From a virus, in IMG/VR virus record IMGVR_UViG_3300021961_000142, positions 1-51,662 of that record: a stretch of 51,662 nucleotides of DNA; one strand, 5' to 3'. The position numbers and the translations under genes were made by a program. Positions 1-51,662 of the stretch are shown in pieces. Under the pieces are notes generated by a model. That model was given only the letters and a program-made list of their open reading frames with translations, searched no databases and was not told where the DNA came from. Numbering within the stretch: position 1 is the first letter of the stretch; every line of letters begins with the position of its first letter.

Positions 1-94
1 GATTCTTCTCATCGATATACTCGATGTCCATTTCAGGAACTTCTGCCTCATAACCAGAGACATGATCAACGTGTACGCCTTCGTAAATGGTCAT
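1..94 (-). CDS. Small acidic protein, 3' end cut by window edge
   Basis: Reading from the ATG at 94 down to base 1 gives 31 residues beginning MTIYEGVHVDHVSGYEAE and running off the window. The piece is rich in Asp and Glu. Its start overlaps the stop of the upstream gene in an ATGA junction (91-94), so the two are probably translationally coupled. It is the last visible member of a four-gene run reading leftward from the promoter at 603-631. I do not recognise the family. Confidence 0.6.
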   Translation of the reverse strand, partial: MTIYEGVHVDHVSGYEAEVPEMDIEYIDEKN

Positions 95-249
95 TTGTTG
101 TTCAAATAAGGGTCAATAACGGAAATGATGTGTTCCCACATCTTACGTTCTTTAGATGTAGGTTGCTTGGTGTTTTGGTCCCAGTCCAATAAAACATTAA
201 CTAGGAACTTACGTTCAGAATCGGTAAGTTTTTCTAATACTGCTGTCAT
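91..249 (-). CDS. Small conserved-type phage protein, 52 aa, unknown function
   Basis: This 52-residue frame starts MTAVLEKLTDSERKF and ends IDPYLNNK at a TGA overlapping the next ATG (ATGA). It is mostly charged and probably helical, with no cysteines, signal peptide or membrane segment. It lies between two other small genes in the same direction with almost no spacing, which is what real genes look like in this genome. No function is assigned. Confidence 0.65.
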   Translation of the reverse strand: MTAVLEKLTDSERKFLVNVLLDWDQNTKQPTSKERKMWEHIISVIDPYLNNK

Positions 250-251
250 GA

Positions 252-380
252 TTAAGATTGCGTAGTGTAGTCAATGTCAATTTCAATGTCTGCATAGTCA
301 TCAAAAAGATCTGGTTCTTCCCAGAACTCTTCCCAATCAGATTCCGTCGCTTCTGTGATGTCCATAAGTTCTTCTTCCAT
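252..380 (-). CDS. Very acidic 42-aa protein
   Basis: The 42 residues starting MEEELMDITEATESDWEE contain about 18 Asp or Glu and no Lys or Arg, so the protein is strongly negatively charged. The start codon overlaps the stop of the basic 61-residue protein upstream (TGATG at 378-382), so a very acidic and a very basic protein are made from the same mRNA. Very acidic small phage proteins are sometimes DNA mimics or host-protein binders, but nothing here identifies a target. Confidence 0.6.
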   Translation of the reverse strand: MEEELMDITEATESDWEEFWEEPDLFDDYADIEIDIDYTTQS

Positions 381-565
381 CAGTAACTGTCCTCCTCGAA
401 GTATGCTTGATCGACATTCTGTGGATTGAATTTCTTATTGCGCTTTTTGCCTGAGTATTGTCCATCACGATCACGGAATCGCTCAGAGTTAGAACGTTGG
501 CGTTTGTCTCGGAGAGATTTACCCCAAGAATTGTGATGGTCATCACGGCGATAAGTACGACCCAT
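380..565 (-). CDS. Basic 61-aa protein, likely nucleic-acid binding
   Basis: The frame starts MGRTYRRDDHHNSWGKSLR and is dense in Arg and Lys through its first 45 residues (RDKRQRSNSERFRDRD, KKRNKKF), ending with an acidic tail. It is the first gene after the sigma70-like promoter at 603-631. Small basic proteins of this kind recur in T4-like cyanophages, but I know of no assigned function. Binding to RNA or DNA is inferred from charge alone. Confidence 0.65.
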   Translation of the reverse strand: MGRTYRRDDHHNSWGKSLRDKRQRSNSERFRDRDGQYSGKKRNKKFNPQNVDQAYFEEDSY

Positions 566-602
566 AGTTGTTTGCGTGAACCTCTTGATTAACTACCTTT
601 AT

Positions 603-631
603 ATAGTACATGAAAAGGGGGGTCTTGTCAA
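603..631 (-). promoter_or_regulatory. Sigma70-type promoter for the 565-to-1 gene run
   Basis: On the minus strand TTGACA (626-631) and TACTAT (603-608) are separated by exactly 17 bp. The first start codon is 38 bp downstream. The -35 box lies in the loop and 3' arm of the terminator hairpin at 616-638. Confidence 0.7.
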
Positions 632-638
632 CCCCCCT
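616..638 (-). terminator. Intrinsic terminator after the tail-fibre block
   Basis: AGGGGGGT and ACCCCCCT form a perfect 8-bp stem around a 7-nt loop, followed on the minus strand by TTTTC. It lies 27 bp past the stop of the 232-residue virion gene. Its loop carries the -35 box of the next promoter. Confidence 0.7.
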
Positions 639-664
639 AAGATAAGTATATTTAATGTGTTGAA

Positions 665-1363
665 TCAATAACCTTGTTCTAGTCTCTCTGCATATTTTTC
701 TGGAGTAGACTCAACATTGCCCCAGTTTGGTGTAGTTCCACCCCTTCCTAGTGTTCTAGTCTCTAGAGGATCAGAAACAGCGATGTACTTATCATCTGGA
801 TTTGTGGTCTCAAATGTTGCTTCTACTGCTTGTGATGATGGTGATGGTTCTGCTGAGAGGTTTGTATCTTCAACAAACTCAACCCAGTTTACAGTATCTT
901 CATTCCAAATATAGATCTTACCATCTTGAGGATATGGAACAGGTGCTTCAAACACTTTTGACTCTTCATTATACTGGAATGAAGGATAGTTCACCAGACC
1001 CTCTGGAGTGATAAACATAAACTCTGTTGAGAAAGTATCACCTTTATTAGATGCCCAAAGAGCAAGTGTATAGGTAGTATTTCTCTTAAGAACAATACCA
1101 TCGATTGCCATATACTCTTGATCGCTACAGATCAAGGTATGACCTTCCATGGGGAATCTCTTTTCGACGACAAGTTTATCAGTACCATTTGAAGTGTCAA
1201 AGAGACTATAACCATAAGAAAGACCAGAGAAATATACATTTGTTCCTACAGGACTTCCATCGGTCATACCAACTCTAATGACATAATTGATTGGGTCTCT
1301 ATCCCAATATTCAATATGCCAATCATGAGATTCAAGATGATACTTAACGTTAATACTGCTCAT
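665..1363 (-). CDS. Putative virion (tail fibre-associated) protein, 232 aa
   Basis: The protein starts MSSINVKYHLESHDWHIEYW and has alternating polar and aromatic residues typical of beta-sandwich phage structural proteins. No signal peptide, membrane helix or catalytic motif is visible. It is the last gene of a 10-kb leftward block of virion-type genes and starts 10 bp after the polyglycine adhesin gene. The C-terminal third (PSPSSQ, ETTNPDDKY, then a Gly/Arg-rich turn) looks low-complexity and linker-like. A tail-fibre or adhesin-chaperone role is inferred only from position. Confidence 0.6.
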   Translation of the reverse strand: MSSINVKYHLESHDWHIEYWDRDPINYVIRVGMTDGSPVGTNVYFSGLSYGYSLFDTSNGTDKLVVEKRFPMEGHTLICSDQEYMAIDGIVLKRNTTYTLALWASNKGDTFSTEFMFITPEGLVNYPSFQYNEESKVFEAPVPYPQDGKIYIWNEDTVNWVEFVEDTNLSAEPSPSSQAVEATFETTNPDDKYIAVSDPLETRTLGRGGTTPNWGNVESTPEKYAERLEQGY

Positions 1364-1372
1364 ATCCTTATC

Positions 1373-2263
1373 CTATGGTTGTAGTTTATAACGAATGTAC
1401 ATAGTTCCTGACTGACCTCTACCAGAGTGATTGCCTCTTAAACCATCACCACTGTTTCCAGGTTGTCCAGCGTTGCCTGCTTGGTTAGAAGTATTGTTGC
1501 CAGAAGTGTGGTTGGAACCACCTCCACCGCCACCGCCTCCGTGGCAGTCTCTTCCAGGGTCTCCACCGTGCTGTCCGCCACGGTATCCACCACCACCAGC
1601 ACCACCACCAGATTGGTCTCCACCAGCACGTCCGCCGCCCTGACCATTCCAGTTGCCGCTATGACCATGCTGACCACCATATCCCGAAGCATTTCCATGG
1701 TATCCAGATTGTCCACCAGCACCGCCCTGACCAGCAGCGCAGCAACCTTCGCCGCCGCCTCCACCACCGCCAGCACCTGCCGCTTGGATTAGAGAACCAC
1801 CTCTTAGAAGTAGGGTTCCTCCCCCACCTCCACCGCCGCCAGCAGAGCAACCATTGCAACCAGCATGGCGACCATGACCACCATGAGCACCACGAGGACC
1901 GCCACCATGACCGCCACCACCGTGGCAACCAGTGCAACCATGACCGCCGCCGCCACCTCCTCCAACGGAGATGTTTAGTGTTTCTGAACTAACAGTATGT
2001 CTAGCAAAGGAGTACCCTCCAGCACCGCCTCCGCCGCCACACTGACCGCCTCCGCCGCCACCAGCACCCCACATACCACATTCGACCCATTTATCGGTTC
2101 CAGCGTCATTAATTGTGAAGGTAGATGATTGTTCACCGTTCCATGTATGATAGCGATACCCACCACTATCACTTACAGAACCACCATTGGCAGACAGTGG
2201 CGTGAAAGCAACACCACCTTTACCAAAACTTCTAATACCAGAAAAACTTGCAATAATAGGCAT
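1373..2263 (-). CDS. Polyglycine-rich tail adhesin-like protein, 296 aa
   Basis: After about 60 ordinary residues (MPIIASFSGIRSFGKGG; WNGEQSSTFTIND) most of the chain is glycine in runs of 4-9, broken by His, Cys, Asn and Gln, with clusters such as GCTGCHGGGG and GCNGC. This layout matches the phage glycine-rich domain family that includes the receptor-binding tip adhesin gp38 of S16-like and T2-like phages, where polyglycine II helices pack as a lattice. A host-recognition role at the fibre tip is inferred. The third-base pattern agrees with coding; the many frames open on both strands here are shadows of the repeats. Confidence 0.7.
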   Translation of the reverse strand: MPIIASFSGIRSFGKGGVAFTPLSANGGSVSDSGGYRYHTWNGEQSSTFTINDAGTDKWVECGMWGAGGGGGGQCGGGGGAGGYSFARHTVSSETLNISVGGGGGGGHGCTGCHGGGGHGGGPRGAHGGHGRHAGCNGCSAGGGGGGGGTLLLRGGSLIQAAGAGGGGGGGEGCCAAGQGGAGGQSGYHGNASGYGGQHGHSGNWNGQGGGRAGGDQSGGGAGGGGYRGGQHGGDPGRDCHGGGGGGGGSNHTSGNNTSNQAGNAGQPGNSGDGLRGNHSGRGQSGTMYIRYKLQP

Positions 2264-2282
2264 CGTATATCCTCCTCAATTA

Positions 2283-2852
2283 TTAGTTGAACGACGAAAG
2301 TTGTCCAAGAACTAACCAAGAACCACTGTTATTCATGATACTAAAGTTAAAGACTTCAGGACGGTTAGCAGTGATAGTTGGGGTCTGACCACCTAACCAT
2401 CTTGTCGTATAGTTTGATCCGTTAATTTGAATTGTTGTGTTAATTCTTCTTGCTGTACCACCTTGGTTAAAGACAATACTGAAACCGTATGCTCTATTTT
2501 GTTCAGTTGGAACGTTAGTAAATCTTGCAGTAATATCACCATTCACTGATGAGTGATAGAAAATTGCAGCATTATTAAAGTTATAGTCTTGGTTTCCAGA
2601 TTGACCGCTGCTGCGGATTTCTACTTCTTCATTAACAGAAGAGAGTCTAGTCATCCCAGAAACATTTAGACTTCCATTTACATCAAATGTATATGCTGGG
2701 TTTGTAAGACTGACACCAACACGATTGTTAGTTGAGTCAATGAACAAAGTTCCAGAGTCAAAACTAAATGTACCCGTACTGTTAAGTGAGATCGCAGGTC
2801 CAGTGTTGGATACCCCCAATCCCCTTAAAGTATTTACTTTAATCTCAGACAT
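2283..2852 (-). CDS. Virion structural / tail fibre-like protein, 189 aa
   Basis: The N-terminal half holds a fibre-type repeat, with short beta-strand phrases such as NRVGVSLTNPAYTFDVNGSLNVSG. The remainder is rich in Asn, Thr and Ser with alternating hydrophobics. The 'NRVGV..TNP...DVNG' phrase is common in trimeric phage fibre shafts and head-domain proteins. A TATAAATA late promoter lies 23 bp upstream of the ATG. The exact place in the virion cannot be read from sequence. Confidence 0.65.
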   Translation of the reverse strand: MSEIKVNTLRGLGVSNTGPAISLNSTGTFSFDSGTLFIDSTNNRVGVSLTNPAYTFDVNGSLNVSGMTRLSSVNEEVEIRSSGQSGNQDYNFNNAAIFYHSSVNGDITARFTNVPTEQNRAYGFSIVFNQGGTARRINTTIQINGSNYTTRWLGGQTPTITANRPEVFNFSIMNNSGSWLVLGQLSSFN

Positions 2853-2874
2853 ACGATTTACCTTCCTGTAATGT

Positions 2875-2882
2875 TATTTATA
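2875..2882 (-). promoter_or_regulatory. T4-type late promoter, TATAAATA
   Basis: A perfect copy of the T4 late -10 octamer on the minus strand, 23 bp upstream of the start at 2852. Confidence 0.6.
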
Positions 2883-2896
2883 TAATAAAGAATTGT

Positions 2897-3352
2897 TTAT
2901 GGAGCGGGCATTGCCAACTGATCGGAACCTTGACCTAGGATGTACCAGTATCCACCAGTTTCAACTGTAATTACTGCACCAGATCTAATTTCAATAGGTC
3001 CAATTGTAGTTCCATTAGTAAATTGTTCGCCAGATGTAGGACCAATAGAAATAGTCTCATTGATGTAATTTCTATTTGTTCTTACAATAGAATCTCTACC
3101 TCTCGATGGTCCACCACCACCAACTGAACCCCAACCAGCATTACCTTGACCGTCAGAGTCTGCTTTATAAACTTCAACACTATCGAGTGTAGTGTTAAAT
3201 CTCATCACACCAAAGTTAGGGGATCCAGGTCTATCACCACTGGGACCAGTTGGTAATTGAAAGACACTGGATGTATTTAGGAATGTTAATTGATTAATCA
3301 AAGCAGCAGTAGAAGTGCTGATCTGATTACCATTAATTTGTTGTAATGCCAT
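2897..3352 (-). CDS. Virion structural protein, 151 aa
   Basis: This 151-residue protein starts MALQQINGNQISTST and carries a short phrase (FGVMRFNTTLDSVEVYKADSD) often found in phage fibre proteins where subunits trimerise, followed by a Gly/Arg stretch (GGGGPSRGRDS) and a beta-rich end. It sits between two fibre-like genes with its own late promoter motif. A fibre or fibre-connector role is inferred from context. Confidence 0.6.
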   Translation of the reverse strand: MALQQINGNQISTSTAALINQLTFLNTSSVFQLPTGPSGDRPGSPNFGVMRFNTTLDSVEVYKADSDGQGNAGWGSVGGGGPSRGRDSIVRTNRNYINETISIGPTSGEQFTNGTTIGPIEIRSGAVITVETGGYWYILGQGSDQLAMPAP

Positions 3353-3371
3353 GGCGCTTCCCTTTTACTAT

Positions 3372-3379
3372 TATTTATT
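3372..3379 (-). promoter_or_regulatory. Late promoter octamer, AATAAATA
   Basis: One mismatch to TATAAATA on the minus strand, 20 bp upstream of the start at 3352. It overlaps the stop codon of the upstream gene. Confidence 0.45.
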
Positions 3380-6300
3380 AGATAGGTAGTTCTCTAATCT
3401 GTAGGATGTCTCCATTTCTAGGTGCATCACCAGAACCAAACACTAGGTTTGTTCCACTTACACTATAGTTAACTGCAGGAACCTGTAGAACACCATTAAT
3501 AGAAACAAGAATACTATTTTCAGAATGACCAGTAGTAATAGCGAATGTCTGAGTTGTACCATCTCCAGTGTAAGTTCTTACGTTATACTTAGCAGCACCA
3601 AGACCGCCAGCACCGTCAACAACTAGATTTCCTTTGATGTGTACATCACCATCAATGCTCATTTGATATCCTGCTTCTGCAGCACCGCCAATACCAAGAT
3701 TTGTATCGGAACCAAATGTAGCAATATCAAAGATGTTGGTATTTGTTAAACCAAACTGATACCATGCTTGGTTATAGTACATCCAACCAAGATTTCCTCC
3801 TGGTGTCCAAGATGTATTATAAACAATATCACCGTCTGCAGGGGTGGTGTAGGTTGTAATTCCAGAAAGATTAGGTTGACCAGCACCATTGTCAGGTGCC
3901 ATCAATGTCGCTTTCAGAATTGTACCATCAGGGTTTGCATAGGTTAACTTCTTAACCTGAATGTTGGTATCAGAAGTGATCTTTCCTTGGAAAGTTGTAG
4001 GACCAGAGAAGATAGATTCTAACTGGTTAGATGCACCACCAAGAACTGTTAGTTTATCGGTAAGAACGAGTTCGGAGAATGTCTGAACTGTAGTATTCTC
4101 TTCACCAATAACATTAAGTTGTGCAATATCACTGCTGGTGATTTGACCTGTAACTGGGTTGATGATCTGGTTTCCAATGAATAGATCACCGTTTGAGTTT
4201 AGACCAGAATAGAATGAAACACCTGCTGCTTCTTTTAGCGACTGAGATAGTCTAACCTGCTCAAAGGATAGAACTTCAACCTGTGCTTGAGGGAATGCAG
4301 TTGAGTAGTTACCAGGACCAAAACCAGTGTATTCAAAAGTATGGTTTCCTGATCTTTGAATGGAGTGTCTTCTTAGTTCAACAGGGATAGGAATAACTGC
4401 ACCTTCAGAGTCAACCTTTAGAGGAATCTTTCTGGTTTCAATATCACCGAGTCTTGCAGTTAAATCAAATGTACCAAGAACACCAGTTGTAGCGTTCCAA
4501 GATAGGTTATTGTTTGATTCAGCAAGGAAATTTTCTGTTGCTTCCTTAGTGATACTTCTCTTAGTATCTTCATTAGGTGTTGGTGATGCTCCATCAGTAG
4601 AATATACTAAACCAACAATAACGTTGTCTGCGATTGATACTGCTGCATCAGGATCTGCGTTTGGATTGTCTCTGTCAAATGCAGGATAAACTTCATTAAC
4701 ATTCTGTGAGAATTGGAAGTTATCAAAGTTTGATGTAGAAGGAGAAACAGATGCATATAGGAAACTTAGATAGTAAATACCATCAGTAACACCACGTTCA
4801 AATGCTTGATACTTTTCGATCTCATAGATGTAGTAAACATCTGTGTATGTTGGGGAACTTACCTCAGAAGATCTGGGTTGAATAACATAACCAGTGATAG
4901 GTTCTCTGGGGATTGGGAATGAATCCTTATCAACAACATAACGTAGTCTGTAGATTCTATCAGTTAGAACACGAGCATCAGGAACACGCTTGATAAATGT
5001 TGTTGGGGTGAATGCAACAGTGCTATATTGTACGTTTGAAGTTAGTGTACTATAGATACTGTTATTAACTGCATCTACTTGTAGATACCATCCACCAACA
5101 ACTGTTTGTCCGCCAATAGTATATGTCGATTCGTCAAACTTTAGTGGACTTCCAGCAGTATTAACTGTTGATGTTGATACAGAAGGACCGTATGGAGTAA
5201 TTGATGCAGACTTAGTTGTTGCTGTTGTAGCACCAGATGATACTAGCAAGCAATAAATCTTGTCGGCAACAGCACTAACACCTGTTCCATCTTGTCTAGC
5301 ACCGATAGTATAACCTTGCGCTTTTGCTGCTGGTGCTCCACTCTGTTCGGTATAACCAAAGAGATATAGTCTAGATGGATTAGCAACTGTTCTAGTTCTT
5401 TGAATATCAATGTTAACCCAGTTAACAGAGATCTCCTCAACGTCACCAAGAGACTTGGGAGGAATAATATGAGTTAGTGTACCAAACTTATCCTTGGTAA
5501 ATGCCTCAGTCTTAAATCCTTTACATCTGAGTGCAGTATTACCGAAGTTGGAGTTAGAGTTAGTGATGGACATGTCAGCACCACTATCTGCAAAGAAGTG
5601 GTCAGCATAACCAACCGCGAACACCGAAACGACCTGAATGAATGCGTCGTTAGATGCTTTAATGTGGCAATGTCTCCATCCTTTCTTATATCTGGTTGAA
5701 CCATCTAGGTGAGCACCTTGACCTGCTTCATCATATGCACCAGTTCCAGTGTTATATCTAACAAATGCTCTGTCGTCTTTTTGTAGAGATAGACCCGTGA
5801 ACTGTGCAACAACCATCGATTTGAAACCAGTGGTTTTGCTACCATCAGCGTGCATACCATTCATACCCCAGACGGATCTTAGGGATAGGTTGAAGATATA
5901 TGGAGATGCAGAGTCAACCGTATCAATCTCAACTTTAACAAGAATGTTTGTACCAACCGCATTACCAGTTGGTTCATCTGACATCTGATAGGTAAATACG
6001 TTCCCTTGTGCAGAGGTAACAGTAAATGAACCATTATAGAGGGTAGCATCTAGTTCAGACTGTGTGCCAGAAGAACCAGTAACACCAGAAATGTTAATTG
6101 AAACACCAACAGAGAAACCATGATTAACTGGATTTCCTAGTTCATCAACGGTTTGTGCAGTTGCCGTCTGACCATTTCTAGTAATTTGTAGAACTTGATA
6201 TTCGTCAGAGATAGGACCAACGATTCTATTTTCTTCGATTCTTGCCTGAATCTGGTCCTGAGAAGGAATACCTGAGGTATCAGGAATTGTAGTGAAACCT

Positions 6301-7067
6301 CTAGAGATCTTCTGGTAGTAAATCTCTAGGTCAGTTCTAGACTGAATATCAGGAATTGTTGAAGTATTAATATCAAAGTTAGGAACAACTTGTCCGTTTG
6401 CCAAGAGATATGACAGTGGATTCCTACCATCAGCAAACTCAAATGCTGTTAGTTTATGGTGAGAGAATGTTGGTTGAATTGTCGAAGCATCATTCTCTTT
6501 ATAGTAAACACCAGTTTGATCACCATCAAAGAATGAGAACTGCCAGAAATAGCAACCACCAGTAACTCTAAAAATTGCCGTTGGTGATGGTTCGTTTGAA
6601 GGTGTAATGCCTAGTGAAGATCTTGTTGTTGGATATGGAATATACTTAGGAACAATTTTAGTTCTTCTTAAGTCAGAACCAATAATTGAACAACCTCTGG
6701 GAACAATAACGCCACCTTCAACGGAGTTAAACTTATACAGAACGTTGTTGGATGATGTTAAGTCAAAGTTTGAGTTTGCATCAAGAGGGGGGATCTCTGT
6801 GTAGAGAATCTCCCCTGGTCTGTTATCGATAATATACTCAGAAGGATAAAGATAAATGCTGAATGCGTCGAATTCGTCGTTTGAAAGACCAACTCTGTAC
6901 GAGAATCTAGCAACCTCTAGCAATGCTCTTTGTAGAGTTTTGAAAGGTCTTAGTGCAGAGTTGCCTCTGTTATCAATAGCATCCGACGAGTCGAAGTCAT
7001 CTGGGTTCACATAAATGATACGCCCAGTTCTAGACGTGATAATATTCTTGAGTCTAGTTAGTGCCAT
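3378..7067 (-). CDS. Large tail fibre-like virion protein, 1229 aa
   Basis: The N-terminus (MALTRLKNIITSRTGRIIYV, then a right-handed beta-helix-like region with SALRPFKTLQRALLEVARF) matches the long structural proteins that T4-like cyanophages carry in place of T4 long-tail-fibre genes. The 'RPFKTLQRAL' phrase is the type seen at the start of pectate-lyase-like beta-helices. The C-terminal 70 residues (YTGDGTTQTFAITTG, SILVSINGVLQVP, NGDILQIREL) are a repeat-type knob found in many phage fibres. There is no signal or membrane segment. A fibre role is likely; the receptor is unknown. Confidence 0.7.
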   Translation of the reverse strand: MALTRLKNIITSRTGRIIYVNPDDFDSSDAIDNRGNSALRPFKTLQRALLEVARFSYRVGLSNDEFDAFSIYLYPSEYIIDNRPGEILYTEIPPLDANSNFDLTSSNNVLYKFNSVEGGVIVPRGCSIIGSDLRRTKIVPKYIPYPTTRSSLGITPSNEPSPTAIFRVTGGCYFWQFSFFDGDQTGVYYKENDASTIQPTFSHHKLTAFEFADGRNPLSYLLANGQVVPNFDINTSTIPDIQSRTDLEIYYQKISRGFTTIPDTSGIPSQDQIQARIEENRIVGPISDEYQVLQITRNGQTATAQTVDELGNPVNHGFSVGVSINISGVTGSSGTQSELDATLYNGSFTVTSAQGNVFTYQMSDEPTGNAVGTNILVKVEIDTVDSASPYIFNLSLRSVWGMNGMHADGSKTTGFKSMVVAQFTGLSLQKDDRAFVRYNTGTGAYDEAGQGAHLDGSTRYKKGWRHCHIKASNDAFIQVVSVFAVGYADHFFADSGADMSITNSNSNFGNTALRCKGFKTEAFTKDKFGTLTHIIPPKSLGDVEEISVNWVNIDIQRTRTVANPSRLYLFGYTEQSGAPAAKAQGYTIGARQDGTGVSAVADKIYCLLVSSGATTATTKSASITPYGPSVSTSTVNTAGSPLKFDESTYTIGGQTVVGGWYLQVDAVNNSIYSTLTSNVQYSTVAFTPTTFIKRVPDARVLTDRIYRLRYVVDKDSFPIPREPITGYVIQPRSSEVSSPTYTDVYYIYEIEKYQAFERGVTDGIYYLSFLYASVSPSTSNFDNFQFSQNVNEVYPAFDRDNPNADPDAAVSIADNVIVGLVYSTDGASPTPNEDTKRSITKEATENFLAESNNNLSWNATTGVLGTFDLTARLGDIETRKIPLKVDSEGAVIPIPVELRRHSIQRSGNHTFEYTGFGPGNYSTAFPQAQVEVLSFEQVRLSQSLKEAAGVSFYSGLNSNGDLFIGNQIINPVTGQITSSDIAQLNVIGEENTTVQTFSELVLTDKLTVLGGASNQLESIFSGPTTFQGKITSDTNIQVKKLTYANPDGTILKATLMAPDNGAGQPNLSGITTYTTPADGDIVYNTSWTPGGNLGWMYYNQAWYQFGLTNTNIFDIATFGSDTNLGIGGAAEAGYQMSIDGDVHIKGNLVVDGAGGLGAAKYNVRTYTGDGTTQTFAITTGHSENSILVSINGVLQVPAVNYSVSGTNLVFGSGDAPRNGDILQIRELPI

Positions 7068-7092
7068 TTATACTTTTTCCTCAGTTGTAAAG

Positions 7093-7100
7093 TATTTATC
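7093..7100 (-). promoter_or_regulatory. Late promoter octamer, GATAAATA
   Basis: One mismatch to TATAAATA on the minus strand, 26 bp upstream of the 1229-residue fibre gene. Confidence 0.45.
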
Positions 7101-9108
7101 AGACGGTGCGTTCTCTTTGATAGAGAACAGGAGTGAAGTCTGCAGTAGAGTCTTCAAATCCATTAACTGCAAAGTTAACACTTCCAGAAGAAGAGTAAAC
7201 CATTACACTTTGTCCAGGACCAATTACAGTTGATGCAGTTCTATTTGTAGCATTTGCTGCAACAGTAGTGTCATAAGCAATGTAATCTTCAGTCTTGATA
7301 TCAACATTACTTACTACTCTTGCAATTCCTCTGGTAGATGCAGCAATGGTTGGAGAATCTTGGAATTGCCAGTAGAAATCACCGTTGCCAGAAACGGTAT
7401 CTTCATTCTCTACCGATAGAGTAATGGTAGTACCATTAATTTCGGCAATTCTTGCAGTATAACCAATTCCAGTACCAGAAACGTGCATACCAACAACGAG
7501 TCCAGTGTTAGATCCAACAGTAATATCAAATGAAGCAGCAGTACCAGTGATAGTAGTTGTTGCAGTATCATTCAATCCAATTGATCCCGCACCAAGAGAA
7601 ACTTTAATATCAGTTCCATCTTTATCTTCTAGAAGATATCCGTAAGGACCAGGAAGAATTTCCAAAACAGTATAGGTATTAACAGCATCGCCTACACCAC
7701 TGGATAGAGTGAACTCTCCCTCAACATCATAAACATAGATTTGATTATAGAAAGGATTCATGACGATTGGGAATGATTGTCCCATTTCTGCCATATTCTC
7801 ACAGTAGATATAAAGTTGTGCATCAGGAACAAGAATGATATTGTCATATGAAGTATCAATCTCGGTATATGCTCCTGCCGTTCCTGGGGTTCCAACCTTG
7901 TTAACACCAACAGTATATTCAACTCCAGGAGTTACGTTCCAAATACCATCTTCAGTAAGACTAATTCTGAGTGGGTGTCCAGTATTTGATGGATCATCCT
8001 GAGTAAATCTGACGATTCTATCTACGTCTTGAGCAAATGCAGATGGATATTCAAACGTACCAGATCTATTGAATAGGAATCTCTCCATTTGGAAGTATGA
8101 AGTGATTGTTCCAACCTCAATAGTGACACCACTACCATTGTCAAGTGTTTCTCCATCAGCAAAGATTTGAAGGAATCCTGATGCTACTTGTGCATATCGA
8201 GTGACAGTAGATGCATCATTATGATCTGCCTCTGTGGTTCCATAAACACCACGACTTACAGTAAAATCATTACCAACAAGACCAGTAATGACCATTAACT
8301 CATCATCAACTCTAATAACATCAGAGATCAAAAATCCTGCTGAGTCAGTGACTGTTAGAGTTGTATCTGCAATTAAGAAAGTAGCACCTTCATTAATTGT
8401 GGTGCTGACAGCATCAGCAGATAAAGCAATAAAACTATCACCAGGATCAATTGGGGAAGCAGCAGTTCCTAACTGTCCTCTGGTGAGGGTTAATGCATTA
8501 CCAGTAACTCCACTAATTGTTGCAATTTCAGCATTTGCGGTTAAGATATCGCCTGGTGCAATTGTACCTACACTATTAGCAATAACAGATGTCGCTACAG
8601 CATCAACGCCATCGATACTTGTAATAAATCCTCCTGCTCTCGATCCGTAAATGATTGCAGTCAGACCTGTTGTTTGACCAGTAACAACTTCTTCATTTAA
8701 GATTAATCCACCAGCAAGACTTCCGAAATCTACAGGAAGTTCAGCAACTGCAGCAACCTTAATTGGAATTTCATTAACGTTTGTTGGTTTAAAAACATCG
8801 TGATATTTAAAACTTACATCGCCATTGGTTCCATTTAGAACTTCTCCAGGATTGAATTCATTATCCTGAATAGCGGGTTCAATGCGAATGATATAATCAC
8901 TAACAACATTTCCTTTTTTGAAAGCATAACCAGCACCATCTAGAGTAGAGACATGGTTATAGTTTCTGATTGCAGTGCGATAGGTTGCACTGGAACCAGT
9001 GTTGCAAACATCAATAATTGCAGATGTCGCTCTATTAATAGGACACTGGTATAGTGTTGTATTTGTAGTCGCTGCGGGTGCCGCTGCTGCTAATCTTCCT
9101 GCTGTCAT
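7099..9108 (-). CDS. Virion structural protein with internal repeats, 669 aa
   Basis: The start (MTAGRLAAAAPAATTNTTLYQ) leads into a long beta-rich chain. Two copies of a repeat can be seen around residues 190-310: a Gly-Asp turn, then 'ISGVTGNALTLTRGQLGT' and 'ITGLVGNDFTVSRGVYGT'. A similar phrase occurs in many cyanophage and pelagiphage virion proteins. No catalytic motif is visible. It is 6 bp downstream of the 432-residue fibre protein and probably shares its transcript. Confidence 0.65.
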   Translation of the reverse strand: MTAGRLAAAAPAATTNTTLYQCPINRATSAIIDVCNTGSSATYRTAIRNYNHVSTLDGAGYAFKKGNVVSDYIIRIEPAIQDNEFNPGEVLNGTNGDVSFKYHDVFKPTNVNEIPIKVAAVAELPVDFGSLAGGLILNEEVVTGQTTGLTAIIYGSRAGGFITSIDGVDAVATSVIANSVGTIAPGDILTANAEIATISGVTGNALTLTRGQLGTAASPIDPGDSFIALSADAVSTTINEGATFLIADTTLTVTDSAGFLISDVIRVDDELMVITGLVGNDFTVSRGVYGTTEADHNDASTVTRYAQVASGFLQIFADGETLDNGSGVTIEVGTITSYFQMERFLFNRSGTFEYPSAFAQDVDRIVRFTQDDPSNTGHPLRISLTEDGIWNVTPGVEYTVGVNKVGTPGTAGAYTEIDTSYDNIILVPDAQLYIYCENMAEMGQSFPIVMNPFYNQIYVYDVEGEFTLSSGVGDAVNTYTVLEILPGPYGYLLEDKDGTDIKVSLGAGSIGLNDTATTTITGTAASFDITVGSNTGLVVGMHVSGTGIGYTARIAEINGTTITLSVENEDTVSGNGDFYWQFQDSPTIAASTRGIARVVSNVDIKTEDYIAYDTTVAANATNRTASTVIGPGQSVMVYSSSGSVNFAVNGFEDSTADFTPVLYQRERTV

Positions 9109-9114
9109 TGTTTT

Positions 9115-10413
9115 TTACCAACCTGCTAAAAAGTGTGTTCTTAATCTTAGTCTTCCACCGAAGAAGTCTGCAGAAATTGCTCCTGCGAATGCAATACCTT
9201 CAATTGTAGATGTATTGCTGGATGCCAACAGTATAGCATCTTCGTCTGGGAATACGATAGTTCTTGTACCTGTGATGTTCGTTAAGTCGAACTGAATACG
9301 TCTATCGTTATCATTAATGTCAACAAAATTGGGTCTATCATAATCTTTGTTTCTTAGCGTTTGTGTCGCTAGTTCAGTGACCAGAATGCTAGTACCGTTA
9401 TTATTTAGTTGAGTAGGGAAACTAATTTGTGTTGTACTGTTTGGGAACAGATTGCTGAGTTCAAATTCAATCTTCTTTGTTGCATCCCCAGTAGGAATGA
9501 ACACGGCATCTTCATACAATTTGTTAGAAATTGTTTGAGTAGCATCTGTTCCAACCATGATAACACTCAAATCAGGCATAGTCAAGGTTCTTGTTGCCGT
9601 GATTAGAGATGCATCAAATAGGATTTTATTTGTTGTAGTTGATGATGCTGCAATACTTGGTTGAACTAGAGTCTTGTTGGAGATTGTCTGTTCTGTAACA
9701 TCATCAAGGATGTTTGTGCTGATAACACCAGGACCAGGATCAGGGAAGAAGTAAGTCTTTGTTCCAGTTTCTGTTAGAATCCAGTCAATACCAAACTTAG
9801 CAGTCTTGGTCCCATCAGTAATACTAAAGTTATTCTCATTAATAAGAATAGTCTTGTTGGATAGTGTCTGTGCGGTATCAGTACCAACTAGTGTAGAACT
9901 ATTTCCAACGGTGATGGGAGGTAGGGCAAATGTCTTAAGACCAGTTCCCAACAAACTACAGTCAAATCTTGCTCTTTTTGCGGAACTAACATCATCAGAA
10001 AGTTCAAACTGAACGTCTTGAACTTTAAGCAGAGAACCAGAGGATAGACCAACAACACCAGAACCTTTTGGTTGGAATGTAATGTTGATATTGTCTTCCG
10101 AACCAACTGCTGAGATCCTGTTGGTAACTAGAGTTGTAGATTCTGCAATTTTCTCAAAGTAAATTGCAGATCCACCGAATGCCAGACCAATCTGATCATA
10201 TGCATTCTGATATAAACCAGTCGCTCTGTTAAGGTCAAAAGCAAGACCAGGTGCTGCTAAAGTGCCAGCACTTACTCCACGGAATAATTGGTTTACCTTA
10301 GACTTCCTGTTTGGAATTAGAGGATCAGCAATAACGACAGGTAGAATCGCTTCTCCTGTCAATAATGCATCTGATAGGTTCTCTAATTGTGATATTTTTT
10401 TAGTTCCTGCCAC
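9115..10413 (-). CDS. Tail fibre protein with TQTLSNK repeats, 432 aa
   Basis: After an N-terminal 'KISQLENLSDALLTGEAILP' segment typical of fibre proteins, about four repeats of 60-70 residues each carry a 'TQTLSNKTI' phrase (AQTLSNKTI, EQTISNKTL, TQTISNKLY, TQTLRNKDY) with intervening 'TRTLTMPD' strands. This repeat family is common in trimeric phage fibre shafts. It is the first gene of the fibre block, with a terminator followed by a perfect TATAAATA upstream, so it probably starts a late transcript. Confidence 0.7.
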   Translation of the reverse strand: MAGTKKISQLENLSDALLTGEAILPVVIADPLIPNRKSKVNQLFRGVSAGTLAAPGLAFDLNRATGLYQNAYDQIGLAFGGSAIYFEKIAESTTLVTNRISAVGSEDNINITFQPKGSGVVGLSSGSLLKVQDVQFELSDDVSSAKRARFDCSLLGTGLKTFALPPITVGNSSTLVGTDTAQTLSNKTILINENNFSITDGTKTAKFGIDWILTETGTKTYFFPDPGPGVISTNILDDVTEQTISNKTLVQPSIAASSTTTNKILFDASLITATRTLTMPDLSVIMVGTDATQTISNKLYEDAVFIPTGDATKKIEFELSNLFPNSTTQISFPTQLNNNGTSILVTELATQTLRNKDYDRPNFVDINDNDRRIQFDLTNITGTRTIVFPDEDAILLASSNTSTIEGIAFAGAISADFFGGRLRLRTHFLAGW

Positions 10414-10444
10414 AGTTTATGCATCCAGCGGGTTATCTCAAACC

Positions 10445-10452
10445 TATTTATA
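10445..10452 (-). promoter_or_regulatory. T4-type late promoter, TATAAATA
   Basis: A perfect octamer on the minus strand, 32 bp upstream of the fibre gene start at 10413 and just past the terminator at 10460-10481. Confidence 0.6.
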
Positions 10453-10459
10453 AAGAAAA

Positions 10460-10481
10460 GGATCGGGAGTTATCCCGATCC
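10460..10481 (-). terminator. Intrinsic terminator after the oxygenase genes
   Basis: GGATCGGGA and TCCCGATCC make a perfect 9-bp stem with a 4-nt loop, followed on the minus strand by TTTTCTTT. It ends the leftward oxygenase transcript and insulates the late promoter that follows. Confidence 0.75.
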
Positions 10482-10513
10482 TCTCACTTCCTTCACACGG
10501 AAACCATATTATA

Positions 10514-11038
10514 TCACAGTTCAAGATTTACTGCAACTGAGATTCTTGGTTCATCCTTAGTATGTGCCTCAACTGCATGATAGAGATCAGAAGGAAATAC
10601 AATAATATCTCCAGCATCCAAATCAAATCGAAGCATCGGTTCTTGTCCTATCTTCTCTAACATTGACCAACGAGATTGGTAGTGAGGATTATCAATACAC
10701 AAAGTATTGTAATTGGGTGTTAGATACCACACTACAGATAATGTTGATACTGGATGAGTATGACCCATGTTATAATCACCCTTCTCATTTATATTCAACC
10801 ACCAGTTAATAAATCTAAACTCTGGTAGATCATACAGTCTATTCTGAAGATGTTTAGTGAAGGGAAATATATTGAAATCCGAACTGTCTTCACTTTGATA
10901 TCCACCACGATTTGATCGGTAGACTCCAGGAACTGTTTCTTTATGTGTTAATGCCCATCGATGTGCTCTTTCTGTTATCTCTTGATCACCACCTTTTAAA
11001 ACCCAAATAGGGGTTCCAAAGAAATATTCATATGTCAT
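10514..11038 (-). CDS. 2OG-Fe(II) oxygenase-like protein (TIGR02466 type), 174 aa
   Basis: The middle has NWWLNINEKGDYNMGHTHP, then LSVVWYLTP, and the end has GDIIVFPSDLYHAVEAH followed by an Arg in PRISVAVNL. This order (His pair, hydrophobic strand, Gly-Asp, distal His, Arg for 2-oxoglutarate) matches the TIGR02466 / 2OG-FeII_Oxy_5 family common in T4-like cyanophages. The substrate is unknown; related enzymes hydroxylate proteins or small molecules. It overlaps the next upstream gene by 4 bp and is third in a run of three oxygenase-like genes. Confidence 0.75.
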   Translation of the reverse strand: MTYEYFFGTPIWVLKGGDQEITERAHRWALTHKETVPGVYRSNRGGYQSEDSSDFNIFPFTKHLQNRLYDLPEFRFINWWLNINEKGDYNMGHTHPVSTLSVVWYLTPNYNTLCIDNPHYQSRWSMLEKIGQEPMLRFDLDAGDIIVFPSDLYHAVEAHTKDEPRISVAVNLEL

Positions 11039-11697
11039 ACAATATACCTTATATTAAAATAATCTTTTGAGACACTTTCCTGTACTGGAATCAGTGAGAA
11101 GAATTGTGAATAACAGAATCGTCCCAACTTTTTATTTGCAAATTCTTCAGGCATCTCGATTGGAATTACCTGATGAATGATTGGAGATGGAAATAGAATA
11201 GATTTATTGTGATCACAACTAACCGTATAATCATAGTCTGGAAAGTACAAGTTTCCACCAGTGAATGCTTTGGGTTCTTTATAGAACCATGTTAAGCAAG
11301 TGAAGTATGCTTGATCATAGTGTGGTCCATAGTATCCACCATTCTCATAGTATGAGATCAAATTAGATGTATGATTGATCTTTGCATTTTTAAAATACCA
11401 ATGAGGGTGTTGTTTACAAATGGTCCTTAGTGTTATTTTTTGAAATGTGGTGGTTTCTCTTAGGATATTAGATAAGTTTGGATGAGTATAGATGTTATCC
11501 AACCAAACACAACTATTTTGCTTTAATAGAATACCACCATCATCAGTTGCAGAATCAGTAAGATTTGGTGGCAATAGTTTTTCTGGATAGCACAGAAAAT
11601 TTAATTCTTCCCAAATCTTTGGCAGTTGATACTCAGTATAAACATCCTCCAATAATACATGAGGAAATGGATCAAGACGTGCTTGTATAGTAGTCAT
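11035..11697 (-). CDS. 2OG-Fe(II) oxygenase, prolyl-4-hydroxylase-like, 220 aa
   Basis: The double-stranded beta-helix core reads YENGGYYGPHYDQ, giving the HxD metal pair, then TGGNLYFPDYD, SILFPSPIIHQV with the distal His, and LGRFCYSQFF with the co-substrate Arg. This is the prolyl-hydroxylase branch of the 2OG oxygenases. The length of 220 residues fits a single catalytic domain. The target could be a phage or host protein. The gene is coupled to both neighbours by 4-bp overlaps (11035-11038 and 11694-11697). Confidence 0.8.
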   Translation of the reverse strand: MTTIQARLDPFPHVLLEDVYTEYQLPKIWEELNFLCYPEKLLPPNLTDSATDDGGILLKQNSCVWLDNIYTHPNLSNILRETTTFQKITLRTICKQHPHWYFKNAKINHTSNLISYYENGGYYGPHYDQAYFTCLTWFYKEPKAFTGGNLYFPDYDYTVSCDHNKSILFPSPIIHQVIPIEMPEEFANKKLGRFCYSQFFSLIPVQESVSKDYFNIRYIV

Positions 11698-12314
11698 GGC
11701 ATATTCATAGTGATTCTAGAATCATATTTACCCCAAGTTCCCACAGGTGTAAAGTTCATAGCAATAGAATACCTATCCACATCTTCCTGATGGTATGCAA
11801 TTCGATGTTCAATATATGAAGGGAAATATACGATACTATTTTTTCTTGGGGTGAACGTAAATAGATCGGAGTTGAAAATATTATCTTCCTTCTTTACAAA
11901 TCCATACTGATATCCCATGATAGATTTTTGAAACTCCAGATTAGTAATAGAGTCTTCAAAGTAATATACAGCAGAATAATAGTAGTTGGTATGCATGTGC
12001 CAATGGGCAACAGTTTCTGGAAGGGTTTTTGTCCCCCAAGAAGATCCCATCTTAAATGTGTTCTCTTCATCAAGTGCCAAGAAATCCTTGATGAACATGT
12101 TGAAATCTTTTTCAATATGCCACTTAATTTCTGGAAATTGATCAAGGGTACGTTTGTCTATGGTTTGCATAGACTGATACTTGAATCCAGTATCCTGCCA
12201 GATGTCTGGGGAATTTTTATAGTATTGTTCTAGTTCTCTAACATACTTCTCTGGCAAGAAATCGAAGGAGATAGTTAGAGGAGCAGAGAACAGAGGGAAT
12301 ACAGATCTTTCCAT
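11694..12314 (-). CDS. 2OG-Fe(II) oxygenase-like protein (TIGR02466 type), 206 aa
   Basis: It starts MERSVFPLFSAPLTISF, the usual opening of TIGR02466 proteins. It then has VAHWHMHTNYYYSAVYYF and NSIVYFPSYIEHRIAYH followed by DRYSIAMNFTPVGTWG, giving the expected His pair, distal His and Arg. I chose the ATG at 12314. A longer frame opens at a TTG at 12338 but that would run into the tRNA-Thr gene and adds only MALHHHLI. It is the first of three coupled oxygenase-like genes. Confidence 0.75.
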   Translation of the reverse strand: MERSVFPLFSAPLTISFDFLPEKYVRELEQYYKNSPDIWQDTGFKYQSMQTIDKRTLDQFPEIKWHIEKDFNMFIKDFLALDEENTFKMGSSWGTKTLPETVAHWHMHTNYYYSAVYYFEDSITNLEFQKSIMGYQYGFVKKEDNIFNSDLFTFTPRKNSIVYFPSYIEHRIAYHQEDVDRYSIAMNFTPVGTWGKYDSRITMNMP

Positions 12315-12333
12315 AATTAGATGATGATGTAAA

Positions 12334-12404
12334 GCCAAATGTCGGATTTGAACCGACGACCTACCGCTTACAAGGCGGTTGCTCTACCACTGAGCTAATT
12401 TGGC
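12334..12404 (-). tRNA. tRNA-Thr (anticodon TGT)
   Basis: A full cloverleaf folds: acceptor GCCAAAT/ATTTGGC, D-stem GCTC/GAGC, anticodon stem ACCGC/GCGGT around CTTGTAA, and T-arm GTCGG TTCAAAT CCGAC. CCA is not encoded. The first 44 bases also encode the C-terminal end of the upstream 79-residue protein. Confidence 0.93.
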
Positions 12405-12600
12405 ATTCAGGAATTGTCTTCCATTGCTTATAAGGAACCGATTCATCTACAATGAGTTCTGGTTGCTTATCGGGAGTAATAATAAGGCAGCAGTCGAACA
12501 TACCTTGTCCAACACAGAGAGTAATATACTCAGAATTTACGAATCTAATATAACCCTCATTATGACGGAACTTGGCGAACTGTCCGACTTTAAACTGCAT
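12361..12600 (-). CDS. Small cyanophage protein of unknown function, 79 aa, 3' end inside tRNA-Thr
   Basis: From the ATG at 12600 the frame reads MQFKVGQFAKFRHNEGYIRF and later GMFDCCLIITPDKQPE. This resembles a small beta-barrel-like cyanophage protein I have seen beside speD but cannot name. The start overlaps the speD stop (TGATG). The last 14 codons and the TAG stop lie inside the tRNA-Thr gene, ending SSVVEQPPCKR. Either the C-terminus is truly templated by the tRNA, or an ancestral stop was lost when the tRNA arrived. Confidence 0.65.
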   Translation of the reverse strand: MQFKVGQFAKFRHNEGYIRFVNSEYITLCVGQGMFDCCLIITPDKQPELIVDESVPYKQWKTIPECQISSVVEQPPCKR

Positions 12601-12944
12601 CAAACTCCTCCTCGGGGAAAGCAATGTGTAGTGTGGGTGGTTGGGTTAAACGCTTCTATGATATAGAAGACTGCCTTTTGTGGATCACAGTCGCCACAAG
12701 TATATATGTCAACTGCGGCACACTTCTTTTCGGGCCAAGTATGAATTGAAACATGCGATTCTGATAGTAGCAGAAGCATTGTAATCCCTTGCGGAAAAAA
12801 CTTATGGAACACCGAATCTAGAATTGTAGCACCACTCGATAGTGCTGCTTTTCTTAGAACATCATCAATAAACTCCAGGTCATTAAGTTGGTTTTCATTT
12901 GCACCGTACAATTCCAGGGTGCAGTGCTTACCTAAATTTTCCAC
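12600..12944 (-). CDS. speD: S-adenosylmethionine decarboxylase proenzyme, 114 aa
   Basis: The enzyme makes decarboxylated S-adenosylmethionine for polyamine synthesis and is a common cyanophage metabolic gene. The self-cleavage site SES63H, His68 in VSIHTWPE and Cys83 in YTCGDC all fall at the positions known for the bacterial class (Ser63, His68, Cys83 in the Thermotoga enzyme). Cleavage before Ser63 would create the pyruvoyl cofactor. The start is a GTG with GGAG seven bases upstream; the overlapping ATG at 12946 is out of frame. It is coupled to the 79-residue gene by TGATG. Confidence 0.9.
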   Translation of the reverse strand: MENLGKHCTLELYGANENQLNDLEFIDDVLRKAALSSGATILDSVFHKFFPQGITMLLLLSESHVSIHTWPEKKCAAVDIYTCGDCDPQKAVFYIIEAFNPTTHTTHCFPRGGV

Positions 12945-12977
12945 ATAAATGCTCCAAATACAATTTATTTAGTAGCA

Positions 12978-13062
12978 TAGGAGCAGGGAGACTTGAACTC
13001 CCACGGGCGTAATGCCCAACAGATTTTAAGTCTGGTGTGTCTACCGATTCCACCATGCTCCC
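12978..13062 (-). tRNA. tRNA-Leu (anticodon TAA)
   Basis: A class II tRNA of about 85 nt: acceptor GGGAGCA/TGCTCCT, anticodon loop CTTAAAA between CAGA/TCTG, a long variable arm (GGGCATTACGCCC), and T-loop TTCAAGT. It reads UUA. A DNA polymerase or lysis gene is not adjacent; it lies between speD and small genes. Confidence 0.92.
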
Positions 13063-13071
13063 ATGAAAAAC

Positions 13072-13227
13072 CTATCGGGGTTTATAGGTTGGAGGATGGA
13101 AATGACAGTATTCATTGAAGGTGATTTTCATTTCCTTGTTAGTCAGGTTAGCATGTTGTGCTGCTTTTGGCAAGTTCCATTTTGCAGAAAACAACATTTC
13201 CATTGACTTACGAGTTTCAGGACGCAT
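13072..13227 (-). CDS. Conserved small cyanophage protein, 51 aa
   Basis: It reads MRPETRKSMEMLFSAKWNLP and continues KAAQHANLTNKEMKITFNEY, ending in HPPTYKPR. The pattern of two helices (AAQHANLT..EMKITFNEY) resembles a helix-turn-helix-like unit, and a protein of this kind recurs in T4-like cyanophages. A regulatory role is possible but not shown. It starts 2 bp past the stop of the upstream gene. Confidence 0.65.
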   Translation of the reverse strand: MRPETRKSMEMLFSAKWNLPKAAQHANLTNKEMKITFNEYCHFHPPTYKPR

Positions 13228-13229
13228 AG

Positions 13230-13481
13230 TTAGAAAGGCATATCAAGGGGTGGAGGACCGATAGAAACATCTGGAGATGCAATCGCTTTATTCATCTCTT
13301 CCAAGTCTTTAAGAACGTCTTCAGGAAGAGGTTGTGATTCTAACACAGGCATACAGAGAACACTCTTGCCACTGTTAGTTATGATACGAAATGTCATCTT
13401 GTTTTTGATGACCAGAGTTTCCATGATGAAATCAAAGTTCTCTTCAAACTCTTTTTCAGAAATAACAGGTACTTCAGTCAT
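13230..13481 (-). CDS. Small protein resembling Phd/YefM antitoxins, 83 aa
   Basis: The first half reads VISEKEFEENFDFIMETLV, then KMTFRIITNSGKSVLCMPV. The layout of a helix followed by 'F-I-T-x-x-G-K-S-V-x-x-x-P' resembles the Phd/YefM antitoxin fold ('I-T-R-x-G-K-P-V-A-V-L-V'). The C-terminal part is Pro-rich (SIGPPPLDMPF) and ends the protein early. The similarity is weak and unconfirmed. No adjacent toxin is obvious. It overlaps the next gene by 8 bp. Confidence 0.55.
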   Translation of the reverse strand: MTEVPVISEKEFEENFDFIMETLVIKNKMTFRIITNSGKSVLCMPVLESQPLPEDVLKDLEEMNKAIASPDVSIGPPPLDMPF

Positions 13482-13674
13482 ACTTATACTCCCTCATTTC
13501 AATTGGCAATTTTTCTTGGCAAAGTTTTACTAGGTTTTCAAACTGTTCATGACCACGAGATGTGAAGTCGCAGGTAACTTCTTTGTACTCACCATCCTCA
13601 CCATATAGTTCGATGGTTCTTTTGGCAAAGTTGACCACGACATGATGAAGGGTCGATAGATTGTTTGGTTCCAT
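13474..13674 (-). CDS. Small conserved-type phage protein, 66 aa
   Basis: The 66 residues start MEPNNLSTLHHVVVNFAKRT and have a beta-hairpin-like ELYGEDGEYKEVTCDF followed by a helix (HEQFENLVKLCQEKLP). A clear sigma70-type promoter lies just upstream at 13699-13727, so this is the first gene of the leftward run that continues through speD. It is cytoplasmic-looking and of unknown function. Confidence 0.65.
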   Translation of the reverse strand: MEPNNLSTLHHVVVNFAKRTIELYGEDGEYKEVTCDFTSRGHEQFENLVKLCQEKLPIEMREYKYD

Positions 13675-13698
13675 GGATCCTCCCTCGGGTATGTATCT

Positions 13699-13727
13699 AT
13701 AGTAGCAGGGTCCTGCCCCCCTGTCAA
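13699..13727 (-). promoter_or_regulatory. Sigma70-type promoter for the 13674-to-speD run
   Basis: TTGACA (13722-13727) and TACTAT (13699-13704) are 17 bp apart on the minus strand, 25 bp upstream of the 66-residue gene. CCCC and GGGG flank the -35 box, so the box sits in the loop of a short C/G hairpin right after the gp5 stop. Confidence 0.7.
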
Positions 13728-13731
13728 GGGG

Positions 13732-16185
13732 TCAGTTCAATTTGATTTGGGGTGCGTTGAGCGACATAATTCCAGTTGATGTGATGTTCAAAGTAGATCC
13801 AGAGAAGATCGACATCGGACCAGAAGTTGCAGATAAAGTGAAAGCACCAGCAGCACAGGTAGCGACAAATGCACCAGCACCGACTGTTAATAGCATACCA
13901 GTTCCTGCACAAGTCATTGCAATAGGACCAGCAGTATTATTAACAGTGAATCTAGGAACAGCATCAGCAGCAGATGTTGATGGGTTTAGAACCATATCAT
14001 AAGATCCATTGCAGATAGTAAAGATACCTGCTTTTGCTCTTGGTAGAAGACCTACGTTAATGGTACGAATCAACGATGGAGTATCCATGTAGATTGCATT
14101 ACCTGCAGCGAGTTTAAGATCGTTTGTGCAGTTAATGTTCAGTGATGGAGCATTCAGACTTAATGTATCTGTAATCAACTTAACGTCAGTTCCAGGACTT
14201 GCAGCAAGTGTTGTTCCCATGCCTTGAACTTGGAACTTACCTCTACCAGCAACCTCAGTATCCGAGTCAAAAATTAATAGACTCTTTTGTGCTTTAGTCT
14301 TTGGACCACCAGCAGGAGCAGCACCAGTATTCTCTGCTTGCTTTGGAGCATTCTTAACATGGAACTTGAGACTGCCATCAATCTCAACATCCATATTACC
14401 AACAATCTTTAACTTATAATCACCATTGACGGTTTGAACCATCATGCCACCAATTTGTAGTGCAAAGTCCTTTTTGGTCTTAATATCTGTTGCACCAGGG
14501 AAATAGATTTCATCACCAATAACAGTTTGTGCATTATCAATTGGAGGTAATGGTTGTGGGGGATTTCCTTTTGCTTGACTATCCTTCTCTTTATTATAGT
14601 TCTCTGTTTCCTTAGAGTTAATTCTTGTGGAAGTCCAAGTTGCACCACTTGGTCTTCTTTCAATCCTTGCTCTTTGTCCAGGAGTTCCATAATCACCAAT
14701 AGATGTTCCACTTAAAGCAGTTTCAACTTTGGTAAGGAATGGATCTGCTTCTCTGATAACTTGTTGGACAAGGTTTGCAGATGCAGATAATCCTCCTCCA
14801 GAATTACAATCACCTGCGCCACCTCCAGCACCAGCAGCATTGGTGGTGCCACATTTAGTGGCACCAATGAAAGGAATAAATTGATATTGGTCTTCTGCCC
14901 CTTCACTTTCTCGATCACATTGAGTTACGAGTAATCCTAATATCAATGAAATGATACTTGTAATTGAGGTGATGTCTTGGACATCAATTTTCTCAAGATT
15001 TTGGAATAGTGCCGTACCCTTTGAGATGATATCTGAAACTGCTTTTGCTACCTTAACTGCTGCCAGGATTGTATCTAAAATTGATTGCAATCCACTGATA
15101 GCATTGTTGATGGCACAGATAATGTTATTGAGCAATCCTTCCATTGCTTGCCCAAGAAGATTAAACACAGTATCAATTGCTTGACCAATAATACCCTGAA
15201 TGAATCCATCAAGGTTGCCAATAATACTTGAGATCTGTCCTAGGAAAGAAGTGTCAGCATCACACAAAAACTGTTGGACAAGCGAAATAATTGCTTGAAT
15301 TGCAGCAGTCACGATCTGTGGGATGCCAGTAAATCCTGCCATCTTAATCGCTTTAATTGCTGCTGAAATTTGTTGTAGGAATAACTCTTTAACACCAGCA
15401 AGTGCCTCTGACATAATACCAGAGACTAAGTTCTTGATCTTACCAGTTAAAGCAGAAATATTAGTTACCGTTCCATCAATCATGCTTAGGAAGTTTCCAT
15501 TGCCATCTTCTACAAGTGTGGCAATATCATACGACAACTCCTCAAACATTGATTTCAAATGTTGCTCAAAGTTGCTCTTTGCACCATTTGCTGCAGGAAC
15601 AGGAGTTGTTGGTTTTACATGTGTTGCTGGTGAGGATTGAGGATTAACCGTATTAGGTGCTGCTTTTGCTGATGGTGTATCTCCCTTTGCAGCAGAGTCT
15701 GTTGTAGGTCCAGGAGCATTTGCAGCAGGAGAACTACCACCGCCAGGTGCAGTATTTGCTTCCGCAGTGTTAGTAAATTCGCCACCAAAGATAGATTGAA
15801 TCAAACTTCCATCTCTGGATGCACCGTCTTTTGCTGCTCTAACAACACCCATAACAACAGGAGATTGTGCTTCCTGACCATCCAGGAAGAATCCCATAAC
15901 CATTGCACCCTGCTGTAGTTGTCCACTAGCAGATACACCAGCAGAACCTACTCCAGGTTGGTTAGTTGGTTGTAGAACGACTGCCCAAGGAAGTTCCTCA
16001 TCAGGCATCTTTTCCTTGAACTTATCATCAGTTCCAGTGTACCATCCCATGACTCGGACTCTCACTCGTCCAAGTTGCATAGGATCTCTATTATCTACAA
16101 CTTCACCGAACCACCAAAAGAACCCATCTTTACCAAGATAGTCTACATTAGGTTCATTAATAATACCGTCAATAGTCGCCGCCAT
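13732..16185 (-). CDS. 5: Baseplate hub protein gp5 (OB-fold and beta-helix; no lysozyme domain), 817 aa
   Basis: The N-terminus has FFWWFGEVVDNRDPMQLGRV, then VRVMGWYT and GAMVMGFFLDGQEAQSPVVMGV, the OB-fold of T4 gp5 that sits on the gp27 hub. The middle (about residues 200-400) is helical and hydrophobic with many Ile/Ala. The C-terminal 250 residues, with repeated beta phrases (KLIGNMDVEIDGSL, TLSLNAPSLNINC, GIMSLNAPQIKLN), form the membrane-piercing beta-helix needle. T4 gp5 carries a GH24 lysozyme between these; none is visible here, while a separate GH24 gene lies 4 kb away. Confidence 0.85.
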   Translation of the reverse strand: MAATIDGIINEPNVDYLGKDGFFWWFGEVVDNRDPMQLGRVRVRVMGWYTGTDDKFKEKMPDEELPWAVVLQPTNQPGVGSAGVSASGQLQQGAMVMGFFLDGQEAQSPVVMGVVRAAKDGASRDGSLIQSIFGGEFTNTAEANTAPGGGSSPAANAPGPTTDSAAKGDTPSAKAAPNTVNPQSSPATHVKPTTPVPAANGAKSNFEQHLKSMFEELSYDIATLVEDGNGNFLSMIDGTVTNISALTGKIKNLVSGIMSEALAGVKELFLQQISAAIKAIKMAGFTGIPQIVTAAIQAIISLVQQFLCDADTSFLGQISSIIGNLDGFIQGIIGQAIDTVFNLLGQAMEGLLNNIICAINNAISGLQSILDTILAAVKVAKAVSDIISKGTALFQNLEKIDVQDITSITSIISLILGLLVTQCDRESEGAEDQYQFIPFIGATKCGTTNAAGAGGGAGDCNSGGGLSASANLVQQVIREADPFLTKVETALSGTSIGDYGTPGQRARIERRPSGATWTSTRINSKETENYNKEKDSQAKGNPPQPLPPIDNAQTVIGDEIYFPGATDIKTKKDFALQIGGMMVQTVNGDYKLKIVGNMDVEIDGSLKFHVKNAPKQAENTGAAPAGGPKTKAQKSLLIFDSDTEVAGRGKFQVQGMGTTLAASPGTDVKLITDTLSLNAPSLNINCTNDLKLAAGNAIYMDTPSLIRTINVGLLPRAKAGIFTICNGSYDMVLNPSTSAADAVPRFTVNNTAGPIAMTCAGTGMLLTVGAGAFVATCAAGAFTLSATSGPMSIFSGSTLNITSTGIMSLNAPQIKLN

Positions 16186-16211
16186 CTTTACACTGTACTA
16201 TCTTTCTTTAT

Positions 16212-16219
16212 TATTTATA
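16212..16219 (-). promoter_or_regulatory. T4-type late promoter, TATAAATA
   Basis: A perfect octamer on the minus strand, 27 bp upstream of the gp5 start. Confidence 0.6.
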
Positions 16220-16248
16220 GGGGACATCCGAAGATGTCCCACAATACA

Positions 16249-16890
16249 TCAAGCCAAAATGAATCTTCTAGAATAATCATGGGCATAATAGGTGCGAGCA
16301 CCATGAATACCCCATCCAATCCAACTATATGCATAGTTCATGTAAGAATTGATAGACTTACCAGGAGTTTTCATACGGTCTTCAATTCGTTGCCATTGAA
16401 CTTCATTCGTCATATAACGAAGTTGCGTGTGAAGTGATGATGCATTACCACCATACTTCCTAGCAAATTCACCCAATCCATGATAACGATTGGCAGATGT
16501 CCATTGGATCAAACCATACCCACCCCAACGGCAGGAATGATAACTGATCCTGCTACCACCTTCGCAGATATTGGCATGGAAATTACTTTCCTGCTTAATA
16601 TTGCCCATGATAGTAGCGAGGGCGTTTCTGTCAGTGATACCTTCATCTTGCAAGAATGCAAGTGTAAGGTTTTCATTCTCTGTACACCCTTTACAAATTA
16701 GCTTTTTCTCTTCGGGTTCTGCAACTTCTTTGGTTGCTGTCTTCTTTTCATCTACAAGTTCAAATTCTTTAATGATAGTGAATGGAGGGGGTGGACCCTG
16801 CATCTTGTAGTTGATGAATGGCAGATGTGCCGCTGTTGGTGCAGCAATTCCTAAAAGCGAAACTGCTACAAATGTAAACGTGTTAAACAT
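16249..16890 (-). CDS. Secreted phage lysozyme (tail-lysozyme family), 213 aa
   Basis: Residues 1-21 look like a Sec signal peptide (FTFVAVSLLGIAAPTAA). The catalytic domain begins near residue 75: LAFLQDEGITDRNALATIMG, then NIKQESNF with the likely catalytic Glu, GYGLIQW, and a helical end. This matches the 'phage tail lysozyme' family (Phage_lysozyme2). A signal peptide means it could reach the periplasm without the holin, which is unusual for a tail-borne lysozyme and suggests a role in host lysis. It is followed by gp5. Confidence 0.8.
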   Translation of the reverse strand: MFNTFTFVAVSLLGIAAPTAAHLPFINYKMQGPPPPFTIIKEFELVDEKKTATKEVAEPEEKKLICKGCTENENLTLAFLQDEGITDRNALATIMGNIKQESNFHANICEGGSRISYHSCRWGGYGLIQWTSANRYHGLGEFARKYGGNASSLHTQLRYMTNEVQWQRIEDRMKTPGKSINSYMNYAYSWIGWGIHGARTYYAHDYSRRFILA

Positions 16891-16992
16891 TAAAACCTAT
16901 AGAACTCTACATCCCAATAGAAGGGGGGTACACCCAACTTCTCAGCGGGCACCTTCCTGGGCTCTAAAATCAAATCAAATTCTCATAATGAA

Positions 16993-17019
16993 AGACCCGC
17001 CACTTTAGGTAGCGGGTCT
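16993..17019 (-). terminator. Intrinsic terminator after the holin-like gene
   Basis: AGACCCGC and GCGGGTCT form an 8-bp stem around an 11-nt loop, followed on the minus strand by TTTCATTAT. The 170-bp stretch between the holin-like gene and the secreted lysozyme otherwise shows no ORF; a GATAAATA motif lies at 17039 on its upstream side. Confidence 0.6.
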
Positions 17020-17060
17020 GTTCCATAATACCAAATTATTTATCAGATGTCAAAATCTGA

Positions 17061-17489
17061 TTAGAGATCTCCTCTGCGAGGTCTTTCTTCTGTAGATGGT
17101 TCTTCACTTACTACTTCAGCAGGTGCCTCTTCTACAGGAGGTTCTGGAGTTGGTTCTTCCCAGATAGGTTGTACTTCTGGTTCGACTCTCTCTTCCTCTT
17201 CTTTAGGACGTGAATATACAGGTACTTCTGGTAGAGATCCACCATTGGTAGCACCACCATTCATGCCTGTTTTACTAGCAACTGCCACACCGAATCCCGC
17301 TAAGGATCCAGAGAAGACAGACGCGATGAAAGTGGGGTCAAAGTCCATGACTTTTTGACCACCAGGAAGCCTCACATATGAGGCGGTGAGTAGACCTGCG
17401 CTCCAGATAAGAATAATAATTCTAACTAGATCACCTAACCATTCTCTTTTTTCTTCGCGGTCTGCTCCTTCTGAAACCTTAGGTAGCAT
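17061..17489 (-). CDS. Holin-like membrane protein, 142 aa
   Basis: Two hydrophobic segments (about residues 21-39, LVRIIILIWSAGLLTASYV, and 53-72, FIASVFSGSLAGFGVAVAS) follow a short charged N-terminus. The C-terminal half is a Glu/Pro-rich cytoplasmic-type tail. The topology and its place between two lysozyme genes fit a class II holin, but holins share little sequence and the long acidic tail is unusual. A CTAAATA motif 29 bp upstream points to late expression. Confidence 0.6.
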   Translation of the reverse strand: MLPKVSEGADREEKREWLGDLVRIIILIWSAGLLTASYVRLPGGQKVMDFDPTFIASVFSGSLAGFGVAVASKTGMNGGATNGGSLPEVPVYSRPKEEEERVEPEVQPIWEEPTPEPPVEEAPAEVVSEEPSTEERPRRGDL

Positions 17490-17517
17490 AGTAGTTTAAT
17501 GCGATTGTACTACATTA

Positions 17518-17524
17518 TATTTAG
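17518..17524 (-). promoter_or_regulatory. Late promoter motif, CTAAATA
   Basis: Seven of the eight late octamer positions on the minus strand, 29 bp upstream of the holin-like gene. Confidence 0.4.
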
Positions 17525-17526
17525 TT

Positions 17527-18138
17527 TTATGACTTCCACAGTTCGCCTTCTGCCTTACGGCGTCTAGCAAGACCTGCTTCGACATGACTTCCAGGATTAC
17601 GATATAAGAACAATGCTTCTGGGACTTGATCCCATTCTTTGTTCTTCAGTCGTTTTGTAATAGTATTGAAATTATTGCCGCCGTAGAAACCAGCGCCAAG
17701 GTTATAAGCAAAACTGAGTAAAGCACCTCGTTGTCCATCGCTCATTTCGTCCCAAAATGGAATCTTACGCAGCGAAGGTATAAACTGCTTACGGCATTGG
17801 TCCACGAGTAAGGCATCTGCCTCATCTTGTGTAATCTTTTGTCCCAGTTTGAAGGGGTTTCCGTTTTTGTCTCTTGTGGACCCCCATCCGATTGTGATTG
17901 GGGGTCCTCCTGAAAGAGGGTCAGGGTAAGCCTCCAAATGACAACCTTCAAATTCCTTGATTAACTTCAAACCAACAGGGGGTGCCTCGTCGGGTGGAGT
18001 CTTAGCACCGCCGCCAGCACCCCAAGCAGGGGCAGGAGCGGTGGGTTCAGCGGCAGCAGCAGGGCCACTGCCGCTTGCTACTTTGGGAGTTCTTGAGAGA
18101 AGATACGACCCCAACCATCGTTGCCACCAGGACACCAA
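17527..18138 (-). CDS. GH24 lysozyme, probably made by -1 frameshift from the upstream peptidase gene
   Basis: The domain (from about LKLIKEFEGCHLEAYPD, then ITIGWGST) is T4-lysozyme type: catalytic Glu, Asp and Thr are in place, followed by FNLGAGFYGG and GLARRRKAE. It hydrolyses murein. The open frame has no ATG: upstream of the domain only TTG (18138) and GTG (18135) could start it, neither with a good Shine-Dalgarno site. Instead it is joined in the -1 frame to the upstream peptidase at CCCAAAG (18081-18087). A 35-residue Ala/Pro/Gly linker follows the join, so the product would be peptidase-linker-lysozyme of 417 residues. Confidence 0.8.
   Translation of the reverse strand: MVSWWQRWLGSYLLSRTPKVASGSGPAAAAEPTAPAPAWGAGGGAKTPPDEAPPVGLKLIKEFEGCHLEAYPDPLSGGPPITIGWGSTRDKNGNPFKLGQKITQDEADALLVDQCRKQFIPSLRKIPFWDEMSDGQRGALLSFAYNLGAGFYGGNNFNTITKRLKNKEWDQVPEALFLYRNPGSHVEAGLARRRKAEGELWKS
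18049..18087 (-). promoter_or_regulatory. Programmed -1 frameshift cassette (slippery heptamer and stem-loop)
   Basis: Read on the minus strand: C CCA AAG (18081-18087) in the peptidase frame, immediately followed by its TAG stop. A 5-nt spacer (18076-18080) separates it from a perfect 8-bp GC-rich stem AGCGGCAG/CTGCCGCT (18068-18075 with 18049-18056) with an 11-nt loop. The heptamer fits X XXY YYZ: both tRNAs can re-pair in the -1 frame (CCC, AAA). Confidence 0.8.
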
Positions 18139-18779
18139 CGCTTAGCAAGGTGAGACTTCTTGTAGACGGCACCCTTACCGTTCATAACATCAGAAGAATA
18201 ACCATCGTTTAGATCGCCATAAGGATCATTAACGATATAGTCTTCGCCCTTCTTACCGATAACTACACACATGTGACCGCCCTTAGGAGCACTAAGAGTA
18301 CCACGGTGGAGAATACCGATAACAACGGGTTTACCAGCAGCAAGCTGTTTGTCAAGATCAGCAAAGGACAAGTTGTAGGAAAAAGTGGACTTGACGCCAA
18401 ACTTCTCCAGAACCTTCGTCTGAACGGCGTGGTCAGTAGTGTCACCAATCTTGAATACTTCCTTGACATAAGCATCATCACCTTTTGGTCCTGCAGGTAG
18501 TGTGCCAGGCTTGAAATACTCTAGGCACATCGCACAGGAGGAAGAATTACAGGTACGCTCAGCGTTGGTGTAATTATCTGTCTGTGGGTAGTAAGGAACC
18601 TTGAGTGGGTTAGTAATCCCTGCAGCGCCTGCCACTGGTTTCCTAAACACTTTAACCCATTCTGAGTTATCGTCAAGGTATTCTTTTGGAAGATTGTCTT
18701 CTAGCCACTGCACCGCAGCAACGTGCTGAGGGTTTTCATGTTTATAAAATCTGAAAAAATTGTGGAGATCGATTTCCAT
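18078..18779 (-). CDS. C39-like cysteine peptidase, 233 aa, frame 0 of a probable fusion
   Basis: After an N-terminal 65 residues, the core reads VPYYPQTDNYTNAERTC, then NSSSCAMCLEYF with the nucleophile Cys and the upstream Gln oxyanion, GGHMCVVIG with the His, and YIVNDPYGD with the Asp/Asn. This is the Peptidase_C39_2 pattern. Such domains cleave peptides, including peptidoglycan cross-links in some phage enzymes. The frame stops right after the slippery heptamer, so most ribosomes make 233 residues and a fraction would continue into the lysozyme. No signal peptide is visible. Confidence 0.8.
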   Translation of the reverse strand: MEIDLHNFFRFYKHENPQHVAAVQWLEDNLPKEYLDDNSEWVKVFRKPVAGAAGITNPLKVPYYPQTDNYTNAERTCNSSSCAMCLEYFKPGTLPAGPKGDDAYVKEVFKIGDTTDHAVQTKVLEKFGVKSTFSYNLSFADLDKQLAAGKPVVIGILHRGTLSAPKGGHMCVVIGKKGEDYIVNDPYGDLNDGYSSDVMNGKGAVYKKSHLAKRWCPGGNDGWGRIFSQELPK

Positions 18780-18801
18780 TGCGACTAATACTAGGCAACT
18801 C

Positions 18802-18809
18802 TATTTATC
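18802..18809 (-). promoter_or_regulatory. Late promoter octamer, GATAAATA
   Basis: One mismatch to TATAAATA on the minus strand, 23 bp upstream of the peptidase start and overlapping the stop of the preceding gene. Confidence 0.45.
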
Positions 18810-19197
18810 AATTCCACGGGTCTGGAAGTTTTTCTGATAATCGTACTTCATCGCTTGAAGTGCCCATGCCTGACTCAGGCTCTTGGGTCCCTCTATCAAC
18901 AACTGGGTTTGACATGGAGATAGACCAGCCTTCCTCTCCAAATACTCCTGTCTCCACGATTTCTGGTTTTGGTTGCTCATCTTCTTTCTCCCATTGTTCT
19001 ACGATTGCTTCTGCCTGACGATCAACAGATTCCATTTCTTGTTGGACCCTTGCTTCTACCCATTGCTTCCACAACCATTCAATAAAACCTAAAGCAAGTT
19101 GATTGATAGGAAACTTTTGATTGTTTGCCCATCGCTTTGCTTTGGTGTACCAAGTATCTTCCCCACCCCAGTTATGCTCAAACTCTATTTTTGTCAT
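18808..19197 (-). CDS. Hypothetical protein, 129 aa
   Basis: The N-terminal half is a helical, Trp-rich segment (FEHNWGGEDTWYTKAKRWAN; FIEWLWKQWVEARVQQEM) with acidic and Gln patches that could be coiled coil. The C-terminal half is acidic and Pro/Ser-rich and looks disordered. It lies within the lysis group, coupled by a 4-bp overlap (19194-19197) to the RlpA-like gene. I do not recognise it. Confidence 0.6.
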   Translation of the reverse strand: MTKIEFEHNWGGEDTWYTKAKRWANNQKFPINQLALGFIEWLWKQWVEARVQQEMESVDRQAEAIVEQWEKEDEQPKPEIVETGVFGEEGWSISMSNPVVDRGTQEPESGMGTSSDEVRLSEKLPDPWN

Positions 19198-19547
19198 AGT
19201 ACCCTATAGCAGACTTTTGCTTCTCCTCTAGAAGGTGGAGCAATTTGAGAAAATGCACCATATGAAAGATCTAGAATACGGTCTCCATAATAAGGTCCAC
19301 GATCATTTACGCGAACAACTACAGATACACCATTTCGTTGATTAGTTACACGGATTTTTGTACCAAAAGGCAACCATTTATGAGCAACAGTTCGTGCCCA
19401 TGCATTGAATCGTTCCCCATTGGCAGTGATATTACCATCAAATCCGTCTCCAACACCGTAATGAGATGCATATCCACATCCTGCAAATGCTTTTGTAGGG
19501 AAGATAGCAGTAAACATCATTACGATAGGAATGACTCGTTTAATCAT
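19194..19547 (-). CDS. RlpA-like secreted double-psi beta-barrel protein, 117 aa
   Basis: I chose the ATG at 19547: it starts MIKRVIPIVMMFTAIFPTKAFAG, a signal peptide ending AFA, then ASHYGVGDGFDGNITANGE, WLPFGTKIRVTN, VVVRVNDRGPY and RILDLSYGA. These are the RlpA/expansin barrel landmarks with the catalytic-type Asp near DRGPY. RlpA proteins act on denuded glycan strands in the periplasm. The frame could extend upstream to 19592 but would run into tRNA-Val. Confidence 0.75.
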   Translation of the reverse strand: MIKRVIPIVMMFTAIFPTKAFAGCGYASHYGVGDGFDGNITANGERFNAWARTVAHKWLPFGTKIRVTNQRNGVSVVVRVNDRGPYYGDRILDLSYGAFSQIAPPSRGEAKVCYRVL

Positions 19548-19568
19548 AAAATCATAGTAAAGTACAGG

Positions 19569-19640
19569 TGGGAAATGTCGGATTCGAACCAACGACTTAC
19601 TGCTTGTAAGGCAGTCACTCTACCGCTGAGTTAATCTCCC
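19569..19640 (-). tRNA. tRNA-Val (anticodon TAC)
   Basis: Acceptor GGGAGAT/ATTTCCC, D-stem ACTC/GAGT, anticodon stem ACTGC/GCAGT around CTTACAA, and T-arm GTTGG TTCGAAT CCGAC. The first 21 bases also encode the end of CpeT and its TAG stop. Confidence 0.93.
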
Positions 19641-20075
19641 AAAATGGTAAAAGTCAGGAGAACCCCATACTCTTTTACCGTCTATATAACCACCATCTCG
19701 GGTGATTAATTTGGTTTTTGTCAAACTGAATTCAGATTTAAGAGTTGCACCACGAACAATGCAACCCATACCTCTGTTCTGACCTTGCCAGATACCGTTG
19801 TTCAACCGAACTATTGTATCACACTTTTCGTTCCGTGTCCCGTCTAGGTTCCAATTCATCATAGTGATTGTGGACTCATCTTCTTTAAAGGAATAGAGTT
19901 TTTCTCGGTACGGATCAGTCTCACCAGCATAGTGATACCACTGCTTTGTGAGATACTTACCATCACCAACAGGTGTCCAGGATATTAGAATCCACGCATA
20001 CTTTGTTGGATTGGACATTGCTTGGGTCTTGTTAGACCACTTGCCCGTCAGGCATCGAAGGAACTCGTTCATCAT
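19620..20075 (-). CDS. cpeT: CpeT-like phycobiliprotein lyase, 151 aa
   Basis: From the ATG at 20075 it reads MMNEFLRCLTGKWSNKTQA, then a beta-barrel of WILISWTPVGDGKYL, TKQWYHYAGETDPYREKLY, and GQNRGMGCIVRG. This is the CpeT/CpcT T-type phycobilin lyase family, which attaches or handles bilins on phycobiliproteins; cyanophages carry it. Barrel-lining Tyr, Arg and Trp residues are present. The frame opens further up only at a TTG in the CP12 end. Its last six codons and stop lie in the tRNA-Val gene. Confidence 0.85.
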   Translation of the reverse strand: MMNEFLRCLTGKWSNKTQAMSNPTKYAWILISWTPVGDGKYLTKQWYHYAGETDPYREKLYSFKEDESTITMMNWNLDGTRNEKCDTIVRLNNGIWQGQNRGMGCIVRGATLKSEFSLTKTKLITRDGGYIDGKRVWGSPDFYHFGRLTQR

Positions 20076-20095
20076 AACACACCCCCGCCACCATG

Positions 20096-20308
20096 TCAAT
20101 CATCGTAGATTCTACATTCTAGAGCATCGGGGTTGGCATCACAATAAAGTTCAAGAGGAGTTGGATCATGACTATCCTCTGGATGATTTTCATGATAGTG
20201 CTCTAATTCCTCAAGTTCACCTTCAATGTGGCGACGTTGCTGAGGGGAAATTGTAGGATCTCTCAGTAGATCCTTATCCTTTTCAATATGTTGTTCTATG
20301 TTATCCAT
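20096..20308 (-). CDS. cp12: CP12-like Calvin-cycle inhibitor, 70 aa
   Basis: The C-terminus reads LELYCDANPDALECRIYDD, with Cys56 and Cys65 eight residues apart, the diagnostic CP12 tail that binds GAPDH and phosphoribulokinase. The N-terminal half is a helical hairpin with DPTISPQQRRHIEGELEEL. Chloroplast and most cyanobacterial CP12s carry a second Cys pair near the N-terminus; this one lacks it. Phage CP12 is thought to shut the Calvin cycle so that ATP and NADPH go to phage synthesis. I chose the ATG at 20308 rather than the GTG at 20317. Confidence 0.85.
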   Translation of the reverse strand: MDNIEQHIEKDKDLLRDPTISPQQRRHIEGELEELEHYHENHPEDSHDPTPLELYCDANPDALECRIYDD

Positions 20309-20327
20309 AAGACTCACAGTTTTGTAT

Positions 20328-20335
20328 TATTTATG
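20328..20335 (-). promoter_or_regulatory. Late promoter octamer, CATAAATA
   Basis: One mismatch to TATAAATA on the minus strand, 20 bp upstream of the CP12 ATG and overlapping the stop of the baseplate gene. Confidence 0.45.
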
Positions 20336-21680
20336 TAGCTGGCATAACCATGCCTAGGGAGTCCTTCACAATTGTCAATTCAGTCGATATGGTATTGGAC
20401 TGGTTGTACTTGTGTCTGACACCAGCGATAATATAGCGTCCACTGTACGTCGTGTCAATCTCGATCTTGTCGCTTTTACCTTTTTTACTGATTGAACGAG
20501 GGATCTCTACATCAATTGGATCTCCACACAGAAGACTTAGGTTGCCAGGAATCTTAACATCCAACTTAATAGCACTGAAACTATTCTTTCTGCAATAATT
20601 ATAGATTGCTGTCTCTTCCCAACGCGATTCAATGGTAGATCCAGAAGTATCTTTGTCCCACAAATGAACTTGGTTTGGACGATATCTAATTCGTCTTACA
20701 GTTTCGTAGACTTTCTTGATATCATCATCAGTCATTCTATATGGATTATCTGATGCTAGATGTTCCATTTGACCCCACAACTCATGAATCTTAAAGGCAG
20801 TTCCTCCATATGGAATATCCTTAGATGCCTCAGTTCCTGCTGGTGTGGCAATCTTAGACTCTGCAAGAAAGTCTAAAGATACACCAACAAAGACACCTGC
20901 ATATGTACCATTTCTAAGTGGTTGTAGTGCATCATATGTATTTGGGTATGCAATAGATTCAATGCTGTAAAGATCATCCCCATCACTATTGCTTCCAGTG
21001 TTCTTCATCTTATATTTGTACTGAGGAACACCAGATGCTTTCTTTGCATCAGAAATCAATTTGTCGAAAGATACAAAGTGAAATCCTTTTCTATTCTCAT
21101 AGAAAATAAATCCACCTTGCTTACTATTCGCAGATCTAACAGACTTGTTTCCTAACCAGTTAATGACTTCAAATGGTCTCCAGTTAGGAATAACGCACTG
21201 TGCTTTATCTTGTGTGGTTTCAATGTAAAACTTCTTTTTAGAATCCAGATAGTCAGATCCTAGAAGATCTTTAACAATGTCAGATGCTTTCTTGTCTTTA
21301 AATTTTCCAAATACGGTAGTGATTTCATTTTTCATGAACTCCGTACTGACACATTCTAATACATATGCTTCCTTCTTTTCCATTCGGATTCTAGATCCGA
21401 TTCTATAGACCCTACCAGTGAAAGTAAATTTCTCTTTGTCAGTGGCATCAGATGATAACGTAATTCTTACAATTTCATTCCCTCTAAGACTATCAATAAA
21501 TTGAACCGAATCATTTATAGCAATAGTCATTCTCATGCAAGGGAAATCAATCGTTTCCTTGATGTTGATCTCAGTGATCAAAGGCATGAAGTCTGGTGCT
21601 TCATTTCCATTCTGGTCTTTAATTCTAGCGCCACTAGCGTCAACCAGGTACGCCTCCTCGATTTTTACTGGTGATGACAT
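20331..21680 (-). CDS. 27: Baseplate hub protein, gp27-like, 449 aa
   Basis: The 449 residues start MSSPVKIEEAYLVDASGARI, then read VRITLSSDATDKEKFTFTGRVYRIG, IDTTYSGRYIIAGVRHKYN at the end, with LSIPGNLSLLCGDPIDVEIP. This is the hub-domain order (swivelling OB and gpD-like domains) of T4 gp27 and late-control gene D proteins, on which gp5 sits. It is followed downstream by CP12 and cpeT rather than gp5. The number of T4 matches is low, so 'gp27-like' is a fold-level call. Confidence 0.65.
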   Translation of the reverse strand: MSSPVKIEEAYLVDASGARIKDQNGNEAPDFMPLITEINIKETIDFPCMRMTIAINDSVQFIDSLRGNEIVRITLSSDATDKEKFTFTGRVYRIGSRIRMEKKEAYVLECVSTEFMKNEITTVFGKFKDKKASDIVKDLLGSDYLDSKKKFYIETTQDKAQCVIPNWRPFEVINWLGNKSVRSANSKQGGFIFYENRKGFHFVSFDKLISDAKKASGVPQYKYKMKNTGSNSDGDDLYSIESIAYPNTYDALQPLRNGTYAGVFVGVSLDFLAESKIATPAGTEASKDIPYGGTAFKIHELWGQMEHLASDNPYRMTDDDIKKVYETVRRIRYRPNQVHLWDKDTSGSTIESRWEETAIYNYCRKNSFSAIKLDVKIPGNLSLLCGDPIDVEIPRSISKKGKSDKIEIDTTYSGRYIIAGVRHKYNQSNTISTELTIVKDSLGMVMPAT

Positions 21681-21682
21681 AT

Positions 21683-24600
21683 CTAATTAATCGCAAGTTG
21701 TCTGTTTTGTAATATAGATGTGGAAGGATTTAAAGACTCAATGGGAATATTATTATCCCTTCCTGGTAAGATGATTGGTTGTGCTGGTGCATTAGCAGTT
21801 GGTGATGCCTTAACTCCACCTCTTGCAACTCCTGCCTTAGATGCAGCAGCTGCTTTTGATGCTGCATTATTTAGTTTCTCTTTCTCTGCTTTATCCTTTG
21901 CTGCTTTAGTGGCATCAGTTGCAGAAGCAACCTCTGCTCCTGCTCCTGCAGGTGCATTTAACTTAGCAATAGCATCAGCGACTTGCTGGAATGCTGATGT
22001 TGGATCCTTTGGATCTTCAGCAGACTCTAGAGAATCAGATGATTCTTCATTGTCTGATGGACCACTAACAACAGCACCTGCCTTTCCATCCAATCGAATA
22101 CCAGCAGCAAAGACCTGACCGCCACTGCTGGTGTACATGGATGCCTTTCTCCATCCTGGTGAACGTCCATGGTGCCAAATATCATTACCTTCACCTTTAA
22201 TACCAACGTGAGTAATTTCACCAGAACCATATCCACCGCCACCTTTCCATAGAACAATATCTCCTGCCTGTAAAGCACCTGCAGATTTAATAACTGTTCC
22301 CATATCGGAACCAGCAAAAGATGCTGCGTAATTTCTGCCATTATATGCCGTACCCTTTGAATCTAGATCACCCTTCGATGTTCTCTTTTCTGCTGCTGGA
22401 TGTCCTGCTGCCTTCAATGCTGCTCTTGTTGTAGCAGCACACATATTAGATGCTCCCGCACCCATACCTTTGATCTTCTTGGCACCTTCAAGAATCGCTT
22501 TACCACCAGCAGAAAATTTCCTTGGTCTTCCATCACCAGATGCTTTGTCTTCCTGTTTTTCTCTTCTTTGCTGTTCTGCCTTGCCACCGCCAGCAAATCC
22601 AGGTAGACCATATCCACTAATTTTTGCTTCTCTCAATCTACTTCCAGTTAGATTGGGATTATTTTTTGTTGCTGGAGTATTGAAAGGAACAACAAAAGCA
22701 GATGATGCCATTCCACCTGCTGCTCTTTTAAATCCTACCCATTCTGTTCCATGACCGATAAAGGCAGTTGATCCACCACCATCTAGAGATACTGGATAAC
22801 CAGACATAGGACCAGAGATCCAACCACCAGCTGCAGCAGATTGACCCTTCTTAGCACCCTCAATCAGTTTTGCTTTGTTTGCAATATCATCTTGAGTGAT
22901 ATACTTCAACGCCAATCCCTTTTGGGGAGCATTATTTACAAAGTATGCTCTTACTTGATTGAATGCTGCTTGTTTAAGTGCCTTATTTTCATTTTGGGCA
23001 AGATTATATGGTCCTGCAAAAGGATTTAGATTAAATCTATCCCAAACTTCATATTGTCCATTAGTAGCATTAATTACAACTTTATAGTCCTTGCCCTTCC
23101 ATTTAAATGGAACTTCTCCGCCTTTCCTGTCTTCTGCCTTCGCACTATAATTAGCAGTATTTTGTGATTCTTGACCTGCTGCTACATTTGCAGATCCATT
23201 ATTTTTCTTTACATCTGCACTTCCAGCACCCTGAGCACCTGCTGCCTTAGCAGATGGAGAAGACTGATCAATAGAATCGTCTGGTGTTCCTGGTGTTGTT
23301 GGAGCGGGTGCTGGTCCAGGGTCAGGTGATGAACCACCAATCTTATTTCCAATAACCTGAGCAGCAACGTTCAAGTCAGTTAATAGACCAAGAACTGAGT
23401 TGCCACCCTTCTTAGTGAACTTTTTAGACTTAGTGCTAACTGCACTTCCTTTACCGAATAGTTTTGCTAATCCACCACTAGCAACAGATTTAACTGCCTG
23501 ACCGCCTTTCTTGGCGGCACCTGCCATTTTACCCTGAACAGACTTAACTAGACTAGGTGGAATATTGAATGCGTTAGCAATAGGCGCAACAATGTTTGTT
23601 AGGAACGGTGTAACTGCTTTTCCAGCAGAACCCATTCCAGTAACAACTTCACTGACACTACCTAAGAGTCCAGCACCAATCGCTCGGAAAGGTGTCATGT
23701 ACAACTTAGAAAGATCAGTTGCTCTCTTTGTATCTACACCTTTACCACCACGACCCATTGATGCTGGCAGTGGTTTGATTCCAGCATTCTTTCTTAATGT
23801 ATCATTATTAGCAGGAATCTGAGTTAGAGGCATCCTTAACTCAGGACCCCTTTCACCTAGAACTGCTGGTGTGGGTCTAGTTGCAATGCCACCTTTCTCC
23901 ATTCTTGGAGCAGGTTGTGGTGCAGCTGCAGGTGCAGAAGGTTCATTACCACCAGACATGCTATTCGCAGCTGATGCACCTAAGAATGCGGCACCACCAC
24001 TAACAGCAGCATTTAAAAGTAATCCTTTGAGACCACCACCACGAGAGGCACCAACAGGAGCAACAGCAGCACCTTTACCTACGCCAGCAGTGGCATTTTT
24101 TGCCACTTGTGCCGCTAACTTTGTTTTACTCTTAAACAGTGTCCCCCAAAGAGTTGTCAGGATCCACTTGATACCACCAATAATCAATCCAGGTTTTTTG
24201 AGGAAAGCAAAACCTAGAAGTAGTGATCCAAACCCAACAAGGAAATTACCAAATCCTTGTAGTCGTTCCCAGAAACTCTTATTACTATCGAACATGTCAA
24301 TAAGACCTTCGATAGTTTTAAATAGATTTTCGGTGATGAAAGTATATAAGAATTTGAATACCTTCATCAATCCGCTAACAATATTTGCTAACTTCTTGCC
24401 ATTCTCAGGGTCAGACATCCATCTGAGGACTGCCTGACCAATAAATGCTCGCATGAAGAATTGTCCAAGCGAAGCAAGACTAGAAAAGAAATCGGGTACA
24501 ACTGCTGCAGCAAATCCTGCAAACTTCTCTGCCCAGTTGGGTCCGCCTTCACCCGCACCTTTCTTACTATTTGGAAGTCTATCTTCCTTCCACTGTGCCT

Positions 24601-24847
24601 CCATCTTCTTCTGTTGGACAATCCTCATCTTGAGATTGCTTGCCATCAGAGATCTCATCTCAGAGGCAACTACAACGGCACTATTTAAAGTTGCACCAAT
24701 CTTATTAATAGACGTTGTAAATGCGACAAAAGAAGAACTTACTGCTTTCGTCTGTGGATTGGTTTTCCCACCAGTTTTAATAGCACTAACAGATACCATC
24801 TTGTATAGTGCTGGCTTTGCTGACTGTTTAGGTGCTGATATTGCCAT
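21683..24847 (-). CDS. Tape-measure-like protein with NlpC/P60- or CHAP-like hydrolase domain, 1054 aa
   Basis: The N-terminal 300 residues are helical with hydrophobic runs (GFGSLLLGFAFLKK). At about 320 comes GIATRPTPAVLGERGPEL, the tape-measure signature. Around residues 800-900, SNMCAATTRAALKAAGH and EITHVGIKGEGNDIW supply a Cys/His pair in the order of NlpC/P60 or CHAP peptidases. A tail-borne enzyme that cuts peptidoglycan peptides is inferred. It is paralogous to the next gene: both have LRW(M/I)SDP(E/A)NG, and LGSLLLG. Confidence 0.7.
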   Translation of the reverse strand: MAISAPKQSAKPALYKMVSVSAIKTGGKTNPQTKAVSSSFVAFTTSINKIGATLNSAVVVASEMRSLMASNLKMRIVQQKKMEAQWKEDRLPNSKKGAGEGGPNWAEKFAGFAAAVVPDFFSSLASLGQFFMRAFIGQAVLRWMSDPENGKKLANIVSGLMKVFKFLYTFITENLFKTIEGLIDMFDSNKSFWERLQGFGNFLVGFGSLLLGFAFLKKPGLIIGGIKWILTTLWGTLFKSKTKLAAQVAKNATAGVGKGAAVAPVGASRGGGLKGLLLNAAVSGGAAFLGASAANSMSGGNEPSAPAAAPQPAPRMEKGGIATRPTPAVLGERGPELRMPLTQIPANNDTLRKNAGIKPLPASMGRGGKGVDTKRATDLSKLYMTPFRAIGAGLLGSVSEVVTGMGSAGKAVTPFLTNIVAPIANAFNIPPSLVKSVQGKMAGAAKKGGQAVKSVASGGLAKLFGKGSAVSTKSKKFTKKGGNSVLGLLTDLNVAAQVIGNKIGGSSPDPGPAPAPTTPGTPDDSIDQSSPSAKAAGAQGAGSADVKKNNGSANVAAGQESQNTANYSAKAEDRKGGEVPFKWKGKDYKVVINATNGQYEVWDRFNLNPFAGPYNLAQNENKALKQAAFNQVRAYFVNNAPQKGLALKYITQDDIANKAKLIEGAKKGQSAAAGGWISGPMSGYPVSLDGGGSTAFIGHGTEWVGFKRAAGGMASSAFVVPFNTPATKNNPNLTGSRLREAKISGYGLPGFAGGGKAEQQRREKQEDKASGDGRPRKFSAGGKAILEGAKKIKGMGAGASNMCAATTRAALKAAGHPAAEKRTSKGDLDSKGTAYNGRNYAASFAGSDMGTVIKSAGALQAGDIVLWKGGGGYGSGEITHVGIKGEGNDIWHHGRSPGWRKASMYTSSGGQVFAAGIRLDGKAGAVVSGPSDNEESSDSLESAEDPKDPTSAFQQVADAIAKLNAPAGAGAEVASATDATKAAKDKAEKEKLNNAASKAAAASKAGVARGGVKASPTANAPAQPIILPGRDNNIPIESLNPSTSILQNRQLAIN

Positions 24848-24850
24848 TTA

Positions 24851-27721
24851 TTAAATTCCCGTGGTGATGGGTTGTCTTGCTCTAACAACTCGGCGTGGTG
24901 CTGGTGCAGCACTAGAATTATTTATCGCTCCTGTTGGCATTGGAACAGGAACAACTGTCATTCTAGATTGTTTCTGCTCTTCATACACAGCGACAGTTGC
25001 TGAAGATGATGCCAATGATGATCCAGTAGTTTTTGCAGTTTGAGTTGCTTTTGCCTTTATTGATGCTTTGGTTGCAGATGGTCCAGGTGAAGGAGGTGGT
25101 TTTATACTATAAGATGCTGCACTGAATGATCCAGCAGTAGAAAGTGAAGGTGTCAACTTACCACCAGATGACATCTTCGCAAGAATTCCTTTTGCATATG
25201 AAATTCTAGGTCCATCATGATGAACACCTGCTCTTTCCCAGTTCTTTCTAAACCAAACAGCAGAACCAGCGACATCTGTAGACTTCTTAAAGGAAGCAGA
25301 AAGTGGGTTTGACCCCTTCATTTCTTGGATAGCAAACTTTAAGTTATCTTCATTTGTAGGGATCTTGTTGTAATCGCCACCATAACTTTTAATAAACAAG
25401 TCATAACGATCTCCTGGTCTAGAGTTGGTCCACTGTGCCCAACCATATCCCCTCCCAACCGTACCTCTTGGCCATGGTTTTGAACTTCTACCAAATGGTC
25501 CACCTTCACGAATACCAGGGACAAATCCTCCAGACTCATGAGCAAAGTTTCCTGCAATTGCCGCTGCTGCTTCCTTGGTTATACCAAGATTGGACATAAA
25601 CTTCTTGGCAATAGCAGCACCCTTATCAACTACACTACCAGTTGCTGCAGCAACTCCAGAAGTATCAATATCTCCAGTATCATCTGTACCGCCAGGTGTG
25701 GTGCTGGTTCCAGTGCCACTCATGGAACTGAAATCCTTTTTGGTGATCGCCTCAAAGACACTGAGCAATCTTGTTAACTGACCACGCAAGGTATTTGGGT
25801 CATCATTACCAGTACCAACCAATTTCGACATATCATCACCTGCTTCTGCTGCTTTCATCTCGGCAGCAGATTTTGATACCGTACCAATCTTAGTTCCAGG
25901 TGATGCTTCAGATATTGGTCCAAGACCTTCAGTAAGTTTTGCCAGTTCTGGTGCTAAGAATTTCTTAGCCATATCTCCAGCTGGACCCATTGCACCTAAT
26001 GCACCTAGAACAGCAGAAGCAATTTCTCCAGACCCACTCATTCCACCCATCATTCCTAGTGGAATAACTGCTTCTGGTCCATTTTCACCAATAACTGCTC
26101 TGGTTGGTTTGGTGACAATACCACCAGCAAATAGAGCAGGATCTGCAAGCATCCTACCATCATTCATGAGAGGGTCTTTAATCGAACCGAGAGCACCTCT
26201 ACCTAATAGTCTTGCAAGTGTTCTACCTGCCATCTCACCAGCAATACCACCAGCAGCACCAGAAATGAATCCAGGAAGACCACCGAAGGGAGCACCAAGG
26301 GCAAAACCACCAGCATATCCTAGAAGACCACCAATAGCACCTAGGAAGGCATTAACGAATGGTGTTCCAGCAAGACCATACTCAAGTAATGCTGTGATAG
26401 CAGCAATAACTTTATCAAGACCGCCTATCTTTGCACCTTTCTGAACCTGCTTTAGATATTCAACGGTCTTCAGTGCTTGCTTAGATTTTAAAGCATCCTT
26501 GATGAGTGATCCCATCTGCTTGGGATTCTTAATCGCATCGTATAGTCTCTTTACTAGTTCATTCTGTTTAATTGCACCCTCAACTTTGCCGCCAATAATA
26601 CCTTTAACATATTCAAATAGTGCTTTTGGATCAGTTGCAAGTTTTCTAAGTTGATTTGCATTTGCACCCGTTCTTTTTGCCCACTCACCAACTGCACCAA
26701 AAGCCTTTCTGCTTCTTTCGATGGCAATTTGTGTGTCGAGTATCGTATTACCAATTGTTTTGGTTACACCAGACTTTAATTTCTTGGCACCGCCACCTAC
26801 AATTTCTCTTGCTCTTTGAAGAAATCCCTTCTTGCCTGCTTGCTTTGCAGCATCATCAACAGCACCTTTAGACGCCTTAGCAGCATCATCAGCAGCACCT
26901 GCAGGACCACCAGGACCTGCTGCTGGTGTTGGTCCTGGGGCATTTAGAAGAGTATTAACAAGACCAATGATATCTGCAGCAAGAGAAAATGGATTTAGCA
27001 TGTATCCCAATGCTTTCAATCCAACCAGACCTAATAGTAAGGATCCTAACCCACCCATTACTTCGCCAAATCTGGCAAAACCAGTCTTAGAACCATCTCC
27101 GAAGATGGCACTAACACCACTCATAAGTTTATCAATAGCAAATCCTGCTACACTGAAGACTGCACCAAAGAAGGTCTTTAAACCATTTACAACTTTGGTG
27201 ATCCTTTCACCGTTTGCAGGATCAGAAATCCATCTAAGAACACCTTGAGTGATGATTGTTCTAATCGCAAACTCAAAGATGCCCTTAAATGGACCTAGTA
27301 ATTTCTCTAACCAACCAAGTTCTTTCTTACCTTTCTTCTCTACATCTTCTTTATCGATAGCATCTTTGGCAGACTTTTTCCCTATTTCTTCTGTTGCTGC
27401 CTCAGATTGCTGATCTCTTTTAAATTGTGCCTTCTTTTTCTCAAACTGTGCTTGATGCTTTTCGAGTTGACCTTCGACTCTTAGATTATCCCTAAGATCT
27501 TGAAATACCTTTCCTAAAGTATAAGTAGTTCCACCTACTCTATTAAGAGCTAATAGTGTTGTTCTGGAAGACTTTGTATAATGCTCAGTATCGAGAGATC
27601 CCTTAGTGGTGGTAGCATTTTTAACACCCAAAGACTTTTTCATCCCAGAGATAGGTGATTTAATCACCTTGATCATGCTGGGATTTACATATGAATATGG
27701 TTTAATTTTGCTACTAGCCAT
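24851..27721 (-). CDS. Tape-measure-like protein with tail-lysozyme domain, 956 aa
   Basis: The opening 230 residues are Lys-rich coiled coil and hydrophobic helices (VLRWISDPANGERITKVVNG, GLGSLLLGLVGLK). Near 540 comes IVTKPTRAVIGENGPEAV, the tape-measure signature. At about 690-860 a Phage_lysozyme2-type domain follows: FMSNLGITKEAAAAIAGNFAHESGGF with the catalytic-type Glu, and GYGWAQW. It matches the secreted lysozyme at 16249. The start overlaps the gp51 stop (TAATG at 27719-27723). Together with the 1054-residue paralogue it probably lines the tail. Confidence 0.7.
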   Translation of the reverse strand: MASSKIKPYSYVNPSMIKVIKSPISGMKKSLGVKNATTTKGSLDTEHYTKSSRTTLLALNRVGGTTYTLGKVFQDLRDNLRVEGQLEKHQAQFEKKKAQFKRDQQSEAATEEIGKKSAKDAIDKEDVEKKGKKELGWLEKLLGPFKGIFEFAIRTIITQGVLRWISDPANGERITKVVNGLKTFFGAVFSVAGFAIDKLMSGVSAIFGDGSKTGFARFGEVMGGLGSLLLGLVGLKALGYMLNPFSLAADIIGLVNTLLNAPGPTPAAGPGGPAGAADDAAKASKGAVDDAAKQAGKKGFLQRAREIVGGGAKKLKSGVTKTIGNTILDTQIAIERSRKAFGAVGEWAKRTGANANQLRKLATDPKALFEYVKGIIGGKVEGAIKQNELVKRLYDAIKNPKQMGSLIKDALKSKQALKTVEYLKQVQKGAKIGGLDKVIAAITALLEYGLAGTPFVNAFLGAIGGLLGYAGGFALGAPFGGLPGFISGAAGGIAGEMAGRTLARLLGRGALGSIKDPLMNDGRMLADPALFAGGIVTKPTRAVIGENGPEAVIPLGMMGGMSGSGEIASAVLGALGAMGPAGDMAKKFLAPELAKLTEGLGPISEASPGTKIGTVSKSAAEMKAAEAGDDMSKLVGTGNDDPNTLRGQLTRLLSVFEAITKKDFSSMSGTGTSTTPGGTDDTGDIDTSGVAAATGSVVDKGAAIAKKFMSNLGITKEAAAAIAGNFAHESGGFVPGIREGGPFGRSSKPWPRGTVGRGYGWAQWTNSRPGDRYDLFIKSYGGDYNKIPTNEDNLKFAIQEMKGSNPLSASFKKSTDVAGSAVWFRKNWERAGVHHDGPRISYAKGILAKMSSGGKLTPSLSTAGSFSAASYSIKPPPSPGPSATKASIKAKATQTAKTTGSSLASSSATVAVYEEQKQSRMTVVPVPMPTGAINNSSAAPAPRRVVRARQPITTGI

Positions 27722-27936
27722 TAGAGACTTACCCTACCTTGTGCTTTTTGTTGTTGATCCTTATACCTTTCTTCTTCCTTCTTCAAGTGTCCGATCAATT
27801 TATCAACATAGTATTCTTTTTCCCATGGAATCATATCATTCAAATCTGAGTATGACCACTTATGGTGATGAATCAAAGCAAAGTTAGTGTCAAGATGGTT
27901 CTTCAGTGTGGTATGAAGAAGGGCTACGCGAAAAAA
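27721..27936 (-). CDS. 51: gp51-like C-terminal part, probably fused to gp26 by -1 frameshift
   Basis: The 71 residues from the slip site read FFRVALLHTTLKNHLDTNF, then ALIHHHKWSYSDLNDMIPWE and a Lys/Glu tail. This is the gp51 baseplate-hub assembly protein of T4-like cyanophages (HHxKWSYSDLxDMIPWExE). The frame has no ATG, GTG or TTG before the conserved region; the only ATG is within DMIPW. It is open across the gp26 stop in the -1 frame from the heptamer TTTTTTC. A start at an ATC or ATT is possible but unlikely. Stop overlaps the next start (TAATG). Confidence 0.8.
   Translation of the reverse strand, partial: FFRVALLHTTLKNHLDTNFALIHHHKWSYSDLNDMIPWEKEYYVDKLIGHLKKEEERYKDQQQKAQGRVSL
27899..27936 (-). 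promoter_or_regulatory. Programmed -1 frameshift cassette at the gp26/gp51 junction
   Basis: On the minus strand T TTT TTC (27930-27936) in the gp26 frame is followed by GCG TAG. After a 9-nt spacer (27921-27929) comes a perfect 7-bp stem TTCTTCA/TGAAGAA (27914-27920 with 27899-27905) with an 8-nt loop. U UUU UUC is a known efficient -1 slippery heptamer. Confidence 0.8.
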
Positions 27937-28637
27937 GATCCCAGACCCTCCAATTTGACCTCAGATTTTACACCAGTTTGAGGATTTTCAACTTCAATCT
28001 CATGCTCAAGTTTAGGCATATTTGAGAAGAAATCTTGGAGTTTCATGAACTGATCGCTCTTGAGATCTTCTAAGAACTCTTGCACCTCTTTCTTAGAATA
28101 GTTCTTCACTTCATAAACATCTTCACCGTCAATAATCTGCTTGATGCATGAACCAGCAAGATCAAACACTTGATCAATTCCAACATCTTCACCAACAAAG
28201 TTGATCTTTACAAAAGTATCAAGTGAAGGATACTTCATGATCAGAGAAACCTTGTCATCCAGAACAATTGTGTTTGAGTGATTCTCTGGCCAAGTAATTT
28301 CAATTTGATCTAGGGGGATAGCAACTTCAACTTGTGTTTCATTGTCGTCAGGGCAAGTGACCATAACTTTTGAGATTTCACCAACAGACTTGGCACGAAT
28401 ACGCAGGAAGATGTATTCAATATCAAAGGTCGCCAGATCATCTACTCTAGACTTTAAATTAGTGCAGTTTTTGATAATTGTTTTAACTGCATTAATCATG
28501 TCCTTTTCTCCACCCAACTCCATTGCAGTTAGGAGAAGTTTTTCTTCTTTTACAAGAAATGGTCTATATTTAATGGTTTCCTTCGTAGAAGGAACTTTCA
28601 TCTCATATTCGTTGACAACTAATTTAGGTAAAGGCAT
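27924..28637 (-). CDS. 26: Baseplate hub subunit gp26 (T4_baseplate family), 237 aa
   Basis: It starts MPLPKLVVNEYEMKVPSTKE, continues IKYRPFLVKEEKLLLTAMEL and has TCPDDNETQVEVAIPLDQ, the order of the T4 gp26 family. The protein is acidic and cytoplasmic. Its end (EGLGSFFA, TAG) sits on the slippery heptamer, so a share of ribosomes would append 69 residues of gp51 to give a 305-residue product. It lies upstream of gp51 and the tape-measure-like pair in the same leftward run. Confidence 0.85.
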   Translation of the reverse strand: MPLPKLVVNEYEMKVPSTKETIKYRPFLVKEEKLLLTAMELGGEKDMINAVKTIIKNCTNLKSRVDDLATFDIEYIFLRIRAKSVGEISKVMVTCPDDNETQVEVAIPLDQIEITWPENHSNTIVLDDKVSLIMKYPSLDTFVKINFVGEDVGIDQVFDLAGSCIKQIIDGEDVYEVKNYSKKEVQEFLEDLKSDQFMKLQDFFSNMPKLEHEIEVENPQTGVKSEVKLEGLGSFFA

Positions 28638-28669
28638 AATGACTCCATGAAATAGGGTTCAGTTATAGT

Positions 28670-28676
28670 TATTTAG
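28670..28676 (-). promoter_or_regulatory. Late promoter motif, CTAAATA
   Basis: Seven late-octamer positions on the minus strand, 33 bp upstream of the gp26 start; it includes the TAA stop of the preceding gene. Confidence 0.4.
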
Positions 28677-29557
28677 TTAATTACGGTAGCGCCTCCAGCG
28701 CCAGCAATGATTGTTGGTGCTTGTCCTGTAGTAGCATTTGCTAAGTTGCTAGCGAGAGTATTTGAAGCAACTGCAGATCCAGAAGACCCCAGTGAAACAG
28801 GAATACTAATATCACCAATGTTTTGTTCGTTTGTTTTTGGATAGTAGAATCTATATCTTTCGAAATAGAATGATACGTCCATGGTCAATAGACCATTAGG
28901 AGATGAGTTTAGGTTGATATTACTAATATTAAATGGGTATGCATTCTTGAGTACCCAAACACCAGACAAACGATTCCATTTTACAGACTGATTATCATAT
29001 TCTTGTTGGGACTTATACTTCCACTTGGGACTTAGTACACTCTTATAGTTATCCCAATCAGTTGGGGTTGGTTTTACACCACCTCTTTCATACTTGAAGA
29101 TATCTAGGTGAGAACAAACATAGTCATCATAAAAGGCAACTTTCTGGGATGCATCGTTTGCAGTGTAGTTCATCCATCTCTCAAACAACATTCTAGTGAA
29201 CATTGTTCTAGGTAAAATAAACTGAATGCTAATTTCACTGAAACTTGTTCCAGTAGCATATCTATACATTGCACCGATTTGTTTGGCATCTCCAGTTGTA
29301 ATCTGTCTGCTGGGAACAGTTACATCCGTAGCATAATAAGTTAGTAGTCTGGACTGATCCGATCCAGGACCACTATCGAATCCATTACTAAATGCTTTCT
29401 TACCATGACTCCATCCAATCTTATCAAAAATTTTAGGAGGATTTCTAAACCTTACCCAGTACAAGTTTGCACTTGCGGGCAATTGTCTAGAGACCATGGA
29501 TTTGAAACCTTGGAAACTATTTGGTCCTGTTAGATCTGTTAGAGCTGCTTGTGCCAT
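28673..29557 (-). CDS. 54: Baseplate tail-tube protein, gp54-like, 294 aa
   Basis: I chose the ATG at 29557 (MAQAALTDLTGPNSFQGFKS); the longer frame runs into the gp4 gene on the other strand. Phrases NLYWVRFRNPPKIFDKIGWS and VSFYFERYRFYYPK fit the cyanophage protein that sits at the tube initiator, the gp54/tail-tube-like group. The Ser/Ala-rich C-terminus is a typical flexible end. It starts a leftward run opposite to gp4, with a late motif CATAAATA about 39 bp upstream. 'gp54' is a position-based call. Confidence 0.55.
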   Translation of the reverse strand: MAQAALTDLTGPNSFQGFKSMVSRQLPASANLYWVRFRNPPKIFDKIGWSHGKKAFSNGFDSGPGSDQSRLLTYYATDVTVPSRQITTGDAKQIGAMYRYATGTSFSEISIQFILPRTMFTRMLFERWMNYTANDASQKVAFYDDYVCSHLDIFKYERGGVKPTPTDWDNYKSVLSPKWKYKSQQEYDNQSVKWNRLSGVWVLKNAYPFNISNINLNSSPNGLLTMDVSFYFERYRFYYPKTNEQNIGDISIPVSLGSSGSAVASNTLASNLANATTGQAPTIIAGAGGATVIN

Positions 29558-29566
29558 TATTGCGCC

Positions 29567-29574
29567 TATAAATA
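29567..29574 (+). promoter_or_regulatory. T4-type late promoter, TATAAATA (rightward)
   Basis: A perfect octamer on the plus strand 27 bp before the gp4 ATG. Together with the leftward motif at 29596-29603 it makes a back-to-back late promoter pair. Confidence 0.6.
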
Positions 29575-29595
29575 GTTTTAGGTCGATACTAAATA

Positions 29596-29603
29596 TATTT
29601 ATG
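29596..29603 (-). promoter_or_regulatory. Late promoter octamer, CATAAATA (leftward)
   Basis: One mismatch to TATAAATA on the minus strand, 39 bp upstream of the gp54-like start, and it overlaps the gp4 start codon. Confidence 0.35.
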
Positions 29604-30035
29604 GCGTATAGCGGGAGATATTCTCCTAACAATGTATCCAAGTACAAGGGAGATCCAAAAAACATAATCTACAGATCATCTTGGGAACTAAAATTCATGA
29701 TCTACTGTGATAGAAACCCAAGTATTCTTGAATGGGGTAGTGAAGAGATCTTCATTCCCTACATTTCCCCTCTTGATGGAAAACGCCACAAATACTATCC
29801 AGATTTTTATATTAAAATCAAAGATAGAACTGGTAAAATCAAGAAATATTTAGTAGAAGTTAAACCAGCATATCAAGTTAGTGAACCAAAGATCCAGAAA
29901 CGGAAAACTAAGAAGTACATTACTGAAGTTACGACATATGCTGTAAATCAAGCAAAGTGGAAGGCTGCCAAAGAATTCTGTGATGATCACATGTGGGAGT
30001 TTATTATACTCACCGAACACGAACTAAAGGTTTAA
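29601..30035 (+). CDS. 4: Head completion protein gp4 (PD-(D/E)XK nuclease fold), 144 aa
   Basis: From the ATG at 29601 it reads MAYSGRYSPNNVSKYKGDPK, then YRSSWELKFMIYCDRNPSIL, EWGSEEIFIPY, and YYPDFYIKIKDRTGKIKKYLVEVKP. The PDF...VEVKP pair is the PD-(D/E)XK metal site (Asp, then Glu-x-Lys), also seen in TnsA. T4 gp4 acts on the packaged head, probably trimming or protecting DNA ends. It opens the short plus-strand run with gp48 and gp53; the stop is 2 bp before the next ATG. Confidence 0.9.
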   Translation: MAYSGRYSPNNVSKYKGDPKNIIYRSSWELKFMIYCDRNPSILEWGSEEIFIPYISPLDGKRHKYYPDFYIKIKDRTGKIKKYLVEVKPAYQVSEPKIQKRKTKKYITEVTTYAVNQAKWKAAKEFCDDHMWEFIILTEHELKV

Positions 30036-30037
30036 GT

Positions 30038-31042
30038 ATGGCATCAACAAAGACATATATCTATCCAAAAACTCCCGCAAACGCCAAATCTCAAGCAGAT
30101 GGGTTGGGTGCATCGTTTAATACTGGAGCAGAGTTTCCCACCGACACAATTGACTACATCAAATTTACTGAGTTTAAAGTAGATTATAGTAAAGGTGGTG
30201 GTCTAGTAAGTGCAGGTGGTACAGCATCACAGACTAATCTAGACACTGCATACTTATACATGCCTCAAAGTATAAGCATTGCGTATGGTGCAAACTACAA
30301 CCCAGTTGCATTAGGTGTTCTTGGTGTTGAAGCAGCAAAACAAATTGGATCTACAAGTTCAGAAGAAATTGCACAATCTCTACAGAATGCTGCACAGTCT
30401 GCAACTCCAGAAGCACTATTCGGAACAATCGCATCTGGTATCAATGCAGCAAATGGTATTGTTGGTATTTCTGGTTCGGCAAGTGCTGGATCAATTTCTG
30501 CTGTGGGACAAGGACTTGTGTTCAACCCATTCCAAGAACAAGTATTTGAAGGAGTTTCATTTAGAGAGCATAACTTCTCCTTCAAACTGATAGGAAGAAA
30601 CTCAACAGAAGCAGATGAAATTGGAAACATCATCAAGTTCTTCAAGAGAGGTATGCTTCCATCCTACGATTCTGGACCAGGAACAGGTCCAGGTGCATTG
30701 GGTGGAGGTGGTTCAACGGCATCAACTGCTGGAACGACGGCATCAGCAAGATACCTAAAAGTTCCTAATAGATTTGATATTCAATTCAAGAGATTGAACA
30801 ACACATCAACAGATTTGAATGGACAATTGAGTACCAACTTTGGTGTGTCTTCTGCTGCATTAGAAGACATTAATGGTCTTTACAGGTTTAAACCATGTGT
30901 TCTAACTAGTGTCAACGTAGGTTATACACCTGATGGTCAGTATGTGTCAACTGATACTGGTAATGTTCCAGCAATTCAGTTAGATCTACGTTTTGCAGAA
31001 ATCGCTATTGTTACAAGAGACGACATCGATCAGGGATTCTAA
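30038..31042 (+). CDS. 48: Baseplate tail-tube cap gp48, 334 aa
   Basis: The 334 residues start MASTKTYIYPKTPANAKSQA, with long Ala/Ser/Gly stretches (residues 90-160). The C-terminus, FKLIGRNSTEADEIGNIIKF, FKRGMLPSY and LDLRFAEIAIVTRDDIDQGF, is the gp48 family hallmark. It caps the end of the tail tube on the baseplate. It starts right after gp4 and is followed 3 bp later by gp53, so these three are probably one late transcript. Confidence 0.8.
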   Translation: MASTKTYIYPKTPANAKSQADGLGASFNTGAEFPTDTIDYIKFTEFKVDYSKGGGLVSAGGTASQTNLDTAYLYMPQSISIAYGANYNPVALGVLGVEAAKQIGSTSSEEIAQSLQNAAQSATPEALFGTIASGINAANGIVGISGSASAGSISAVGQGLVFNPFQEQVFEGVSFREHNFSFKLIGRNSTEADEIGNIIKFFKRGMLPSYDSGPGTGPGALGGGGSTASTAGTTASARYLKVPNRFDIQFKRLNNTSTDLNGQLSTNFGVSSAALEDINGLYRFKPCVLTSVNVGYTPDGQYVSTDTGNVPAIQLDLRFAEIAIVTRDDIDQGF

Positions 31043-31045
31043 AAC

Positions 31046-31747
31046 ATGTCAACATTCTTCTCCAACTTACCAAACATCTTTGTAGCAGATCCTTCAACGG
31101 ATATTGTTCCAGAGAACTATGTAATTACAAAGAACATCTTCAGACGGGCAAAGGTAGTACCAGCAGCATTAGCAAATGCAACGTACTTTGAGAAGTACAC
31201 TATCCCAATGAACAAGAAACCATATCATGTTGCACACGATATCTATGGCGATGTTGATGTGGAATGGATCATCCTTCTGATTAATGACATTACAAACATC
31301 TACACTCAATGGCCTTTAACTAACGCAGAACTTGAAAACAAAGTTAGAGAAGAGTATGGATTGTCAGCAAATAGTGTTAGATATTGGAGAACTAGAGAAT
31401 TTAAAAATGATAAAGGAGAGGTGCTTGTTGAAGGAGGATTAGTTGTACAAAGTACATACGTTCCTAGGTTCCCACCAGGATCCCCAGTTCCACCAGCAAA
31501 TGAGTACAAAGAACCTGTGACCAATTACCTATACGAATTGGAAGCAAACGAGGCAAAGAGAGAAATCTATCTAATCTATCCATCATTGATTACTAGATTC
31601 GTTAATGAATACAAGAGAATTATGCAATACTCAACTTCAGAAGACCTGATGGTTATTAATGAGGTTGGATATAGAACTGATGAACCTGCTCAACTAAAAC
31701 GTGCTGGCAGCGAATCGACATCTATCAACGTTAACTTCAATAGTTAA
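31046..31747 (+). CDS. 53: Baseplate wedge subunit gp53, 233 aa
   Basis: It reads MSTFFSNLPNIFVADPSTDI, then NIFRRAKVVPAALANATYFE, YHVAHDIYGDVDVEWIILLI, NDITNIYTQWPLT, and LIYPSLITRFVNEYKRIM. This is the gp53 (baseplate wedge) family. The C-terminus ends SESTSINVNFNS. It is the last of the plus-strand run; the bidirectional terminator at 31790-31810 follows. Confidence 0.85.
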   Translation: MSTFFSNLPNIFVADPSTDIVPENYVITKNIFRRAKVVPAALANATYFEKYTIPMNKKPYHVAHDIYGDVDVEWIILLINDITNIYTQWPLTNAELENKVREEYGLSANSVRYWRTREFKNDKGEVLVEGGLVVQSTYVPRFPPGSPVPPANEYKEPVTNYLYELEANEAKREIYLIYPSLITRFVNEYKRIMQYSTSEDLMVINEVGYRTDEPAQLKRAGSESTSINVNFNS

Positions 31748-31789
31748 GTTCTTTAACATTTCTTAATATTTCATTTTTGACAAAAAAAT

Positions 31790-31810
31790 GGCGCGTTTTC
31801 AGAACGCGCC
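31790..31810. terminator. Bidirectional terminator between gp53 and the gp32 run
   Basis: GGCGCGTT and AACGCGCC make an 8-bp stem with a 5-nt loop. T-rich tracts lie on both sides (TTTGCTTTTT rightward, ATTTTTTTG leftward). It separates convergent transcripts: gp53 from the left and gp32's operon from the right. Confidence 0.75.
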
Positions 31811-31818
31811 TTTGCTTT

Positions 31819-31965
31819 TTAATGGGTCATTTTGGTTTCGCACCCATGTGCTTCCATTTTATAGTGGGCATCGGTATGAACTACCTGTACTGCAATCAAG
31901 AACCCAACCACTATCAAATTGAAATGTGTCACTGGATGGGTGAAGATCTTGAGAAGCAAACGCAT
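31819..31965 (-). CDS. Small membrane protein after gp32, 48 aa
   Basis: It begins with the ATG that overlaps the gp32 stop (TGATG at 31963-31967) and reads MRLLLKIFTHPVTHFNLIVV, then GFLIAVQVVHTDAHYKMEAH. Residues 15-30 form one hydrophobic segment. The stop lies 9 bp from the terminator. I believe a protein of this kind sits after gp32 in other cyanophages, but I cannot name it. A membrane role is inferred from composition. A longer frame on the opposite strand is a shadow. Confidence 0.6.
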   Translation of the reverse strand: MRLLLKIFTHPVTHFNLIVVGFLIAVQVVHTDAHYKMEAHGCETKMTH

Positions 31966-32900
31966 CAGTCTTCTTCAGCGAGACGAGCGAAGTAAGACAG
32001 GTCATCATCCTCAGACTCATTGAAACTGGGGAGAGTAGGTGCCTCAGAACTAATGGACTTTCGGAAGGTAGAAACCTCTTCAGACCAATCGCTAGGGGTA
32101 GAAGGTGCAAGCACTTGCTCTTGCTCTTCATTGAATGCATCGGCACGAGGACCAACTGCACGAGGAGCACTGTTCAGAACAGCATTCAGACGTGCTTCCA
32201 GTTCTTCATAAGTCTTGAAGGTCTTCTCATCAGTGAATTCGGCAAGGGAATACTCTTGCTTCCACACTGCTTCCAGTTTGTCGTCATCAAAACCTTCAAG
32301 GGTTCCAGGGCGAGCAAACTCAGACTTATCGTAGTTCCAGTATCCATCAACCTTGCGGATCTTCACCTTAAAGTTGGCACCTGCCCAGAAATCAAAAGGA
32401 TTGATGGGAGTTTCATCTTTGAATTCGGGTTGCATTGCTGCCATGATCTTGTCAAAGATCTTCTTGCCGAACTTGTAGAGGAAGACGCGACCTTCATTCT
32501 CAGGATGAGCAGGATCCTCTACGACATAGATGTTTGCATAGTAAGACAGTTTGCGTTTCTGCTTACGAGCAACTTCTTTATCTGCATCAGTACCACTGTT
32601 CCAGAGTTGACGATTCAGTTCGCCAACGGGGTCTTTTTTGTTCAGGGTGGTGAGAGAGTTCTCAATGTACCAACCACCAGGACCTTGGAAGGCATGACTC
32701 CAGACCTTTGCCCAGGGAAGATCTTCCCCTTCAGGAGCAGGCAGGAATCGAATAACTGCATAACCATTACCCGACTTATCCATCTCGGGTTTCCAGAGGC
32801 GTTCATCACCACTGGTGGAAGGATTAGCAACCTTTTCAACCTCTTTGGTCAGTTTCTCAAAGACCGAGTTAGAGGATTTCTTAAGGGATGCAAAAGACAT
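31965..32900 (-). CDS. 32: Single-stranded DNA-binding protein gp32, 311 aa
   Basis: The N-terminal LKKSSNSVFEKLTKEVEK is the cooperativity domain. The core has YAVIRFLPAPEGEDLPWAKV, SHAFQGPGGWYIENSLTTL, and VEDPAHPENEGRVFLYKFG. The C-terminal third is acidic and disordered. T4 gp32 coats ssDNA in replication, recombination and repair. This protein contains no cysteine at all, so the T4 zinc-binding site is missing. A sigma70-type promoter and a G/C hairpin precede it. It starts the leftward run with the small membrane protein. Confidence 0.9.
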   Translation of the reverse strand: MSFASLKKSSNSVFEKLTKEVEKVANPSTSGDERLWKPEMDKSGNGYAVIRFLPAPEGEDLPWAKVWSHAFQGPGGWYIENSLTTLNKKDPVGELNRQLWNSGTDADKEVARKQKRKLSYYANIYVVEDPAHPENEGRVFLYKFGKKIFDKIMAAMQPEFKDETPINPFDFWAGANFKVKIRKVDGYWNYDKSEFARPGTLEGFDDDKLEAVWKQEYSLAEFTDEKTFKTYEELEARLNAVLNSAPRAVGPRADAFNEEQEQVLAPSTPSDWSEEVSTFRKSISSEAPTLPSFNESEDDDLSYFARLAEED

Positions 32901-32940
32901 AATTGGATTCTCCGTATTTTTTGTATTTGTTTGGATTAGT

Positions 32941-32953
32941 GGGGGCGACCCCC
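32941..32953 (-). promoter_or_regulatory. Leader hairpin upstream of gp32
   Basis: GGGGG and CCCCC around a 3-nt loop in the 5' leader, followed by about 40 nt of A-rich unpaired sequence before the ATG (ACTAATCCAAACAAATAC...). T4 gp32 represses its own translation through a leader pseudoknot plus unstructured AU-rich RNA, so this may play the same part. Confidence 0.5.
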
Positions 32954-32970
32954 CTCACCCGAACCATCAT

Positions 32971-32999
32971 ATACTACCCTATTTAGTCGGGCGTGTCAA
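32971..32999 (-). promoter_or_regulatory. Sigma70-type promoter of gp32 (with internal CTAAATA)
   Basis: TTGACA (32994-32999) and TAGTAT (32971-32976) are 17 bp apart on the minus strand, overlapping the end of the upstream gene. The spacer also holds CTAAATAG, a possible late element, so the gene could be expressed in two phases. Confidence 0.65.
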
Positions 33000-33315
33000 G
33001 GTCCTTGAGGACCCGTTCCAGGTACTCTTCCATGCCGTTCAGGGACTCCAGCAGGGTGCTGTACCCAAACATGTTTGAGATCAGATCGATACGATTTTTC
33101 ATATCGGCAGCATCCTCATCTGTTGAGGAAGACAACTGAAGTCTCACATAAAAGAGTTTTTGTTTTTCGATCAGTTCTTTAGTCTTCTGAACGTGCTTCT
33201 TTGCCTTATCTTTTGGCAAACTCGAAATGTTTTCCGAGGTTTTTTGTAGTTCGACGTAGGTATCGTAGATTGATTGTAGTTGATCCTGAACTACTTCTGA
33301 ATTAAAAAAATTCAT
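32983..33315 (-). CDS. DUF1825-like protein, 110 aa
   Basis: It reads MNFFNSEVVQDQLQSIYDTY, then KDKAKKHVQKTKELIEKQKL, and FYVRLQLS. This helical opening (FF-x-S-E-x-V-Q) recalls the DUF1825 family, which cyanobacteria and their phages share; its function is unknown. It is a four-helix-like small protein with no signal or membrane segment. It overlaps the start of gp32's promoter and is coupled to gp59 by ATGA. Confidence 0.65.
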   Translation of the reverse strand: MNFFNSEVVQDQLQSIYDTYVELQKTSENISSLPKDKAKKHVQKTKELIEKQKLFYVRLQLSSSTDEDAADMKNRIDLISNMFGYSTLLESLNGMEEYLERVLKDLDTPD

Positions 33316-33929
33316 TCTTTGTCCTTTTCCTTTATCTGTCTAAGAATAAGAGATCTGTAGGTCTTACAGTCTATAGTTAAGAAAGGAGAATATTTTGTGA
33401 TCTGGTTCTTTACTGTTTTCCAAATAGGGTCTGTTAATGTGCCATCAAGTTGAGAAACAAATCCTAAACATCTCTCAAGAATAGAAATTGTTTCGATACT
33501 GATTTCACTTCTTAGATAGGAGGTTAGAATTTTTGGATGCTTTCCTCTAGTGCAAGTGAATAAAGTATCAAAATTTTTTTCGTAGGGTAGATCAATATTA
33601 TCTAATAGCAGACTAATTTCTTCCCCAAAAATATTTATTAAATTGTTATTGCGATCAACCCATTTACAGTAAATCTGCTCTCCTTTTGGGCTCATCATGT
33701 TCTTAATGTAATTCTTATCGTCTGCAATGAAATTAGAGACGAAGAATTGTTCGATCCGATTTTGTTCGTACTTTGCAGATAACTTCTTAAAAAAATAAGA
33801 GTCCTTCCGTTTTTCGAAAGACTCTTTACTTACTCTACTTTTTCCACGAAATTTGAAGTAGTCATAATCTTCCTTGGTGAAATGAAGTTTCAATGCAATG
33901 TACATTTGATAAACTTCAAGACCTGTCAT
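33312..33929 (-). CDS. 59: Loader of DNA helicase gp59, 205 aa
   Basis: The opening VYQMYIALKLHFTKEDYDYF, then KESFEKRKDSYFFKKLSAKY and FFVSNFIADDKNYI, matches T4 gp59, which loads the gp41 helicase onto gp32-covered forks. All-helical, basic and 205 residues (T4: 217). It lies between gp33 and the DUF1825-like gene; in T4 the order 33-59-32 is the same. It is coupled at both ends by 4-bp ATGA junctions. Confidence 0.9.
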   Translation of the reverse strand: MTGLEVYQMYIALKLHFTKEDYDYFKFRGKSRVSKESFEKRKDSYFFKKLSAKYEQNRIEQFFVSNFIADDKNYIKNMMSPKGEQIYCKWVDRNNNLINIFGEEISLLLDNIDLPYEKNFDTLFTCTRGKHPKILTSYLRSEISIETISILERCLGFVSQLDGTLTDPIWKTVKNQITKYSPFLTIDCKTYRSLILRQIKEKDKE

Positions 33930-34177
33930 AGCGGTAGAATACCTCTGCTAGTTCGTTTAACAAGATTCAAACTTTGTGCTTGATACTTGATTTTTTCTTT
34001 GAGTGGTTTAGATAGTAATTTTGGAACTGATTCAATTTCAATATTATTATCCTCACAATAAGTGATGATCGCATCAATATAGGTAATCATCCCATCACTA
34101 TCCTTCACAATGTTTTCGATAGTCTCCGAAAACTTTGAGGAGTTTAAAAAGTTATTGCTTGGATTTGGTTTAGGCAT
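33926..34177 (-). CDS. 33: Late transcription coactivator gp33, 83 aa
   Basis: From the ATG at 34177 (MPKPNPSNNF; the frame opens at 34195 but the 34177 start gives the usual 8-bp overlap) it continues GMITYIDAIITYCEDNNIEI and ESVPKLLSKPLKEKIKYQAQ, the small helical gp33 core. T4 gp33 bridges the sliding clamp and RNA polymerase, together with gp55, for late transcription. That fits the TATAAATA late promoters in this window. gp55 is not in the window. Confidence 0.8.
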   Translation of the reverse strand: MPKPNPSNNFLNSSKFSETIENIVKDSDGMITYIDAIITYCEDNNIEIESVPKLLSKPLKEKIKYQAQSLNLVKRTSRGILPL

Positions 34178-34835
34178 TTCTAGAGTTAAAATCATGTATA
34201 TACTCCTTCAATAATGTAAAATAATGATCTAGGTTTGTTTTTTCAATCACTTGACAACTACCTTCCTCAGTAGAAATAATAGTTACAATTTTCTTTGGTT
34301 GGATTCCAGTGCGTTCATAGAACATAACAGCATATGCTGTTTCTTGAACGAAATAATTTTCAATCCATTGTTCCTTTTTATCTCTATCTGATGTCTTGAA
34401 GTCAATGACTGCTAAATCCCCATCAAACTCAGCAATACAGTCAACCCTACCAGCAACACCAAGATAATCGGAATATAAAGCCCCTTCAAGCAAATGAATA
34501 TTATTAATGCGATTAAGAGTAGGTTTCGCAACTTGAAATAGCGCAAAAGGAAGAGGATCAAAATCAGCAGGATCAATAGACTCATTTTTTAAATACCTTT
34601 CAACGATACTGTGAAATGCAGTTCCTCTTCCTGTTGCTCTTGCTGTCTTCCTGTTTGCAACTTCTTCACCTACACGTTGACGCCATTCTTTAAAGAATGC
34701 TGCCTTTCTGAATGAGGTGATTGTGGTGATAGAAGGATATTCTACACCTTCACAGATGGGATAAAAACGTTGCCCATCTTTATCTATCGATTCGATATCA
34801 TTAAGTTGGACAGGAAGATCAACAAATTTAAACAT
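34170..34835 (-). CDS. PD-(D/E)XK exonuclease, MGME1/RecB-like, 221 aa
   Basis: It starts MFKFVDLPVQLNDIESIDKD. The middle has GRGTAFHSIVERYL, the helix before the site, then VAGRVDCIAEFDGDLAVIDFKTS, giving the Asp and the Asp-x-Lys pair. The C-terminal domain is helical. This RecB-like or MGME1-like nuclease is common in cyanophages near the gp59/gp33 genes. It may degrade host DNA or process recombination ends. It starts at the last base of the PhoH stop. Confidence 0.8.
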   Translation of the reverse strand: MFKFVDLPVQLNDIESIDKDGQRFYPICEGVEYPSITTITSFRKAAFFKEWRQRVGEEVANRKTARATGRGTAFHSIVERYLKNESIDPADFDPLPFALFQVAKPTLNRINNIHLLEGALYSDYLGVAGRVDCIAEFDGDLAVIDFKTSDRDKKEQWIENYFVQETAYAVMFYERTGIQPKKIVTIISTEEGSCQVIEKTNLDHYFTLLKEYIHDFNSRNA

Positions 34836-35587
34836 TAGAAACCTAGATTCAATTTACTAATAATGTAGCTACGGACTAGTCCAGAACGGACAATATCATC
34901 AACACCAAATTCAATAGTGTCAAACTCTTCCATGGTTTCTAGGATTTTCATAAAGTCTAAAATACCATTCTTTTCGTTAGTCTTAACAAGGTCTGACTGA
35001 GTGATATCACCAGCGAAGACGACCTTACAGTTCTGACCGACACGAGTAATCATGGAATCAAGTTCGTGGAAGTTGAGGTTTGAAAACTCATCCACGATGA
35101 TGATACAGTTGTCAAGGGTGACACCTCTGATGTACGATGTACTCCAGAATGAAATAGTCTCTTGTGCCCTGAGGTTATTATACAGCATTTCGAATGCATT
35201 GTCATCAGGCATCTCGAACATGTACTTCACCATATTCTTATATGGAATCTGGTAAAGTGCTGATTTGTCTTCATGATCTCCTGGAAGGAAACCGATTTCT
35301 CTAGTAGGAACCAGAGAACGGACGATGTAAATCTTTTCATAAGGAGTGTTCTCGTTGAGAACTTCCTTCAGTGCAAGATACATGCTGATAAAAGTTTTAC
35401 CTGTACCAGCACATCCATGAAGAACTAGATGCTTATCTTTGGACCATGACTCAAACACTTTGGTTTGAGACTCTGTAACTGGCTCAATCTTAACCAAATG
35501 ATCTTGGTTGATTGGCTTTTTGCGTTTCATCTGCTTAATTGACATCCCTGCGGGAACAATAGCATTATTATTTCTCTTTCTTGGCAT
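34835..35587 (-). CDS. phoH: PhoH-like P-loop ATPase, 250 aa
   Basis: From the ATG at 35587 it reads MPRKRNNNAIVPAGMSIKQM, a basic head, then the Walker A GCAGTGKT (58-65), IYIVRSLVPTREIGFLPGD, the Walker B IIIVDEFSN and the sensor VVFAGDITQSD. These are PhoH landmarks. The gene is found in most T4-like cyanophages; its role is uncertain (RNA helicase or phosphate-stress related). No pho box was checked. The start follows a TGATATG junction with the upstream gene. Confidence 0.88.
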   Translation of the reverse strand: MPRKRNNNAIVPAGMSIKQMKRKKPINQDHLVKIEPVTESQTKVFESWSKDKHLVLHGCAGTGKTFISMYLALKEVLNENTPYEKIYIVRSLVPTREIGFLPGDHEDKSALYQIPYKNMVKYMFEMPDDNAFEMLYNNLRAQETISFWSTSYIRGVTLDNCIIIVDEFSNLNFHELDSMITRVGQNCKVVFAGDITQSDLVKTNEKNGILDFMKILETMEEFDTIEFGVDDIVRSGLVRSYIISKLNLGF

Positions 35588-35588
35588 A

Positions 35589-35813
35589 TCAGGTAAAACG
35601 AGACAAGTTTGCACGGGGATGTTCTTTTTGAACTTTACTCATAACTTCCTTAAAACCGCTATCAGTTTTCATAGAACCACTAACAGCATTAAGGATGGTT
35701 GGAAGTTGTTGATAGTTTGGATTATTTTCCAAGAAAGATTCTCTTTCACTCATATACATCCATTTTTCAAACACTTCCCCAGTGTCTTTATCTAAGAATT
35801 TGTAAGTAGGCAT
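35589..35813 (-). CDS. Small conserved-type protein, FmdB-like start without zinc ribbon, 74 aa
   Basis: The 74 residues start MPTYKFLDKDTGEVFEKWMY, the opening of FmdB-type zinc-ribbon proteins, but no cysteine occurs, so the ribbon is lost. The second half (SGSMKTDSGFKEVMSKVQKE, ending HPRANLSRFT) is helical. Similar short proteins sit beside phoH in cyanophages. A regulatory role is only a family guess. It is coupled to PhoH by TGATATG. Confidence 0.6.
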   Translation of the reverse strand: MPTYKFLDKDTGEVFEKWMYMSERESFLENNPNYQQLPTILNAVSGSMKTDSGFKEVMSKVQKEHPRANLSRFT

Positions 35814-35830
35814 CCTTTCCTCCTGGAAAA

Positions 35831-35977
35831 CTATTTATTTAGAACTGGTTCAGGTGTGTCTACAAACTCTTGCTTGAGAATCTTTCTAATTTTTTGATAG
35901 AAAGATAGAATATCATGGTTATTGTTGTAGACAAGTCCGCAATCTTTTGCAGTCTTTAAAACTTCCTGATTGTTCAT
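35831..35977 (-). CDS. Hypothetical small protein, 48 aa
   Basis: The 48 residues read MNNQEVLKTAKDCGLVYNNN, then HDILSFYQKIRKILKQEF. A clear Shine-Dalgarno (AGGAAG, 8 nt) precedes the ATG, and the frame fills the gap between two real genes. It appears to be helical and basic. The function is unknown. Confidence 0.6.
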   Translation of the reverse strand: MNNQEVLKTAKDCGLVYNNNHDILSFYQKIRKILKQEFVDTPEPVLNK

Positions 35978-35998
35978 GATTGACTTCCTTTACTATGG

Positions 35999-36643
35999 TT
36001 ATGCACTGATCCATCCCAGTGCTTCTGCAACACTTGGAAACTGTTTTGAGAATTCAACTTTACATTGTTCAGCAATTTCCATGTGTTCTTTTTGAGTCCC
36101 GTTTGCGGTCCTCAATTGTATATAGTGAATCCATGACCTGCATGATCCCGTCATATAGATACGAGTTGGAGTTGCCAGAGGCAATACAAAACGGGCACAT
36201 TCCTTTGCCACACCATGAGAGAGAAGTTCCTTGTAGAGGCGCATACTTTCTGCAAAATGCTCCTGAATCTTACCTTGAAGACCCAGTTTTTCATACTGAC
36301 CAATATCATCAATCGAGTTCTGACGATTCTTAGTATCCTGACGACGAAGATCGGGGACAGGAATATAATCACTTAGAAGTGAAGAATCAGCATACCGCTG
36401 GGAGAACTCTTGATATGTGAACGAACGGTGACGCAAAATTTGAGCTGCGATACCACGATTAGTTTCGATCTCCAGTGTCATGGATGCTTGCTCGAACACA
36501 GACCAATGATTATGATTGATACAATACCTCAGAAGACCTGCATAGTTTTCATTCTCTTGATTTGCTGGATTAGACACCCTAGCAATATACGACATCATCT
36601 GTTCTGCATCTGGCGTTGATGTGATGTAGGAAACTTTAGTCAT
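35999..36643 (-). CDS. thyX: Flavin-dependent thymidylate synthase ThyX, 214 aa
   Basis: From the ATG at 36643 it starts MTKVSYITSTPDAEQMMSYI. RHRSFTYQEFSQR at 71-83 is the ThyX motif binding FAD and dUMP. Later CARFVLPLATPTRIYMTGSCRSWIHYI is the substrate Arg region. It makes dTMP from dUMP with methylene-tetrahydrofolate and NADPH for phage DNA synthesis. It overlaps the upstream membrane gene by 8 bp. Confidence 0.93.
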   Translation of the reverse strand: MTKVSYITSTPDAEQMMSYIARVSNPANQENENYAGLLRYCINHNHWSVFEQASMTLEIETNRGIAAQILRHRSFTYQEFSQRYADSSLLSDYIPVPDLRRQDTKNRQNSIDDIGQYEKLGLQGKIQEHFAESMRLYKELLSHGVAKECARFVLPLATPTRIYMTGSCRSWIHYIQLRTANGTQKEHMEIAEQCKVEFSKQFPSVAEALGWISA

Positions 36644-36935
36644 CTGAACTCCGATCAAATAGGATATGTGCTGCGAGTACAAGACCCATTGCATGTACGA
36701 ACGTTATTTTAGCAATTCCAAACAATGCTGTCAACCCACCAAATTGAATGACTGCCCAGAGAAGAAAGGGACGCCAAAGGAAGACATCAAATGTTTTGGC
36801 GAGAATTTTTGTACCTCTCTCAATTGACTCTTGCCTTTTAAGTTCTTCTCTCTCCTCATCAGTCATGTTTGGTTCTTCATCCAAACTTCTAGGATCAAGA
36901 TAGACAGTCATCTTATTAGATGATTTGGTTGTCAT
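36636..36935 (-). CDS. Small membrane protein, 99 aa
   Basis: From the ATG at 36935 (MTTKSSNKMTVYLDPRSLDE, in an ATGA junction with the DUF6433-like gene) an acidic 55-residue head is followed by two hydrophobic segments, FLLWAVIQFGGLTALFGI and THVHAMGLVLAAHILF-like residues at 60-95. It overlaps the thyX start by 8 bp. A membrane location is likely; no function is known. Confidence 0.6.
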   Translation of the reverse strand: MTTKSSNKMTVYLDPRSLDEEPNMTDEEREELKRQESIERGTKILAKTFDVFLWRPFLLWAVIQFGGLTALFGIAKITFVHAMGLVLAAHILFDRSSDD

Positions 36936-37384
36936 GAACGACCACCCCATGTGATAGTGGGAAACGCCTCCTCAATAACTGCCTTGGTGATGCGGTACTT
37001 CTTCTGCAGTTGCTTATCCTTAACCAAAACAAGAAGTTCTGCTTCAGATTGATGGAGACCTTCAAGCATACGAATAAACATGCTTTCTCTTTGGGGTTGC
37101 TTCAGATCAAAGTTGCCACCCTGAATGAAGTTAAACAACTTTGCTCCTTCTTTTTCAAGGATGGTATGCTCCGTTCCAATAGGTGCTTCATTTGGGGTAT
37201 AAGGAACTTCCCCCTCAGGAAGCATTGAAACTACTGATTCATCATAATTCCAGATAAAAATACTGCGAAGAGTTTGAGTATTGTTGTCTTGCAGGATCTT
37301 GATCTTTTCTGCTTTTGTTTTTGCATTCGATGCTTTTTGTAGCACTTCAGAGATAAGCAGTCGATTGCCAGTGTTTGCGGACAT
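36932..37384 (-). CDS. DUF6433-like protein, 150 aa
   Basis: It reads MSANTGNRLLISEVLQKASN, then TQTLRSIFIWNYDESVVSML, PEGEVPYTPNEAPIGTEHTI and SMFIRMLEGLHQSEAELLVL, ending AFPTITWGGRS. This matches the DUF6433 family of T4-like phages, of unknown function. It is all-helical and cytoplasmic, and lies between rnh and the membrane protein gene. A role in replication is only suggested by neighbours. Confidence 0.7.
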   Translation of the reverse strand: MSANTGNRLLISEVLQKASNAKTKAEKIKILQDNNTQTLRSIFIWNYDESVVSMLPEGEVPYTPNEAPIGTEHTILEKEGAKLFNFIQGGNFDLKQPQRESMFIRMLEGLHQSEAELLVLVKDKQLQKKYRITKAVIEEAFPTITWGGRS

Positions 37385-37385
37385 T

Positions 37386-38261
37386 TTAAAATTCTCCTAT
37401 CTTTTCAAGTAAATTAACAAGGTTTTTATTCACAAAGTAATTGTAAATTTTAGATCGAGATGGAACTTCAATAGCATCATAAGACTCTACGATTTTATTC
37501 TCTACCTCTACTGGTATATAGTCAAAGTCAATTAGAGTCTGATTGCGTTTGTATTGCTCCATCTGTTCTGCAGTGCAATACTGATCTGGTGTTAGATTAA
37601 CCAATCGTTCGATTGCTTTTTTACCCAGAGGTTTCTGACGTTTACCATTGATAAACGTATCATCTGGAGACAAGAAGTTTGGAATACTATCGGACTTATC
37701 TCCTTTCAAGATATGTTCTCGAATGTACTTCTTTGGATCTAATCCATTAATGTACTTCTTGAGAACAGGATTGTACTGTTTCAACCAAGGATACTTATGG
37801 AGTTGAATGAAATCTTTATCACCAGAAAGAATAAGAACCTTTACTGCAGGTTGCATATCTTTTTGTAGACGGATATTTGTATATGCCTGATGCTTTGTGA
37901 GAATAGAAATAATATCGTCTGCTTCAGCACCTTCAACTTCCACAACTTTGTATGGAAGATTCTCTTTAATCTCGTCTCTGATTTCATTCAGAGTTTCAAA
38001 GATCAGATTCCAATTGAGATTGGATTCTTTCCTATCTTTCTTTCTATTGCATTTGTAGTAGGGAAAGAACTCCCTACGCCAATACTTTTTTGAATCATAA
38101 CAAAGAACTAGTTCGCCAAACTCTTCACTGAACTTTCGTCGGTAGAACCTAAGTGAGTTCAGGACCATGTGGCGAACTAGATCTTTGTCAATTCCTTCGG
38201 TCAGTCTGTACTGAGCCATCAGGTTAGAAATCATAACCTGATTCATGTCAACAAGGATCAT
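37386..38261 (-). CDS. rnh: RNase H / 5'-3' flap exonuclease, T4 type, 291 aa
   Basis: Acidic metal ligands lie in order: MILVDMNQVM, LCYDSKKYWRREFFPYYK, VEVEGAEADDIISIL and LILSGDKDFIQL, with a helix-hairpin-helix-like region at ILKGDKSDSIPNFLSP. This is the FEN-1 fold of T4 RNase H, which removes RNA primers from lagging-strand fragments. The 291 residues compare with 305 in T4. It is 2 bp from the DUF6433-like gene. Confidence 0.88.
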   Translation of the reverse strand: MILVDMNQVMISNLMAQYRLTEGIDKDLVRHMVLNSLRFYRRKFSEEFGELVLCYDSKKYWRREFFPYYKCNRKKDRKESNLNWNLIFETLNEIRDEIKENLPYKVVEVEGAEADDIISILTKHQAYTNIRLQKDMQPAVKVLILSGDKDFIQLHKYPWLKQYNPVLKKYINGLDPKKYIREHILKGDKSDSIPNFLSPDDTFINGKRQKPLGKKAIERLVNLTPDQYCTAEQMEQYKRNQTLIDFDYIPVEVENKIVESYDAIEVPSRSKIYNYFVNKNLVNLLEKIGEF

Positions 38262-38267
38262 GGTTTG

Positions 38268-38507
38268 TTAATCATCTTCATCGTCTATAATACCTAGTTC
38301 ATCCTCAAATGTCAAGTAGGTAAGACGTTCATGGGTGAGGTTTCCATCTTCATCATACATCTCTGGATGCATGACGGTCTTGGAGTATGCTGCATTTTGA
38401 TACCAAGTATCAAAAATATTATTTGCCAACCACCCAACTAAAAACCCCACCGCAAAAGTGAGTAAAGTTATAAATGCTGCAATGTATATAAATTCAAGAT
38501 GGTCCAT
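38268..38507 (-). CDS. Small membrane protein, 79 aa
   Basis: It starts MDHLEFIYIAAFITLLTFAV, with one long hydrophobic segment (about residues 5-30, continuing GFLVGWLANNIF), then an acidic cytoplasmic tail ending GIIDDEDD. A strong Shine-Dalgarno (GGAGG, 7 nt before) supports the start. It is next to rnh in the same direction. A function is not assigned. Confidence 0.65.
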   Translation of the reverse strand: MDHLEFIYIAAFITLLTFAVGFLVGWLANNIFDTWYQNAAYSKTVMHPEMYDEDGNLTHERLTYLTFEDELGIIDDEDD

Positions 38508-38577
38508 TTTTCCTCCAAACTAGAGTTAACTGTAAGTGTCATCTCCTCCAAATGTAAATGGACCGAACTATTTATTA

Positions 38578-38817
38578 TCAGAGTAAACCTTTTCCTTGCA
38601 GATACTGAACTGTCTCTGATGCTCCACCCAAAAGTTTATCGTCCATTACGACTCTAGGAAAAGTAGATTCACCGAATTGTGATTTAAATTGCTCTTTAGT
38701 GAAGTCAAGATCAAGCATGTATTCAACATACTTAAACTTCTTTTGTTCAAATAAATTCTTAATCTTGGTGCAATAAGGGCAACCTGGTTTTGAGTAGATA
38801 GTGAAGTTGTTATTCAT
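38578..38817 (-). CDS. grx: Glutaredoxin, 79 aa
   Basis: It reads FTIYSKPGCPYCTKIKNLF with the CPYC pair at Cys13-Cys16, later TFPRVVMDDKLLGG, the cis-Pro loop and GG turn that bind glutathione. It is the phage glutaredoxin (NrdC-like) that may reduce ribonucleotide reductase, which is not in this window. The gene overlaps its upstream neighbour by 8 bp (38810-38817). The late motif at about 38570 lies after it. Confidence 0.88.
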   Translation of the reverse strand: MNNNFTIYSKPGCPYCTKIKNLFEQKKFKYVEYMLDLDFTKEQFKSQFGESTFPRVVMDDKLLGGASETVQYLQGKGLL

Positions 38818-38977
38818 TGTCTCCTAATTTTTGCTTGAGATTTTCTGTGGTCTGAATCATATCATTGATGACAATTTCTGCCTGATCTTCAGGACAAAAA
38901 TCCCGAACCACATCGACAACTGACTTAATAGTATTTTCATACTGTCTTAAGAACTGAGAGAAGTCTGGTTGGTCCAT
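38810..38977 (-). CDS. Hypothetical small helical protein, 55 aa
   Basis: From the ATG at 38977 it reads MDQPDFSQFLRQYENTIKSV, then VRDFCPEDQAEIVINDMIQT and a Lys-rich end. The longer frame (to 39025) would run into the tRNA-Pro gene. It is helical, mildly acidic, and coupled to glutaredoxin by overlap. The function is unknown. Confidence 0.6.
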   Translation of the reverse strand: MDQPDFSQFLRQYENTIKSVVDVVRDFCPEDQAEIVINDMIQTTENLKQKLGDNE

Positions 38978-38995
38978 AAATTTATATATCTTTAA

Positions 38996-39069
38996 TCGGA
39001 ATGACAGGATTCGAACCTGCGACATCTCGCTCCCAAAGCGAGTGCTCTACCAAACTGAGCTACATTCCG
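38996..39069 (-). tRNA. tRNA-Pro (anticodon TGG)
   Basis: Acceptor CGGAATG/CATTCCG, D-arm GCTC/GAGC, anticodon stem CTCGC/GCGAG around TTTGGGA, T-arm CAGG TTCGAAT CCTG. It reads CCA and CCN by wobble. The first base is C, normal for tRNA-Pro. Confidence 0.93.
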
Positions 39070-39072
39070 TGG

Positions 39073-39159
39073 CGGAAGGGGTCGGATTCGAACCCACGGT
39101 AGACTTGCACCTACGGCAGTTTTCAAGACTGCTGCCTTAAACCACTCGGCCACCCTTCC
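39073..39159 (-). tRNA. tRNA-Ser (anticodon TGA)
   Basis: A class II tRNA: acceptor GGAAGGG/CCCTTCC, discriminator G, anticodon loop CTTGAAA with stem GCAGT/ACTGC, a long variable arm and T-loop TTCGAAT. It reads UCA. It is 3 bp from tRNA-Pro, so the two may be co-transcribed. Confidence 0.92.
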
Positions 39160-39182
39160 AAAAAGATCCCCCGAAGGGGATC
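39160..39182 (-). terminator. Intrinsic terminator after the outer-membrane-like gene
   Basis: GATCCCC and GGGGATC form a 7-bp stem with a 4-nt loop, followed on the minus strand by TTTTT. It separates the outer-membrane-like gene from the tRNA-Ser/Pro pair. Confidence 0.75.
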
Positions 39183-39195
39183 AATATTATTTAGA

Positions 39196-39570
39196 TCAGA
39201 AAGCGTACTTCACGCCAACTTTCACGTTGGTCAGGAGGTTATCAACCTCAAAACCACCAGTGGTAGAACCCCAGACTTCACCGTAGATGCCCAGACTATC
39301 GGTAGCAGCAACGTTGATTCCGACCTTGCCAGACAGTTCAACTTCGCTATCGCCACCATCGGGAAGCACGAAGTTAGGACCAAGTTGAGCATATCCAGTC
39401 ACGTTACCACCCAGAGAACCTTCAACGCCCAGGTGCGACTCGATAGTGGTGCCACCGTAGTTGCTACCAGCGAATCCAGAGTTGGACTCAACATTCACAT
39501 AAGGACCAGCGAAAGCAGCGCCAGCGAACAGGGGAGCAGCAGCAGCGGCTGCAATTGCAGATTTGAACAT
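39196..39570 (-). CDS. Small outer-membrane beta-barrel-like secreted protein, 124 aa
   Basis: Residues 1-21 (MFKSAIAAAAAAPLFAGAAFA) are a signal peptide. The rest has alternating beta strands (TTIESHLGVEGSLGGNVTGY, VELSGKVGINVAA, LGIYGEVWGSTTGG) and ends VKVGVKYAF, the aromatic C-terminus that BAM recognises in porin-like barrels. At about 100 mature residues the barrel would be small. It has its own promoter, leader and terminator, so it is a monocistronic unit. A role in the host envelope during infection is inferred; other cyanophages encode such proteins but I know no function. Confidence 0.75.
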   Translation of the reverse strand: MFKSAIAAAAAAPLFAGAAFAGPYVNVESNSGFAGSNYGGTTIESHLGVEGSLGGNVTGYAQLGPNFVLPDGGDSEVELSGKVGINVAATDSLGIYGEVWGSTTGGFEVDNLLTNVKVGVKYAF

Positions 39571-39688
39571 AATAGTACCTCGTAATTTTCTTGCGGAATG
39601 ATTACCCGCAGATGTAAGGAGAATCGACTTTCTCCGTTTTGTTCAGTGATTCCACGAGTAATTGAGGTTTCATCACGTCAACTTATGT

Positions 39689-39717
39689 AGTTTAACATTC
39701 TCTTTGGGATTGGTCAA
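39689..39717 (-). promoter_or_regulatory. Sigma70-type promoter of the outer-membrane-like gene
   Basis: TTGACC (39712-39717) and TAAACT (39689-39694) are 17 bp apart on the minus strand. A 118-nt leader follows, with two hairpins: GGAGAA/TTCTCC and TGCGG/CCGCA. The -35 overlaps the end of the upstream gene. Confidence 0.55.
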
Positions 39718-40031
39718 GTAGGACGATCTTGGTTCTGTCCAAGAGTTTTGATTTCATAAAGGTTTGACTTGAAATACCTTGATGCCTTCTTGATTTTTTT
39801 CCAGTTCTCTTTCCTAGGACGACTTTGATCGTAGATTTTGTGCAGTGCCTGAAGTTGGTCTGCCCGTTTCTGAAGTCTCCTGTCAAGAGATGCATGTTTC
39901 TGTTCCATCTCAGTCGGATCATATTCTTCGACGCTTTCAACAAGAGGTTCAATAACCACTTCATCACCATCAATTTTGTCTTGCATTTCTTGTGGTAGAT
40001 CGCTCTTATTGATTTTAGGTAGTTCCTTCAT
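39714..40031 (-). CDS. Hypothetical protein, 105 aa
   Basis: It begins MKELPKINKSDLPQEMQDKI and has a very acidic stretch (EPLVESVEEYDPTEMEQ), then a basic helical C-terminus (DRRLQKRADQLQALHKIYDQ, RPRKENWKKIKKASRYFK). The acidic-then-basic layout suggests interaction with a partner. It is coupled to the upstream 1138-residue gene by a 4-bp overlap, so both may be in the virion or one may be a chaperone. Not recognised. Confidence 0.6.
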   Translation of the reverse strand: MKELPKINKSDLPQEMQDKIDGDEVVIEPLVESVEEYDPTEMEQKHASLDRRLQKRADQLQALHKIYDQSRPRKENWKKIKKASRYFKSNLYEIKTLGQNQDRPT

Positions 40032-43000
40032 GGTGCGTCTTCTCCTATTCCATAATAGTTAATAATAAGTCCTTCTTGGTTGGCAAGTTGAGAATTTTCA
40101 CTTAGGGTTGCTAAGTAATTACAGAAACCGTCTTGACCTTTTCCCCAAGGGGATCTGTTTGTTGTTTCTTTAATTTTGATTGCAAAGGAGAAGTAGGTCC
40201 CCTCCTCTGCGCCATAGAGTATAACACCGTTTTCTGGGAACGTCAATATGTCTCTTCCCCAGTCTCCATCGGTTGCTATGTCAATCCATGGTTGAGTTCC
40301 TTCCGACTTCTGGGGTGGCATGTTTCCATTCAAAACATCACCAGCGAAGAATGAAGTTCCTCTACCCCATGAAGGAATACCAGCAACCCGTACTTTAGTT
40401 GACCAGGATCCTCCACTAAGAACAGGTGTCCATCGTAATGCTAATTCAAAAGAACGTGGATCAAATGGATCATTCCTAGTGATGTTAGGTATGTTATTTG
40501 CTCCTTCATAGTCGCCAATACTCTTACCCCAGAAATAATGGAAGGGGAAAGTTCTTCCATTCATATGCTCTTTCCAAACACCATTACCCATTCCTGGGAT
40601 AGTAGCAGTAATAAAATTACCTCTAGAGTCAGTTAGTGGGTATTCATTTCCATTAAATACAATATTGAATCTAGTGGGTTGACCACCACCAAAGGCACCA
40701 CCAGAAACACGAACTGATGCATCTTTGTTCTCTACTGGTGCTTGCCATCCAGAAACAAATCCAGCAGGTGCTTGCTTCATCTCAATTAGACTGACGGCAG
40801 GGTGATCGATAACCCAGTTCTTACCGCCAGAACCTCCCTGTGCTGTTGCGTCTGCAACACTGCAACTACCACCAGTAAGACCTAGCTGAGATGTTGTATA
40901 TCCACCAGGACCCTCATTACCACCTCCACCTCCTCCGCCACCGCCATCGGTAGCAACGGTTTTGGTATATCCATCTTGAGCAAAATAACTTCTAGTTGTC
41001 CAAAGAACACTGGTATCTGGTTTCTTAATTCTACAAGCAAATCCTGCAGGATCACTTAACCAATCCACCTCTTCTTCACCACCATTACCATACACAAATT
41101 TTAGAACATATCTTCCTGCTGTAGGGATAGCATAGGTAAGAGTATCTGGTGGATCATTACCAAAGTTTTGTGTCTGCCCAATCTTAGTAAATGCAGGCCA
41201 AGGTGAAGATGCACTCAATGTAGATGGTAGAGACAGAAATTGAGTTACAATATCATGAACATCTTTTTCATATAGAGGATTTCCAGAAGTAATCTCACCA
41301 ATTAAATTATCTCCTCCATGAAGTTGATTCTCCCATCCATTATCAATGTATGTACCTTCAGAGTATAAGGACTCATCATGATAGGAAATATAAACTCCTA
41401 CTAAATTGTCTGCAGCGACTTCAAATGTATATGTTCCTGCAACAGGGAACTCAAGATTAATTCTAGTCTCAAATAATTTGGATATTTCTGGAGTCATCTC
41501 ATAGTTGACCCAAACACCATACTGAATTAGGAAGTCCGACCATCTTCCAGTGCCAATCATTTCTCCATCTACGGCATAGACAGGAGGATATAGCAATGGT
41601 GAATAGCGACCATTCTCCAGTGCAGCAGATGGTTGTAGAGAGTCCACAGGATCGACTGCAGGACTGTCCCAGTTAGCGTATGGTTTACCTGATAGGGCAG
41701 GGTCCCATCCAAGGCACCCATGACCGCCTCCACCGCCTCCTCCACACGCTGAGGCAAGTAGGACACCGTTTAGGTAGAAGTCTGTAGAACCGCCTCCAGA
41801 CCCTCCCTGACCAGACTTGCCAACAGTGCCACAACCACCGCCTCTTCCACCCCTGTTAAATGATGCGACGGTCATCTTACCAGTTGAATTGTGATCTGCA
41901 CCAGGTACACCACCACCTCCAACGTGCATTTCAACTTCATTAACGTTATTTGGATCAAGGGCAACTTGAAGGACCATTAAAGATCCAGCACCACCAGAGT
42001 TGTTAATTGCTCTAGCAGATCCAGAACCAGAACCAGTGCTGGTGTATGTGATGTTAGTAATTTTGAATGTTACATTTGCATCAAACCCAGCACCATCTCT
42101 CAGTAATAGTTTTCTATTTCCATCTGAAACCATAATGCTACTGTTAGCAGCATTCAAATTATTAAATGATAAAGCAAGAGTTTGTCCTGAGGAGAAACTA
42201 ATTGTCTTTTCTTGTTCTCCTCTATCTCCTGATCGTGTCCATGTTTGTCCACCAACACTAATGCTATCGACAGCATATCCATCAGAACTAGTGTCATCCC
42301 ATGCAAGAATTAAAGTTACACTTCCAGCAAATCCACTTTCAGCGACTAGTGATAATCCATCATTTGAGAATCTAATACCATCTCCACCATTAGTGTTTCC
42401 ACCGCGAGCACCATCATATCCACCAGCACCTCCACCTGCTCCTGATAATTCAACCAGCAACAGATCTGTGAATGCAGGTAAGGTTTTTTTGAAAATACCA
42501 GCACTATCTTTCTTCTCTAGATCATCACAAATAAGTCGATAGAAGAGATTCATTTCTCTCGTCTTCTTTCTGTTGCCGTCGATCAATCCAGATGCTGCAA
42601 TTTCATCTGCTGGATCAGGCCAATCAGGATTGTTTGGTGGACTCAACCATCTAGGAGCACCAGGATCAATACAAATCGTTTGCCCCAAACGTAGTTTATA
42701 GCACTTCATTTCTCTCGTGGGGAACTGATCCGACCACGGAGTTAATGGTACAGGAGTGCTAGGTACTAGATCTGGATCTGTCTCTGGATCATCTGGACAA
42801 TCGTAGACTCCACCACCACCTCCAGTTCCTTGCCTATCACAAACAGGTCCATAAAAATTAGTAGAGGATACAAAATTTACATTCCTAACTGTTCTACAAA
42901 TTTTTGGACTAGGTTTTTTATCAATTACTTCTTCTTGCTCTTCTACTACTACAAGATTAATATTAGGTGCAGCCTTATTATCTGTTTTCTGGTCTCTTAA

Positions 43001-43444
43001 TGCAATAGAACCAATTTGAATATCACATACTGGTCCGAATCCAGATGGTACTAAATTTGTAAGATTGTCAGATAAAGAAATGTTTGCCGATTCCAAAAAA
43101 TCTTCTTGCTCATCTACTACAACATCAGCAAGAAGATATGGATTGATATATGGTTGTCCAACAAATGACGGTTGCTGACCTTCATCTGCAGCAGTTAATG
43201 CTCTCTGAGCAGCAAGTCTTACCTGTAAGTAATCAAAGACTGGTCCAAAATCACCAAACCTTCTTGCAGTATTGATGGTTAGTGTATTTGGATATAGATC
43301 ATTAATGCTTTCGCTTAGAATTGAATCTTGAATATTAGCGACACTAAGAATTTCTACGGTTGATATCGTATCCGCCGTGGATGTTGCTTGCGATAAACGA
43401 TCACAAACAGGTCCAAAATATTCGTATGGATACGTTAGTGCCAT
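40028..43444 (-). CDS. Large virion protein with FGPVCD repeats, glycine-rich and PA14-like parts, 1138 aa
   Basis: Four copies of a short motif open the chain: YFGPVCDRLSQ, DFGPVFDYLQV, GFGPVCDIQIG and FYGPVCDRQGT. Glycine-rich segments follow (GAGGGAGGYDGARGG; CGGGGGGGHGCLGW), then a beta domain near residues 620-760 with PA14-like landmarks (TYTFEVAADNLVGVYI). The C-terminal 250 residues are beta-rich. It resembles the Gly_rich_2-type adhesin of 1373-2263. A tail-fibre or adhesin role is likely. A late CTAAATA motif precedes it, with a terminator in its leader. Confidence 0.7.
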   Translation of the reverse strand: MALTYPYEYFGPVCDRLSQATSTADTISTVEILSVANIQDSILSESINDLYPNTLTINTARRFGDFGPVFDYLQVRLAAQRALTAADEGQQPSFVGQPYINPYLLADVVVDEQEDFLESANISLSDNLTNLVPSGFGPVCDIQIGSIALRDQKTDNKAAPNINLVVVEEQEEVIDKKPSPKICRTVRNVNFVSSTNFYGPVCDRQGTGGGGGVYDCPDDPETDPDLVPSTPVPLTPWSDQFPTREMKCYKLRLGQTICIDPGAPRWLSPPNNPDWPDPADEIAASGLIDGNRKKTREMNLFYRLICDDLEKKDSAGIFKKTLPAFTDLLLVELSGAGGGAGGYDGARGGNTNGGDGIRFSNDGLSLVAESGFAGSVTLILAWDDTSSDGYAVDSISVGGQTWTRSGDRGEQEKTISFSSGQTLALSFNNLNAANSSIMVSDGNRKLLLRDGAGFDANVTFKITNITYTSTGSGSGSARAINNSGGAGSLMVLQVALDPNNVNEVEMHVGGGGVPGADHNSTGKMTVASFNRGGRGGGCGTVGKSGQGGSGGGSTDFYLNGVLLASACGGGGGGGHGCLGWDPALSGKPYANWDSPAVDPVDSLQPSAALENGRYSPLLYPPVYAVDGEMIGTGRWSDFLIQYGVWVNYEMTPEISKLFETRINLEFPVAGTYTFEVAADNLVGVYISYHDESLYSEGTYIDNGWENQLHGGDNLIGEITSGNPLYEKDVHDIVTQFLSLPSTLSASSPWPAFTKIGQTQNFGNDPPDTLTYAIPTAGRYVLKFVYGNGGEEEVDWLSDPAGFACRIKKPDTSVLWTTRSYFAQDGYTKTVATDGGGGGGGGGNEGPGGYTTSQLGLTGGSCSVADATAQGGSGGKNWVIDHPAVSLIEMKQAPAGFVSGWQAPVENKDASVRVSGGAFGGGQPTRFNIVFNGNEYPLTDSRGNFITATIPGMGNGVWKEHMNGRTFPFHYFWGKSIGDYEGANNIPNITRNDPFDPRSFELALRWTPVLSGGSWSTKVRVAGIPSWGRGTSFFAGDVLNGNMPPQKSEGTQPWIDIATDGDWGRDILTFPENGVILYGAEEGTYFSFAIKIKETTNRSPWGKGQDGFCNYLATLSENSQLANQEGLIINYYGIGEDAP

Positions 43445-43450
43445 TAAAAA

Positions 43451-43475
43451 AGAGGGGTCTTACCCCTCTATTTAG
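43451..43475 (-). terminator. Terminator with late motif, between rimK-like gene and the 1138-aa gene
   Basis: AGAGGGG and CCCCTCT (43451-43469) make a 7-bp stem with a 5-nt loop, followed on the minus strand by TTTTTTAATG, so the T-tract abuts the start codon. A CTAAATA motif (43469-43475) overlaps the outer base. A late transcript would start inside the hairpin and so escape it. Confidence 0.6.
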
Positions 43476-44358
43476 AGACCTTGAATCGGGCATAGTTAAA
43501 GATCTTTTCTGGAACATTGATCCCTAACGCTTCTTCGAATCCCCTAAACCCTGGTGATGAATTTGCTTCGCAGATTTTATATCCATCTGTACTAAACAAT
43601 AGATCAACACCAGCAATATCCATGTCTAGAGTTTTAGCAACTTGAACTGCTAGCATTTCCATTTGATCGTCTACATCATATGGTGTTCCTTCCCCACCGC
43701 GAGAGATGTTTGCTTTGAAGGATCCATCAGTGCTACGACGTAGCATTGCACCAACCACACGTCCACCAATTACAATCACTCTAAGATCTCTGCCTTCAGA
43801 ATAAGAGACATATTCCTGAACGATTAAAGAGGTCTTCGGTTCTAAAGTAGAAATCAACTCAGAGAGATCCTCAAATTGCTTGGCATTCTCACATAGATAA
43901 ACACCAGCACCATGACTACCAGTGATTACTTTAAGAACACAAGGAAATCCTACTTGTTTCTCAACTAAATCGGCTTTACACGGAAAACGAGTAAGCATGG
44001 TTTTGGGGATAGGAAGTCCTGCCTGACCAAGAATTTGGTTAGCATACATCTTATCCTTAGATGCCTCAATAGAACTGGAGTTTGGTAGTGTTGGTACGTT
44101 CAGTCTTTCAAATTGTCTGAGAACAGATAAGTTAAAGTAACCAGTACCGCTGCCAGTCCTAGCAAGTACGACATCAGGGAGAGGAACAATATCATTACGA
44201 TATCGAATGGATTTACGATCATCTCTAGATACGATTAAGTCGATTTCGTCTGCAAAGACTAAATTAAAATCTATATTGTATTTAGCAGATTCCTCAAGAA
44301 ACCTCTCTCGCTCATATGTTTCTTTGGTAATACGATTACCAAGCATCCAGAGTTTCAT
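43468..44358 (-). CDS. RimK-like ATP-grasp ligase, 296 aa
   Basis: From the ATG at 44358 (MKLWMLGNRITKETYERERF) the ATP-grasp core is SKDKMYANQILGQAGLPIPK, FPCVLKVITGSHGAGVYLCE with the Gly-rich loop, SLIVQEYVSYSEGRDLRVIV and GVDLLFSTDGYKICEANSSPGF with the metal Glu/Asn. This is the RimK family, which adds glutamates to a C-terminus (ribosomal protein S6 in E. coli). The frame extends upstream to 44397, but that overlaps the lipoprotein. A phage copy could modify host ribosomes. Confidence 0.85.
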   Translation of the reverse strand: MKLWMLGNRITKETYERERFLEESAKYNIDFNLVFADEIDLIVSRDDRKSIRYRNDIVPLPDVVLARTGSGTGYFNLSVLRQFERLNVPTLPNSSSIEASKDKMYANQILGQAGLPIPKTMLTRFPCKADLVEKQVGFPCVLKVITGSHGAGVYLCENAKQFEDLSELISTLEPKTSLIVQEYVSYSEGRDLRVIVIGGRVVGAMLRRSTDGSFKANISRGGEGTPYDVDDQMEMLAVQVAKTLDMDIAGVDLLFSTDGYKICEANSSPGFRGFEEALGINVPEKIFNYARFKVSK

Positions 44359-44359
44359 A

Positions 44360-44533
44360 TTATTTTGGGCACTCCACATAGAATACACCCTCAACATAAC
44401 ATGCCATTTTGGGTGGTTTTGGTTTACGTTGTGTAGCAGATCGAATGTGATACATTACTGGATCTCTAGTAATAACAACAGGAACATCTTGCATACATCC
44501 AGCAAGAATACAACCAGCAAATAAAGTAATCAT
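44360..44533 (-). CDS. Small lipoprotein, 57 aa
   Basis: It starts MITLFAGCILAGCMQDVPVV: a short hydrophobic stretch ending in the lipobox LAGC, with Cys13 as the acylation site and Met at +2. The mature part is short and basic (SATQRKPKPPKMACYVEGVF). The frame ends 1 bp before the rimK-like start (TAATATG). Lysis-associated small lipoproteins (spanins) look like this, but no partner is seen; it could also be an envelope-modifying factor. Confidence 0.65.
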   Translation of the reverse strand: MITLFAGCILAGCMQDVPVVITRDPVMYHIRSATQRKPKPPKMACYVEGVFYVECPK

Positions 44534-44758
44534 TTATTCTTCCCTAACCACATGATCCCATGCAACCTTATATTTGCTATCCCAGTTATCAACGTATGGT
44601 GGATAAAATGCATTCAGTGCTGCAGTAGTGTCAACAATACGTTGAGCATCTCCAGCATCTACTGCTTCTTGCAATTTGTCAAGCAAGAAACTAAATGTGG
44701 TGATCTGATTGAAAGCATCATTCAGATCATTCATTACGGTCCAAGTTTTGTCAATCAT
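44534..44758 (-). CDS. Hypothetical small helical protein, 74 aa
   Basis: From the ATG at 44758 (MIDKTWTVMNDLNDAFNQIT) the chain is helical (FSFLLDKLQEAVDAGDAQRI) with a shorter C-terminus (PPYVDNWDSKYKVAWDHV). It overlaps the upstream membrane gene by 8 bp. Its stop is adjacent to the lipoprotein ATG. The function is unknown. Confidence 0.6.
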   Translation of the reverse strand: MIDKTWTVMNDLNDAFNQITTFSFLLDKLQEAVDAGDAQRIVDTTAALNAFYPPYVDNWDSKYKVAWDHVVREE

Positions 44759-44990
44759 TTGTCTTCTCACAATAAAGGAAATACTTATATTCGGCAAGAG
44801 CACCGTAGTGCCACTGAATTATATCACAGTTTTTGTAGGTGCCAACCACTTTAGTGTGCTGTGATTCAACTGGCGGATTTTCTGATTGTCCAAGTAGAAT
44901 AACAAATAGAATGAAAACTCCTACAACTACGACAACACTAGCAGCACCACGCAAAAACTCTTTTATAAATTGTTTATCATCTTGTGTCAT
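44751..44990 (-). CDS. Small membrane protein, 79 aa
   Basis: MTQDDKQFIKEFLRGAASVV leads into a strongly hydrophobic segment (VVVVGVFILFVILLG, about residues 19-34). The C-terminal part, with two Cys and several Tyr, is on the other side of the membrane. Coupled to its neighbour by ATGA. A single-TM protein of unknown function. Confidence 0.6.
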   Translation of the reverse strand: MTQDDKQFIKEFLRGAASVVVVVGVFILFVILLGQSENPPVESQHTKVVGTYKNCDIIQWHYGALAEYKYFLYCEKTND

Positions 44991-45196
44991 TGATCTAACC
45001 TCAATTTACGTTCAGGTGATGAAATGTGTCCGTAGAATACATCATCATAGGGATAGATGTATTCATCATACCATCCAGAAGATAATGCCTCCCAGAACTC
45101 ACGATAATCCTCATCATCATAACACTCCCAAGCATACAGAAAATCATGGAATCCGTCAAGAAAGAGCTCCCATTTTGTTGGATTTTCAAACCTCAC
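44987..45196 (-). CDS. Acidic, aromatic-rich small protein, 69 aa
   Basis: MRFENPTKWELFLDGFHDFL is followed by a segment dense in Tyr, Trp, Asp and Glu (YAWECYDDEDYREFWEALSS, YDEYIYPYDDVFYG). Many cyanophages carry such acidic aromatic proteins in their small-gene clusters. Overlaps both neighbours by 4 bp. No function is known. Confidence 0.6.
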   Translation of the reverse strand: MRFENPTKWELFLDGFHDFLYAWECYDDEDYREFWEALSSGWYDEYIYPYDDVFYGHISSPERKLRLDQ

Positions 45197-45378
45197 GGCG
45201 TCTCATCGCTCCAGTAGTACCTCAGTCTATCACCATCGGCAGAAATATTTAAGTGATAGATTTTACCATCTTTCCCGTAAATACCACACCAGACTGAACG
45301 TTCATTCATACTTTCAAGGTGAAACATCTCCACACCTTTCATTACAATCTCATCAGGATTTTCAATAGTTATACTCAT
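45193..45378 (-). CDS. Hypothetical protein, 61 aa
   Basis: The 61 residues start MSITIENPDEIVMKGVEMFH and form a small mixed alpha/beta chain (SVWCGIYGKDGKIYHLNISA, DGDRLRYYWSDE). Coupled to the 50-residue gene by ATGA at 45375-45378. Unknown function. Confidence 0.55.
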   Translation of the reverse strand: MSITIENPDEIVMKGVEMFHLESMNERSVWCGIYGKDGKIYHLNISADGDRLRYYWSDETP

Positions 45379-45527
45379 GGTTTTAATTTCTCAGCAGACT
45401 CTTGAATAATGTCAGCAAGTTCCATAATTTCGTGTTTCATTTCGGATGTAGATGTCTTTGCGACTTCATCATAAAACAGTGTGATTGCTGTTAGTAAGAG
45501 AACATGTTGTCTAAATGTAATATTCAT
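45375..45527 (-). CDS. Hypothetical helical protein, 50 aa
   Basis: The 50 residues MNITFRQHVLLLTAITLFYD, EVAKTSTSEMKHEIMELADI and a Lys tail are mostly helical. It fits exactly between two coupled genes (a TAATG at 45525-45529 with the upstream stop, ATGA downstream). Unknown function. Confidence 0.6.
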   Translation of the reverse strand: MNITFRQHVLLLTAITLFYDEVAKTSTSEMKHEIMELADIIQESAEKLKP

Positions 45528-46003
45528 TATGCTACTCCATCAGCACTATCTTTGAACTCTTGAACTCTTTTTAGATAATCCTTACCTTGTTGATACAGCC
45601 CATCAATCAGTGCGTTAATGTCAGCAGTGGGAATACTATCAAACTCATGGTTAAAGTTCTCATACATCAACGCATCAAGCATACACTCTAAAGCCATTGC
45701 TTGTTGAAACTCTGGTGTGATATGTGTGCCCCAAGTGAGACCAGAACATTCATTATTGTAGAACATATTGTATCGGTCAAGGATACGATGATTTCTTACC
45801 ATACTGTTTTCCACCGCAAACTTATCAGCATCAAATACTTTCTGTTTAGAAAGTTCTTCTTGAAACTTTTCAGTGTCCATAAGTTCTCCAGTAGTCATTT
45901 CTTTGAACTTTTGTTTACCATACTCTGTAAGTTCATGTTTCTTGGTGCGGAGTTCTTCTACTTCCTCTTGTGTGAGATTGACCCACGGCATGTCTTCATT
46001 CAT
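45527..46003 (-). CDS. Hypothetical protein, 158 aa
   Basis: From the ATG at 46003 (MNEDMPWVNLTQEEVEELRT, overlapping the upstream small gene by 8 bp), it is helical and acidic: KKHELTEYGKQKFKEMTTGE, then NMFYNNECSGLTWGTHITPE, and a C-terminus GLYQQGKDYLKRVQEFKDSA. No signal or membrane segment. It is probably a cytoplasmic factor. I do not recognise it. Confidence 0.65.
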   Translation of the reverse strand: MNEDMPWVNLTQEEVEELRTKKHELTEYGKQKFKEMTTGELMDTEKFQEELSKQKVFDADKFAVENSMVRNHRILDRYNMFYNNECSGLTWGTHITPEFQQAMALECMLDALMYENFNHEFDSIPTADINALIDGLYQQGKDYLKRVQEFKDSADGVA

Positions 46004-46148
46004 TGAAACTCTCCTGAAATGTTTTCCAACCTTCATCCAGTCGTTTCTCCGCCCAACCCCATTGCCCGTGCTCCATACCATCAATTTTAGAACAATCAAT
46101 CTCAGATTTGATTAGTTCACGAAGCATTTTGATTTGTTCGTCAGTCAT
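45996..46148 (-). CDS. Hypothetical protein, 50 aa
   Basis: MTDEQIKMLRELIKSEIDCS, then HGQWGWAEKRLDEGWKTFQE: 50 residues, helical, with two Trp in a conserved-looking WGWAEKRLDEGWK piece. Its stop overlaps the 158-residue start (ATGAATGA), and its start overlaps the 68-residue stop by 8 bp. Unknown function. Confidence 0.6.
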   Translation of the reverse strand: MTDEQIKMLRELIKSEIDCSKIDGMEHGQWGWAEKRLDEGWKTFQESFNE

Positions 46149-46347
46149 CGTTCAAATACTCGTGTTGGTGTGCTTGCCATCGTAGCAGAGTGGGGATACA
46201 GGATGGTGTGATACCCATAGATTGTAGCACTTCTTCAAACCAGTCAGCAGTAGCATCAATTACTGCTTGTGCTTCTGCCTCCTCATTAGGTGGTGCTGTT
46301 TGTAGAGCACTCTCCACCATCTTGAGAAGTTTAGTTTTGTCGGTCAT
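46141..46347 (-). CDS. Hypothetical helical protein, 68 aa
   Basis: MTDKTKLLKMVESALQTAPP, then EAEAQAVIDATADWFEEVLQ, SMGITPSCIPTLLRWQAHQH: 68 residues, all helical and acidic. Overlaps its neighbour by 8 bp. Unknown. Confidence 0.6.
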   Translation of the reverse strand: MTDKTKLLKMVESALQTAPPNEEAEAQAVIDATADWFEEVLQSMGITPSCIPTLLRWQAHQHEYLNDD

Positions 46348-46368
46348 GCTCCAATCTCATCAGGGTTT

Positions 46369-46704
46369 TTAATGAATCTGCTCATTGTCCTTCATCCATT
46401 TTTCAAGAGTGTCCATGTCTTCTTCAAAATCTTTCACATCGTATGGAATGAGATCTACTTCACCACGCTCAATTTGATCTGCCATTTGATGTAGATGCTC
46501 AAGAAACTCTTTCGGAAGAGTGTCATCTTCACCCAGGTATGACCAGAAGCAATCATAACATGATTCATATGGATCATCATAGAACATGAGTCCATAATCT
46601 TTCCAGTTGCCAGTCATCAAATCACCCCAATTACGGAATGAATGGTTGATGCTCTGCCAACCAGTCATCCAACAATGACCGATGTAGTATTTAAACCAGT
46701 TCAT
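46369..46704 (-). CDS. Hypothetical aromatic-rich protein, 111 aa
   Basis: It reads MNWFKYYIGHCWMTGWQSIN, then GNWKDYGLMFYDDPYESCYD and CFWSYLGEDDTLPKEFLEHL. Very rich in Trp, Tyr and Asp, without a long hydrophobic run, so probably cytoplasmic. It overlaps the DUF2061-like gene by 4 bp (46701-46704). Confidence 0.6.
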   Translation of the reverse strand: MNWFKYYIGHCWMTGWQSINHSFRNWGDLMTGNWKDYGLMFYDDPYESCYDCFWSYLGEDDTLPKEFLEHLHQMADQIERGEVDLIPYDVKDFEEDMDTLEKWMKDNEQIH

Positions 46705-46862
46705 TTTTTGATTCTACCATAGTTTATCCAAAGAATGTCATAGAGATAGTATAGAAGAAATAGACCAACATTCAATACCAATGAAGTTTTAAAGGGAACA
46801 AAGAATGAAGTAAAAATTATTGCAACAACTCTAAATCCTATGGACTTAATTACAAGTTTCAT
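46701..46862 (-). CDS. DUF2061-like small membrane protein, 53 aa
   Basis: The 53 residues MKLVIKSIGFRVVAIIFTSF, FVPFKTSLVLNVGLFLLYYL, YDILWINYGR follow the DUF2061 pattern (K-x-I-x-x-R-x-x-A-x-x-x-T ... L-Y-Y-x-Y-D-x-x-W). Two hydrophobic segments. DUF2061 proteins are small membrane proteins of unknown function. It is coupled to both neighbours by ATGA. The frame is too short for most gene finders. Confidence 0.6.
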   Translation of the reverse strand: MKLVIKSIGFRVVAIIFTSFFVPFKTSLVLNVGLFLLYYLYDILWINYGRIKK

Positions 46863-47464
46863 CGTGTTTTCATATCGAGTTGAGCACGTTTATCGTAGTA
46901 TTCTGCTTCACGAAGGTTGTATTCTTTACACTTCTCATGCTCCGATACATTAGCAGCAGCATCGCACATGGCATCCATCTCTTCTTCAGTGTACTGATGA
47001 GATTCTGGTTGATGATCTGTGTCTAGTTTACCTTGATTGGCAAGTTCCGCAATATACTTGTTCTTCCAATACATTGCCTCTACATTATCACACACCGCAG
47101 TTGCTGCTTTTTTAATCGTGCTAAACTCTTCCTCTACTTTCTTCCAATCTTCAAACTTATCACGGAGATCTTCATCCATGGTCAGTTCATACTCTTTACA
47201 GACCTTACGCTGATCTTCCTCACGCACACAATCATTGAAGACAAGAGACATGGCACCAGACCTGATAGATACGGGGTCCATGCCTACACACAGCATGAAC
47301 TTCTCAAACAGTTTAAAATACTGCTTGGCATTCAGGTCTGCCGCTGGAGCAGTGATAAGATAATGTTCTTCAGGGACAAAATCATCATCAGACCAGGAGG
47401 ATGATCCATAGGTGGGGGTGAATGTTGCATCGAATTTGAATTGCACCTCAGCAGTATAGGTCAT
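46859..47464 (-). CDS. Hypothetical protein, 201 aa, first gene of the small-gene cluster
   Basis: MTYTAEVQFKFDATFTPTYG leads into a beta then helical chain (YLITAPAADLNAKQYFKLFE, KKAATAVCDNVEAMYWKNKY) that is acidic overall. It lies 27 bp from a perfect sigma70-like promoter (47491-47519), so it heads the leftward cluster to 44.5 kb. I do not recognise the family. Confidence 0.6.
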   Translation of the reverse strand: MTYTAEVQFKFDATFTPTYGSSSWSDDDFVPEEHYLITAPAADLNAKQYFKLFEKFMLCVGMDPVSIRSGAMSLVFNDCVREEDQRKVCKEYELTMDEDLRDKFEDWKKVEEEFSTIKKAATAVCDNVEAMYWKNKYIAELANQGKLDTDHQPESHQYTEEEMDAMCDAAANVSEHEKCKEYNLREAEYYDKRAQLDMKTR

Positions 47465-47490
47465 GAGGGAGTGCCCGTTTGTACCCCCTC

Positions 47491-47519
47491 ATTATATCAG
47501 GCATATGGGTCAGTGTCAA
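47491..47519 (-). promoter_or_regulatory. Strong sigma70-type promoter, TTGACA-17-TATAAT
   Basis: Perfect boxes on the minus strand (TTGACA 47514-47519, TATAAT 47491-47496) with a 17-bp spacer, for the 47464-to-44.5 kb cluster. It overlaps the stop of the 92-residue virion-like gene. Confidence 0.8.
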
Positions 47520-47794
47520 TCCCCTTCGTGGACCACCACCGCATTTGAGGTTAGTGCCTTCGCCCAAACGTAAGCAGCACCTGCCTCATGAGAAAGGTCG
47601 GCAACTGTTCTTTTGACTTCTCCATCCCACATTTCATACACATATCCAGCAGCAGATGCAGCAGGTGCAGAGTCTGTTGCAGTGTAGTTAATTACGATTG
47701 GATTTCCACTTTGACATTGGAAAGAAATAGTAGTTACGTTGTCTCCAATTTTAGTATATGCAGTTGTATCTACAGAAGTTGATGTAAATGCCAT
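47516..47794 (-). CDS. Putative virion protein, 92 aa
   Basis: From the ATG at 47794 (MAFTSTSVDTTAYTKIGDNV) it is beta-rich with TISFQCQSGNPIVINYTATD, a small beta-sandwich look. A perfect TATAAATA lies 26 bp upstream, so it is probably a late, structural gene. The last 4 bases overlap the next promoter. No homologue can be named. Confidence 0.6.
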   Translation of the reverse strand: MAFTSTSVDTTAYTKIGDNVTTISFQCQSGNPIVINYTATDSAPAASAAGYVYEMWDGEVKRTVADLSHEAGAAYVWAKALTSNAVVVHEGD

Positions 47795-47819
47795 GAAAGA
47801 ATACCGTTTACTTTTCAAG

Positions 47820-47827
47820 TATTTATA
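47820..47827 (-). promoter_or_regulatory. T4-type late promoter, TATAAATA
   Basis: A perfect octamer on the minus strand, 26 bp upstream of the 92-residue gene and just past the psbA terminator. Confidence 0.6.
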
Positions 47828-47832
47828 AAAAA

Positions 47833-47853
47833 AGAGGGTCCTAAAGACCCTCT
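47833..47853 (-). terminator. Intrinsic terminator after psbA
   Basis: AGAGGGTC and GACCCTCT form an 8-bp stem with a 5-nt loop, followed on the minus strand by TTTTTTTATAAA. The stop of the small post-psbA frame lies in the loop. Confidence 0.8.
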
Positions 47854-47948
47854 TCTGATTTTTTATTTTGTTTGTAGTTTGCTGGAGGTTTCCAGTCTTT
47901 CGGTGGACGATATAGGTTGGGGAAAGTATCTTGAATAATTTCCCTCAA
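47841..47948 (-). CDS. Small protein after psbA with no ATG start, about 35 aa
   Basis: An open frame of 35 codons lies after the psbA stop and ends in the terminator loop: TTG start giving (M)REIIQDTFPNLYRPPKDWKP, PANYKQNKKSEEGL. It has a clear protein-like composition but no ATG. The frame runs on into the psbA end in the +1 phase. A Shine-Dalgarno-like GAGG precedes an ATT. It could be a true small protein started at TTG, or the remnant of a longer gene. Confidence 0.4.
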   Translation of the reverse strand: MREIIQDTFPNLYRPPKDWKPPANYKQNKKSEEGL

Positions 47949-47958
47949 CTTATAGTTA

Positions 47959-49038
47959 TCAACCGATTGCAGGTGCTTTGAGAGCGACGGGTGTTGCTTC
48001 GACACTTGCAAGATCCAGAGGGAAGTTATGAGCATTACGCTCGTGCATCACTTCAAAACCGAGGTTTGCACGGTTGAGGATGTCTGCCCAGGTGTTGATG
48101 ACATGTCCTTGAGTATCAAGGAGGGACTGGTTGAAGTTGAAACCGTTGAGGTTGAATGCCATTGTCGAAACGCCAAGGGCAGCAAACCAGATACCGACAA
48201 CAGGCCAAGCAGCAAGGAAGAAGTGTAGCGAACGAGAGTTATTGAAGGAAGCATATTGGAAGATCAGGCGACCGAAATAACCGTGAGCGGCTACAATGTT
48301 GTAGGTTTCTTCTTCTTGACCGAACTTGTATCCGTAGTTTTGGGACTCGTTTTCAGTCGTCTCACGAACGAGAGAAGAAGTAACCAGACTTCCGTGCATA
48401 GCACTAAAGAGACTGCCACCAAATACCCCAGCCACACCGAGCATATGGAAAGGATGCATGAGAATGTTGTGTTCTGCTTGGAAGACGAGCATGTAGTTGA
48501 ACGTACCCGAGATTCCGAGAGGCATTGCATCACTGAAGGAACCTTGACCGAAAGGATAGACAAGGAAAACTGCAGAAGCAGCGGCAACAGGAGCAGAGTA
48601 AGCGACACAAATCCAAGGACGCATCCCCAGACGGTAAGAGAGTTCCCATTCACGACCCATGTAAGCATAGATACCAATCAGGAAGTGGAAGACAACGAGT
48701 TGGAAAGGACCACCGTTGTAAAGCCATTCGTCAAGACTTGCTGCTTCCCAGATAGGATAGAAGTGCAGACCAATAGCATTAGAAGAAGGAACAACAGCAC
48801 CAGAAATGATGTTGTTTCCATACATTAGTGAACCAGCAACAGGTTCACGAATACCGTCGATGTCCACAGGGGGAGCACCGATGAAAGCGATGATGAAGCA
48901 AGTAGTAGCAGCGAGAAGGCAAGGGATCATAAGGACACCGAACCAACCAACATAGAGGCGGTTGTCGGTAGAAGTGACCCACTTGCAGAATTGTTCCCAG
49001 CTGCTTTCTTGCTGTTGACGAGCGAGAGTTGCAGTCAT
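47959..49038 (-). CDS. psbA: Photosystem II D1 protein, 359 aa
   Basis: All D1 landmarks are present, including [10 protein letters not shown] at the C-terminal processing site (Ala344) followed by the extension ending KAPAIG. It replaces damaged host D1 and so keeps photosystem II running during infection. Position 130 is Glu (MGREWEL), the high-light form. Full length with no intron. A sigma70-type promoter with an inverted repeat in the leader precedes it. Uninterrupted and expected to be functional. Confidence 0.98.
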
Positions 49039-49075
49039 GAAAATTAATACTCCGTTTGTGGTTTTGTTAAGAAAG

Positions 49076-49099
49076 TTAAGGGATCTTCATATCCCTTAA
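49076..49099 (-). repeat. Perfect 9-bp inverted repeat in the psbA leader
   Basis: TTAAGGGAT and ATCCCTTAA with a 6-nt loop lie between the promoter and the psbA ATG. Lacks a T-tract, so it is not a terminator. It could stabilise the mRNA or be a protein site. Confidence 0.7.
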
Positions 49100-49106
49100 T
49101 ATATGT

Positions 49107-49135
49107 ATAATATTACGGTTTTCCGAATCTGTCAA
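49107..49135 (-). promoter_or_regulatory. Sigma70-type promoter of psbA
   Basis: TTGACA (49130-49135) and TATTAT (49107-49112) are 17 bp apart on the minus strand. GGAG lies 11 nt before the psbA ATG. Confidence 0.8.
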
Positions 49136-49155
49136 CCCCTTTGAGCAGAAAAAAA

Positions 49156-49173
49156 GGAGTCTCATGAGACTCC
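49156..49173 (-). terminator. Intrinsic terminator after the thioredoxin gene
   Basis: GGAGTCT and AGACTCC with a CATG loop, followed on the minus strand by TTTTTTTC. The thioredoxin stop is inside it, and the psbA promoter begins about 20 bp further on. Confidence 0.8.
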
Positions 49174-49461
49174 ATATTTGTCGAACATCTTACGGATGTT
49201 CTGAGTGATCGGAAGACCACCAGTGAACTGCTCTAGTTTCTCTCCATTCTCATCAGTAATAACAAGAACAGGAGTAGCAGTTACAGCATATTGCTTTGCA
49301 AGATCTAAATTCTCTTGCGGGATCGGAACATCACTGAAATCATCAAGATCGACTTTTTCAATGATGCTTGTGCGTTCGTCTTTGATAGAACGGAAATACT
49401 TATCTACCAAAGCACAAGGACCACAAGACTCCTTGGAAAATAAAAGAAACTTATTCTGCAT
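49162..49461 (-). CDS. Thioredoxin-like protein, 99 aa
   Basis: From the ATG at 49461 ([20 protein letters not shown]) the CGPC pair is Cys13-Cys16, with ATPVLVIT later giving the cis-Pro. It is a 99-residue thioredoxin fold and may donate electrons to phage enzymes such as ribonucleotide reductase, which is not in this window. It overlaps the upstream gene by 11 bp. Confidence 0.85.
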   Translation of the reverse strand: MQNKFLLFSKESCGPCALVDKYFRSIKDERTSIIEKVDLDDFSDVPIPQENLDLAKQYAVTATPVLVITDENGEKLEQFTGGLPITQNIRKMFDKYGVS

Positions 49462-49684
49462 TTGGTTTAGACGGTACAACTGGATTGCGAGAACGATTCT
49501 TCAAAACAATAAAAGCATCATTCTGATATCGAATCTCGCCAAATGGGGGTGCCCACTTAGGGTTCGCCCCCTCGGTTTGATGGATGCCACTTGTAGAGAC
49601 TCCACCAATTTCAACTCGGATATCGTCATCTTTAGTCCATCCGAGGTTCATCATAGTTCTAACAATTTGATCTTCAATTGTCAC
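49451..49684 (-). CDS. Hypothetical protein, 77 aa
   Basis: [20 protein letters not shown], then [20 protein letters not shown] and [20 protein letters not shown]: 77 residues, one helix and several strands. Basic C-terminus. It is coupled to petF upstream by ATGA. It overlaps the thioredoxin start. Unknown function, found between redox genes. Confidence 0.6.
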
Positions 49685-49971
49685 AGGTTCTCCTCTTGCT
49701 CAGTCAGGATCACACAATCGCTGGTGGGATATGCCACACAAGTAAGCACCCAACCATCAGCAATCTGGTCGTCGTCAAGAAAGGATTGCTCCTCATTATC
49801 TACGGTGCCAGAGATGAGTTTTCCTGCACAAGCCGAGCAAGCACCTGCTTTACACGACGAAGGGAGGTCAACACCTGCTTCTTCTGCTGCTTCAAGAATG
49901 TATTGATCTGCAGCGCATTGAATCGTAGTCTCGGTGCCATCAGGGGATTGAAGAGTAATAGAATAAGACAT
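49681..49971 (-). CDS. petF: Plant-type [2Fe-2S] ferredoxin, 96 aa
   Basis: From the ATG at 49971 it reads [20 protein letters not shown], and Cys40, Cys45, Cys48 ([13 protein letters not shown]) and Cys78 are the canonical cluster ligands of plant-type ferredoxin. In cyanobacteria PetF carries electrons from photosystem I to FNR and others. It may support redox enzymes in infection. It is 96 residues, the family's usual length. The longer frame to 49986 adds five residues. It is in a run with the thioredoxin. Confidence 0.93.
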
Positions 49972-50057
49972 TAGTAGGTCTCGCAAAGTTTTTCAACAGA
50001 TGCTGCCAACAAAACAAAGAAGGCAACAGAGGTGATTGTAAAACAGATTTCTCCCAT
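49971..50057 (-). CDS. Very small membrane protein, 28 aa
   Basis: The 28 residues [28 protein letters not shown] have one hydrophobic segment. The stop overlaps the petF ATG (TAATG). Single-helix peptides are typical of photosynthetic membranes, but I cannot name a match. Its tight packing between hli and petF supports it being real. Confidence 0.5.
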
Positions 50058-50065
50058 TGTCAAGC

Positions 50066-50173
50066 TCACCAGATGCCAGGGATGATCTGACCCGTGGATG
50101 CATAGGCACCCATTGCAGCGATCACACCGATCATTGCTGCCCAACCGTTAATACGTTCTGCTTTTTCGTTCAT
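50066..50173 (-). CDS. hli: High-light-inducible protein (Hli), 35 aa
   Basis: MNEKAERINGWAAMIGVIAA, MGAYASTGQIIPGIW: the single chlorophyll-binding helix with the ExxNGxxAM motif of the Hli/LHC family. It binds chlorophyll or carotenoid and protects photosystems. At 35 residues it is among the shortest of the family. AGGAG lies 7 nt before the ATG. It lies right after a second hli gene. Confidence 0.9.
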   Translation of the reverse strand: MNEKAERINGWAAMIGVIAAMGAYASTGQIIPGIW

Positions 50174-50195
50174 CGTTTTTCTCCTTAATAAGTGT

Positions 50196-50414
50196 TCAGA
50201 TACCTAGCAGTCCAAAGAAAAAGACACTGCCAGTGGTTGCATAGGAAATTACTGCTGCTGCAAATCCCATCATTGCCCAGCGTCCATTAAGTTTCTCTGC
50301 CTTTACAGCATAAGGTTCAATGCCATAACGCTCAAGGTCTTCTTTAGTCATATACATTGAGGGTTCTTTGGCGAACATATTCACCTGACCCCACTCGTTT
50401 TTCGTAACAGTCAT
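50196..50414 (-). CDS. hli: High-light-inducible protein (Hli), 72 aa
   Basis: MTVTKNEWGQVNMFAKEPSM is the extra N-terminus; the helix is AEKLNGRWAMMGFAAAVISY, ATTGSVFFFGLLGI, with ExxNGRxAMxGF. This is the longer Hli class. A sigma70-type promoter lies 24 bp upstream. With the 35-residue Hli, the small membrane peptide and petF it may form one early photosynthesis transcript. Confidence 0.93.
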   Translation of the reverse strand: MTVTKNEWGQVNMFAKEPSMYMTKEDLERYGIEPYAVKAEKLNGRWAMMGFAAAVISYATTGSVFFFGLLGI

Positions 50415-50437
50415 GTTAAGATTTGTGAACAGACTCT

Positions 50438-50466
50438 ACTATATATGAAGTTTTGCGACTTGTCAA
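50438..50466 (-). promoter_or_regulatory. Sigma70-type promoter of the hli-petF run
   Basis: TTGACA (50461-50466) and TATAGT (50438-50443) are 17 bp apart on the minus strand, 24 bp from the hli start. Confidence 0.75.
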
Positions 50467-50475
50467 GCCCTGTGT

Positions 50476-50673
50476 TCAGTATTCCTCACAGAGCAGTTCT
50501 GGAGAATCCTTGTGCGCTTTGCGGATTCTCTTGACTTCTTTCATTTCCTTCTTAATCATCTGGTAAGCAGTTTCGGAATCAATTTTATTGCCAAGTTCCA
50601 TAGCAATAATGACATCTACTCTTGTACCAAAATGGGACAATGCTTTTTCAAAGCAATCTAGATCTTCGTACAT
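50476..50673 (-). CDS. Small conserved-type cyanophage protein, 65 aa
   Basis: From the ATG at 50673 it reads MYEDLDCFEKALSHFGTRVD, then AMELGNKIDSETAYQMIKKE and a Lys-rich end. Helical and charged. It is coupled to the oxygenase gene by TGATATG, the same junction seen at PhoH. An 8-bp inverted repeat inside the coding region (50502-50530) is not a terminator. I recall similar proteins in cyanophages but no function. Confidence 0.65.
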   Translation of the reverse strand: MYEDLDCFEKALSHFGTRVDVIIAMELGNKIDSETAYQMIKKEMKEVKRIRKAHKDSPELLCEEY

Positions 50674-50674
50674 A

Positions 50675-51289
50675 TCAGATACTAATCCATTTTCTATCTT
50701 GGGTAAAATCAAATTCTCTCGATTTTGTCATCGGAAAACTTACAGAGAATCTAGGCGTATGTGATATTGCTTCATGTGGGAAGTAAGCAGGTATCATAAT
50801 ACTGTCGCCAGGATCCAACACAATATCTATAATTGGTTGACTTTCCATAGTGAGTCCTGTATTTGGAATACTAGGATCCTCTACTTCAGACCAAACTTTA
50901 AACTGAGTATTGCCAGCACATTGAACTATGAGATTACTACTCTTATCAAAGTGTGCCCCAAATGGATGTTTCAGTTTAGTATTTTTACAAATATAGATGT
51001 GAGCATCTGCTTGACAATTATAGATTGATTCCAACTCTCTTGCTACAGCATTGAGTTTTTTAGTAAGTCTAGATGCATCTCTAATATAACAAACATAGTT
51101 GTCAATCAGATAACGAATTGTTGATGGTGGGAAAGTATTTGGATTCAATGTCCAACTATCGTTATCCCAATTAAACTGCTCATCACACAATGCAATGAAT
51201 CTATCTGTTGACATCAGAGGTCTGATGTTTAAGATTGTCTCCAATTCTTCCTTTGAAAGAAGATTTGGATAATGATTTTTAACATACAT
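50675..51289 (-). CDS. JmjC/cupin-like 2OG oxygenase, 204 aa
   Basis: Core landmarks are HPFGAHFDKSSNLIVQCAGN (HxD pair), QFKVWSE, DIVLDPGDSIMIPAYFPHEA (distal His) and SHTPRFSVSFPM, like the JmjC/cupin_4 family of ribosomal-protein hydroxylases. The first 100 residues are helical. A role in modifying a host protein or in phage protein hydroxylation is possible. Its start overlaps the 58-residue gene by 11 bp. Confidence 0.7.
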   Translation of the reverse strand: MYVKNHYPNLLSKEELETILNIRPLMSTDRFIALCDEQFNWDNDSWTLNPNTFPPSTIRYLIDNYVCYIRDASRLTKKLNAVARELESIYNCQADAHIYICKNTKLKHPFGAHFDKSSNLIVQCAGNTQFKVWSEVEDPSIPNTGLTMESQPIIDIVLDPGDSIMIPAYFPHEAISHTPRFSVSFPMTKSREFDFTQDRKWISI

Positions 51290-51455
51290 CGGGATCTTTA
51301 CCTATCAAGTATTCAACAGTGTTTGCAATATCACTCATAGCAACTCTAAGATCTGCTTGTTGACCAGATTCCATTCTGGATACTGGACGACGATTATCTG
51401 TTAGTGTCCATCTCCACAAGGACATAGTTTCACAATACCACAGTTTAATATTCAT
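51279..51455 (-). CDS. Small protein, 58 aa
   Basis: MNIKLWYCETMSLWRWTLTD, then NRRPVSRMESGQQADLRVAM and SDIANTVEYLIGKDPDVC. A Trp-rich beta opening and a helical second half. Its ATG is 18 bp from the tRNA-Gly gene. It overlaps the oxygenase start by 11 bp. Unknown function. Confidence 0.55.
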   Translation of the reverse strand: MNIKLWYCETMSLWRWTLTDNRRPVSRMESGQQADLRVAMSDIANTVEYLIGKDPDVC

Positions 51456-51472
51456 ACTTTAATTTATACTGA

Positions 51473-51545
51473 AGCGGACAATCGGACTCGAACCGACGAC
51501 ATCTAACTTGGAAGGATAGCGTTCTACCAACTGAACTATGTCCGC
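51473..51545 (-). tRNA. tRNA-Gly (anticodon TCC)
   Basis: Acceptor GCGGACA/TGTCCGC, D-arm GTTC/GAAC, anticodon stem CTATC/GTTAG (one T-T mismatch) around CTTCCAA, and T-arm GTCGG TTCGAGT CCGAT. Reads GGA. Confidence 0.9.
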
Positions 51546-51549
51546 AAGG

Positions 51550-51622
51550 TGGAGAATAGCGGACTCGAACCGCTGACATCCTGCTTGCAAAGCAGGCTCT
51601 CTACCAACTGAGCTAATTCCCC
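51550..51622 (-). tRNA. tRNA-Ala (anticodon TGC)
   Basis: Acceptor GGGGAAT/ATTCTCC (one G-U), D-arm GCTC/GAGA-type, anticodon stem CCTGC/GCAGG around TTTGCAA, T-arm AGCGG TTCGAGT CCGCT. Reads GCA. The remaining 40 bp to the window edge show no gene. Confidence 0.92.
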
Positions 51623-51662
51623 GAGTGACCCCCAGGTTTGAGCATCGTTGAGAGGCTTAGGG

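Follow-up and report, generated by a model that had tools for sequence, protein, structure and literature searches.

A very probable programmed -1 ribosomal frameshift between a C39-like peptidase and a GH24 lysozyme in cyanophages

Results

A peptidase and a lysozyme encoded in overlapping frames

We analysed a 51,662-nt stretch of viral DNA, the full IMG/VR record IMGVR_UViG_3300021961_000142 (hereafter, the window), in which a C39-like peptidase gene is overlapped at its 3' end by a lysozyme frame in the -1 register. The locus contains the following features:

18078..18779, minus: C39-like cysteine peptidase, short 0-frame product of 233 aa, with an ATG start (PF13529, phrog_3617, Foldseek)
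18081..18087, minus: slippery heptamer C_CCA_AAG (0-frame CCA AAG), the same as in the relatives L010-L014 and L023
18078..18080, minus: 0-frame stop TAG, directly after the heptamer (sequence)
18049..18075, minus: stem-loop downstream of the heptamer, of 12 bp with a 3-nt loop and a 5-nt spacer (folding)
17976..18081, minus: Ala/Pro/Gly linker in the -1 frame, VASGSGPAAAAEPTAPAPAWGAGGGAKTPPDEAPP (sequence, relatives)
17527..17975, minus: GH24 lysozyme domain in the -1 frame (PF00959, phrog_3617 columns 224-405)
17061..17489, minus: DUF6450 small membrane-like protein (PF20048, 3e-26)

The peptidase ORF ends with GAA CTC CCA AAG TAG, and the -1 frame remains open up to a stop at 17529-17527, so that a fusion of both frames would have 417 residues. 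Ahead of its domain, the lysozyme frame of the window has no ATG and only TTG/GTG codons, none of them preceded by a Shine-Dalgarno-like motif. The heptamer, the CCA AAG TAG end, the lack of an ATG in the -1 lysozyme frame and the length of 417 residues had all been claimed in the initial annotation, made from the sequence alone, and all of them held. That annotation also described a perfect 8-bp stem after 5 nt with an 11-nt loop; this was correct for the outer 8 bp, but folding adds inner pairs, extending the stem to 12 bp and reducing the loop to 3 nt. The predicted stem has a free energy of -21.7 kcal/mol (z -3.69 against dinucleotide shuffles, with 0/200 as good). No upstream Shine-Dalgarno-like frameshift stimulator was seen at the window site.

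Window ORFs of at least 80 codons contain 42 in-frame heptamers, among which that of the peptidase opens by a wide margin the longest -1 extension (184 codons); the runner-up, with 69 codons, is also a conserved site. This rank, together with the recurrence of the layout in dozens of independent relatives (see below), argues that it is not due to chance.

The peptidase is composed of an N-terminal helical module (residues ~1-50) and a peptidase domain (~59-187), with a match to Peptidase_C39_2 (PF13529, 6e-14), and occupies columns 1-233 of phrog_3617. Residues C77, H169 and D185 are invariant. The best Foldseek match of its structure model, which has a moderate pLDDT of 72 and is weakest around the Cys, was the C39-like peptidase 3erv, and among its other matches, to related proteins with a papain fold, was the pseudomurein endoisopeptidase PeiR; sequence profile searches found no relatives of solved structure. 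Profile, residues and model show that this is a C39-like papain fold with conserved Cys/His/Asp. Likewise, the lysozyme domain is a GH24 enzyme by its whole-domain match to Phage_lysozyme (PF00959, 2e-22), covered at 125/125 positions, and by the sequence EFEG...YPDP...TIGWG, which corresponds to the E/D/T catalytic motif. The enzymatic activity of either half is inferred.

The peptidase-lysozyme gene is placed between an RlpA-like gene and the DUF6450 gene, with a tail-lysozyme-like protein and a gp5-like hub as other neighbours in the window. The RlpA-like DPBB protein (19592-19194, minus; PF03330, 3e-23) is wall-related; its ORF call uses a TTG start and overlaps a tRNA-Val. The DUF6450 protein might conceivably be a holin, a role that we only infer. 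From the annotation of relatives, a function of the peptidase-lysozyme in host lysis is likely, with both the lysis requirement and export through a holin remaining inferences; given the proximity of the gp5-like hub gene, a virion-borne role cannot be ruled out.

A conserved heptamer in relatives without a lysozyme ATG

Searches of phage records and IMG/VR yielded ~270 related loci. For each we determined where the peptidase stops and in which frame the lysozyme lies; after discarding identical junctions, we grouped the loci by arrangement. In 97 distinct loci the peptidase end is overlapped by a GH24 lysozyme in the -1 frame, and 79 of these contain a canonical heptamer, as opposed to a heptamer near the peptidase end in just one of 99 C39 loci of any other arrangement (Fisher p ~1e-35, uncorrected for relatedness). 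Many loci are close kin, the 79 heptamer loci grouping into 24 clusters at 85% identity, and p-values are indicative only. The heptamer is A_AAA_AAG in 69 loci, C_CCA_AAG in seven (window included) and T_TTT_TTT in three, so the window has one of the rarer variants of a system in which A_AAA_AAG predominates. The distance from the heptamer to the 0-frame stop is 0, 3 or 6 nt (0-2 codons) in 79/79 loci, and the linkers, of 18 different lengths, keep the -1 phase in all of them. The conservation of heptamer, stem (see below) and stop in homologous loci, which the initial annotation had proposed as a check, is thus strongly positive.

Within the 97 overlapping loci, the heptamer occurs in all 74 without an ATG in the lysozyme frame, versus five of the 23 with one. 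The 18 loci without a heptamer have their own ATG, either as an ATGA overlap or behind a ribosome-binding site. For 46 of the 79 heptamer loci there is no ATG, GTG or TTG in the lysozyme frame ahead of the domain, and a search of those 46 found no near-cognate start preceded by a Shine-Dalgarno motif. The five heptamer loci that also have a lysozyme-frame ATG are L002 (S-SRM01), L031, L080, L105 and L108; the first three combine a weak stem with an ATG that shares bases with the stop (ATGA). ATG-started relatives lacking the heptamer, which the initial annotation had considered a potential refutation, exist only as a separate class, and this class confirms the rule by exclusion: the heptamer is mostly absent where the lysozyme has its own start and always present where it has no ATG.

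A pattern search with the peptidase end and heptamer fixed and the lysozyme frame free, partly overlapping the first locus set, matched at least 120 stretches with A_AAA_AAG and 10 with C_CCA_AAG. A lysozyme could be recognised at 101 distinct junctions, and at 99 of them it was in the -1 frame; at the remaining two, a 0-frame stop is missing and the lysozyme is fused in frame. The lysozyme phase of separate-gene relatives, which is also -1 in 38 of 48, was not taken as a random control, given the close kinship of these loci.

The frameshift layout is also found in the cultured phages S-PM2 (two records) and S-CAM7 (three isolates), for which the database annotation gives a lysin of 72-91 residues that starts inside the domain, beyond the EFEG motif. 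Separately, two loci (L046 and L047) contain seven A, not six, at the heptamer, producing an in-frame fusion that could be a natural variant or an assembly slip.

The downstream stem is under selection

The stem starts 3-8 nt past the heptamer and reaches at least 8 bp in 68/79 loci. Compared with a null in which the same -1 protein is encoded by random synonymous codons, it was significant (p<0.05) in 60/79 loci. The arms have 67 different sequences, and in the 19 alignable loci we observed compensatory double changes at four of 13 pairs, with 98.8% of cells paired; sliding the partner by 1-3 columns lowered pairing to 30-51% and left no double changes. Whole-region MFE z values were modest (mean -1.7 vs -0.6 in controls), the stem-anchored test being the sharper one. 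The synonymous null and the compensatory changes show that the stem is under selection.

Alternative arrangements of the same domains

In-frame C39-GH24 fusions exist in ACG-2014f, MA01 and S-B68, and PHROG 3617 contains both halves colinearly. In the C39 tree, in-frame fusions related to ACG-2014f surround the T_TTT_TTT group (S-CAM7) within one clade, and the C_CCA_AAG group shares its clade with loci that for the most part have no lysozyme; the three heptamers occur in different clades. These placements imply that the arrangement changed repeatedly and that different heptamers serve one junction, although the tree contains 28 unresolved forks and unsettled bootstrap values, and we claim only rough numbers of changes.

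Lysozymes encoded by separate genes usually begin with a module of ~50 residues that shares 48-63% identity with the N-terminal module of the C39 protein, and a similar Ala/Pro linker accompanies it. This module (DLHNFFKFYDE...; observed in the separate lysozymes of L003, L004 and L120-L194) is helical by prediction and has no match in Pfam. It is reasonable to infer that the lysozyme needs this module, frameshifting being one of three ways to attach it; a role of the module in targeting or binding is likewise inferred. Some cyanophage lineages live without the peptidase-lysozyme fusion.

Other arrangements were observed. Six lysozymes (L034, L037, L039, L200, L247 and L263) have a different N-terminal module (IKFIDAVKNHKDLPHQ...FARRYRNQ), an ATGA-overlap start and no heptamer. 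The order is reversed, with the lysozyme upstream of C39, in L005, L204, L207, L211, L212, L219, L233 and L255, and in S-CREM1 (L005) both domains form one in-frame protein. The peptidase ends of L016-L018 and L074 resemble decayed heptamers (CCACCTAAG TGA; GTAAAA TAA), with no lysozyme found downstream, which could reflect loss of the signal together with the lysozyme.

A second candidate site at gp26/gp51

The window contains a second candidate for a conserved -1 frameshift, in the gp26/gp51 region (28637-27721), also inferred from its sequence:

28637-27924, minus: gp26-like baseplate hub gene, ending TCT TTT TTC GCG TAG
27936-27930, minus: candidate heptamer T_TTT_TTC

A gp51-like frame (baseplate hub assembly catalyst, PHROG 634, 2e-22) follows in -1, without a start codon. 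A TTTTTTN heptamer lies 0-3 nt before the stop in 44/44 distinct gp26/gp51 loci examined (window included), many with an apparent downstream inverted repeat. This site resembles known tail-chaperone frameshifts.

Discussion

Our results make it very likely (probability about 0.93), in the absence of protein evidence, that a programmed -1 ribosomal frameshift produces both a 233-residue peptidase and a 417-residue peptidase-lysozyme. The locus meets the criteria for a -1 cassette: an X_XXY_YYZ heptamer in 0-frame register, a downstream structure, and conservation of both the site and the -1 extension. The structure is expected at about 5-9 nt, compared with 5 nt in the window and 3-8 nt in relatives. 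Of the heptamers measured in E. coli, three stand out as the most efficient -1 motifs (C_CC.A_AA.G, G_GG.A_AA.G and A_AA.A_AA.G), with C_CC.A_AA.G reaching 54% when combined with the IS3 pseudoknot (PMC4066793); two of these three are exactly the C_CCA_AAG and A_AAA_AAG found here. Slippage itself and its efficiency in these phages are inferred.

In the mechanism that we propose, the ribosome would pause at the stem 5 nt past C_CCA_AAG, when the stop codon is the next to be read, and the Pro and Lys tRNAs would re-pair one base upstream (CCC AAA). The fraction of ribosomes that slips would go on to translate the flexible linker and then the GH24 lysozyme; all others would terminate at once. 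Both products would have the N-terminal module in common; the lysozyme would therefore be delivered with the module, in a ratio set by slippage. The two products predicted in the initial annotation are thus supported, although expression of the transframe protein is still an inference.

We considered three alternatives. In the first, the lysozyme is a separate translation product, initiated either at a non-ATG codon within the linker or through termination-reinitiation where the peptidase stops. In its favour, TTG/GTG codons are present in the lysozyme frame of the window, one class of relatives uses an ATGA overlap or a Shine-Dalgarno plus ATG, and five heptamer loci also contain an ATG. Against it, over half of the heptamer loci (46/79) offer neither an ATG, GTG or TTG before the domain nor a near-cognate start with a Shine-Dalgarno, the heptamer is nearly exclusive to loci lacking an ATG, and the stems and phase-keeping linkers would be left unexplained; we regard it as very unlikely.

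The second alternative, that the RNA polymerase rather than the ribosome slips to yield the fused frame, appears equally improbable. Transcriptional slippage is conceivable on the six A of A_AAA_AAG and on the eight T of the S-CAM7 group, hairpins can assist, and the run of seven A in L046/L047 goes with an in-frame fusion. Conversely, runs in the CCCAAAG of the window clade do not exceed three bases, the heptamer respects the codon register of the frame, and both the adjacent stop and the 3-8 nt spacing suit ribosomal stimulation. Finally, a sequencing or assembly indel, for which it counts that a one-base change would join both frames, or a decaying pseudogene, is all but excluded and already refuted for the family, because numerous assemblies contribute to the ~79 distinct loci with this layout, it is repeated in two S-PM2 records and three S-CAM7 isolates, each domain is intact as well as conserved, and the stem is under selection.

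Among known systems, tail chaperones are the common case of phage frameshifting (PMC10885494). The -1 frameshift of the lambda gpG/gpGT type gives a short and an extended product with a common N-terminus. The cyanophage locus is similar in having a phage gene pair, an X_XXY_YYZ heptamer near the first stop and a shared N-terminus, but the lambda-type products are morphogenesis chaperones whereas the cyanophage halves are domains of wall-cutting enzymes. We rejected a tail assembly chaperone (G/GT) as the identity of this pair: such a gene would encode a chaperone and precede the tape measure gene, whereas here the domains are enzymes and the gene is flanked by the RlpA-like and DUF6450 genes. 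The cassettes of E. coli dnaX and of IS3/IS911 share A_AAA_AAG or a related heptamer and a downstream stem or pseudoknot (PMC5009743, PMC4066793), although they belong to unrelated genes and the window has no visible upstream Shine-Dalgarno-like stimulator. Two-product endolysins (Ms6, PlyC, phi-vML3) also make more than one enzyme form from one lysis locus (PMC3111421), but through internal starts, such as the embedded in-frame lysin of Ms6, separate subunits or overlapping genes. PRFect (PMC10885494) counts phi-vML3 among the lysins with a known frameshift, but PMC3111421 presents it as a lysin together with a holin-like protein; for Ms6 gp1/lysA, a frameshift is no more than a suggestion there. 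Closest are the in-frame cyanophage fusions (ACG-2014f, MA01, S-B68; PHROG 3617), with the same domains in the same order and, in S-B68, the same gene neighbourhood as in S-PM2, yet these have a single open frame that gives only the long form, without heptamer and stop. We found no description of a cyanophage endolysin frameshift in the open PMC literature searched, subscription papers being outside that scope.

If true, tailed phages would have, in a lysis-type enzyme, a conserved frameshift that does not belong to their structural genes. It would account for the annotation of the S-PM2 and S-CAM7 lysozyme as a fragment without its catalytic start. The many natural variants permit comparing signal strength, spacing and stop context, and it becomes testable whether a fixed ratio of peptidase to peptidase-lysozyme is needed for timely lysis. 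Attention is also drawn to the uncharacterised ~50-residue module common to cyanophage wall enzymes. The layout occurs in many viruses of marine and freshwater cyanobacteria. In a bolder reading, which we consider likely, a widespread T4-like cyanophage lineage sets the stoichiometry of its wall enzymes by frameshifting: slippage would provide all of the lysozyme, as part of the fusion, against a surplus of N-terminal module and peptidase, with the module supplied interchangeably by frameshift, in-frame fusion or a duplicated copy.
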